Source of the DNA: a virus
Reading direction: 5' to 3' (one strand)
Length of the DNA: 35,226 nt
Virus record (IMG/VR): IMGVR_UViG_3300033571_005376
Location: 1-35,226 of that record
Positions 1 to 35,226 of this stretch are shown here, piece after piece (the stretch's first letter is position 1; each line of letters starts with the position of its first letter). The notes beneath the pieces were generated by a model. It did no database searches. It was not told the DNA's origin and saw only the letters and a list, made by a program, of their open reading frames with translations. Made by a program: the position numbers and the translations under genes.

Positions 1-285
1 CTCCTGCTGCGCCGTCGTTTCCGTCTCGCCGCCCGTGTAGAGGTCGCGCATCTTCTGGGTGAGCGCCTCGCCAGGAGCGAAGTGTCGTAGCCAGAAGTGG
101 GCGCATTCGTGAAGGTAGTAGGCCAATCCTTCTATGGTGTCTGGCCTTGGCACCAGCATCTCTTCCCTCAGAAGACATGCGTGTGCCGGGGCCAAGACCA
201 CCTTGCCATTCCTCTTCCGCTTGAACCGGATCTGGATGAATGGCGGGGTGTACTTCCGCGCGATCTCTTGAAACCGCGCGGTCAT
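1..285 (-). CDS. HExxH-motif phage protein, C-terminus cut by window edge
   Basis: The first 95 residues of a leftward gene are visible; the C-terminus lies outside the window. Residues 59-63 read HECAH, an HExxH zinc-binding motif as in zincin metallopeptidases, set in a helix-like stretch (GLAYYLHECAHFWLRHF). A third zinc ligand would be expected further on and is not visible. The N-terminus is basic (RFKRKRNGK). The ATG at 285 sits one base beyond the TAG stop of the upstream 70-aa gene, so it belongs to the same operon as the ssDNA-binding protein and nuclease. Metallopeptidase-like activity is inferred from the motif alone; small phage proteins with this motif are usually uncharacterised. 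Confidence 0.72.
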   Translation of the reverse strand, partial: MTARFQEIARKYTPPFIQIRFKRKRNGKVVLAPAHACLLREEMLVPRPDTIEGLAYYLHECAHFWLRHFAPGEALTQKMRDLYTGGETETTAQQE

Positions 286-286
286 T

Positions 287-499
287 CTATGTCTCGCCCT
301 GTATCAGTTTCGATACACGGACACCGATGTCGTAAAGGTAGCCGTCGAGTTCAGATCCAGACTTCCCGCGCGCCTGGACGAACACCTCGCACGGTATCGT
401 CCACTCGCCGTGAGCGTCTTGCAAAAACCCCACGGATACCGCGAACGGTCCCACCTGTTCGGTGACACACAGGCGGCGGTTGGTCAGGTTCATTGTCAT
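287..499 (-). CDS. small TSCPD-like protein (70 aa), function unknown
   Basis: This 70-aa protein starts at ATG 499, which overlaps the TGA of the ssDNA-binding protein gene (ATGA), and ends one base before the next ATG at 285. This tight coupling and the good coding composition argue that it is real. The pattern of a beta hairpin (FAVSVGFLQD), then CEVFVQARGKSGSELDGYL, then a hydrophobic helix (GVRVSKLIQG) resembles the short TSCPD-type domain found at the C-terminus of B12-dependent ribonucleotide reductases and as stand-alone small phage proteins. That match is from memory of the family pattern and is tentative. No catalytic residues can be assigned. A second ATG at 493 is an alternative start. 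Confidence 0.7.
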   Translation of the reverse strand: MTMNLTNRRLCVTEQVGPFAVSVGFLQDAHGEWTIPCEVFVQARGKSGSELDGYLYDIGVRVSKLIQGET

Positions 500-1041
500 C
501 CAAACACATCCTCTGCGCTGTCGGCGAAGTCTGCCTTCGTGAACGCCTTCGAAGCTGGCATCCGGCCACCACCCAGGGGGGCATCGTCCTTCAACTTCTG
601 GACGTTTTCCAACCCAAACGCCACGCCACGATTGCCAGACGTTTCGTAAGCGTAGGGACGGACCTGCGCGCGAAACCAGCCGCCGGAATAGACCTCGCTC
701 TCGTCGATGATGTCCTGCAAATCCTTGTCCACCAGACCAGGGCGGCGGTCTTCGTTGGCGGAGAAGGTCATCACCACGGCGTCATCGGGGACGCCAGCGA
801 TGGAGTTGTCTAACTCTCCGTTCTCGCGGAACGGAGAGCGCAGGTTTTTCGGCGGGGTCTTTCCCCACTTCTCGACGACACACTGCGACACTGCCTTCTT
901 CAACTCGCTGATGTCCGTATCCGGCATGAAGACGGCGCGGATCGAGAACTTCTTCTTGCCATCGGGGTTGTCCCTGGGCGCGGTGGCGCGGAACAGACCG
1001 ACAAACGCGGCGCGAAAGATCGGGGTAATAATTTTCGTCAT
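496..1041 (-). CDS. Enc34-type (DUF2815) single-stranded DNA-binding protein
   Basis: This 181-aa protein has the layout of the DUF2815 / Enc34 phage ssDNA-binding family: an N-terminal strand with TPIFRAAFVGLFRA, a KKKFSIRAVFMP strand, the LRSPFRENGEL segment, and a late YSGGWFRAQVRPYAY strand before GVAFGLENVQKL. The C-terminus is acidic (ADFADSAEDVFG), as is common for SSBs that recruit partners through an acidic tail. It would coat ssDNA during phage replication and recombination. ATG 1041 is preferred over an upstream in-frame extension because GGAG lies a few bases ahead of it and family members start just before TPIFR. It is one base from the nuclease stop and overlaps the next gene by ATGA, so it is co-transcribed with the YqaJ-like nuclease. 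Confidence 0.9.
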   Translation of the reverse strand: MTKIITPIFRAAFVGLFRATAPRDNPDGKKKFSIRAVFMPDTDISELKKAVSQCVVEKWGKTPPKNLRSPFRENGELDNSIAGVPDDAVVMTFSANEDRRPGLVDKDLQDIIDESEVYSGGWFRAQVRPYAYETSGNRGVAFGLENVQKLKDDAPLGGGRMPASKAFTKADFADSAEDVFG

Positions 1042-1042
1042 A

Positions 1043-1774
1043 TCAAGTCTCCAAGTTGAATGCCGCGCGTGCGGCTTTATTGGCCCGAAGGGACCAATCT
1101 GGGGGTGCCAGCACAACGCTGGACAAATTGTTGTTCAGGTCGCGCGCCAGATCATGCAGCGCGCTTCGTGATTCAATTATTTTCGTGAGCAATTCCTGCG
1201 CCGCCGTCACCTTCTCGATGATGCGCGCTTCCAGTTCAACATCCCGGCGGTACTCCACGCCTGTGATGCGTTTCTCTGGGGGGATACCCCAGCAGATGTG
1301 CATCTGGGGCGGTTCGTACCGCATGAGTTCGGGCGGCGTGTCCACCATGCAGTAGACCACCTCCCAGCGTGGCTTCTGGTAGAGCATCATGTAGCCGCGA
1401 GCCTGCCACTCGTACTCGGGCTTGTCAGCTTCGTCGCTGGTAATGGGAAAGGTTTCCAATGACCAGGGCGACTTGATGTCGATGCCGAAATCAGGCTCGA
1501 CGATGTCAGCTTCCCCGGTAACCCAAACGTTACTAAGGCGGGTCGAGTTCTTCTGGTAGTTCGTCCCCCTGACCAGGTTGAGGAGGTCGATGGAATCCTG
1601 TTCCACCTCGTTGCCTTTCGACACGTACTTGTTCTGGATCTGGAAATCGACCCCGAACAGAACCTGCTTCGCCACCTTCAGGATGTGGGACTTCGCTGTC
1701 TCCGACAGCGTCTCGCCCTTTTTCCTGGGGTCGCCCATCAACTGGGACAAGGAACTGCACCTGAACGGCTTCAT
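1043..1774 (-). CDS. YqaJ/RecB-like PD-(D/E)xK exonuclease
   Basis: This 243-aa protein has the order of motifs of YqaJ / lambda-exonuclease-like phage nucleases. It opens with an N-terminal RCSSLSQLMGDP segment, then KGNEVEQDSID (E56/E58), then GEAD with D90, then GIDIKSPWS giving the D99-x-K101 metal site, and finally a helix with YEWQARGYMMLY, the usual Q-containing motif. It probably degrades one DNA strand to make recombinogenic ends and works with the ssDNA-binding protein encoded next. The start at ATG 1774 overlaps the stop of the upstream gene (ATGA); the longer in-frame extension is antisense-like and was rejected. Family membership is inferred from motif order; substrate specificity is not visible. 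Confidence 0.88.
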   Translation of the reverse strand: MKPFRCSSLSQLMGDPRKKGETLSETAKSHILKVAKQVLFGVDFQIQNKYVSKGNEVEQDSIDLLNLVRGTNYQKNSTRLSNVWVTGEADIVEPDFGIDIKSPWSLETFPITSDEADKPEYEWQARGYMMLYQKPRWEVVYCMVDTPPELMRYEPPQMHICWGIPPEKRITGVEYRRDVELEARIIEKVTAAQELLTKIIESRSALHDLARDLNNNLSSVVLAPPDWSLRANKAARAAFNLET

Positions 1775-2217
1775 GCCCCACACTCCGCGCGGAACGCTTC
1801 GTAGTGTTTTTGGTCCAGATCCGAAATCCGGCTTGCGCCAAACTTCTTCAGCAGTTCCACCGACGCCGGGACGCCGTTCTTCCGCGAGAACGATTGCAGA
1901 CACGCCCTCACGTCATCCAGCGACAACCGGATCTCCGGCGGCACCACTGGCGTATCGGTCGCGGTTGTTTCTTCCACGACGGCAGTGTCGGCAGGATCGA
2001 CGAACGTTTCCTCCACCGTCTCAACCACCTTCAGGTGGTCGGCCTTCTTACGACCGCGCTTATTCTTGACGGGTTCAGGCTCCGCCTCGGTCGGCGGGTA
2101 CTCTGGCGAATCGCCATCGGTGCCGACGCCAGCGTGTTCTTCCATCGCCTTCTGGATTTTACCCAGAAGCCACAAGTCGAAGTAGGTGAAGTTTTCGGTA
2201 TTGATCTCGATCTTCAA
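1771..2217 (-). CDS. acidic hypothetical protein, TTG start
   Basis: This 148-aa protein has no recognised catalytic motif. The N-terminus (MKIEINTENFTYFDLWLLGKI) looks structured. Residues about 30-95 are low-complexity, rich in E, P, T and V with a basic KNKRGRKK patch. The C-terminus (SLDDVRACLQSFSRKNG...LLKKFGASRISDLD) forms a small helical domain of a kind seen in unannotated phage proteins next to recombination genes. The start codon is TTG at 2217: a strong GGAGG lies eight bases upstream and there is no closer ATG. It overlaps the nuclease gene by ATGA, so translation is coupled. A role in recombination is inferred only from the neighbourhood. Confidence 0.75.
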   Translation of the reverse strand: MKIEINTENFTYFDLWLLGKIQKAMEEHAGVGTDGDSPEYPPTEAEPEPVKNKRGRKKADHLKVVETVEETFVDPADTAVVEETTATDTPVVPPEIRLSLDDVRACLQSFSRKNGVPASVELLKKFGASRISDLDQKHYEAFRAECGA

Positions 2218-2271
2218 ATGATGATCCTCCGTTACGTTGAGATAATCACAATGATTATCGCAAGATTGTTC

Positions 2272-3741
2272 CTAGTCAAGGATTTTTGTGATGTCCCTGG
2301 ATTTTTGTGCCACCACCCGCATGACCTGCTCGTCCACGGTGTCGGCGCAGACGAAGAAACGGCAGCGAACCGGCCTTTTCTGCCCCACGCGGTGGACCCG
2401 CATCGCCGCCTGGGCGTTGTCGGCTGGCACCCAGGATGATTCGAGAAAGCAGACCTCGGCAGCGGAGGTGAGCGTTATCCCCACCCCAGCGGCCACCACC
2501 TGACCGATGAAGACGCGGGTCTTCGGGTCGTTCTGGAAGCGATCGATGTTCGACTGCCGCTTGCCCACCGGGGTTCCGCCAAACAAGGTGACGCAGTTGT
2601 ATTTGCGCAGCCGCACCCGCGTCAGTTCGATGACCTGCTGGTGCATAGCGAAGATGACCAGCTTGTCGATGGCTCCGGTCGCAAGTTCTTCCTCGATGAT
2701 GTCGAGGCACGCATTCAGTTTCGCCAGACCGATCCAGCGGCGGAGCGTCGAGGTCGATTTGGAGTAGGACTCGATGAGACGCAGGGCGTCGCCACTATTG
2801 AAATGGTGACCGTCCCTGATTGCCAAGAGGCTGGCACGCAGCGTCTGGTCTTGTTTAGCGAGTTGTTCGAGGAACAACGGGATGCCGACATCCGCTTCTC
2901 CCAGCAACCGCCAGTTCTCGTAGAACCACGGGTCGAGATCGACGTGGCCCTTCGGCACCGTGACCTCCTGGAATGTGATCTTCGGTAATTGCAGCGCCAC
3001 GTCTTCCTTCTTTCTGCGCAGCATAACGCGCCCCAACACAGACCTCAGTTTCGGGATCGCCGCCTGCTTCGCTCCCGTAATCTTGAAACCAAAATTCGAC
3101 TCGAAACCATCGCAGTACTCGGCGACGAAATCCCAATAGTTCCGCGCCTCCTGTCCCATCGACTTCAAGTGAGTGTAGAGTTCGCTTGGGTTGTTCGGCA
3201 TCGGCGTCCCACTGAGACGCCAAGTGTGGGTCGCCGACGCCATGATGCCGGGATTTTTCCCGTGACCGTAGATCGCCTTCGTCCGTTTCGCCGTGCGTTC
3301 TTTCAGGTAATGCGCCTCGTCCAGGATGAGTACGTCGTGTTTCCTTCCCCGGTATGCGGCGCGTAACGCCTCGCTTGAGACCAAGAGGTCATAAGAGACA
3401 ATTGAGACGCCACTCGGGGGGAGTTGGGTCTTGGCTGTTTGGATGATGGTGACCGGGCGGTTGACCGTCGAGAACCGCTCGAACTCACGGCTCCAATTGA
3501 TGCGGAGATTGGCAGGGCAGACCACCAGGATGTTGGTGGCGGCGATCAAGTCGCACGCATGGATAGCTTGGGCAGACTTCCCAAGACCTGGCACGTCGCC
3601 CAGCAAAGCCTGCTTGTTTTCAACCAGGAACTTCGCGCCCTCCATCTGGTAGGGAAATAGCGCGAACGGGTTTTCGGCGGTTTTGAGCTTGGGTTTTTCT
3701 GTCAACCCACCTGCAATTCCCCGGCCCATATCCTGATTCAT
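2272..3741 (-). CDS. SNF2-family DEAH helicase/ATPase
   Basis: This 489-aa protein has superfamily 2 SNF2-like helicase motifs in order: Walker A GDVPGLGKS (48-56), motif Ia LVVCPANL, DEAH box at 141-144, motif III SGTPMP (177-182), and motif VI QAAMRVHRVGQ (444-454) followed by PVRCRFF. Such enzymes translocate on duplex DNA; in phages they probably help replication or recombination, like T4 UvsW. The start is ATG 3741, which has AGGA six bases upstream; an in-frame TTG at 3756 is less likely. The first 41 codons or so overlap out of frame with the HNH endonuclease gene, so the original N-terminus may have been changed by that insertion. The helicase core begins at about residue 24 (NPFALFPYQMEGAKF), so function should be kept. 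Confidence 0.92.
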   Translation of the reverse strand: MNQDMGRGIAGGLTEKPKLKTAENPFALFPYQMEGAKFLVENKQALLGDVPGLGKSAQAIHACDLIAATNILVVCPANLRINWSREFERFSTVNRPVTIIQTAKTQLPPSGVSIVSYDLLVSSEALRAAYRGRKHDVLILDEAHYLKERTAKRTKAIYGHGKNPGIMASATHTWRLSGTPMPNNPSELYTHLKSMGQEARNYWDFVAEYCDGFESNFGFKITGAKQAAIPKLRSVLGRVMLRRKKEDVALQLPKITFQEVTVPKGHVDLDPWFYENWRLLGEADVGIPLFLEQLAKQDQTLRASLLAIRDGHHFNSGDALRLIESYSKSTSTLRRWIGLAKLNACLDIIEEELATGAIDKLVIFAMHQQVIELTRVRLRKYNCVTLFGGTPVGKRQSNIDRFQNDPKTRVFIGQVVAAGVGITLTSAAEVCFLESSWVPADNAQAAMRVHRVGQKRPVRCRFFVCADTVDEQVMRVVAQKSRDITKILD

Positions 3742-4165
3742 TGTCGATCCTATCAAGCGTTAAGCCGGGTGGTCTTTCGCCCATTGAGCAATAGAAATTT
3801 TCAAAATCATGCCATTCGTCGCAAACGGTAATTCCTCTTCCGCCGTAGTATTTCCAAGCCCAGTTTCTGGGGTTGGTGCATCGTTTCAACATGTCGGCCC
3901 ACGATTGGTACGCGCCGCTGAAACCCCGCCGTTTTGCTTGCCCGTGTTTTGTGGACCGTAAGATGGTTTGTTCTTTTCGGTGGCATCCGCAGCTTACTGT
4001 ATGCCCGGACCTCAAGCTGTTGGCGCAAACGTTTTTGGCAGCGCCGCAGGAACAACGGCATTCCCAGACTGCTTTGTTGGCCTTGGTTCTGCCGACCAAT
4101 CTCAAAACCTCTAGACGCCCATAAAAATGGCCTGTTAAATCCAAACGGTTATGCCCTTTTGGCAT
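3620..4165 (-). CDS. HNH/treble-clef homing-type endonuclease
   Basis: This 181-aa protein is of the common phage free-standing HNH type. An N-terminal GRLEVLRLVGR strand leads to a cysteine cluster (C36, C38, C40, C59, C61) that likely binds zinc. A central WADMLKRCTNPR helix and YYGGRGITVCDEW follow, then LDRIDN (137-142) and GNCRW (149-153), the usual active-site region of this family. It would nick or cut DNA and promote its own spread. The region has visibly lower GC than its neighbours. ATG 4165 is chosen over TTG 4183 by the conserved start MPKGHNRLDL. Its last 40 codons overlap the helicase gene in another frame, and about 17 residues follow the normal NRRK end of the family, as if read-through into helicase coding sequence supplied the stop. 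Confidence 0.85.
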   Translation of the reverse strand: MPKGHNRLDLTGHFYGRLEVLRLVGRTKANKAVWECRCSCGAAKNVCANSLRSGHTVSCGCHRKEQTILRSTKHGQAKRRGFSGAYQSWADMLKRCTNPRNWAWKYYGGRGITVCDEWHDFENFYCSMGERPPGLTLDRIDNESGYGPGNCRWVDRKTQAQNRRKPVRAISLPDGGREVPG

Positions 4166-4216
4166 CTCAATACCCCGCAACAATGCGTTGCGAATATACC
4201 AATCTAATCGGCAAAC

Positions 4217-4435
4217 TCAAGACTTCTCGCGCTGGCGGCGCTCGATCTCACGGTTGATGTACCACGCCGCCTTCTGGAGATCCGTAATGGGGTCGCCTTT
4301 CAGGTCGCAGCGCATGATGTACTTGACCGCGTTGCCCAAACAGAAATTAAGGGCTTCCGTCACCACGATTGCCTCAACGCCGCTCGGGTGTTCGCGGTAG
4401 TGCTGCGGGTTGATGGGGTCGGTCTTTTTACGCAT
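4217..4435 (-). CDS. DUF3310 phage protein
   Basis: This 72-aa protein matches the DUF3310 pattern throughout: DPINPQHYREHPSGVEAI at the start, a central EALNFCLGNAVKYIMRCDLKGD, and DLQKAAWYINREIER at the end. DUF3310 proteins are widespread in phage replication regions; some are annotated as nucleotide kinase-like, but the protein is far too short to be a P-loop kinase and has no Walker motif, so the biochemical role is unknown. ATG 4435 lies two bases after the RuvC-like gene stop, so the two are coupled in one operon. Confidence 0.88.
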   Translation of the reverse strand: MRKKTDPINPQHYREHPSGVEAIVVTEALNFCLGNAVKYIMRCDLKGDPITDLQKAAWYINREIERRQREKS

Positions 4436-4437
4436 TG

Positions 4438-4935
4438 TTATTCCTCTCTTGAGATAGCCTGCATCCCGTACATCGCAATAAAAGCGGCCTCTGCTGCGCC
4501 GTCGTCCAAGGTCTTGGAGAATCGGGGGGCGTGATTGGGCCAGAGTTTGGATGCCAGCGCGCGGGAGCGGGCTTTGTGAACTGATGTGGTTTCATGCTCG
4601 GCGCGGGCTTGCAGCCCCACCGACCCGCGCCAGACGTGCGGTGCGACGATCCTCAGATTGAACCCCAGCGCCTCCACCGTCCCATGGACGATGCCAGCGG
4701 CCAGACCAAATCGAAATTGATGCGCTTGCCTGGGGCGGCTTGTGACGAACTCTACGTAGACGTGGGATGCGTCGGCTTCTTCCAGGATGCGGGCCAATGC
4801 TGGCACGTCTATCTCGACCGTGTTCTTCGGGCGGCGCGTCGGCATCCTCCCAGCGGCAATCAACTCGAAATTGGGAGCCATGACGGCCCATCCCCCGGTG
4901 AAGCCGGGGTCGATGCCGATCACATTCTTGGTCAT
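4438..4935 (-). CDS. RuvC-like Holliday junction resolvase
   Basis: This 165-aa protein has the RNase H-like fold signature of phage RuvC relatives. GIDPG carries the first acidic residue (D9), VYVEFVTSRP the second (E62), and the C-terminal LDDGAAEAAFIA helix provides D144/D145 and E149. E. coli RuvC is about 170 residues, so the length is normal. It should resolve branched DNA made in replication and recombination before packaging. Its ATG at 4935 overlaps the stop of the upstream HTH gene, and it is followed by the DUF3310 gene after two bases. The exact junction preference cannot be read from the sequence. Confidence 0.9.
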   Translation of the reverse strand: MTKNVIGIDPGFTGGWAVMAPNFELIAAGRMPTRRPKNTVEIDVPALARILEEADASHVYVEFVTSRPRQAHQFRFGLAAGIVHGTVEALGFNLRIVAPHVWRGSVGLQARAEHETTSVHKARSRALASKLWPNHAPRFSKTLDDGAAEAAFIAMYGMQAISREE

Positions 4936-5246
4936 ACGATCACCAGCTTGCGGGGACCGGAAGGCGCGATCGGCTCATTGCCGTCCCATGCTTGCGTCTC
5001 GGGCACCCAATCCTCGGGCCGGATCAAGACGCCGTTCTGGCGCGCCACTGCTTTGATTTGTTCAATTCGGGGGGAAGGTATCAGACCGTCGCAACCATAC
5101 GGGCGGCGATACTGCCAGCGGTAGATTGTGATGCGGGAGCAGTTCAGAAGGTAAGCGAGGGCGCTCTCCCCGCCAAACCTCCCGATGACCTTTGCCGCCT
5201 GGTTGTAGGTCGGTCGGCCATGCTTGCCGTTGTTGCGCGGTTTCAT
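4932..5246 (-). CDS. HTH DNA-binding protein, first gene of leftward operon
   Basis: This 104-aa protein contains a helix-turn-helix over about residues 15-72: AAKVIGRFGGESALAYLLN, then CSRITIYRWQYRR as the likely recognition helix, then GLIPSPRIEQIKAVAR. This layout is typical of small Cro/YdaS-like phage regulators with the IP-x-x-x-Q turn. The C-terminal 30 residues are probably flexible. GGAGGA precedes ATG 5246 at good spacing. As first gene of the leftward operon, directly beside the divergent promoters, it is a candidate Cro-like antagonist of the XRE protein encoded at 5410. It could instead be an operon-specific activator; this cannot be decided from sequence. Confidence 0.8.
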   Translation of the reverse strand: MKPRNNGKHGRPTYNQAAKVIGRFGGESALAYLLNCSRITIYRWQYRRPYGCDGLIPSPRIEQIKAVARQNGVLIRPEDWVPETQAWDGNEPIAPSGPRKLVIV

Positions 5247-5270
5247 TGCAGTCCTCCATGTTGCGGCTGA

Positions 5271-5299
5271 AGCGTAACAACACGTTTGGATAAACGCAA
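5271..5299 (-). promoter_or_regulatory. leftward early promoter
   Basis: On the minus strand TTGCGT (complement of 5294-5299) is followed after 17 bases by TACGCT (complement of 5271-5276). The -35 hexamer is inside the CGCAACA...TGTTGCG dyad, and a TAACAACACGT element (5275-5285) lies in the spacer, so repressor binding would block polymerase. It is placed about 25 bases ahead of the HTH gene. The -10 match is only partial. Confidence 0.55.
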
Positions 5300-5312
5300 C
5301 ACCATTGTTGCG
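5295..5312. promoter_or_regulatory. operator-like inverted repeat CGCAACA-4-TGTTGCG
   Basis: CGCAACA (5295-5301), CCAT, TGTTGCG (5306-5312) is a perfect 7-bp dyad overlapping the -35 box of the leftward promoter. The same heptamer pair with a 5-base spacer, in the opposite order, occurs at 8446-8464. A further TGTTGCG half-site lies at 5326-5332. Likely a regulator binding site; which regulator binds is inference. Confidence 0.6.
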
Positions 5313-5342
5313 ATGTTTTTGCGAATGTTGCGTTGGGTCATG

Positions 5343-5371
5343 TTGTTACGGAGCGCGACGTGTTGTATGTT
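5343..5371 (+). promoter_or_regulatory. rightward promoter for the XRE regulator gene
   Basis: TTGTTA (5343-5348) is followed by 17 bases and TATGTT (5366-5371), a reasonable sigma70-type pair. The -10 lies within the large dyad at 5356-5383, so the downstream gene is probably autoregulated. The predicted transcription start is about 30 bases before ATG 5410. Confidence 0.55.
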
Positions 5372-5383
5372 AACAACACGTCG
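5356..5383. promoter_or_regulatory. large operator-like dyad ahead of the XRE gene
   Basis: CGACGTGTTGT (5356-5366), spacer ATGTTA, ACAACACGTCG (5373-5383): a perfect 11-bp inverted repeat. Its TAACAACACGT part (5371-5381) recurs exactly at 5275-5285 in the leftward promoter spacer. The location over the rightward -10 box strongly suggests an operator of the lysogeny switch. Confidence 0.7.
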
Positions 5384-5409
5384 GGGGGCGTGAGTATGTG
5401 GAGGAGCGT

Positions 5410-5838
5410 ATGAACATCGACACCCGGTGGTTCCAGACCAGGTTAGCAGACAAACACGTCAGCCAGCGGCAGCTTGCCAAGCGGCTGGGGCTGGATCCGG
5501 CGGCGGTATCCCTGATGCTGCACGGACGCCGGAAGTTCACTGCTCAGGAGGCCGTGGAAATTGCCCGTGTGCTGGGCGTGGAGTTGGAGGCTGTGGTGAC
5601 CAAGGCGGGATTAAGAAGGGGCGCGGGCGGGCTTCTGGAGGGATCTGGGACGGAGGGGGGAAGTGATGAGGGGAGCGGCGATGTGTTTGAGGTGCCAGTG
5701 CCATTAGCTGACGGGGGCGTCGTGCGACTGCCATTGCCGCGCAGGTTGGGGCGGGGGGATGCGGAGCGGATTGCGGCGGTGGTGCGTGCCTGGGCCAGCA
5801 ACGGAGGTTCTGGGAGCGGGGATGGGAACCGGGAGTGA
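5410..5838 (+). CDS. XRE-family regulator (probable repressor of the divergent switch)
   Basis: This 142-aa protein has a classic XRE helix-turn-helix at residues 17-40 (VSQRQLAKRLGLDP, then AAVSLMLHGRRKF as the recognition helix), followed by TAQEAVEIARVLGVELEAVV. The middle is a Gly/Ser/Glu-rich linker (about 70-95). A short C-terminal part (GGVVRLPLPRRLGRGDAERIAAVVRAW) could mediate dimerisation. There is no visible LexA-like S24 protease domain, so control by RecA cleavage is not indicated. ATG 5410 is preferred to the GTG at 5398 because GGAGGA lies just ahead of it. Divergent placement from the leftward early operon, with a perfect dyad operator in front, fits a phage repressor. Confidence 0.82.
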   Translation: MNIDTRWFQTRLADKHVSQRQLAKRLGLDPAAVSLMLHGRRKFTAQEAVEIARVLGVELEAVVTKAGLRRGAGGLLEGSGTEGGSDEGSGDVFEVPVPLADGGVVRLPLPRRLGRGDAERIAAVVRAWASNGGSGSGDGNRE

Positions 5839-5883
5839 GGGTGGATTATCCAGAAGGGCTTAATTAGCGCCAACGGGGGGTGG

Positions 5884-6173
5884 CTCCAAAATGATTTTGG
5901 AGGCGGAAAAGATTTTGGAGCCGCTAACCCATTGAAACCATTGGGAAATACCAAAATTCCACCATTTCCAAAATCTTTTGGAAGTTCTATATAAAAAATG
6001 GTGGAGTATTACATGCCTGTAATATTCCTATATATCTTTTTATATGTAGTATATCTCTTATTATTTTGGAATAATGGAAAAAGAGAGAGAAAAGGGCAGA
6101 TTTCCGCTGGTTTTTGACCTCCAAAATCTTTCCAAAATCTTTTTTACCTCCAAAATCTGACCCCAGATTTTGG
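5884..6173. repeat. iterated CCAAAATC / GATTTTGG motif array
   Basis: Copies seen include CTCCAAAATGATTTTGGAG (5884-5902, a perfect 9-bp dyad about one base), GATTTTGGAG (5911-5920), CCAAAAT (5951-5957), TTCCAAAATCTTTTGGAA (5966-5983, dyad), ATTTTGGA (6063-6070), CCAAAATCTT (6121-6130), CCAAAATCT (6132-6140), and CCAAAATCT with its complement six bases later (6150-6173). Spacing is irregular and copies lie on both strands. GGCTCCAAAAT at 5882 can also pair with the complement ending at 5922, giving alternative hairpins. Confidence 0.75.
6007..6024. repeat. inverted repeat TATTACA-4-TGTAATA
   Basis: TATTACA (6007-6013), TGCC, TGTAATA (6018-6024) is a perfect 7-bp dyad in the AT-rich core, between the two clusters of CCAAAATC motifs. 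It could be a protein-binding site of the candidate origin; the function is unknown. Confidence 0.5.
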
Positions 6174-6198
6174 AAACCAAGGTCTTTCCGCTGGTTTT
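6101..6198 (+). repeat. 14-base direct repeat TTTCCGCTGGTTTT (two copies)
   Basis: TTTCCGCTGGTTTT occurs at 6101-6114 and again at 6185-6198, same strand, 84 bases apart, bracketing the second CCAAAATC cluster. This adds to the impression of an organised cis-acting region rather than decayed coding DNA. Confidence 0.7.
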
Positions 6199-6399
6199 GA
6201 AGATAAGAAAAAGCATTTTTTGATTTCCAGCATGGTTAACGGTGTTACGGTGTTGTTGCGCTGTGTTACGGTCGGAAATGCATTTCGTTCGATGCAATTT
6301 GAGTGGTTTTGTTAACGTTATTTTAAGAACCGCTCAGTATGCTCCGTTTGCCGCTCGTTGATTCGCGGGCGCGCTTTTACATCACGGAGGGTATTTCAC

Positions 6400-6495
6400 A
6401 TGGCTTTTATAGATTGGCTGGCAGGATTGGTCAGCGTTGCGCTTTCCACCATCATGATGGTGGGTCTCATTTTGATTGCGGCGGGTGCGGCATGA
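6400..6495 (+). CDS. 31-aa single-pass membrane peptide
   Basis: A short reading frame of 31 residues: MAFIDWLAGLVSVALST followed by IMMVGLILIAAGAA. After a short amphipathic start, almost all residues are hydrophobic or small, enough for one membrane span. GGAGG lies nine bases before ATG 6400. The last bases overlap ATG 6492 of the next small gene (ATGA), indicating translational coupling. Its placement far from the lysis genes argues against a holin for lysis; a superinfection or membrane-modifying peptide is possible. Function is unknown and the call rests on the ribosome site, coupling and composition. Confidence 0.55.
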   Translation: MAFIDWLAGLVSVALSTIMMVGLILIAAGAA

Positions 6496-6596
6496 AAACG
6501 GCAGGCTCTTTGGTCAGCGCCTTCTTGGGTGGCGCGTGCCTGGTCGCAACAGGCTATTGGGTGGCGGCGCTCTTTGTCGCCTTGGGGGTGGGGTAG
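6492..6596 (+). CDS. 34-aa membrane peptide coupled to the preceding gene
   Basis: This frame codes for 34 residues: MKTAGSLVSAFLGGACLVAT then GYWVAALFVALGVG. The sequence is a single hydrophobic, Gly/Ala-rich helix after a short polar start with one lysine, so probably N-in. It overlaps the 31-aa gene by ATGA. Longer upstream in-frame starts exist but would run antisense to the sense of the 31-aa gene and have no ribosome site. Two tiny coupled membrane peptides may act as a pair; nothing in the sequence defines a role. Confidence 0.5.
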   Translation: MKTAGSLVSAFLGGACLVATGYWVAALFVALGVG

Positions 6597-6604
6597 TCCG
6601 TAAC

Positions 6605-6632
6605 GTGGCGAGTGCCCGGTCCGTGGCGAGTG
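6605..6632 (+). repeat. two diverged copies of GTGGCGAGTG
   Basis: GTGGCGAGTG is found at 6605-6614 and 6623-6632 (18-base period), the same core as the perfect 17-base tandem repeat at 6752-6802. The intervening terminator hairpin separates the two groups. Confidence 0.7.
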
Positions 6633-6686
6633 TTACGGGCCGGTGACTGCTCAGCTTGCTTGTCTTGAGGGTGTGCAACAAGCGTT

Positions 6687-6730
6687 AGAACCCCCTGGCT
6701 CCACATGGCCTGGGGGTTCTCGCGTTTTGT
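6687..6730 (+). terminator. rho-independent-like terminator after the membrane peptides
   Basis: AGAACCCCC (6687-6695) pairs perfectly with GGGGGTTCT (6712-6720), with a 16-base loop that can itself pair further, followed by CGCG and TTTTGTT. It ends transcription coming from 6400-6596 and may also help stop leftward transcription from the 6807-8404 genes, though the T-run is weaker on that strand. Confidence 0.65.
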
Positions 6731-6751
6731 TCCTGCCGCGCGGTAGGTGCC

Positions 6752-6802
6752 GTGGCGAGTGCCAGGCCGTGGCGAGTGCCAGGCCGTGGCGAGTGCCAGG
6801 CC
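6752..6802 (+). repeat. three perfect tandem 17-base repeats
   Basis: GTGGCGAGTGCCAGGCC is present three times without change at 6752-6768, 6769-6785 and 6786-6802. The array ends four bases from the stop of the leftward 67-aa gene, in the convergent intergenic space. Unit length 17 excludes in-frame protein repeats. It may be a protein-binding array, or a recent slippage product. Confidence 0.85.
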
Positions 6803-6806
6803 GTTG

Positions 6807-7010
6807 CTAGGGAAACGTGTAAATAGGCGCGCCACCATACTTGTGCGCGCGTTCTGCCCCAATGCGCGTGGCGACGTGGATCAAAGCTGGACCGCCCGGG
6901 GAAATGGGTTCCAAGTAGACGCCCAAGCGGTATCGCTGGCAAAGCGCCAGGACGCGCATTGCGCGCGTCATGGTCTTAACAAATAGAACGCGAGTTTGGG
7001 GACGGTTCAT
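6807..7010 (-). CDS. hypothetical protein (67 aa), last gene of accessory operon
   Basis: This is a basic 67-aa protein (MNRPQTRVLFVKTMTRAMRVLALCQRYRLGVYLEPI...) with no recognised domain. The ATG at 7010 overlaps the TGA of the 118-aa gene (ATGA), so it is translationally coupled and very likely real. Its composition suggests a small folded domain: a basic helix (residues 11-27), then a Gly/Pro turn and a second alternating stretch (ALIHVATRIGAERAH). It is the 3'-most gene of the leftward cassette. Confidence 0.65.
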   Translation of the reverse strand: MNRPQTRVLFVKTMTRAMRVLALCQRYRLGVYLEPISPGGPALIHVATRIGAERAHKYGGAPIYTFP

Positions 7011-7363
7011 TCCTCTGCCTCCGCTTCATAAACGGGAACATAAACCGTCGGGTAAAAATCAACCCACCAAAACGACCCGCCGGGATGCTGACCCGGTGCG
7101 CGCACGATAAAATCATCCGGGGTGGCATAGGGTATGGCTTCGGCCAGGCGTTCCAGGTCCGGCTCGCCGAAATGCTTGGAATAGCAATCCCCGAAATCGC
7201 CAGGTTCAGCGCCTATGACCTTTGAGCCACCGGCGCGCTCTTGCAGCCGTTCGAGCATCTCTGGCTTAGACGATGCCCAATGAATGCGCGCCTCTTTGTC
7301 GATCTTCGTTCCGTCACTCCATGCGGTGTAATAGTACCCCGCATCGCGGTTCACTGTAGCCAT
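7007..7363 (-). CDS. hypothetical protein (118 aa) of accessory operon
   Basis: This 118-aa protein is of unknown family. The N-terminus (GYYYTAWSDGTKIDKEARIHWASSKPEMLERL) resembles small alpha/beta phage proteins, and the C-terminus has aromatic-rich strands (GSFWWVDFYPTVYVPVYE) with an acidic tail. It has no transmembrane segment or catalytic motif. GGAGG lies nine bases ahead of ATG 7363. It overlaps the 67-aa gene by ATGA. The 78 bases between this gene and the upstream 146-aa gene hold small GC-rich hairpins (GCTGC...GCAGC at 7384-7399). Confidence 0.7.
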   Translation of the reverse strand: MATVNRDAGYYYTAWSDGTKIDKEARIHWASSKPEMLERLQERAGGSKVIGAEPGDFGDCYSKHFGEPDLERLAEAIPYATPDDFIVRAPGQHPGGSFWWVDFYPTVYVPVYEAEAEE

Positions 7364-7441
7364 GTTCTAATCCCTCCAATTATGCTGCGTTAGTGCAGCG
7401 TGCGAGGCACGCGCGCGTGGCGCATGCCCCGTGGCGCTGAA

Positions 7442-7882
7442 CTAACCCCGCGCCATGGCGCGAACGATGCTCTCAATGACCGCGTCAATCGAAATTGATT
7501 GTCCCGTGGTTGTTCTGGCCCACACATTGTGGCCGTACCAATCGCGCGCGACTTTCTCTCCGTGTTTTTCGAGTTGTTCAGCGAGCCAGGAACTAACAGA
7601 CCAGTGCTCAAAAACCTCGCGTTCATGCGCCTCAATGTCGTGTTCGGCGCACAAATCCTCTGCGTTGCAATACTCGTCCTCTTCGTCGTCGTGCGTCCAC
7701 CTATCAGACGCGAGTGTCCATCCAGCCTCTTGGGCGGCGATTTCGTAGTCCAGAACGCCACATATCAGTTCGATTGCGTCGTCGTCTCCCTTTGACGCCA
7801 TGGCTTCAACTAGATGGGACAGGTTCGCAAAAATTTCATTGCGTACTAAATTGTTCGCTTTTTCGTGTATTTCCAAATCCAC
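7442..7882 (-). CDS. acidic conserved phage/plasmid hypothetical protein
   Basis: This is a 146-aa acidic protein. The second half, with EVFEHWSVSSWLAEQLEKHG then VWARTTTGQSISIDAVI, matches in style a protein I recall from many proteobacterial phages and plasmids, always without assigned function. The start is GTG at 7882 with GGAGG eight bases ahead; the upstream 82-aa gene stop overlaps this ribosome site, so the pair is coupled. No enzyme motif is seen. Because the family moves between plasmids and phages, a role in host interaction or stable maintenance is plausible, but this is inference. Confidence 0.78.
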   Translation of the reverse strand: MDLEIHEKANNLVRNEIFANLSHLVEAMASKGDDDAIELICGVLDYEIAAQEAGWTLASDRWTHDDEEDEYCNAEDLCAEHDIEAHEREVFEHWSVSSWLAEQLEKHGEKVARDWYGHNVWARTTTGQSISIDAVIESIVRAMARG

Positions 7883-7885
7883 CGA

Positions 7886-8119
7886 TCAATCCTCCAAAGT
7901 AACAAACAAAACGATGCAATCGCCATGGGGCCTAAATTCCATCGTGTCACCGATAGCGTACCAAGTGCCGCGCACATTGGTGAGACCAACGGCTTTCTTC
8001 GCCGCGCGTCGCAGCGCCATGACGGATTTTGTTTCAGGGTGATCGACGGTCGCGCGCTTGACCCACGCATAATTTGCCTCGCCGCCAAACGTATCAGTCA
8101 ATTCAACGCGGTAAATCAT
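7886..8119 (-). CDS. small conserved phage/plasmid hypothetical protein
   Basis: This 77-aa protein (MIYRVELTDTFGGEANYAWV...) has the strands and helix pattern of a small alpha/beta domain: an opening strand, KRATVDHPETKSVMALRRAAKKAVGL as the helical part, and GDTMEFRPHGDCIVLFVT as closing strands. It is recalled as a common partner of the neighbouring 146-aa family in proteobacterial plasmids and phages. ATG 8119 is chosen because a GAGGGG precedes it and the conserved part begins at MIYRVEL; an upstream in-frame start at 8134 is weaker. The stop overlaps the ribosome site of the next gene. Confidence 0.75.
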   Translation of the reverse strand: MIYRVELTDTFGGEANYAWVKRATVDHPETKSVMALRRAAKKAVGLTNVRGTWYAIGDTMEFRPHGDCIVLFVTLED

Positions 8120-8134
8120 ATCGTGTCCCCTCAA

Positions 8135-8404
8135 TTAAACCGAATAATTCCGCACGGTTTCAAGGACCGCGTTCCAGTCGTCTGTGTCGAGTACCGTGTC
8201 GCCGTCCTCTGTCTGCACGGAGTAGCGTTGCCACGACGGACACTCGCGCAGGTCTTTGTTTTCGCGGTCCACAAACACGCGCACGCCGTTAGGTGTTCCC
8301 CATGACGGACAAGCGTCGTTCGCGTAATGCGTGGGCGTCCACTCACGCGGAATTGCTGGCATCGTTTCGCCGCGAAAATGTGGAAAGTATTTATATAGCT
8401 TCAT
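8135..8404 (-). CDS. hypothetical protein (89 aa), first gene of accessory operon
   Basis: This is an 89-aa protein, MKLYKYFPHFRGETMPAIPR..., with no recognised domain. It is rich in aromatic residues and has two Cys (NDACPSWG and LRECPSWQ), each in a C-P-S-W motif, which could be a small repeated structural element. ATG 8404 has GGAGGG upstream; a longer frame to 8515 runs through the promoter and operator and was rejected. It stands directly behind the leftward promoter at 8434-8462. Confidence 0.7.
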   Translation of the reverse strand: MKLYKYFPHFRGETMPAIPREWTPTHYANDACPSWGTPNGVRVFVDRENKDLRECPSWQRYSVQTEDGDTVLDTDDWNAVLETVRNYSV

Positions 8405-8433
8405 ATCGTGTTTTCCCTCCGTTAGGTGACCTA

Positions 8434-8462
8434 TACATAGGGACGTGTTGCGATTAACGCAA
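8434..8462 (-). promoter_or_regulatory. leftward promoter of the accessory operon
   Basis: On the minus strand TTGCGT (complement of 8457-8462) is followed by 17 bases and TATGTA (complement of 8434-8439). The -35 element, again TTGCGT, lies inside a TGTTGCG/CGCAACA dyad, just as in the main leftward promoter at 5271-5299. Transcription would start some 20-25 bases before ATG 8404. Confidence 0.6.
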
Positions 8463-8464
8463 CA
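8446..8464. promoter_or_regulatory. operator-like dyad TGTTGCG-5-CGCAACA
   Basis: TGTTGCG (8446-8452), ATTAA, CGCAACA (8458-8464) is a perfect dyad over the -35 box of the accessory operon promoter. The flanking ACG before it extends the match to the ACGTGTTG part of the operator at 5356-5383. The same repressor probably controls both operons. Confidence 0.62.
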
Positions 8465-8535
8465 GCGATCGACACAATAAAAATCAAAAATCATGCGACA
8501 AAACAACGCACCCATTGCGATAAAATCAAGGTATC

Positions 8536-9000
8536 ATGCGCGGCATGAGCCAAGACAAAAGACTGAACGCTGAACGGGTCATTCAGTTGATCAGCGACGG
8601 GAAACCCTTGCGCGAGGCTTTATCGGAGATAGGCATAAGCGCCGGAGCGTTTAATCATGTGCTCCAAGGTGCTCGCGATCTGGCTCAAGCTTACGCCAGG
8701 GCGCAGGAGATAAGGTCCGATCTGCTAGCCGACGAGGTGATCACAATAGCAGATTGTGAACAGACAGATCCCGCGCGTGCCAGGAACCAAATCCAGGCGA
8801 GGCAATGGCTGACTGGCAAGCTCCACGGCAAACGCTATGGCGATCGAATAGACCTAAACGTGAGCCAAACTCTAGACGTATCAGTGACCCTCGCCGAAGC
8901 GCGAGCCCGGTTGATGCGACCAGTAAGCGACCAGGAAGTAATTGAGCACGACGAAACACTAGCTGTTCCGCCAAAAATTGCCCCGAAGCCTCGCGACTAA
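8536..9000 (+). CDS. terS: terminase small subunit
   Basis: This 154-aa protein has an N-terminal helix-turn-helix type region (RVIQLISDGKPLREALSEIGIS, then AFNHVL) for DNA recognition. It is followed by the helical stretch ADEVITIADCEQTDPARARNQIQARQW and KLHGKRYGDRIDL, the familiar core of phage small terminase subunits, and a polar tail. It selects the phage DNA and guides TerL. It is the first rightward gene after the divergent accessory operon and lies just ahead of TerL. AAGG precedes ATG 8536; a second ATG at 8545 is possible. Start confidence is moderate. Confidence 0.88.
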   Translation: MRGMSQDKRLNAERVIQLISDGKPLREALSEIGISAGAFNHVLQGARDLAQAYARAQEIRSDLLADEVITIADCEQTDPARARNQIQARQWLTGKLHGKRYGDRIDLNVSQTLDVSVTLAEARARLMRPVSDQEVIEHDETLAVPPKIAPKPRD

Positions 9001-9184
9001 CAATCACTAAGCGCACGCTTTCCGCTTTCGAACCGTGAACAAATCGCGAAACGAGCCGGGAGGGGGTGAGGTGGGGGGTACCCCCGGAAAATCTTCGCGC
9101 TCGTTCTTTCCGGGGTCCCTACGCTGTCGAAATTTTTTATTGTAAAATCTGGGAAGTAGTTGTTACGGTTAACAGGAGAGAGGA
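9001..9184. other. intergenic spacer with dyad between terS and next gene
   Basis: No gene is seen in these 184 bases. They include an AT-rich run (9131-9148) and TGTTACGGTTAACA (9161-9174), a TGTTA...TAACA dyad just before the ribosome site of the 59-aa gene. TGTTACGG also occurs in the regulatory region 5344-6638, so a regulator site or promoter is possible, and the terminase recognition site could also lie here. Confidence 0.4.
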
Positions 9185-9364
9185 ATGTTTCAAGTTGAAT
9201 TTATCCGAGACGGGGAAGTCCAGACCGTGGGCTATCCGTTCGAAGACTCAGCCTACCTGGCGGCTACCGGCCTATGGCTCGACCCCCTTGTGACCAGCGT
9301 CCTTGTGAAGGATTGCAACGACCCGCTGGCTCCGGTGGTGGTCGAAAGTTTCAGTCGTGCCTAA
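9185..9364 (+). CDS. small protein (59 aa) directly before TerL
   Basis: This 59-aa protein starts MFQVEFIRDGEVQTVGYPFE and continues DSAYLAATGLWLDPLVTSVL. A strong AGGAGAGAGG lies just ahead of ATG 9185, and the reading frame has good phage codon use. The first half looks like a beta hairpin, the second a short helix plus strand. It overlaps the GTG start of the TerL gene by eight bases, so TerL translation probably depends on it. Function is unknown; a packaging accessory role is suggested only by position. Confidence 0.7.
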   Translation: MFQVEFIRDGEVQTVGYPFEDSAYLAATGLWLDPLVTSVLVKDCNDPLAPVVVESFSRA

Positions 9365-10910
9365 GCAGCAACCGGTTTACGACGCCCAAGGCGAACAATC
9401 CCTGATGGTGGACCTCTGGTCACCCCAGATCCATTCATCGCCCCTCAACTTCGCCATGTACGCCTTCCCCTGGGGCCGACCCAATACACCACTCGAATCC
9501 TACAAGGGTCCGCGTGGTTGGCAGAAAGAGACGTTCCAGGAGATCGAACGGCACATCAAGGCCAACGATCTGCGCCGCGCCAACAAGGCCCTCATGGAAA
9601 TGTGGCGCTCTGCCGACGCCTCCGGACGAGGCATTGGCAAATCCGCCCTCGTTTCAATGCTGGCCCTCTGGTTTATGAGCACCCGCCTTGGGTCCACGAC
9701 CATCATCACCGCCAACACCGAACAGCAGCTACGCTCCAGGACGATGGCCGAACTTGGGAAGTGGACCGCGCTGGCGATCAACTCTCACTGGTGGGAGGTC
9801 AGCGCGATGTCCCTTCGCCCCGCAGAGTGGTTCGGCGAAGCGGTCAAGCGCGATCTGAAGATTGACCTGGGGTATTGGTATGCGTCCGCCCAGCTATGGA
9901 GCGAGGAGAACCCGGACGCTTTCGCCGGTATCCATAACCACGCTGGCGTGATGTTGATCTTCGACGAAGCGTCAGGCATCCCCCGCCCTATCTGGACTGT
10001 GTCCGAGGGCTTCTTCACCGAGCCAATCCCTGACCGCTATTGGTTCGTGTTTTCGAACCCGCGCCGCAATTCAGGGCCGTTCTTCGAGTGCTTCCACAAA
10101 GACCGCAATTTCTGGCGGTGCCGGAACATCGACAGCCGCACCGTGGAAGGAACGGACATCGGGACGTTCAACAAGATCATCGCGCAGTACGGGGATGACA
10201 GCGATGAAGCCCGCGTGGAGGTCAAAGGCGAGTTCCCCAATAAAGGCGCGAACCAGTTCATCGGGAAGGATTTGTCGTACCAAGCGGCGCAACGCGAGGT
10301 GATACCCGACCCAGGCGCTCCTTTGGTGATGGGGGTAGACGTAGCCCGGTTTGGTGAAGACCGCTCCGTCATTGCCTTCCGAAAGGGCCGAGACGCCCGG
10401 TCCATTCCGTGGTTGAAGTTCAAATCCCTCGACACGGTTCAATTGGCGACGATTGTGTCGGAACAAGCGCAGAAGCACGGTGTCAACGCGATCTTCGTTG
10501 ACGGCAACGGCGTTGGCGGCGGGGTGGTCGATAACTTGAAGGCGTGGGGTTTCAGGGTCATCGAGGTGCAAATGGGGTCAACCCCCAACGACCTGGATAT
10601 GTACTACAACAAACGGGTGGAACTGTGGGGCCACCTGAAAGAATGGCTGACCACCGGGGCCATTCCCAACGACACCGATCTCCAGACCGATCTGATCTCC
10701 CCCGAGTACCGTTATCACCCGACATCCAACCGCGTTCAGTTGGAGAGCAAGGACCAGATGAAGCAGCGCGGTCTGGCAAGCCCAGATCACGCGGAAGCCC
10801 TGGCGATGACGTTCGCCGCTCCGGTGGCGAGACTTAACTCGCCGCATTCCCGGCATAACGCCGTCGTTCGTAACCGCGTTGCGCGGGATACTGATTATGA
10901 GGTATTGTGA
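9357..10910 (+). CDS. terL: terminase large subunit
   Basis: This 517-aa protein is the DNA packaging motor. The N-terminal ATPase has Walker A GRGIGKSA (90-97), Walker B VMLIFDEA with D203/E204, and the coupling motif FSNPRR (232-237). The C-terminal RNase H-like nuclease has GVDVARFGEDRSV (D328), IFVDGNGVGGGVVDNL (D382) and late SPDHAEALAMTF as third acidic site. The start appears to be GTG 9357 with no good ribosome site, consistent with coupling to the overlapping 59-aa gene; ATG 9405 is an alternative. It moves DNA into proheads through the portal and cuts it. Confidence 0.95.
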   Translation: MPKQQPVYDAQGEQSLMVDLWSPQIHSSPLNFAMYAFPWGRPNTPLESYKGPRGWQKETFQEIERHIKANDLRRANKALMEMWRSADASGRGIGKSALVSMLALWFMSTRLGSTTIITANTEQQLRSRTMAELGKWTALAINSHWWEVSAMSLRPAEWFGEAVKRDLKIDLGYWYASAQLWSEENPDAFAGIHNHAGVMLIFDEASGIPRPIWTVSEGFFTEPIPDRYWFVFSNPRRNSGPFFECFHKDRNFWRCRNIDSRTVEGTDIGTFNKIIAQYGDDSDEARVEVKGEFPNKGANQFIGKDLSYQAAQREVIPDPGAPLVMGVDVARFGEDRSVIAFRKGRDARSIPWLKFKSLDTVQLATIVSEQAQKHGVNAIFVDGNGVGGGVVDNLKAWGFRVIEVQMGSTPNDLDMYYNKRVELWGHLKEWLTTGAIPNDTDLQTDLISPEYRYHPTSNRVQLESKDQMKQRGLASPDHAEALAMTFAAPVARLNSPHSRHNAVVRNRVARDTDYEVL

Positions 10911-10937
10911 TTTTCCAAACGTATTGAGGAGATCTCC

Positions 10938-11186
10938 ATGTCCTTCATAGGAAAGGCAATCCGCAGTGTCGGGCGCGCGCTGGGCATTGTGCCGTCGAAG
11001 AAGGCGTCCACGCCACCCCCGACGCCGGATGCGCCGACGCTGAAGGACATTCAGGCCGAAGCAACGCAGCGTCAGTTGGCGGCGATGATGGGCGGCAAGA
11101 CCTCCACGATGTTGACCGGCGGCGACGGTGAAGAGCAGGACAAGCTGAAAACCAGCAAGGTGTTGCTGGGCAGCGGGAAGGACTGA
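10938..11186 (+). CDS. small virion-associated protein, LLG-motif paralogue A
   Basis: This 82-aa protein follows TerL. It has a basic N-terminus (FIGKAIRSVGRALGIVPSKK), a proline-rich linker and a C-terminal MMGGKTSTMLTGG...KLKTSKVLLG motif. Small proteins ending in a TS-T-LTGG...TKTLLGG-like motif are frequent between terminase and portal genes of T7-like phages and are thought to be virion or tail-assembly proteins. The following 71-aa protein has the same C-terminal motif, so the two are tandem paralogues. GGAG precedes ATG 10938. Confidence 0.75.
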   Translation: MSFIGKAIRSVGRALGIVPSKKASTPPPTPDAPTLKDIQAEATQRQLAAMMGGKTSTMLTGGDGEEQDKLKTSKVLLGSGKD

Positions 11187-11187
11187 C

Positions 11188-11403
11188 ATGGGCCAGGGCG
11201 CTTACATCGTCATGCGGAACAAGATGCAGAAGGCGCAGGATGGGCTTCCCGTCGCTCCGACCGCCGAGGACATCACTGATGACCCGGCTCAGACGCAGCT
11301 TAACATGCTGTTGGGTGGTCGCACGTCAACGATCCTCAGTGGTTACACAGGCGAAGACGCCAACAAACTCAAGACAAGCAAACTTTTGCTGGGAGGCGGA
11401 TGA
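11188..11403 (+). CDS. small virion-associated protein, LLG-motif paralogue B
   Basis: This 71-aa protein ends with LLGGRTSTILSGYTGE then NKLKTSKLLLGGG, strikingly similar to the end of the preceding 82-aa protein (MMGGKTSTML...KLKTSKVLLG). The first 25 residues (GAYIVMRNKMQKAQDG) differ. This suggests gene duplication followed by change in the N-terminal part, or two subunits sharing one docking tail. The gene begins one base after its neighbour's stop. Probable virion protein, from position and motif. Confidence 0.75.
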   Translation: MGQGAYIVMRNKMQKAQDGLPVAPTAEDITDDPAQTQLNMLLGGRTSTILSGYTGEDANKLKTSKLLLGGG

Positions 11404-11678
11404 TGTCTTTTGCGAATAGAAGGCGATTTGCCGGTTCGTTGCAGGATTTCCGTGATCGGATTGCCGCCGGTACGCCGAACAGGCGGACACCGTTTGTCCT
11501 CGGTATTCTTGACAGGTTCTTGGCGGCGCAAAACAAATCGCGAGCGGCTCAGACAACCACAACACCAGCAGAGCCTGCCGGTGGTCCTGCGGCTGGTCCG
11601 TTGTCCAACAACGACCCGCGCAGCCTGACCGATCCGCGCACCCGTTCGACCGTTTCCAAGACTTTGCTGGGGCAGTAG
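11403..11678 (+). CDS. small virion-associated protein with SKTLLG end
   Basis: This 91-aa protein starts at ATG 11403 (MSFANRRRFAG), with GGGAGG ahead; the ATG at 11400 would add one Met. It has a basic N-terminus, an Ala/Pro/Thr-rich middle and ends RTRSTVSKTLLGQ, a shorter form of the SK-x-LLG ending shared by the two genes before it. Placed directly before the portal gene. Probable minor virion protein; the enzyme-free, low-complexity make-up fits. Confidence 0.65.
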   Translation: MSFANRRRFAGSLQDFRDRIAAGTPNRRTPFVLGILDRFLAAQNKSRAAQTTTTPAEPAGGPAAGPLSNNDPRSLTDPRTRSTVSKTLLGQ

Positions 11679-11681
11679 CCG

Positions 11682-13439
11682 ATGGCTGAAGCGATGCCGC
11701 TCATGGGTCAAACGAAGACCTCCTCCCCCTTCGGGCAACTGCCACCGAAGAAGAAAGACGAGGCGTCGGGCGACCCCAACGAGCGGCAACGCATCGCCGG
11801 GGAGTTGTTGCGCGAGTTTACGGTTTACGAATCAAGGCGCGGCATCTGGGAGAAGCATTGGGAGGAAGTAGCGCGGAAGGTTCTGCCCTACTACTCGACC
11901 AGCTTCTACCAGCAGGGAAACATGGTTCCCGGCGTCAAGCGAAACCAGGAACAGTATGATGTGACGGCGAACGCCGCGCTCTGGAAATTTGCGGCGGCGA
12001 TGGAGTCGATGTTGACTCCTGCCAGCAACAAGTGGCACCGCCTGCGCCATCCCGACCAGAACCTGATGAGACGCCGCGACGTTCAGTTGTGGTTCGATCA
12101 GGTCAACGACTCGATGTTCTACTACCGATACGCGGCGCAGTCTGGCTACCAGGCGAACCAGCACGATGGCTACGTCAGCCTCGGCGCGTTCGGAACGTCC
12201 TGCCTCTTTACCGACGAGTTCAACAACCCGCTCGATCCCCGGATGAAGGGGCTGCGCTACCGCAACGTCCATCTGGGCGAACTGTTCTTCGCAGCGAACT
12301 TCCAGGGTCAAGTCGATACCGTCTACCGCCGCTTCAAGATGACGCTTCGGCAGATTAACCAGAAGTGGCCTGGGGCAATGGGCGACCGTTACCAGAGCCA
12401 GTTGAAGGACAAGCCGGAAACTGAAGTCCAGATCGTGCATGTGGTTAAGCCAAACCCGGAGTTTAACCCGAAGCGGATCGACTCGAAGTCGTACCGGTAC
12501 GCGAGTTATTACGTCTTGCGCGAAGGTGTGATGCTGCTGCACCAGGGTGGGTATCGGTGTATGCCGTATGCCATCGCCCGGTATCTGACGGCACCCGGTG
12601 AGTTGTATGGCCGGTCGCCCGCCATGAACGTGCTCCCTGCGATCTCCGTCCTGAACGAAGAGAAGAAGACGCTCATCAAGCAGGGTCACCGAATTGTTGA
12701 CCCGGTTCTGTTGGCGCACGATGACGGTATTCTGGATGGTTTCAGCTTGAAACCCGGTGCCATTAACTACGGCGGCGTGAGCGCCGAAGGCAGGGCGCTG
12801 GTTCAGCCTCTCCCGGTCGGCAATCCGATGATCGGAAAAGAGTTGATGGACGACGAGCGGATGGCGATCAACGATGCCTTCCTCGTCACCCTGTTCCAGA
12901 TCCTGGTGCAGACGCCGCAGATGACGGCGACCGAAGTGCTTGAGCGCGCCCGCGAGAAGGGTGCTCTTCTGTCCCCCACGATGGGGCGGTTCCAGGCTGA
13001 GAGCATCGGCCCGCAGATCGAGCGCGAGTTCGACCTCCTGTACTGGCAGGGGCTTATCCCCCCTCCCCCGCGCGCACTGGTAGAAGCGGGCGTGGAGTAC
13101 AAGGTCGAGTACGATTCCCCCCTCAACCGCGCGATGCGGTCGGACGAGGCGGCTGGCGTGATGCGCACCTTCCAGTGGGCGAGTGAGATCGCGTCCGTGA
13201 CCCAAGACCCGTCCGTCATGGACTACTTCAACACGGACGCCATCATGCCGGAACTCCTGGCAATCAATGGCGCTCCGTACCGTTATGTCAGGTCGCCGGA
13301 AGAGATCGCGGCGATACGGCAGCAGCGCCAGATGGCGCAGGCCCAGCAGCAGATGGTGCAGGCCCTCCCCGGCATCGCGGCCATTCAGAAGGCGGCTGCA
13401 CCGGAAGGCACCGCACCTTACTCAGGACAGCCTGGATGA
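11682..13439 (+). CDS. portal / head-tail connector protein (T7 gp8-like)
   Basis: This 585-aa protein has features of the podoviral head-tail connector family. These are an N-terminal helical part (ELLREFTVYESRRGIWEKHWEEVARKVLPYYS), TANAALWKFAAAMESMLTPASNKWHRL, the YVSLGAFGTSCLF segment, RNVHLGELFFAANFQGQVDTVYRRFKMT, and the late LPAISVLNEEKKTLIKQGHR and ATEVLERAREKG helices. It forms the dodecameric ring through which DNA is packed and which joins head and tail. The C-terminus is Gln/Ala rich. It begins three bases after the gene before and overlaps the Bbp19-like gene by ATGA. Confidence 0.95.
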   Translation: MAEAMPLMGQTKTSSPFGQLPPKKKDEASGDPNERQRIAGELLREFTVYESRRGIWEKHWEEVARKVLPYYSTSFYQQGNMVPGVKRNQEQYDVTANAALWKFAAAMESMLTPASNKWHRLRHPDQNLMRRRDVQLWFDQVNDSMFYYRYAAQSGYQANQHDGYVSLGAFGTSCLFTDEFNNPLDPRMKGLRYRNVHLGELFFAANFQGQVDTVYRRFKMTLRQINQKWPGAMGDRYQSQLKDKPETEVQIVHVVKPNPEFNPKRIDSKSYRYASYYVLREGVMLLHQGGYRCMPYAIARYLTAPGELYGRSPAMNVLPAISVLNEEKKTLIKQGHRIVDPVLLAHDDGILDGFSLKPGAINYGGVSAEGRALVQPLPVGNPMIGKELMDDERMAINDAFLVTLFQILVQTPQMTATEVLERAREKGALLSPTMGRFQAESIGPQIEREFDLLYWQGLIPPPPRALVEAGVEYKVEYDSPLNRAMRSDEAAGVMRTFQWASEIASVTQDPSVMDYFNTDAIMPELLAINGAPYRYVRSPEEIAAIRQQRQMAQAQQQMVQALPGIAAIQKAAAPEGTAPYSGQPG

Positions 13440-13714
13440 ACTTGATCGATCGCGCACGGCAGTATCTGGCGCGCAGACGAACGGCATACGTCAAGACGTT
13501 TCAAGGCCCGTTCGGCGAGGAAGTCCTCGCCGATCTGGCTAAATTCTGCCGCGCAAACCAATCGACCTTCCATTCAGACCCCCGCGTCCACGCGGTGGCG
13601 GAAGGGCGTCGGGAAGTCTGGCTTCGGATAAGCCAGCATCTGAACCTTACAGACGACCAGTTGTGGCGGATGTACGGTCAACCAACCAGAACGGAGTTGA
13701 ATAACAATGAGTGA
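13436..13714 (+). CDS. Bbp19-family small head protein
   Basis: This 92-aa protein matches the pattern of the Bbp19 family of Bordetella phage BPP-1 and relatives: RTAYVKTFQGPFGEEVLADLAKFCRANQ, STFHSDPRVHAVAEGRREV and WLRISQHLNLTDDQL. The family is always encoded between portal and scaffold genes and is probably a minor head or assembly protein; no enzymatic function is known. It overlaps the portal stop (ATGA) and the scaffold start by eight bases, so the three genes are coupled. Confidence 0.88.
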   Translation: MNLIDRARQYLARRRTAYVKTFQGPFGEEVLADLAKFCRANQSTFHSDPRVHAVAEGRREVWLRISQHLNLTDDQLWRMYGQPTRTELNNNE

Positions 13715-14588
13715 AGGAACCTCCGCAGTCAGCGGGCAAGGTGCAGGTCCGACCGTTTCGGCGACCGCGCCAGTTCAGACAGGTGTGGTGTCGCAGGGTG
13801 CATCCGCTGCTCCTGTGGAACAGCCGTCCGCGTTTTCGTGGGCGCAGGGTGCGGACGAACTCACGTCTGGCTACATCCAGAACAAAGGCTGGGACAACCC
13901 GCTGAAAGCCGTCGAGTCCTACCGCAACCTGGAGAAGTTGCTGGGTGCGGATAAGGCCAACAATGCTGTTGTAATTCCCAGAGCGGATGCCGACGCGAAG
14001 GAATGGGCGGCGGTTTACGACAAGCTGGGGCGTCCGTCTGCGCCGGATGGTTACAAGGTCCAGTTGCCGGAAGGTGGCGACCCTGAGTTCCACAAGGCGT
14101 CGATGGGTAAGTTCCACGAACTTGGCCTGACCCAGAAGCAGGGTGAAACCCTGATGAACTGGTACAACGAATCCGTCATGCAGCAGATGCAGCAGGTCGA
14201 GACGCGACGTGCCGAAACCTTCAACCAGGAAGAGGCTGCGGTTCGGCAGGAGTGGGGCGCGGCTTACACCCAGAATTTGGCGCAGGCGCAGAATGCGGCG
14301 CGCGGCCTTGGCCTCAACGCCGAAACAATCGACGCGCTTGCGGACACACTTGGTCACAAAGCGACGATGAACTTGCTGGCGAAAATTGGCACCCGCCTGG
14401 GCGAAGACAGCTTCGTGTCTGGCGACGTGAACAACTCGTTTGGCAATGCCATGACCCCGGCGCAGGCAAAGGCGCAGATCCAGAGCCTGATGTCGGACAA
14501 GGACTTCACGACGAAGTACATGTCTGGAAACCAGGACGCCAAGGCGAAGATGGCGCAGTTGCACTCATGGGCATACCCGGAAGGTTGA
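13707..14588 (+). CDS. capsid scaffolding protein
   Basis: This 293-aa protein has a disordered N-terminal part rich in G, A, S and V, then FSWAQGADELTSGYIQNKGWDNPLKAVESYRNLEKLLG. It continues with SAPDGYKVQLPEGGDPEF and a long helical part with MQQMQQVETRRAETFNQEEAAVRQEWG. This pattern is typical of podoviral and other phage scaffold/capsid assembly proteins, which act only during prohead assembly. Position between portal and major capsid genes supports this strongly. No protease motif is seen, so the scaffold is probably released intact. Confidence 0.9.
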   Translation: MSEGTSAVSGQGAGPTVSATAPVQTGVVSQGASAAPVEQPSAFSWAQGADELTSGYIQNKGWDNPLKAVESYRNLEKLLGADKANNAVVIPRADADAKEWAAVYDKLGRPSAPDGYKVQLPEGGDPEFHKASMGKFHELGLTQKQGETLMNWYNESVMQQMQQVETRRAETFNQEEAAVRQEWGAAYTQNLAQAQNAARGLGLNAETIDALADTLGHKATMNLLAKIGTRLGEDSFVSGDVNNSFGNAMTPAQAKAQIQSLMSDKDFTTKYMSGNQDAKAKMAQLHSWAYPEG

Positions 14589-14797
14589 TGAGCATGGAAA
14601 AGCTGGAAGCCTGGGTTCGCTGCCTTGAGTTGGCGGCGACGGTCAGCGCGCGCACGGGAGATCACTCCCCGGACGGCATTGTCAAAATCGCAACCCACCT
14701 GTATAACTCCTTTGAAACGCCATCGGTGGGTGCAGAACCCGCCGACGTTGCGGACAAGCCAAGGCGCGGTCGCCCTCCAAAAAACCTGGGAGACTAG
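14588..14797 (+). CDS. small protein (69 aa) between scaffold and capsid
   Basis: A short frame at ATG 14588 overlaps the scaffold stop (TGATG) and has GGAAGG ahead. The 69 residues begin MSMEKLEAWVRCLELAATVS; a second ATG lies at 14594. The N-terminal half is one amphipathic helix plus IVKIATHLYNSF, the end has KPRRGRPPKN, an AT-hook-like basic RGRP motif. It could bind DNA or the negatively charged head interior. The family is not recognised. Confidence 0.65.
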   Translation: MSMEKLEAWVRCLELAATVSARTGDHSPDGIVKIATHLYNSFETPSVGAEPADVADKPRRGRPPKNLGD

Positions 14798-14906
14798 CCA
14801 AAGCCCTGTGATGAAAACGGTGTGATTGGCCCCGTTGGGACAAGCCAAGGCGAGCAGCGGCCTCAACCGCGCGTCTTTGTGTTAACAACAACGAAAGGGC
14901 CTTCAC
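14798..14906. promoter_or_regulatory. leader region before the major capsid gene
   Basis: This 109-base gap is the longest in the packaging-head block and lies directly ahead of the most highly expressed structural gene. It contains GTTAACAACAACG and an AAAGGG ribosome site at good spacing to ATG 14907. No clear -35/-10 pair is seen; a promoter or mRNA processing/stability element is likely but unproven. Confidence 0.35.
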
Positions 14907-15863
14907 ATGTCAGTGAACGTCAATCAGGCGTTTGTCCAACAGTACTCGACGAACATTATGATGCTCCTGCAGCAGCAGGGGTCGCGTCTCCGTAATACGG
15001 TGATGAACTATTCCTTTGTGGGTAAGGCCGCTTCGATGGCTGAACAGTTCGGTCAGGTGTCGCCTGTCCGCAACCAGAGCCGTCACAGCGACACCCCGCT
15101 GATCTCCACGCCGCAGGACAAGCGTTGGATCTACCCCAACGACTACGACTGGGCGGATCTGATCGACCAGCAGGACAGGCTGCGTATGTTGATCGACCCG
15201 GCTGGTCCGTACACCCAGGCTGGCGTCATGGCGATGGGTCGTGCCATCGACGACGAAATCATCAGCGGTTACTTCAACGCCAACAACACGGGTGAAAACG
15301 GCACGGTTTCGACTTCCACCCTGCACGCTTTTAACTCGAACTCGCAGTCCATCGCCGCAACAACCGGCGCTGCCGCTGCCACCGGCCTCAACATCGCCAA
15401 GCTGCGAACGGCGAAACGTCGTCTGATCGAAGCGCAGGTTGACGTGGACAGCGACCCGCTGTTCGCGATCATCAGCGCCAAGCAGCACGACGATCTGCTC
15501 AACGAAGCGCAGGCTGTCTCGCTCGACTACAACACCCAGCCGGTGTTGGTGAACGGCAAGATTTCCTCGTTCATGGGCTTCAACTTCATCCTGTCTGAGC
15601 GTATCCCCGGCGGTTCCGGCTTCAACGCCGCAATCAACCCGGCCATCGCTACCGGCTCGACGGACGGCACCTATACCACTGGCTCGCGCTGGATGGTTCC
15701 GTGCTTTGCCAAGTCTGGCGTGGCGGTGGGTATGTGGAACGACATCCAGGCTGCGGTTGATCGTCGTCCCGACAAGCGTAACTCCTGGCAGGTCTACGTC
15801 ACCGCAACGGTTGGCGCGGCCCGTCTCGAAGAGCGCCGTTGTCTTCTCATCAACTGCGTCTAA
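14907..15863 (+). CDS. major capsid protein
   Basis: This 318-aa protein follows the scaffold gene and shows the style of the podoviral HK97-fold capsid group (Phage_capsid_2 type). The start is AFVQQYSTNIMMLLQQQGSRLRN, followed by PRSRHSDTPL-like NQSRHSDTPLISTP, RWIYPNDYDWADLIDQQDRLRM, and AGVMAMGRAIDDEIISGYF for the spine region. Later come RLIEAQVDVDSDPLFAIIS and GFNFILSERIPG in the A-domain part. It builds the icosahedral head. There is no visible N-terminal delta-domain or protease site. AAAGGG ahead of ATG 14907 supports the start. Confidence 0.93.
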   Translation: MSVNVNQAFVQQYSTNIMMLLQQQGSRLRNTVMNYSFVGKAASMAEQFGQVSPVRNQSRHSDTPLISTPQDKRWIYPNDYDWADLIDQQDRLRMLIDPAGPYTQAGVMAMGRAIDDEIISGYFNANNTGENGTVSTSTLHAFNSNSQSIAATTGAAAATGLNIAKLRTAKRRLIEAQVDVDSDPLFAIISAKQHDDLLNEAQAVSLDYNTQPVLVNGKISSFMGFNFILSERIPGGSGFNAAINPAIATGSTDGTYTTGSRWMVPCFAKSGVAVGMWNDIQAAVDRRPDKRNSWQVYVTATVGAARLEERRCLLINCV

Positions 15864-15873
15864 GAGGTGACAC

Positions 15874-16344
15874 ATGCCCGCATACATTTCGGCTGAACTT
15901 TCAGGAACGAACGGCGCGTCCGGTTCGGTCCTGACCACTGCCCCGGCTGGTTACAAGCCGCGTGCAACGGTGCAGGGAGGGCGCGTCAAGCGCCTTCGCG
16001 GCACCTTCACGCTGTCGGCCACGGCGGTCACGACCTCCGACACCCTGGTGATCGGAACGCTGCCCGCTGGCTCGACGTTCGCCTTTGGCGTCATCACGGC
16101 TTCGGCCACGATGGGCGCTTCGGCAACGCTTGCCATCGGCACGACCGGCGCAACCGGCAAGTACCGCGCCGCTGCGACGTTTACCGCTGCCGACACGCCG
16201 ACCATGTTCGGTGTGAACACGGCGGTGGGCGCTGCTGACCCGGCTCTGTCTGCCGACGAGCAGGTCTTCATCACGATTGGCGCAGCGTCTCTCCCGACCG
16301 CTGGCACGCTGATCGTGGACCTGTACTACTCGGCCCCGAACTAA
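15874..16344 (+). CDS. probable capsid decoration / structural protein
   Basis: This 156-aa protein has a beta-rich, Ala/Thr/Gly-rich composition with regular strands (RLRGTFTLSATAVTTSDTL, GSTFAFGVITASATMG). A long extended stretch follows (ATLAIGTTGATGKYRAAA) and it ends LIVDLYYSAPN. Proteins of this look directly after the major capsid gene are usually head decoration or stabilising proteins. It begins eleven bases after the capsid stop with a GAGGTGA ribosome site. Family identity is not certain. Confidence 0.75.
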   Translation: MPAYISAELSGTNGASGSVLTTAPAGYKPRATVQGGRVKRLRGTFTLSATAVTTSDTLVIGTLPAGSTFAFGVITASATMGASATLAIGTTGATGKYRAAATFTAADTPTMFGVNTAVGAADPALSADEQVFITIGAASLPTAGTLIVDLYYSAPN

Positions 16345-16351
16345 GGAACTG

Positions 16352-16377
16352 AGGGGGCGGGAGCGATCCTGCCCCCT
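16352..16377 (+). terminator. GC-rich hairpin after the decoration gene
   Basis: AGGGGGC (16352-16358) pairs with GCCCCCT (16371-16377) across a 12-base loop. There is no long T-run after it, so it is more likely a partial attenuator or an mRNA 3'-end stabiliser for the strongly expressed capsid messages than a full terminator. Confidence 0.5.
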
Positions 16378-16398
16378 TAACCCTTCAAGGAGAGAAAC

Positions 16399-16599
16399 AT
16401 GCCCTATTTCTTTGGTATCAATGTCGGCGCTGGTGTGAACGGCGGTACGACCGGCATTCTTGAGCAGGCGACCACGACATCGCGCGATGTCGAAGTGGCT
16501 ATCAACACGAACGCCAACGTCCCCGACCGCGCCCAGCTTCTTGCGTGCATCCAGGCGCTGGAAGCCTACATCGCCGGCAAGGCCGGAAAGAACTGGTAA
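16399..16599 (+). CDS. small structural protein (66 aa)
   Basis: This is a 66-aa protein, MPYFFGINVGAGVNGGTTGI, with an AINTNANVPDRAQLLACIQALEAYIAG helix at the end. Similar short proteins with a VELAINTN...R.EVL..L..L..YI pattern are found near capsid genes in several phages, without defined function. GGAGAG lies ahead of ATG 16399. Probably a virion component. Confidence 0.7.
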   Translation: MPYFFGINVGAGVNGGTTGILEQATTTSRDVEVAINTNANVPDRAQLLACIQALEAYIAGKAGKNW

Positions 16600-16602
16600 C
16601 CC

Positions 16603-16926
16603 ATGACACTTCGACGCGCAGATGATGAAGCGTATGTTCTTGGCACCGGCCTGACGGCAACCGGCAACGCCGTCAAAATCCGTGGCGGAACGTATATTTT
16701 CTACGTCAGCGGAACCGCTGGTGGCGGCACGGATTTCAGGCTTGAAATTCTTAACCCGGCAGGCACGTGGTCAAGGGTGCAGGTCTTCACGGGTAGCATC
16801 GTGTCGTTTAGCGCCGCCAACATTCCCATAGCACAAACCGGCATCGAACTTCCGCCCGGAGACGTGCGCGTTGCGATTGTAGGTGGCGCGACATCCATCA
16901 ACGCCTACCTCATCGGTCTCGGTTAG
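16603..16926 (+). CDS. small beta-rich structural protein (107 aa)
   Basis: This 107-aa protein is composed of alternating strands: AVKIRGGTYIFYVSGTAGGG, DFRLEILNPAGTWSRVQVF, then TGIELPPGDVRVAIVGG and the end INAYLIGLG. The layout resembles small jelly-roll proteins of phage heads or tails that contain measured values of beta strands separated by Gly. It lies three bases after the preceding gene. No active site is seen. Confidence 0.7.
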   Translation: MTLRRADDEAYVLGTGLTATGNAVKIRGGTYIFYVSGTAGGGTDFRLEILNPAGTWSRVQVFTGSIVSFSAANIPIAQTGIELPPGDVRVAIVGGATSINAYLIGLG

Positions 16927-16936
16927 GAGATAGAAC

Positions 16937-17626
16937 ATGCCCGTCATTACCGCAGGCAACACGGCGTCGGCGACCATTGCAGGCGATCAGACCGTCACCA
17001 TTGTGGTGAACCACAACAGCAGCGGGCGCATCAATTTTGTGTCCGTTGAAGGTGGCGGCTTGGCGATTGCTGGCGCGGGCCAGAGCGGTCGGTCGTTTGG
17101 TCCCCAAGCGACGACGCAGACCTTTGGTCCCTACGGTGTGGCTGGCACGTTGACGGTGTTTGCCGACCAAGGTTCGGTCGATTACACGATCAACGCATCC
17201 ACCTTCCAGAACGTCAGCGTCGTTGCCGGATATGCGCAGACGGCGGGTACGTTCTCGTCCACCGGCACGGGCGCAAAGACACTCACGTCAACGACGGCCA
17301 ACGTTGTTGTCGGCGCGACCACGACTGGTTTGACGACGCTGACGCGCCTGGACACGTTTACCGTCATCTCGACCGACTCATCCGGCACCCCAGGCAACGC
17401 GACGAACAACAATCTCTCTGGTCGCGCGGCCTTCGCGGCTGCGGCATCGACTTGCGTCATCACCAACTCCAAGGTGACGGCAACGTCCAAGGTGTTCGTC
17501 AGTCTGGCTGGCGGTGACGCAACCCTCACGTCCGTCCGCGTCACCCCGGCAGCGGGTTCGTTCACGGTCACAGGCAACGCAGCGGCTACGGCAACCACGA
17601 TCTTTGACTTCCTTGTGGTGAACTAA
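16937..17626 (+). CDS. beta-rich virion protein with fibre-like C-terminal domain
   Basis: This 229-aa protein is rich in T, V, A, G and S. The N-terminal 95 residues form one beta domain (ATIAGDQTVTIVVNHNSSGR). The C-terminal part (about 155-229) has CVITNSKVTATSKVFVS then VTPAAGSFTVTGNAA and IFDFLVVN. The same pattern (VLTNSKIAATDVLIL, AAGSATINVRN, VIGFAVM) ends the 953-aa tailspike. That makes it a small beta-sandwich module used twice in this virion. It may be a head fibre or a decoration protein that binds cells or sugars. Directly followed by tail tubular A (TAATG overlap). Confidence 0.75.
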   Translation: MPVITAGNTASATIAGDQTVTIVVNHNSSGRINFVSVEGGGLAIAGAGQSGRSFGPQATTQTFGPYGVAGTLTVFADQGSVDYTINASTFQNVSVVAGYAQTAGTFSSTGTGAKTLTSTTANVVVGATTTGLTTLTRLDTFTVISTDSSGTPGNATNNNLSGRAAFAAAASTCVITNSKVTATSKVFVSLAGGDATLTSVRVTPAAGSFTVTGNAAATATTIFDFLVVN

Positions 17627-18189
17627 TGGCGCAGAACGCGGTCGATCTTTGCAACACGGCGCTTCAGCGCGTTGGTGCAACGACGATTATGAGCCTCTTG
17701 GACAACAGTCCAGAGGCTCGCGCGTGTAACCTCGCCTACGACACAAACCGCCGCGACGAGATCAGGAAGCATCGATGGAACTTCGCAATCAAACGCGCGG
17801 TTCTCGCCCCTGACAGCACGGCCCCCCTGTTCGACTATACCTACGCTTTTACACTGCCAAGCGACTGCCTCCGTGTTCTCCGCCCCTCGACCGTCGATCT
17901 GGATTGGCAGGTAGAAGGGCGCAAGATACTGACCAACGACAGCGACACGTTGAGGCTGAAATATCTGGCCGACATCACAGACCCGGCGCAGTGGGATGCT
18001 TCGTTTTACAACGTCTGCTCCATGGCTCTTGCCGTTGACATCAGTGAGCGCCTCACGCAGTCGAACACGAAGAAACAGATGCTGATTCAAGAATACGATT
18101 TTGCGGTGCGCATGGCACGCCGCATGGACGCATTCGAGAGCGGGCCTGAAGACTCAGTTGAGGACACCTGGCTGGTAGCGAGGTTATGA
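17626..18189 (+). CDS. tail tubular protein A (T7 gp11-like)
   Basis: This 187-aa protein has the family pattern. DLCNTALQRVGATTIMSLLDNSPEARACNLAYDT comes first, then RDEIRKHRWNFAIKRAVLAP, YAFTLPSDCLRVLRP and LRLKYLADITDPAQWDASF. In T7 the homologue makes the dodecameric gatekeeper ring under the portal. The order portal - capsid - TTPA - TTPB is as in T7-like phages. The ATG overlaps the stop of the gene before (TAATG). Confidence 0.93.
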   Translation: MAQNAVDLCNTALQRVGATTIMSLLDNSPEARACNLAYDTNRRDEIRKHRWNFAIKRAVLAPDSTAPLFDYTYAFTLPSDCLRVLRPSTVDLDWQVEGRKILTNDSDTLRLKYLADITDPAQWDASFYNVCSMALAVDISERLTQSNTKKQMLIQEYDFAVRMARRMDAFESGPEDSVEDTWLVARL

Positions 18190-18190
18190 C

Positions 18191-20257
18191 ATGCCTCGTA
18201 CTACATGGACGCAAAACAACTTCAATGCCGGGGAATGGTCGCCGCTAACGTATGGCCGCAGTGACGTTGGCAAATACACCAACGCGCTTGCGACGTGTCT
18301 CAATTACATCCCGACCACGCAGGGCGGTCTGACCCGCCGACCAGGCACCAAGTACGTCGCCAACACCAAGTCCAACGGCGTGGTGCGGTTAATTCAGTTC
18401 GAGTTCTCTATCACCCAGGCGTACATCCTGGAATTTGGCGACCTTTACGTCCGGTTCTACACGCTGGGCGGTCAGTTGTTGTCGGGTGCTACCCCCTACG
18501 AGATCGCCACGCCGTACACTCTCGCCGATCTCCCTGATTTGTCGTTCACGCAAAGCGCCGACGTTCTTTACATCGCGCACCGGAACTACAAGCCACGCAA
18601 GCTGTCCCGCCTTGGTCCGACAAACTGGACGCTTACAACAATAGCGTTTGGCGACGGCCCGTATTTTTCGTTAAACACGACGCTCACAACCCTGACGCCT
18701 TCCGGGACATCGGGAAGCATCACGGTCACCGCAAGTTCGACGACCGGCATCAACGGCGGCGTTGGATTTGTGGCGAACGATGTTGGCCGATATATTCGTT
18801 TTGAACACGGCGGAAGCGTTGGTTGGGGGACAATTACGGCGGTCACTTCAAGTACAGTTGTGACCTATTCGACCGGCGGAATCAGTTCCACCACAGCCAC
18901 CACACTGTGGCGTCTTGGTTCTTGGTACGGCGTTGAGGGGTCATCCGCGACGGCGCGCTACCCTGGCGCTGTGACGTTTAACCAAGATCGCTTGACCTTT
19001 GCTTCAACGTGGGTGGACCCAAACCGAATAGACGCATCCAACTCGGGTGATTACGAGTATTTCGCCCCGACCAGGGCAGACCGCACGGTGATTGACTCCA
19101 ACGCGCTGGCTTTTGCGCTGAACGCTTCGAAGGTCAACGCCATCAACTGGCTGATCTCCGACGAATGGGGCCTTCTGGCGGGCACGGCATCTTCCGAATG
19201 GGTTGTCGCCGCATCGACGACGCAGGTTGCGCTCACCCCGACCAACGTCAACGCGAAGCAGGTCACGAACTACGGGGGCACTAACGTCCCTCCGGTCAGG
19301 ATTGGCAAATCGACTTTGTTCGTCCAGCGGACCAAGCGCAAGATACGAGAAATGACGTATCAGTTTACGCTCGGTACGTTTCAGGCTCCCGACATTTCTC
19401 TGGTGTCCGAACATCTGACGAAATCCGGCATCAAACAGATGGCGGTTCAGCAAGCCCCGCACGCTACGGTTTGGCTGGTCACCAACGACGGCGTTCTGGT
19501 CGGCATCATCTACGACAAAGACCAAGATGTCGTTGGCTGGCACCGGCATCAGTTGGGGGGTTTTTCTGACGCTGCGCAGACCCTTCCTCCCGTTGTGGAG
19601 AGCATCGGCGTCATCCCGAACACCAACATCGACCGCGACGATCTCTGGGTGGTCGTGCAGCGAAACATCAACGGCGCGACCGTCCGCACCGTCGAACTGA
19701 TGCAGAAGTTCTGGGAAGACGGCGACACGTTGCCGGATGCGTATTTCGTGGACTGCGGCGCGACTTATTCCGGCGCGGCGACGAACACCATCACAGGCTT
19801 AACTTGGTTGGTCGGCCAGACAGTCAGCGTCTTGGCTGACGGCGCGGTTCATCCAAACTGCCTTGTCAGCGCAGGCGGCGCGATTACGCTTCAGCGCAAC
19901 GTCACCAAGGCGCAGATCGGTCTGGGGTACAACTCCACCGGCAAGACGATGCGCATTGAAGCGGGCGGCGCGGATGGCCCAGCGCAAGGCAAGCTGAAAC
20001 GCATACACCGCTCGATCTTCCGGTTCTTCCAGAGCGTCGGCCTCAGCGTCCAGGCGACCAACGGAAGTTCCTATCCGCAGCCGTGGCGCACAAGCGCCGA
20101 CCTCATGGACAACCCCGTTGCGCTCTACACGGGCGACAAACGCTGGAGTTGGGAGGGGTCGTATGAATTGGAAGGTCAGGTGTCGTGGACGCAGAGCGAT
20201 CCGTTGCCTTCAAACGTGCTGATGGTTTCAGCGCAACTCGACACGCAGGATGGTTGA
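18191..20257 (+). CDS. tail tubular protein B (T7 gp12-like)
   Basis: This 688-aa protein starts with FNAGEWSPLTYGRSDVGKYT and RRPGTKYVANTKSNG, the hallmark of podoviral nozzle proteins, and includes LIQFEFSITQAYILEFGDLYVRFY. Later strands include SGDYEYFAPTR, SSEWVVAASTTQVALTPTNV and QAPHATVWLVTNDGVLVGI. The beta-propeller-like protein forms the nozzle at the tail tip. The start is one base after the TTPA stop. Length is near the 790 residues of T7 gp12 but shorter, as in many relatives. Confidence 0.93.
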   Translation: MPRTTWTQNNFNAGEWSPLTYGRSDVGKYTNALATCLNYIPTTQGGLTRRPGTKYVANTKSNGVVRLIQFEFSITQAYILEFGDLYVRFYTLGGQLLSGATPYEIATPYTLADLPDLSFTQSADVLYIAHRNYKPRKLSRLGPTNWTLTTIAFGDGPYFSLNTTLTTLTPSGTSGSITVTASSTTGINGGVGFVANDVGRYIRFEHGGSVGWGTITAVTSSTVVTYSTGGISSTTATTLWRLGSWYGVEGSSATARYPGAVTFNQDRLTFASTWVDPNRIDASNSGDYEYFAPTRADRTVIDSNALAFALNASKVNAINWLISDEWGLLAGTASSEWVVAASTTQVALTPTNVNAKQVTNYGGTNVPPVRIGKSTLFVQRTKRKIREMTYQFTLGTFQAPDISLVSEHLTKSGIKQMAVQQAPHATVWLVTNDGVLVGIIYDKDQDVVGWHRHQLGGFSDAAQTLPPVVESIGVIPNTNIDRDDLWVVVQRNINGATVRTVELMQKFWEDGDTLPDAYFVDCGATYSGAATNTITGLTWLVGQTVSVLADGAVHPNCLVSAGGAITLQRNVTKAQIGLGYNSTGKTMRIEAGGADGPAQGKLKRIHRSIFRFFQSVGLSVQATNGSSYPQPWRTSADLMDNPVALYTGDKRWSWEGSYELEGQVSWTQSDPLPSNVLMVSAQLDTQDG

Positions 20258-20690
20258 CGTGGTTCATGTAATCCCTTTCGAGGCAAAACATTTTTACGAC
20301 ATCGACGTGCAGCCCGCGCAGGCTTACGTTCGTGAGTATGTCAGCCACGAACACATCGAGAGCCTGGAGAAGCTGAACTCGTACACCGCCGTCACCGATG
20401 ACGGTAAGCTGCTTATGTGTTTCGGCTTCGTTGAGATTTTCCCAACACGCGCGCTGATGTGGGGTTTTCTGAGCGCAACGTCGGGCGCACACATGACGGC
20501 GATGACGCGGATTGGAAAGTATTTGCTGGAACAGATCCCCCACCGCCGCGTGGAGATCGAGGTTGATTGCGAGTTCGAGCAGGGCCACCGCTGGGCGCGC
20601 ATCTTGGGGTTTGAACTTGAGATCATGCGCCTGAAGTGTTTTCGCCTCGATGGTGGCGACAGCGCCCTCTACTCAGTGGTGCGGCCATGA
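20250..20690 (+). CDS. T7 gp13-like / GNAT-fold internal protein (DUF2833)
   Basis: This 146-aa protein resembles the phage Gp13 family (DUF2833), which has an acyltransferase-like fold. IPFEAKHFYDIDVQPAQAYVREY opens it, AVTDDGKLLMCFGFVEIFPTRALMWGFLS is the central sheet, and IEVDCEFEQGHRWARILGFELEI is the final part, where GNAT proteins have strands 6 and 7. A clear acetyl-CoA-binding loop (Q/RxxGxG/A) is not evident, so enzymatic activity is uncertain. In T7, gp13 helps virion assembly. The gene overlaps the TTPB stop by eight bases. Confidence 0.85.
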   Translation: MVDVVHVIPFEAKHFYDIDVQPAQAYVREYVSHEHIESLEKLNSYTAVTDDGKLLMCFGFVEIFPTRALMWGFLSATSGAHMTAMTRIGKYLLEQIPHRRVEIEVDCEFEQGHRWARILGFELEIMRLKCFRLDGGDSALYSVVRP

Positions 20691-21193
20691 GTTTTCCCGA
20701 AGCACTTCTTGGAATGAAAGTAGTCGGCGGTCTTATGGGCGGCGAAAGCAAAGCCGCTGCGGCCAAATATAACGCCCGTGTTGCGGCGCAAAACGCAGAG
20801 ATTGCGCGCCAGCAAGGCGTTGCTGCGGTCGAAGCGCAGCAGAGACAGCTTGCTCGCTCAATGGGTTCCGCGATGGCATCCTATGGCGCTTCCGGCGTTC
20901 AGATGGATGTCGGATCTCCGGTTGATGTTTTGGTAGACGCGGCGCGCATGGGTGAACTCGACAAACTGACAACCCAGTACAACTACGAACTCAAAGCCCG
21001 TGGGTACGACGCGCAAAGCAGACAGGCTTTGCAAGAAGCAAAGTCCGCGCGAACGTCAGCTTTGTTTGATGCGTTTGGTGCTGTCGCTTCATTTGGCTAC
21101 GGCGAAGGGTGGTTTGGAAGCCAAAGCAGCGACGGCAGCAGCATAAATCAAGTTTTCGGCAGGAAAAACCCTGCGCCAACAAGAAACGATTAA
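20687..21193 (+). CDS. internal virion protein B-like (T7 gp14-like)
   Basis: This 168-aa protein starts at ATG 20687 (ATGA overlap with the gp13-like stop). It has an N-terminal hydrophobic segment (FPEALLGMKVVGGLMGG), a long helix AAAAKYNARVAAQNAEIARQ and VAAVEAQQRQLARSMGSAMA. After this comes ASYGASGVQMDVGSPVDVLVD, the shared core of podoviral gp14-type proteins, and a second helix to about 145. In T7, gp14 forms the outer-membrane pore used in DNA ejection. Size and gene order match. Confidence 0.88.
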   Translation: MSFPEALLGMKVVGGLMGGESKAAAAKYNARVAAQNAEIARQQGVAAVEAQQRQLARSMGSAMASYGASGVQMDVGSPVDVLVDAARMGELDKLTTQYNYELKARGYDAQSRQALQEAKSARTSALFDAFGAVASFGYGEGWFGSQSSDGSSINQVFGRKNPAPTRND

Positions 21194-21196
21194 CCC

Positions 21197-23821
21197 ATGC
21201 CCGTCATCCAAACATACGAACAGCAGGTTCTTCCGCAGGGCCAGTTCAACGCCCAGGCGACCCCCGAACAGATGGGCGCAGGCATTGGCCGCGCCATCTC
21301 GGATTTGGGGGATACGTTCACCAAGATCGACCAAGACAAGGGTGAAGTCTGGGCTTACAAAACGTCGGGCGAGGCTTACGTTGACCTGAAGAAAAAGTAC
21401 GACGAGGACGTAAATAAACTAGATCCGACCGACCCGGAGTTCAACGCGAAGGTCAACAACGCGACACAGAATTTCATGTCGCAGATCGACCAGACTGTCG
21501 CCAAGTACAAGGAGCAGGCTCCCAACACATACGGCGCTAACGCTTTTGAGCGTTATATGGTTGCGAACAAACGCTCTCTGGCTGAACAAGCGGTTGTGCG
21601 GCAGGCCAACCTGTCTGCTGATTTCCTGAAAGCGCAGGTTGATGACGCTAATTTGCTCGATATGTCACGCATAGCAGAAGACCCAAGCGACAGAAATTTT
21701 GAACTTGTGCGCGCAACAGGCGAGGAAGCGATCAAGAAGCTGAACCTTCCGCCGGAACTCAGATTGAAATGGATTGGCGAACGGAACCGTCAGCTTGCCC
21801 TGATTCAACTGGATACTACCGCGCGCAATCAGCCTGAGTATCTTTTGAAAAGCATCAACAGGGACGGCGGAAAAATCGTTGCCCCGAAAACCGTCACGCC
21901 TGAGTTTCAGAAGTCCGCTGAGAGCGCGGGCCTCAGTCAGGCAGAAGCGGCTTTTGCCTGGGCGGTGTATGGTCAGGAAAGTTCATACGGCAAAGCCAAC
22001 ACCGACAAACCAAACTACGCCGATGCGATTGGGCCGATGCAGGTCACACGCGAGACGTTCAATGGTTTGAAGGCGCAAGGGGCCATTCCCGCCAACGCGG
22101 ATTTCAACAACAAAGCCGACACGATGAACGCAGGCTTGGTGCTCATCAAGCAGTTGTCGCAAAAGTACAATGGCAACATGGACCAGATCGCGGCGGCGTA
22201 TTACAGCGGTCCCAAGGCGGTCAACGCTGACGGCTCGATCAATACGCACTACCGCGACCTGAAAAACGACAAGGCCCCGACCGTCGGCGAGTATGTCCGC
22301 GATGTCCGCGCCCGCATGGGCATGGGAGGGCCGCGCAACATCCTGCCCCAAGTCCAGATGTTGCCTGATGAAGCCATCGCCGCCGCAAGCCCTCAGATTG
22401 CTGGCGCGAAATACCTGACACCGATGGACATCAACACTGGAGCGCGGACAGCAGAAGGCCGACTGAGCCAGAAACTTAGCCTTGAACAGGCGGAATTGAG
22501 CGACACGGTAAAGGACGTTCTGTCCGTTCTCGGCGACGGCAAAGAGTTTCCCAACATCAACGACGGCAGGTTCTCTCAGGCGAATCTTGTTCGTGTTTTT
22601 GGCCCCAACAAGGGAAAAGAAACATACGACGCAATCGAGAAATTCAAGAGCGTGTCCCCACTGATAGCGTCCATGTCGAAGATGCCCAACAACCAGGTTG
22701 AGCAGATGCTCGCGCAATACGAGCCGAAAGAAGGGCCGGGGTACGCAGCAAACCGCGAGTTCTACATGAGCCTGCGGGACAGCGTTGAAAAAATGAAAGA
22801 CGCCCGCAAAGAAGACTACATGGGTTGGGCGTTGGGCCAGGAAGGCATGAACGTCAAACCGATTGAGTTTGGCGGCGAAAAACTGCGCGAGACGCTAGTC
22901 GCGCGCATCCCTGCGGCGATCATGGCGCGACAAGCGCATGGCATTAAGGCCCCGATGCTCTCGAAAGACGAAGCAAACGGTCTGGCCGACATCATCAGCC
23001 GCCAGACCGCAGCCGACGCGGTTGGCACGATCAAGGAAATCCGCAAAGCGTTGCGCGACAAGGACGATCTGTACACCGGGTTGATGAGCCAACTTGCCCC
23101 GAAGATACCGAATTTTTCCGTTGCGGGGATGATAGCGATCAAACAGGGCGAAGTTGACACCGGCAGCGGCGTATTGTCAGCGGAAGCGGTGGCCGAAAAG
23201 ATTGTGGCTGGCAGCTTCATACTTCGCGGAAACAGCGCCGACCCAAGCGGCAAAGCGCCATCGCCCGTCAAAATCAACGCAGAAAAGATCGCGGATGCGT
23301 TCTACTCCAAAATGGACAAAAACTCTTTTCACCCAAATGCTGAGATAGCCGGGAGAATGGCCTCCGTAACTTTGGGCGCGGTTCAGAGTTTTGTTGCCGC
23401 GAGGATCATGGAAGACGGCGGCAAGGAACGCGAAAACTATTCGGGCTATGTAGACGAGGCGATCAAAGCCGTTACCGGCGGAACTGTCCGTATGAACTGG
23501 CTTGGCAACAGGAACACAGTGTTCCTGCCGTGGGGCATGTCGCAAAACACATTCCTTGAGCGGTTCCCTGTGGCGTTCAAGGACGCGATTGCCAAAACAC
23601 CCTTGCCAGACAACATGAAAGACCTCGCCGTCAACCCGGCCAATTTTTCTTATGCCAACACGGGCCGCGACGGCGAGTATATTCTTGTCGATCCAAAGAC
23701 CCGCAGGGTCGTGGTAAGCCCCAAGACTGGAACCACCATCTCTGTGAGAGTGAGCCACTCGAACAAATTGCCTGACTACTTCAGCAAACTCGGTTTGCCG
23801 GGGACCGTCAATGGGCGTTGA
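21197..23821 (+). CDS. internal virion / ejection protein with lytic transglycosylase domain
   Basis: This is an 874-aa ejection protein. The N-terminal 230 residues are mostly helical and acidic. A lytic transglycosylase (SLT) domain follows: GQESSYG with the catalytic Glu near residue 260, IGPMQVTRETF near 278, AAYYSGP near 333. The remaining 500 residues are helical with no named domain. In T7 this activity sits at the N-terminus of gp16; here it is placed in the protein corresponding to gp15/16, as in BPP-1-like phages. It would cut murein during genome entry. It overlaps the next gene by 11 bases. Confidence 0.9.
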   Translation: MPVIQTYEQQVLPQGQFNAQATPEQMGAGIGRAISDLGDTFTKIDQDKGEVWAYKTSGEAYVDLKKKYDEDVNKLDPTDPEFNAKVNNATQNFMSQIDQTVAKYKEQAPNTYGANAFERYMVANKRSLAEQAVVRQANLSADFLKAQVDDANLLDMSRIAEDPSDRNFELVRATGEEAIKKLNLPPELRLKWIGERNRQLALIQLDTTARNQPEYLLKSINRDGGKIVAPKTVTPEFQKSAESAGLSQAEAAFAWAVYGQESSYGKANTDKPNYADAIGPMQVTRETFNGLKAQGAIPANADFNNKADTMNAGLVLIKQLSQKYNGNMDQIAAAYYSGPKAVNADGSINTHYRDLKNDKAPTVGEYVRDVRARMGMGGPRNILPQVQMLPDEAIAAASPQIAGAKYLTPMDINTGARTAEGRLSQKLSLEQAELSDTVKDVLSVLGDGKEFPNINDGRFSQANLVRVFGPNKGKETYDAIEKFKSVSPLIASMSKMPNNQVEQMLAQYEPKEGPGYAANREFYMSLRDSVEKMKDARKEDYMGWALGQEGMNVKPIEFGGEKLRETLVARIPAAIMARQAHGIKAPMLSKDEANGLADIISRQTAADAVGTIKEIRKALRDKDDLYTGLMSQLAPKIPNFSVAGMIAIKQGEVDTGSGVLSAEAVAEKIVAGSFILRGNSADPSGKAPSPVKINAEKIADAFYSKMDKNSFHPNAEIAGRMASVTLGAVQSFVAARIMEDGGKERENYSGYVDEAIKAVTGGTVRMNWLGNRNTVFLPWGMSQNTFLERFPVAFKDAIAKTPLPDNMKDLAVNPANFSYANTGRDGEYILVDPKTRRVVVSPKTGTTISVRVSHSNKLPDYFSKLGLPGTVNGR

Positions 23822-25193
23822 TCTTCTCTCCGATGATCTCGATTACCTGATCTCGCGGGCCGGGACTAACAACCCCGCCACAAGCGTGTCACCTGACAGC
23901 ACGTTCAACAACATCTTTGGCGCTCCTGTGCAAGGCGCGGTTGGCGGCTTGGCCGACGCGGCGGATATGGCGTTGAACGCGATGGATATAAGCCGCGCGT
24001 ATCTTGATGTCATGCCTGGAGGGATGTCGCTGTCTCCGCTTTCGGCGTTCTCCCGTGGCTACGGGATGTTCACCGACACCTACGAAAAGAACAGCGGCCA
24101 GAACCTGCGGGAACAAATAAAAAGCATCAAGGAGTGGGCCAAAATCGATCCGCGCACAACGGGATCGACGGCTGCGATTTTTGGTCAAGTCGTGCGTGGG
24201 GCGTCACTTTTCGGTGTTGGCACGTTGGCTGGCGGTCCTCTCGCTGGTGCCAGCCTCTTAGGCACGACAGAAGGATACACGACTTACAACGACATGCGTG
24301 ACCAGGGCGTTGACCCCAACACGTCGCTTGGTCTTGGGGCGCTCGTTGGCGTCACGTCAGGTGCTGGCGCGCTTCTCCCCGTTTCAATTGGGGCGAAGTC
24401 GCTGACCGGAATGATGGCGTCCGGTGCCGCCATCAACGCTACCGCAGGTATCGTGCAACGCGGGTGGATGAGTACGATCCTTGAAGCCAACGGCTACAAG
24501 GACATGGCTGATCGGTACAAGATGCTAGATGCCGAAGCCCTCGCCGCAGACATGATCCTGGGCGCGGCTTTCGGCGGCATTGCCCGGTGGTCCGAAGGAC
24601 GCAGAGCGCCCGACCTCCCAACGAAAGAAGAAATCGAAGCCGCTCTGGAGATCGAGCGCCAGGCCATGAAAGAGCGCGGCACGTTTGGTCTGCCTATCAA
24701 CGAAGAGGCGCGTGCGCTTGACGCTGAAATAAGCGACAGTGTGGTTGACGCCCTTCTGTCAGGCCGCGATGTCGAGATCGACGGAAATGCCGTCAGGTTC
24801 CTTTCTGAGAACACGGTCGTTGACCCCGTGATGGCGGACTTCCAGAAAGCGCGCCTGGATGTTGTCAGGGAAGAACTCGGCGATCTGGCTGACGTTCCTG
24901 ATCTGAGCAACATGAAGGAGCCGGAAGTTGCGCCGCGCCCCGAAACAGACGCAGCGCCAGAAACGCCGAAGCCGCCAGAACAGCAGGACGCTTTCTCGGA
25001 CATCGACCCAACCATAGTCGAACAGATCAACCGCTTGTCCGAAGATCCTGAATTGGAAGTGGAGTTGTATGACGGAACGGTCGTAAAGGCTGGCGAACTG
25101 AAACAGAAGATCTCCGAAAGCCTCGCCGCCACCAAGAAAGACTTGGACCTGATTGATACAGCCGCCGCCTGTATGCTGGGGACAGAAACGTGA
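23811..25193 (+). CDS. internal virion / ejection protein, Gly/Ala-rich
   Basis: This 460-aa protein has Gly/Ala-rich hydrophobic stretches between about 118 and 210 (GQVVRGASLFGVGTLAGG; LGLGALVGVTSGAGALLP; GMMASGAAINATAGIV). These could insert in the host membrane during ejection. The middle part is helical and acidic, a proline-rich linker (about 365-395) follows, and the end (DPTIVEQINRLSEDPELEVELYDG, then ASKKD-like helix) resembles the domain found in large polyvalent phage proteins. It overlaps both neighbours, by 11 and 4 bases. Assigned to the ejection apparatus from position and composition; its exact T7 counterpart is unclear. Confidence 0.75.
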   Translation: MGVDLLSDDLDYLISRAGTNNPATSVSPDSTFNNIFGAPVQGAVGGLADAADMALNAMDISRAYLDVMPGGMSLSPLSAFSRGYGMFTDTYEKNSGQNLREQIKSIKEWAKIDPRTTGSTAAIFGQVVRGASLFGVGTLAGGPLAGASLLGTTEGYTTYNDMRDQGVDPNTSLGLGALVGVTSGAGALLPVSIGAKSLTGMMASGAAINATAGIVQRGWMSTILEANGYKDMADRYKMLDAEALAADMILGAAFGGIARWSEGRRAPDLPTKEEIEAALEIERQAMKERGTFGLPINEEARALDAEISDSVVDALLSGRDVEIDGNAVRFLSENTVVDPVMADFQKARLDVVREELGDLADVPDLSNMKEPEVAPRPETDAAPETPKPPEQQDAFSDIDPTIVEQINRLSEDPELEVELYDGTVVKAGELKQKISESLAATKKDLDLIDTAAACMLGTET

Positions 25194-28100
25194 AAGACAA
25201 ATGTAAAGCCGAACTCATCAAGCGCGCTGGCCGCAATCTCAGCAAGGCTGAGATCGACGGCATCGAGGAACGTATGCGCGCAGCGATGCGCGAACTGATG
25301 AAGAAAGACCCGGCAAAGACGATGGCGATGTCGCTCGACCAGCGTCTGGCCGAAGCCACCAAACTTGCCAAGGATTGGATGATGAAGGACGTTGTGCGCG
25401 CGCACGAACAGTCCCTTCAGGAAGCCAGTCGACTGGATGCTTTGCTGCGCACCATCCGTTCGCAGGCCCCTGGCCTGAAAGACGGCCAGACCCAAGTCCT
25501 CAAACTCATGATCCGCAGCACCGAAGTGCGGATGGAGGCGCTCAAGAAGAATTTCTATACGCTTGGAACCGGGCTGACTTCCGCCGACCAAGGAAAATAC
25601 CTTGGCTTGGTGTCAGATCCGAAAGCGACGTTCGAGATTGTAAAGGCAATCTGGGGCGACACCAACGTGTCGCCTGAAGCAAAGACGTTTGCCGACAACA
25701 TCAACAAGATGCTGGATTTTATTGCCGACACTTTCCAGCGCCACGGTCTCTCGTTGAACAAACTCGAAGACTACCGAACGCCGCAGCCTCTGGAGCCGTC
25801 CAAGCTGGCAGGCGTGAAAGATCAATTTGTCGATGACATGGTAACGTGGGTTGACCGTCAAAAGTACATCAACTCAGACGGCACCCTGATGAACGACACG
25901 CAGATAAAGAAGTTCCTCGGCGAAGTATATGAGACGATCCTCACAGACGGCGCGAACAAGCGCGCCGATGGCGAGGCTTCTGGCGGCTCGATGATTGTCG
26001 GCGGCAACAAGAACAAGCCGCGTCGTGTATTCTACAAAAACGCAGAATCCTGGAACTCGGCCATGCAGAAATATGGCCGCACAAATAATCTGTATGAACT
26101 CCTTGCGTCTCACGTTCACGGCATGTCGAAGGACATCGCTATGGCTCAGACGTTTGGCCGGAACGCGGAAAAGAATTTCCGCAAGGCGCTTGCCGTAGCC
26201 GCTAAAAACGATCTAACGACAGCCAAAAGCACCAAGGAACATGAGCGCATTTCTGCGCTTTCCAAGAACGTGAACCATCTGTTTGACGCCTACACCAAGC
26301 CCGACCCACTCATAAATCCCCGGTTGGCTAAGTGGAGCAGCAATGTTCGCGCCTGGTTATCGTCCTCCCTGCTCGGCAACAGTTGGACCGCAGCAATGGG
26401 CGATGTCGGCATCATGGACTATTACGCGCGGATCTATAACCTTCCCGCGATCAAGGAGTTTGCCAAGAACGTCAAGAACATGATTCCTGACGCCGAACGC
26501 GCGGACTTTCTTCAGAAGCTGGGCCTCTGGAACGAAGGTTTCATGCAGGCAAACCAGCGCGTGGCAGAAGAAAACTACTCATCCAACATGGGCCACTTCC
26601 TGCACAGCGCGACCAACAAGCTGATGATGCAGAACGCTTGGGATCGCGGCATGGTCACAGGTTTTGGGATGGTGCTTCAGAACACGATGGGCAGACTGAC
26701 CCGAAAATTCGCCTCCCTGGCGGATGTCGGCGAAGAAGGCAAAATCCTGCAAAAACTCGGCGTCACGGACGAAATGTATCAAGTCTGGCGTCTGGCGGAT
26801 CTTGTCGAGGGATATGGCGCGGACAGCCTGCTTTCCCCGCGCGCGATTTACGACATCGCGGATGAAAAACTCGCGCCGTTGGTTGAGGCGCGCGTGAAAG
26901 CGCGCAGCGAAACTCTGAAGGCTGAGATCGACCGGCGCAACGACCAGACCGCCAAAGAAAAAGAGTGGTACACAAAGGCGCGGGACAAGTTCGACGAGGC
27001 TCGGACACGCGCCAACCGGATGCTGCGTGAGTTCGATGACCGCCGCCAGAAGTACGTCGGTGAAGCCAAAGAGATGGCCGAAGCGAACGCCGAACTCCTG
27101 CGCGCCAAGCTGGAGCGCGCGGAGGTCGAGCATGACATCGCCGGATACCTGAAGACGGAGACGGCCCAGGACCGCATCCAGCGGTTCCTTGAGCGCGTCG
27201 AGGACGGCGAGAACGTCGAGCGCCAGTTGGTCAAGGAGCGCGATTACCCCGACCGACTGCCCGACGCGGTGGTCGAGCGTTACCAGAAGACGCCATCCAT
27301 CGGAGAGCGCGCGGCCAAGGGGGTTGAAGACTATGGCCGCAGCATCAACCGCACGGCTGAGAACCTGGGCGCGCGCAGGGCGAGGACCGAAGCGCGCATC
27401 AAGGCGGCTGAGAAGCGCATCGAAGAGATGAGCAAGAAGTACGACGCGGAAGTCCAGCGCAAGGCCAACGCGGTGGACAAGCGTTTCGCCGCCGCCCTGA
27501 AAGACCTTCAGGAGATGGGCGAGCGTTACAAGGAACGCGCCGTAAAACGCAAGGAATACGCCGACGCCTTCCAGGCCAAGGTTGGCAAGGTGTTAAGCGA
27601 AGAACTGTTGAAGGCAAAGGACGAAGCTGCCGTCAAGCTGCTTGAGGTCGTGCATCATCACACGCGAAGGGCGCTCCGTGGTTCGTCTGCGGCCAACACA
27701 GAAGACCGGGTGGCGCTTGGTCTGACCAAGTTTGAGGCAGGCACGCTCCTCGGCGAGGCGTGGCGGTTCGCGCTCCAATTCAAGAGCGTACCCATCGGCG
27801 TGTTCAGAACTCAAATGGAGGTTCTGGGCGAAATGGACGTGCATTGGACGACAAAGGCTGCGTATTTCGCCCGGTTTGCCGCGTCGGCCACGCTGCCCGC
27901 CGCGCTGGGCTTGCAGATCCGCGCGCTCTTGACCGGCCAAGACCCGAACGACATGGACTTTACCACCGAAGAGGGCCGGAAGTTCTGGATTAGGGCTGCT
28001 TTAAGTGGCGGCGGTCTTGGCATTTACGGCGACCTTATAACGGCGGGTCAAACCCCATACGGGCGCGACACCGTTTCCGTCATCGCCGGTCCCGGCATCG

Positions 28101-28420
28101 GCCTTGGCATCGATGCCGTTAAGAGCGTTCTTGGGCAGAAATCGTTTATCGCCGATCTCGCTGACGGCGAAACCGACCGTAACTACGGCCTCGAAGCCTT
28201 GCAGTTTACCCGTCGTAACTTCGTGCCTTTTGCCAACATTTGGTACGTTAAGGGCGCATTTAACCGAATGGTTTACGACCAGATGCAGGAAATGCTTGAG
28301 CCAGGGACCGTGGACAAGCACATCCAGCGGATGGAGCGAAACGGCGCTTCTTACTTCTGGCAACCCGGTCAGTTGTTACCAGACCGCGCCCCGGATTTAA
28401 CCAAAGCCTACGAGGAGTGA
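25190..28420 (+). CDS. large internal virion / ejection protein with coiled coils
   Basis: This 1076-aa protein is the largest in the window. The N-terminal half is helical with no named domain. Residues about 565-655 and 725-800 are long charged coiled-coil stretches (for example KEKEWYTKARDKFDEARTRA and TEARIKAAEKRIEEMSKKYD). The C-terminal 180 residues have hydrophobic segments (ARFAASATLPAALGLQIRAL; GGGLGIYGDLITAGQ) suited to membrane insertion, a pattern recalled from other podoviral ejection proteins. T7 gp16 has about 1318 residues and a similar role; here the transglycosylase is in another protein. ATG 25190 overlaps the preceding stop. Codon use is as in its neighbours. Confidence 0.82.
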   Translation: MKDKCKAELIKRAGRNLSKAEIDGIEERMRAAMRELMKKDPAKTMAMSLDQRLAEATKLAKDWMMKDVVRAHEQSLQEASRLDALLRTIRSQAPGLKDGQTQVLKLMIRSTEVRMEALKKNFYTLGTGLTSADQGKYLGLVSDPKATFEIVKAIWGDTNVSPEAKTFADNINKMLDFIADTFQRHGLSLNKLEDYRTPQPLEPSKLAGVKDQFVDDMVTWVDRQKYINSDGTLMNDTQIKKFLGEVYETILTDGANKRADGEASGGSMIVGGNKNKPRRVFYKNAESWNSAMQKYGRTNNLYELLASHVHGMSKDIAMAQTFGRNAEKNFRKALAVAAKNDLTTAKSTKEHERISALSKNVNHLFDAYTKPDPLINPRLAKWSSNVRAWLSSSLLGNSWTAAMGDVGIMDYYARIYNLPAIKEFAKNVKNMIPDAERADFLQKLGLWNEGFMQANQRVAEENYSSNMGHFLHSATNKLMMQNAWDRGMVTGFGMVLQNTMGRLTRKFASLADVGEEGKILQKLGVTDEMYQVWRLADLVEGYGADSLLSPRAIYDIADEKLAPLVEARVKARSETLKAEIDRRNDQTAKEKEWYTKARDKFDEARTRANRMLREFDDRRQKYVGEAKEMAEANAELLRAKLERAEVEHDIAGYLKTETAQDRIQRFLERVEDGENVERQLVKERDYPDRLPDAVVERYQKTPSIGERAAKGVEDYGRSINRTAENLGARRARTEARIKAAEKRIEEMSKKYDAEVQRKANAVDKRFAAALKDLQEMGERYKERAVKRKEYADAFQAKVGKVLSEELLKAKDEAAVKLLEVVHHHTRRALRGSSAANTEDRVALGLTKFEAGTLLGEAWRFALQFKSVPIGVFRTQMEVLGEMDVHWTTKAAYFARFAASATLPAALGLQIRALLTGQDPNDMDFTTEEGRKFWIRAALSGGGLGIYGDLITAGQTPYGRDTVSVIAGPGIGLGIDAVKSVLGQKSFIADLADGETDRNYGLEALQFTRRNFVPFANIWYVKGAFNRMVYDQMQEMLEPGTVDKHIQRMERNGASYFWQPGQLLPDRAPDLTKAYEE

Positions 28421-28475
28421 CTTCCCGCCGTCGCGGGTGTTGTGATAAAAACAATCCAAACAGGAGACGCCTACA

Positions 28476-31337
28476 TTGACTGTCTCAACAACGACATCCC
28501 GCGCGGACTACAACGGCAATGGCACGACCACGGCTTTCGCCGTGCCGTTCTATTTCTTGGATCAGACCCACCTGACGGTGCTGCGCACTCAGATCAGTAC
28601 GGGCGTCATCACGACCCTGGCGCTGACCACCAACTACACGGTCACGGGCGCTGGAAATCCGGCTGGCGGCACGGTGACGTGCCTTGTTGCGCCGACCGCA
28701 GACCAGAAACTTTCCATCCTGCGCAACGTCCCCTTTACGCAGTTGAACACTTACGTTCCCAACGACCCCTTCCCCGCAGCCAGCCACGAACGCGCGCTCG
28801 ATCAGTTGACGATGGAAGTGCAGCAGTTGGACGAAGCCATCGACCGCGCACTATCTCTGCCTGCCAACACGGCGGCTGGCAGCGTATCCGCCACGCTGCC
28901 GACGCCGGAAGCAAACAAGTTCATCGGTTGGAACAGCACTGCTGACGGATTGCAGAACCTCGACGCTTCGACGCTGGCGACGATCACGGCTTACGGCAGT
29001 CGGTATGTGGATGTGTTCTCGGGAACCGGCGCGCAGACACAGTTTACGTTGAGCCAAAACCCTGGGACCATAAACAATTTGTCGGTGAGCATTAGCGGCG
29101 TCGTGCAGCGCCCAAGCATCGACTACACGTACCCAGGCGGGGCGGTGCTGAATTTTGTAACCGCGCCAGCAGCCGGTACAAACAACATCATGGTGCAATA
29201 CGGTTCGGTTGTCTCGACCGGAGCGTCAACCAAAGATGCGCAGACTTTTGATACGGTCGCTGCTGTCAACAGCGCGACTATCGATGTCAGCGTCAACCAC
29301 ATCCGCACTGCCAGCTACACAACAAGCTGGCCTGGGGGAGGTGCCACGTATGTCAGGAAACTGACGAACCAGGTCGCCCAACCGAACGCGGCCAACCGTG
29401 AGCTGATATACAGTCTCAACGGATCGAACTTCGACCACTGGGAGTTGGTCGGGGACAAGGTGAGCGTCCTGCAACTCGGGGCAGATCCGACAGGGGTGAC
29501 ATCTACTCATGTGGCGTTTCAGGCCGCGATCAATTTTCTGGTGGCTCCCCCGGCCAACCGCTTCAATCACATTGAAGTGCCGTCGGGTAATTACCTGCTG
29601 ACAACAGGCGTCACGATCCCGGACGGCAGGCGCATCAAGATCGAGGGCTTGGGTGACGCGCGCATTTTCACATCAAGCACTATTACGCTGTTTACCCACA
29701 CGCGCGGGGCCAACGCTAACTTCTCAACCGTTCATTTCGAAAACATCTGGTTCGAGAACACGGCAGGAGGAGCGCCCGCGAGTGGCGTGCGTGCGATCCG
29801 CTGGCTCGGGCAAGACAGTGGCGGCACGCTGTACAAGGACTCCTCTGTTCATGTGCTGAACTGCGAGTTCCGTAAGTTCTGGCGAGCGGTTGATCTGTCT
29901 TACGCGCAGGGGTGCACGTTCAAACGGTGCTTTGGTGCGGATAACACGACGGACTTCAATCTTGAACGATGGGCGTCGTTCATTGAAATCCAGGGCTACA
30001 CGACGCAGCGGGGCACGTATTTCATCTACGGCGACGAAAGAATTGCAGGTGTCTATTCAGGCGGGCTTACCAACTCGCTTTGGATCTCCGACTGCCTCAG
30101 TGTCGAAAAGGAAATCGACATCTCGCTGATCGGCTGGGATGCCGTGAACATCAGCAACGGCGGCAGCGATTTGGGCGGCACGCTGGCAGGCTCTGGGCAA
30201 GCGGCGATTTACATGCTGCGGTGTACGAACATCAACATCACGAACCAGTATGTGTCCAGTAGCACAACCGTCAATGGAAGCGGTTTTGCGCCCAGAGAAA
30301 ACCGCATCGGGGTTTGGCTTGCGGACTGCGACACCGTCAAGATCATCGGCAACAAGATCGTCGATAGCGCTCTTGGCGTGCAGGCAACATTCACCACTGA
30401 GTCAGACGTTCATTTGCTCGTGGAGGGCAACAGGTTTCGGAATAACCGACTGTCGCACATAACGGCCACGGGCAACTGCCGCAAAGGTATAATTTCGCAG
30501 AATCTGTTCGACAACACCCCGCCAAGAACCGCTAAGAACTTCGACATCTGGCTGAACGAAACGGGGAACCGCCAGTGGAATGTCAGCAGCAACGTGTTCC
30601 AGGGCGCGGCTTACACGATCACGGCGGCAAGCAACTGGACTGTTGTCGATAACATCTGGTCGAGTGCGAACATACCGCTCACCTTTCGCACCAATGACAC
30701 AGATCGGCTGACGATCACGGCTGCGGGCAAAGTCGGGATCAACTCCGCAGCGCCCAACGGCAATCTGGAAGTCGTAGAGCCTACCGCAAACAACACAGGA
30801 CACGTAGTCGTCTATTCAAACGACGATCCGTCCTTGACGCTGATCCAAACCGGAACTCAGGCGTGGACAGCTTGGGTTGATGCCAGCGATGGTAGTGCGT
30901 TCAAGATTGGCGGCAGCAATGCGGGCATCAGCGGCGCCGTCCCGTACCTCACGATCACGGCAGGGGTGGGGGCCGGAAGGGTAACGGCAAACGCGCCCGA
31001 GGGGCTGGGCTACGGCACGGGCGCTGGCGGGGTGGTTACGCAAGCCACGTCCAAAGCAACCGGCGTGACGTTGAACGCTGCTTGCGGGCAGATCACGCTA
31101 AACAATGCCGCGCTGGCTGCAAGCACAACCGTGTCGTTTGTGCTGACAAACAGCAAGATCGCGGCGACGGATGTGCTGATCTTAAACCACGTCAGCGGCG
31201 GCACTGCTGGAAGCTATCTGCTGAACGCTCAAGCCGCCGCCGGGTCGGCCACCATCAACGTCCGCAACATCACCGCCGGAAGCCTGTCCGAAGCCATCGT
31301 GATCGGGTTTGCCGTCATGAAAGCTGTTACATCATGA
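28476..31337 (+). CDS. tailspike / tail fibre with beta-helix, TTG start
   Basis: This 953-aa protein has an N-terminal virion-binding domain (SRADYNGNGTTTAFAVPFYF, then LDQTHLTVLRTQ) common to many podoviral fibres and a helix DQLTMEVQQLDEAIDRALSL. From about residue 327, DKVSVLQLGADPTGV begins a right-handed beta-helix of the pectate-lyase type, as in tailspikes that bind or cut surface polysaccharide. The end is a beta-sandwich module from about 863. The start is TTG 28476: AGGAG lies nine bases ahead, there is no ATG nearby, and the family begins exactly here. Host range probably depends on this protein. The catalytic residues cannot be told from sequence. Confidence 0.88.
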   Translation: MTVSTTTSRADYNGNGTTTAFAVPFYFLDQTHLTVLRTQISTGVITTLALTTNYTVTGAGNPAGGTVTCLVAPTADQKLSILRNVPFTQLNTYVPNDPFPAASHERALDQLTMEVQQLDEAIDRALSLPANTAAGSVSATLPTPEANKFIGWNSTADGLQNLDASTLATITAYGSRYVDVFSGTGAQTQFTLSQNPGTINNLSVSISGVVQRPSIDYTYPGGAVLNFVTAPAAGTNNIMVQYGSVVSTGASTKDAQTFDTVAAVNSATIDVSVNHIRTASYTTSWPGGGATYVRKLTNQVAQPNAANRELIYSLNGSNFDHWELVGDKVSVLQLGADPTGVTSTHVAFQAAINFLVAPPANRFNHIEVPSGNYLLTTGVTIPDGRRIKIEGLGDARIFTSSTITLFTHTRGANANFSTVHFENIWFENTAGGAPASGVRAIRWLGQDSGGTLYKDSSVHVLNCEFRKFWRAVDLSYAQGCTFKRCFGADNTTDFNLERWASFIEIQGYTTQRGTYFIYGDERIAGVYSGGLTNSLWISDCLSVEKEIDISLIGWDAVNISNGGSDLGGTLAGSGQAAIYMLRCTNINITNQYVSSSTTVNGSGFAPRENRIGVWLADCDTVKIIGNKIVDSALGVQATFTTESDVHLLVEGNRFRNNRLSHITATGNCRKGIISQNLFDNTPPRTAKNFDIWLNETGNRQWNVSSNVFQGAAYTITAASNWTVVDNIWSSANIPLTFRTNDTDRLTITAAGKVGINSAAPNGNLEVVEPTANNTGHVVVYSNDDPSLTLIQTGTQAWTAWVDASDGSAFKIGGSNAGISGAVPYLTITAGVGAGRVTANAPEGLGYGTGAGGVVTQATSKATGVTLNAACGQITLNNAALAASTTVSFVLTNSKIAATDVLILNHVSGGTAGSYLLNAQAAAGSATINVRNITAGSLSEAIVIGFAVMKAVTS

Positions 31338-31414
31338 CAAACAAAGCACGCATCCTTTCCGACGACGGCACCCGCATTGTCGCGGACAACATATTTAGCG
31401 CGGATTTGCCATGA
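31334..31414 (+). CDS. 26-aa micro-gene between two fibre genes
   Basis: ATG 31334 overlaps the fibre stop (ATGA) and the frame's own TGA overlaps ATG 31411 of the next gene, so a 26-aa frame (MTNKARILSDDGTRIVADNI and six more residues) is coupled at both ends. It has no hydrophobic segment. It could be a short structural peptide or simply a translational bridge that keeps ribosomes moving between the fibre genes. It resembles N-terminal pieces of phage fibre proteins (polar, then DN-I). Evidence is mainly the overlaps. Confidence 0.5.
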   Translation: MTNKARILSDDGTRIVADNIFSADLP

Positions 31415-32040
31415 CGCAGTTTGTAACAAACGATGTGATTGCCACAGACGCCGTGAATGCGGCGTCGATTGCTGCAAACGCAGTCGGCACGTCTGAGATC
31501 GCGAACGACGCCGTGACGACGGTAAAGATCGCCAACGCCAACGTCACGCCAGCGAAGCTGTCGCAACCTTTCACGCTGGACACTGTGCAGGCAACGACCA
31601 GCGGAACCACAAAAGACTTCACCATTCCTGCCTGGGCGAAGCGCATCCGCGTTCTGCTGAACGGCGTGTCGTTGAATACGGCGCAGCCGCGCGTCAGGCT
31701 TGGTACATCGGGCGGCATTGTAAACACAGGATACAACGGATCAGGCAGCGTCATTTCGAGCGCGGTAGTCACCGCAACGCTGTCGGCTGGTTTCGACATC
31801 TATTTGAACGCTGGCGCGGCTACAGCCGATTTGTACCACGGCGCATTTGAGATCAGCTTGGTCGATGCAGCCACCAACACGTGGTCGGTCTACGGAGTGT
31901 TCTCCACGTCGAACGTCGCGCGCACGCACACGACGGCAGGAACCATCGCTCTCGCTGGCGCGCTGACCACGGTTCGCCTCACATCGACCAACGGCACCGA
32001 CGCCTTCGATGCCGGTTCCGTGAACGTACTTTACGATTAG
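31411..32040 (+). CDS. second fibre / receptor-binding-like protein
   Basis: This 209-aa protein starts with short repeats of the type NDVIATDAVNAASIAANAVG, EIANDAVTTVKIANANVTPAKLSQP, typical of the slender beta-prism shaft of phage fibres. The rest is a beta-rich head (SGTTKDFTIPAWAKRIRVLL, NGVSLNTAQPRVRLG, ending DAFDAGSVNVLYD) seen at the tip of many fibres. It would form a small trimeric appendage, maybe attached to the tailspike. It precedes the lysis genes. The receptor is unknown. Confidence 0.8.
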   Translation: MTQFVTNDVIATDAVNAASIAANAVGTSEIANDAVTTVKIANANVTPAKLSQPFTLDTVQATTSGTTKDFTIPAWAKRIRVLLNGVSLNTAQPRVRLGTSGGIVNTGYNGSGSVISSAVVTATLSAGFDIYLNAGAATADLYHGAFEISLVDAATNTWSVYGVFSTSNVARTHTTAGTIALAGALTTVRLTSTNGTDAFDAGSVNVLYD

Positions 32041-32050
32041 GAGATGCCCG

Positions 32051-32257
32051 ATGACTGAACTCGACCCCATACAGTTTGGCGAACTGAAGAAGCACGTTCA
32101 GCTTCTTGAAGGTCAGGTCACGGAACTCCGCGAGGACGTGAAGAAATTGCTGGAGATGGCAAACAAATCCAAGGGAGGACTTTGGATGGGACTGACGTTC
32201 GCGTCGATGTTTGGCGGCGTCATTTCCTGGATCATTGGACACATCAGGATAGGGTGA
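32051..32257 (+). CDS. holin-like small membrane protein
   Basis: This 68-aa protein has an N-terminal heptad-like coiled coil (FGELKKHVQLLEGQVTELREDVKKLLEMANK) followed by one transmembrane helix (GLWMGLTFASMFGGVISWII) and a short basic tail. This is the layout of XhlA/hemolysin-type or single-span holin-related proteins. Being four bases from the endolysin gene supports a lysis role. A true holin or a regulator of one cannot be told apart. Confidence 0.75.
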   Translation: MTELDPIQFGELKKHVQLLEGQVTELREDVKKLLEMANKSKGGLWMGLTFASMFGGVISWIIGHIRIG

Positions 32258-32260
32258 TTT

Positions 32261-32776
32261 ATGCGGGAGAATTTCAGGAGGGCTTTTGAGGCAGTTCTTA
32301 AACACGAGGGCGGTTACTCTGCCCATCCTCTCGACCCAGGCGGCATAACCAACCTCGGCGTTACCAAGAACGTCTGGCAGCATTGGGTGGGGCATCGGGT
32401 CAGCAACGACCAGATGCTGGCTCTCACGAAGGAAGACGTGGAGCCGCTTTACCGCGCCCACTTCTGGGACCGGATACGCGGCGACGAACTGCCGTCAGGC
32501 ATCGACTACGTTATCTTTGACGCTGCCGTTAACTCTGGACCGACGCGGGCGATCCGCTGGGCGCAGCAGGTGCTGGGCGTCGAACAGGACGCCAAGCTGG
32601 GACCAAGGACGATGGCCGCGATCCAGAAGGCGGACCGCCACAAGTTCATCGATGACTACTGTCTGAGGCGGTTGGGCTTCATGCAGCGCCTGCCGATCTG
32701 GACCACCTTCGGCAAGGGGTGGCGGCGGCGGGTCGATGAGGTCGAAGTTGCGGCCAGAGCATTGGTCGCAACCTGA
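32261..32776 (+). CDS. endolysin, glycoside hydrolase family 108
   Basis: This 171-aa protein has the GH108 signature LKHEGGYSAHPLDPGGITNLGVT with catalytic Glu16, the WDRIRGDELPSGIDYVIFDAAVNSGP segment of the catalytic domain, and a C-terminal peptidoglycan-binding-3-like part (ILGVEQDAKLGPRT-like VLGVEQDAKLGPRTMAAI, then LRRLGFMQRLP). It degrades host murein at the end of infection. No signal peptide is seen, so export needs the holin. No spanin genes are seen downstream or embedded. Confidence 0.93.
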   Translation: MRENFRRAFEAVLKHEGGYSAHPLDPGGITNLGVTKNVWQHWVGHRVSNDQMLALTKEDVEPLYRAHFWDRIRGDELPSGIDYVIFDAAVNSGPTRAIRWAQQVLGVEQDAKLGPRTMAAIQKADRHKFIDDYCLRRLGFMQRLPIWTTFGKGWRRRVDEVEVAARALVAT

Positions 32777-32833
32777 AACCTATTGATTTGGCGGGGAAAC
32801 TGATTCACATTGAGACACAACAACATTCCCCGC

Positions 32834-32860
32834 GTCGGTGGCGTTCCTCCCTCCACCGAC
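32834..32860 (+). other. hairpin after endolysin
   Basis: GTCGGTGG (32834-32841) pairs with CCACCGAC (32853-32860). It lies just ahead of the strong terminator and has no T-run; it may stabilise or pause late transcripts. Confidence 0.45.
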
Positions 32861-32864
32861 ACAC

Positions 32865-33986
32865 CTAGCCCCGCTCTCCCTCCAGAGCGGGGCTTTTTCT
32901 TTGCATTGCGATCATGATGCGGTCGGCGGTGGCGGTGGCCGCAGCCGTTGCAGCTTCCTCAACCAGGTGGGCGTAGCGTTTCGTGGTCTGCGTGGACTTG
33001 TGGCCCAAGAGTTCGCCGATCTGGCCCAGGGATAACCCAGCGGACAGGGCCGCAGACGCGAACGAGTGGCGCAGGTCGTGCATCCGCAGGTCGGGGCAAC
33101 CGGCTTCATTCCGCACGCGCTCCCACAATTTCTGCGGGGTCAGGATGCCGGTGATGGTTCCGGTGGTGCGCGGCAGGCGGTCCAGAACGTCGCGCGCTGG
33201 CTCTGGCAGGTAGACCTGTTTCTCGCCCGTCTTGCTGTCTGGCAAGTTAATGGTGCTGCCCTTGATCCACTCCCAGCGGGCGGCAGCGATCTCGCCTTTC
33301 CGCGCTCCGGTCAGGATCAAGAGGTAGAGGAACGCCACGGACGCCGGGTTGGCTGCGGCTTCCCGGTCCAGGATCTCGGCGATGCGTGCCGTCTCCTCGC
33401 CCGTCATGTAGCGGCGTCGTTTGTTTTCCTTGTACCGCTTCACGCCCCGGACAGGGGATCGCTCGATCCACTCCAGCGGGCGGCAACCAAAGTTGAACAT
33501 GCCCGACAGGAACGCCAGGACACGGTTCGCCTCAATGGGGGTGGACGCCATCCCTTCGTGGATGTCCGCGATCTGGGAGAAGGTCACGTCGACCACCTTC
33601 ATGCGGCCAAGGCGTGGCTCGATGTGCAGCCTCCACTGCCTCTCGTAAGTGCTACCACTTTTGATACGGGAGGCGTGCCGTTGGTAGTATTCCTTCCAGA
33701 GGTCGGCAACGGTGGGGGCGGCACGCTCCTCGGCGCGGTCGCGCGATGGGTCGCGGCCAGCGGCCACTTCGGCCAGCCACTCCTGCGCCACACGCCGCGC
33801 CTGGACCAGCGTGATCTGGCCGCGGGTGCCCAGCTTCGGCTTTCGCTGTTCGCCGCCCTTGGTGCGGTAGAACAGGTAGAACCCGGCGCTCTCTTCAAAG
33901 ACCCGCAGGTGCAACCCGCGCACGTTCTTGTCGCGCAGGATGTCACCGGGCTTGGCTGTCCTGATATTCTTTTCGTTGAGTTCCAT
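32865..33986 (-). CDS. int: tyrosine-type integrase
   Basis: This 373-aa tyrosine recombinase has an N-terminal arm-binding domain (residues 1-80, ENNIRTAKPGDILRDKNVRG type, DUF4102-like), a core-binding helical part and the catalytic domain. Catalytic residues are R229 (TGARKGEI), K252 (SKTG), H303-x-x-R306 (MHDLRHSFAS), H329 (LLGHKSTQ) and nucleophile Y338. The protein is intact and of normal length for P4/phage integrases. It should integrate the phage into a tRNA-Asn gene through the tRNA-like attP located just upstream. ATG 33986 is preceded by a G-run. The last codons contain the late-operon terminator. Confidence 0.95.
   Translation of the reverse strand: MELNEKNIRTAKPGDILRDKNVRGLHLRVFEESAGFYLFYRTKGGEQRKPKLGTRGQITLVQARRVAQEWLAEVAAGRDPSRDRAEERAAPTVADLWKEYYQRHASRIKSGSTYERQWRLHIEPRLGRMKVVDVTFSQIADIHEGMASTPIEANRVLAFLSGMFNFGCRPLEWIERSPVRGVKRYKENKRRRYMTGEETARIAEILDREAAANPASVAFLYLLILTGARKGEIAAARWEWIKGSTINLPDSKTGEKQVYLPEPARDVLDRLPRTTGTITGILTPQKLWERVRNEAGCPDLRMHDLRHSFASAALSAGLSLGQIGELLGHKSTQTTKRYAHLVEEAATAAATATADRIMIAMQRKSPALEGERG
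32867..32900 (+). terminator. strong rho-independent terminator of the late operon
   Basis: AGCCCCGCTC (32867-32876) pairs perfectly with GAGCGGGGCT (32885-32894) through an 8-base loop, followed by TTTTTCTTT. It ends the rightward late operon. The hairpin lies inside the 3' end of the convergent integrase gene and so also protects that gene from late read-through. On the minus strand it lacks a T-run. Confidence 0.9.
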
Positions 33987-33995
33987 TGACCCCCC

Positions 33996-34014
33996 CTGGT
34001 CGCATACTGGTCGC
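33996..34014 (+). repeat. arm-type repeat left of attP core
   Basis: CTGGTCGCATACTGGTCGC holds two CTGGTCGC octamers eleven bases apart and differs by one base from the copy at 34206-34224. It lies between integrase start and attP core and is a candidate integrase arm site; it also could affect int expression as it lies ten bases ahead of the start. Confidence 0.6.
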
Positions 34015-34054
34015 GCTGGTCAGTTAAGAACCGTGAGCGCCGTATGCCGTAACA

Positions 34055-34077
34055 CACTGATCTGAATATGGTCAGTG
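34055..34077. repeat. inverted repeat CACTGA-11-TCAGTG in attP region
   Basis: CACTGA (34055-34060) and TCAGTG (34072-34077) form a 6-bp dyad between the left arm repeat and the tRNA core. It may bind the excisionase or a host factor; this is only a suggestion. Confidence 0.35.
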
Positions 34078-34111
34078 ATGCAGGGTGATGTCAATATATC
34101 CAAACAAAAAA

Positions 34112-34158
34112 GACTGTTAATCGCTAGGTCGTAGGTTCGAGTCCTACTCGGGGAGCCA
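34112..34158 (+). other. attP: attP core: 3' half of a tRNA-Asn gene
   Basis: These 47 bases reproduce the 3' half of a tRNA: anticodon loop CTGTTAA with GTT (34116-34118, Asn), a variable loop GTC, the T arm GTAGG-TTCGAGT-CCTAC and acceptor strand TCGGGGAG plus GCCA end. The bases before it (AATATATCCAAACAAAAAA) do not form a 5' half, so this is not a functional tRNA. It lies between int and the excisionase-like gene. Such 3' tRNA fragments serve as attP cores that rebuild the host tRNA on integration. Identity as Asn is read from the anticodon and similarity to the general tRNA-Asn form. Confidence 0.85.
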
Positions 34159-34205
34159 ATGTTTTCAAGCACTTGGCTTCGCTTCCTTAACCACGATCAG
34201 AACCT

Positions 34206-34224
34206 CTGGTCGCTTACTGGTCGC
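34206..34224 (+). repeat. arm-type repeat right of attP core
   Basis: CTGGTCGCTTACTGGTCGC matches the repeat at 33996-34014 at 18 of 19 positions, in the same orientation, on the other side of the tRNA core. The copy overlaps the end of the excisionase-like gene. Together they look like P-arm and P'-arm integrase sites. Confidence 0.6.
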
Positions 34225-34414
34225 TGCCAACCACGCTACGGCGCAGCGCCTGCTCCTCGTAAGCCTGGACCTCGGCAATCGGATACAGGATCTTCTTGCC
34301 GATCTTCAGAAAGCCGGGGCCTTCGCCCCTGTGTCTCCAGTTGGCTAGCGTGCCGGGACTCATGCGCAGACGCGAAGCCAGTTCGGGCACAGTGAGGTAT
34401 TGGGGGTTGGTCAT
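34214..34414 (-). CDS. AlpA/MerR-like HTH protein, probable excisionase
   Basis: This 66-aa protein has a winged-helix/AlpA-type pattern: QYLTVPELASRLRMSPGTLANWRHRGEGP as helix-turn-helix, then GFLKIGKKILYPIAEVQAYEEQAL as wing and final helix. Small proteins of this kind next to a tyrosine integrase and attP usually act as excisionase and may also regulate int. ATG 34414 has AAGGAG at good spacing; an in-frame extension to 34429 is less likely. The end overlaps the right arm repeat. The gene follows the primase gene by two bases. Confidence 0.82.
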   Translation of the reverse strand: MTNPQYLTVPELASRLRMSPGTLANWRHRGEGPGFLKIGKKILYPIAEVQAYEEQALRRSVVGSDQ

Positions 34415-34416
34415 GG

Positions 34417-35226
34417 TTACTCCTTCCAATCATGGGGACCGCCGATCCAGCGTTCCCAATCGGCCCGAAGAATTTCGAGTCCGGGGTTGATAAACGAGTA
34501 GGTGCTCTCACCAGGCGCGCCGTCTTTGCGCACCTTGGAATAGCTGGGCGCGACGGCGCGCAGGTTCCGAAAGATGTCTTTCTTGCCTGGGAGGCGCGAG
34601 CGGATGTTGCGCTGCACAGCCCAAGTCTTAAAGGCATCGGTTAAGCGGGACGTTGCGACGGACGCTGGCAGCGACCCCTCGAACCCGCCGCCGACCAGTT
34701 CGTCGATGGTGATGCAATCCAGCCACCACTCGAAGAAAGGCTCAAGGCTCTGGTGCTTTTGCTGCGTCAAGCCGGTGGTGGCCGGGGCTTTGTTCAGGTC
34801 CGTGCCGTCAATGTTGTAGTCCATAAGATACCGAAGCAGGCAGGCGTACCCGCCCAGCTCCATGCCGACGCGCATGTCCTCGAAGAACTTCCTGTCCTGC
34901 TTCCTGGCGTTGCCGACGTTGAAGACCGCGAAGCGGCGCTCGTCTACGGTGGCCGGGACCAGCCAGTTGTCGTTGCCAAGGATCGCCACGCGGGTGAGGT
35001 TATCGACCCGGTACGGCTCCATGCCTTTGCGCTCGATGACGTGTTCCGACCCGGTAATCAGACCCTTCAGCTTACCTTCGGCGCGCTTGTCGCCAGCCCA
35101 TGACGCCTCGTCCAGGACGAAGAACAGGTTGCTCTCAAGGTGGGAATTGAAGTTGGACAGCAGGTAGCGTTCATCGTCAGCCACCAGGAAGTGGGTGCCC
35201 AGCAGGAAACCCACGCGCTCGACCAG
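34417..35226 (-). CDS. primase/SF3-type helicase C-terminal part, cut by window edge
   Basis: These are the last 269 residues of a leftward gene with its N-terminus beyond the window. LFFVLDEASWAGDKRAEGKLKGLITG holds the Walker B-like acidic pair, followed by RKGMEPYRVDNLTRVAILGNDNWLVPA and DERRFAVFNV. This is the DUF5906/D5-like pattern of phage primase-helicases, in which VLDEA is Walker B and NDNW plus DERRF include sensor and arginine-finger residues. The C-terminal 140 residues are family-specific. Its primase half and Walker A must lie outside the window. In the same leftward unit with xis and int. A GTG at 35214 is merely internal. Confidence 0.85.
   Translation of the reverse strand: MVERVGFLLGTHFLVADDERYLLSNFNSHLESNLFFVLDEASWAGDKRAEGKLKGLITGSEHVIERKGMEPYRVDNLTRVAILGNDNWLVPATVDERRFAVFNVGNARKQDRKFFEDMRVGMELGGYACLLRYLMDYNIDGTDLNKAPATTGLTQQKHQSLEPFFEWWLDCITIDELVGGGFEGSLPASVATSRLTDAFKTWAVQRNIRSRLPGKKDIFRNLRAVAPSYSKVRKDGAPGESTYSFINPGLEILRADWERWIGGPHDWKE

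Follow-up and report, generated by a model that had tools for sequence, protein, structure and literature searches.

A cassette of five small leftward genes in a temperate phage is probably an accessory locus under repressor control that is expressed early and serves host takeover or counter-defence, a reading to which we give a probability of roughly 0.6. The architecture of the locus is well supported and the function is what we infer from its context. The window, by which we mean the whole stretch of DNA that was analysed, is an IMG/VR virus record of 35,226 bases encoding a head-to-tail connector, a capsid protein and Sf6-type small (terS) and large terminase subunits together with a tyrosine integrase, an HTH repressor and a weakly Cro-like HTH protein. 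The last three mark it, on the evidence of its gene content, as a temperate phage, and its structural genes are podovirus-like. A Megablast search with the first 25 kb of the window found no DNA match in the annotated phage collection. Beside the integrase gene (32865-33986) a tRNA-like stretch (plus strand GTTAATC...GGTTCGAGTCCTACTCGGGGAGCCA) lies at 34112-34158 on the minus strand. It is probably the 3' end of a tRNA-Asn(GTT) and hence the attachment site; ARAGORN found no complete tRNA there.

Table 1: Features of the cassette and of the lysogeny switch (positions in the window).
Feature	Position	Strand	Evidence or remark
Cro-like HTH gene, divergent from the repressor gene	4932..5246	-	weak P22_Cro match
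cI-cro intergenic region, 151 bp	5247..5397	.	four TGTTGCG/CGCAACA half-sites: 5259, 5295, 5306, 5326
HTH_3 repressor-like gene, candidate regulator	5410..5838	+	HTH match
hairpin downstream of p67, likely operon end	6680..6727	.	fold z -2.3
p67, basic (pI 10.9), last operon gene	6807..7010	-	kept in every clade member
p118, acidic, optional, known from this phage clade alone	7007..7363	-	gene comparison, dN/dS
p146, acidic alpha/beta protein	7442..7882	-	C-terminal EHWxVSxWLA...VWARTTTGQ domain (phrog_26364)
p77, short form of the phrog_22729 family	7886..8119	-	TDTFGGEANYxWVKR motif; AlphaFold model
p89, first operon gene	8135..8404	-	phage family with FPxF...NDACPS...(V/I)D...RExP core; also in Rhodobacter phages
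operator-like perfect palindrome TGTTGCGATTAACGCAACA	8446..8464	.	between p89 and divergent terS

The operon and its putative operator

Five leftward reading frames of 89, 77, 146, 118 and 67 amino acids had been listed in a preliminary description of this DNA and are present as stated; they are called p89, p77, p146, p118 and p67 here (Table 1). From p89 to p67 the intergenic gaps are 15 bp, 3 bp and 78 bp, followed by a 4-bp overlap, so that the tight spacing claimed before holds except in front of p118. A GGAGG-like ribosome site is found ahead of each gene, and p146 starts with GTG where its relatives have ATG. Gap geometry and ribosome sites bear out the proposal that the five genes are one operon, predicted to run leftward between the divergent intergenic region and a hairpin. 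As the U-run of this hairpin lies on its rightward side, it may mainly serve the converging transcript.

All five genes are under purifying selection. Pairwise dN/dS values among relatives are 0.04-0.30 for p67, p118, p77 and p89 (0.08-0.30 for p89 itself), and for p146, whose dS is saturated among relatives, pS is 0.78 versus a pN of 0.17. Because of these low values the five frames are taken as real genes and not as chance frames. By inspection none of the products looks membrane-bound, and two of them are acidic, namely p146 (pI 4.43, net charge -22 over 146 residues) and p118 (pI 4.6).

Around the operon several further elements were noted. Just past its end CGTGGCGAGTGCCAGG is present in several copies within 6604-6800, three of them in 17-bp tandem, and the stretch 6401-6597, which is kept in the relative L021, holds two tiny hydrophobic reading frames (31 and 34 amino acids) directed rightward towards the cassette. 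The AT-rich part that follows the repressor gene has a cluster of TCCAAAATCTTTTGGA-like sites, in both orientations, at 5886-6176 (6 matches versus 0.15 expected), which might be origin repeats or a second operator set. An Rfam search found nothing.

The palindrome upstream of p89 has the form TGTTGCG-N5-CGCAACA. With up to three mismatches allowed, 1.7 such sites would be expected in a shuffled window, and the only copy free of mismatches is the one upstream of p89. It is kept in three of the four relatives covering the site (L003, L015 and L021) and degenerate in L032, where it is half lost. Its half-sites are concentrated in two intergenic intervals, as the interval upstream of p89 and the cI-cro interval (282 bp together) hold 6 of the 18 half-sites of the window versus 0.10 expected, with a P of ~1e-9 that is optimistic because intervals and motif were picked after viewing the sequence. 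In view of the half-site cluster between cI and cro, control of the operon by the lysogeny repressor or by Cro is probable, and both palindrome and clusters speak for the regulated promoter that had been proposed. From a reading by eye we infer a leftward promoter with its -35 box TTGCGT (8462-8457) inside the palindrome, a spacing of 17 and a weak -10 box TATGTA (8439-8434); the by-eye promoters of relatives read TTGCGG-17-TATATT and TTGCGG-17-TATATC. The promoter TTGCGT-17-TATGTA was not listed by a consensus promoter scan. As the rightward terminase operon also starts in this region, the palindrome could serve the terminase promoter instead.

Gene content among close relatives

Five independent relatives of the same clade came from scanning viral contigs and, once, bacterial genomes: L021 (same contig as L002, L014 and L018), L003, L015, L020 (same contig as L043) and L032, whose contig belongs to a bacterial MAG. 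Gene orders are given from the promoter side, with extra genes read by eye from the lists of reading frames. The window has p89-p77-p146-p118-p67, to which L021 adds an extra gene in front and one of 68 aa before p67 (extra gene-p89-p77-p146-p118-(68 aa)-p67). L003 is longer, with (102 aa)-p89-p77-p146-(169 aa)-(58 aa)-p118-(67 aa)-p67. In L015 another first gene stands before p77-p146-p118-p67, the partial L020 reads p146-(169 aa)-p118-p67, and L032, which is without p118, has another first gene followed by p77-p146-(68 aa)-(128 aa)-p67. Thus all six clade members have p77, p146 and p67 as far as their sequence reaches. p89 and p118 are optional, since close relatives lack them or have other genes in their place, and further small genes have been inserted.

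The flanks of the cassette are collinear among the clade members. Over 1237-7011 L021 is 93% identical to the window, but its identity falls to 83% in the cassette and to 74% at the terS start; the large terminase of L015 has 99.7% identity to that of the window, compared with 71-88% for terS and the cassette proteins. As the flanks are collinear and both cassette and terS are less conserved in L021 and L015, the cassette is, judged by this comparison, a site of gene exchange. Its content differs among close relatives at a fixed site, which is what characterizes a variable early locus.

Spread and folds of the protein families

No match in Pfam or NCBIfam names a function for any of the five proteins and none has a homologue of tested function, so they are still without an assigned function, as had been noted. 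The most widespread is p77, with 383 pattern matches in viral contigs, 368 of them confirmed, and 17 phage records, among which are the large Caulobacter phages, Agrobacterium phage JP1 and Stenotrophomonas phages. It matches the phrog_22729 profile (E 2.1e-19), lacks about 16 residues (PELTHYGYDG...) of the longer members and shares with its family TDT, G13, A15, Y17, W19 and R22, which are invariant over 62 sequences. The match of p146 to PHROG 26364 (E 2.1e-5) spans residues 79-140 only, so that its membership is based on the C-terminal domain, which was found at 45 viral loci and 11 genome loci (clade members included in both counts) and in 6 phage records. Neither PHROG 22729 nor PHROG 26364, the latter corresponding to the C-terminal half of p146, has an annotated function. 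p89 is found at 24 viral loci and in 22 Rhodobacter phages. For p118 and p67 the phage collection gave no match, and the viral scan with p118 returned clade members only.

The families of p77 and p146 had been described as occurring in both plasmids and phages. This is correct for the phages, but among 72,556 plasmid records only two carry p146, with its C-terminal half only and one of them being a phage-plasmid, and p77 has no match among them. The C-P-S-W element of p89 described as repeated is indeed present twice (residues 32-35 and 55-58). Conservation in 20 aligned sequences is confined to the first of these, which lies in the family core NDACPS; of the second, C55 and W58 are not conserved and little beyond the proline is kept. 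The apparent repeat is thus a coincidence of this clade, and CPSW was rejected as a metal site or repeated motif.

Profile searches in 289 genomes of one bacterial class, that of a Devosia genome and hence taxonomically the Alphaproteobacteria, found p77 and p89 in none of them and p146 once, in the seed genome itself. For p77, recovery of four known carriers was obtained. Such near absence from the genomes of this class argues for a virus-specific role. As claimed for portable families, p77, p146 and p89 turn up one at a time in unrelated phages; the only pair found together beyond the clade was p77 with p89, at L115 (adjacent) and L160 (1.5 kb apart), and p146 was not seen with either. Domains of p77 and p89 also occur fused to other small unnamed domains, and p89 once in tandem, which fits a pool of shuffling modules. 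The picture suggested by these distributions is one of small, mobile, virus-specific modules.

In L120, L121, L132 and L097 the p77 domain forms C-terminal fusions with other small phage domains, and some of these occur elsewhere as separate neighbours of p77. Members of a small family with a YAWPGGYP motif are repeatedly found beside p77 relatives in unrelated phages (L097, L087 and L160), and this family might be a functional partner of p77.

The position of the relatives within their genomes was also considered. The p77 relative of CcrColossus is gene 4, inside the terminal repeat of this phage, which is ~16.7 kb long (PMC3556154). In RcSimone-Hastad the p89 relative heads the operon that runs divergently from the terminase side, and in RcRudolph it is the terminal gene at the genome end. 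In phages of known layout the relatives of p77 and p89 thus sit where the first-expressed genes would be expected. Among 231 neighbour proteins almost all are without a known family, DUF7249 being the only Pfam family of unknown function that recurs in both neighbour sets. With neighbours nearly all unnamed, guilt by association cannot name a target.

The preliminary description had also suggested a structure search and a comparison with anti-CRISPR and anti-restriction proteins; the structures yielded one weak match for p77 and no solved relative for p146, and the comparison gave neither sequence homology to AcrIE2 nor a Pfam match to Ocr or ArdA. The AlphaFold models of p77 and p146 are both confident. 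That of p77 (pLDDT 96.2) has the order beta-beta-alpha-beta-beta-beta, and its best row in VIA-align 2 is AcrIE2 (PDB 7chq) with Z 5.5, an rmsd of 3.2 A, 69 of 77 residues and 14% identity. AcrIE2 leads this list by 0.8, at a Z below 8 that may reflect a common simple arrangement, and Foldseek found no match to p77 at E below 0.001. As a sequence homologue of AcrIE2 p77 was rejected, since hmmsearch --max gave -0.9 bits and hhalign with a 62-row profile a probability of about 0.1%. The resemblance of the p77 model to AcrIE2 may therefore be used as a weak lead and not as membership. According to one report, AcrIE2 associates with the type I-E complex by a mechanism that is still unclear (PMC12883894).

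For p146 the model (pLDDT 93.5) is mixed alpha/beta. Its best Foldseek probability against the PDB is about 0.1 and its best VIA Z is 3.1, although a missing match in such lists is no proof of a new fold; in BFVD its confident matches are only its own unnamed phage relatives. Searches for solved relatives of p146, p77 and p89 by sequence returned rows at chance level. It seems rather doubtful, on this evidence, that p77 founds a very widespread phage inhibitor family of AcrIE2-like fold, present early in hundreds of unrelated phages, and that with p146, of a fold without solved relative, and p89 it would make three undescribed host-takeover or anti-defence families. What is new here are the families without a name, most of all p146, for which no solved relative was found, and the very abundant p77.

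Among the five products no HTH match was found that would point to an Aca-type gene as present in anti-CRISPR operons. p146 and p118 resemble the DNA mimics Ocr and ArdA in being acidic, the net charge of p146 being milder than that of Ocr. No Pfam match to Ocr or ArdA was obtained for either protein, and the Ocr and ArdA folds are absent from the VIA list of p146, which does not exclude a DNA-mimic fold. Membership in a defence system was rejected as PADLOC gave no match; PADLOC covers defence and not counter-defence, so it says little about the latter. Literature searches that combined early genes with anti-defence yielded nothing useful.

Function of the locus and related systems

In the mechanism that we favour, the repressor would occupy the palindrome in the lysogen and silence the operon. 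On infection or induction the promoter would open and the small proteins would be made early. Each of them might then, which is less certain, work alone by binding and disabling a host target belonging either to the defence or to the housekeeping machinery, and the operon would in this case be a changeable kit for host takeover or counter-defence and not one machine. An early host-directed role is suggested by gene position, near restriction to viruses and content swaps between close relatives, which are marks of host-takeover and counter-defence genes. The earlier suggestion of such a role fits this context, the activity itself being putative and early expression being predicted from sequence. 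Against the favoured reading speak the degenerate palindrome of L032, the weak -10 boxes and the only moderate acidity of p146.

The cassette adjoins terS, and a few neighbours of the relatives are sliding-clamp, RusA, ligase-like and HNH proteins, so that the products could also be accessory helpers of DNA metabolism or packaging (replication, recombination or terminase). We regard this as unlikely, since p89 and p118 are dispensable in close relatives, no match to a DNA-metabolism family was found and the relatives occur in differently built phages beside varied small unnamed genes. Lysogeny genes that act from the prophage, in superinfection exclusion or lysogenic conversion, would suit a phage with integrase and repressor, and prophage accessory genes likewise vary between relatives. 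This role is quite improbable, however, because an operator-like palindrome common to the lytic switch would be expected to shut the genes off in lysogens, large Caulobacter phages and other isolates have p77 relatives, the p77 family is found in 0 of the 289 genomes of the sampled class and no product has the look of a membrane protein. Finally, one dedicated multi-protein system, for which the tight operon and the p77-p146-p67 set kept in the clade members covering it might speak and which had been proposed as an undescribed five-gene system, is very improbable and was rejected as a co-inherited unit by the gene-content comparison, since the content varies within the clade and outside of it co-occurrence is limited to p77 with p89 at two loci, with p146 apart from both. 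The look for co-occurring homologues that the preliminary description had suggested shows that the five genes are not inherited as a set.

The cassette ties three abundant unnamed phage families to one small, probably repressor-controlled operon varying by natural gene swaps, and p77 relatives alone number hundreds in viral contigs. Should the products turn out to block host defences, their natural variants might serve as a ready panel for target finding. Variable early anti-defence loci of phages are exemplified by the T7 0.3/Ocr and lambda ral regions. Plasmid leading regions can be compared as variable anti-defence loci as well (PMC11541004). The cassette differs from such loci as it contains no known anti-defence gene and its control looks like the phage's own lysogeny operator. 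What it has in common with these phage and plasmid loci is a cluster of small genes whose expression would be expected upon entry, a content that varies between relatives, and families that recur in unrelated elements.
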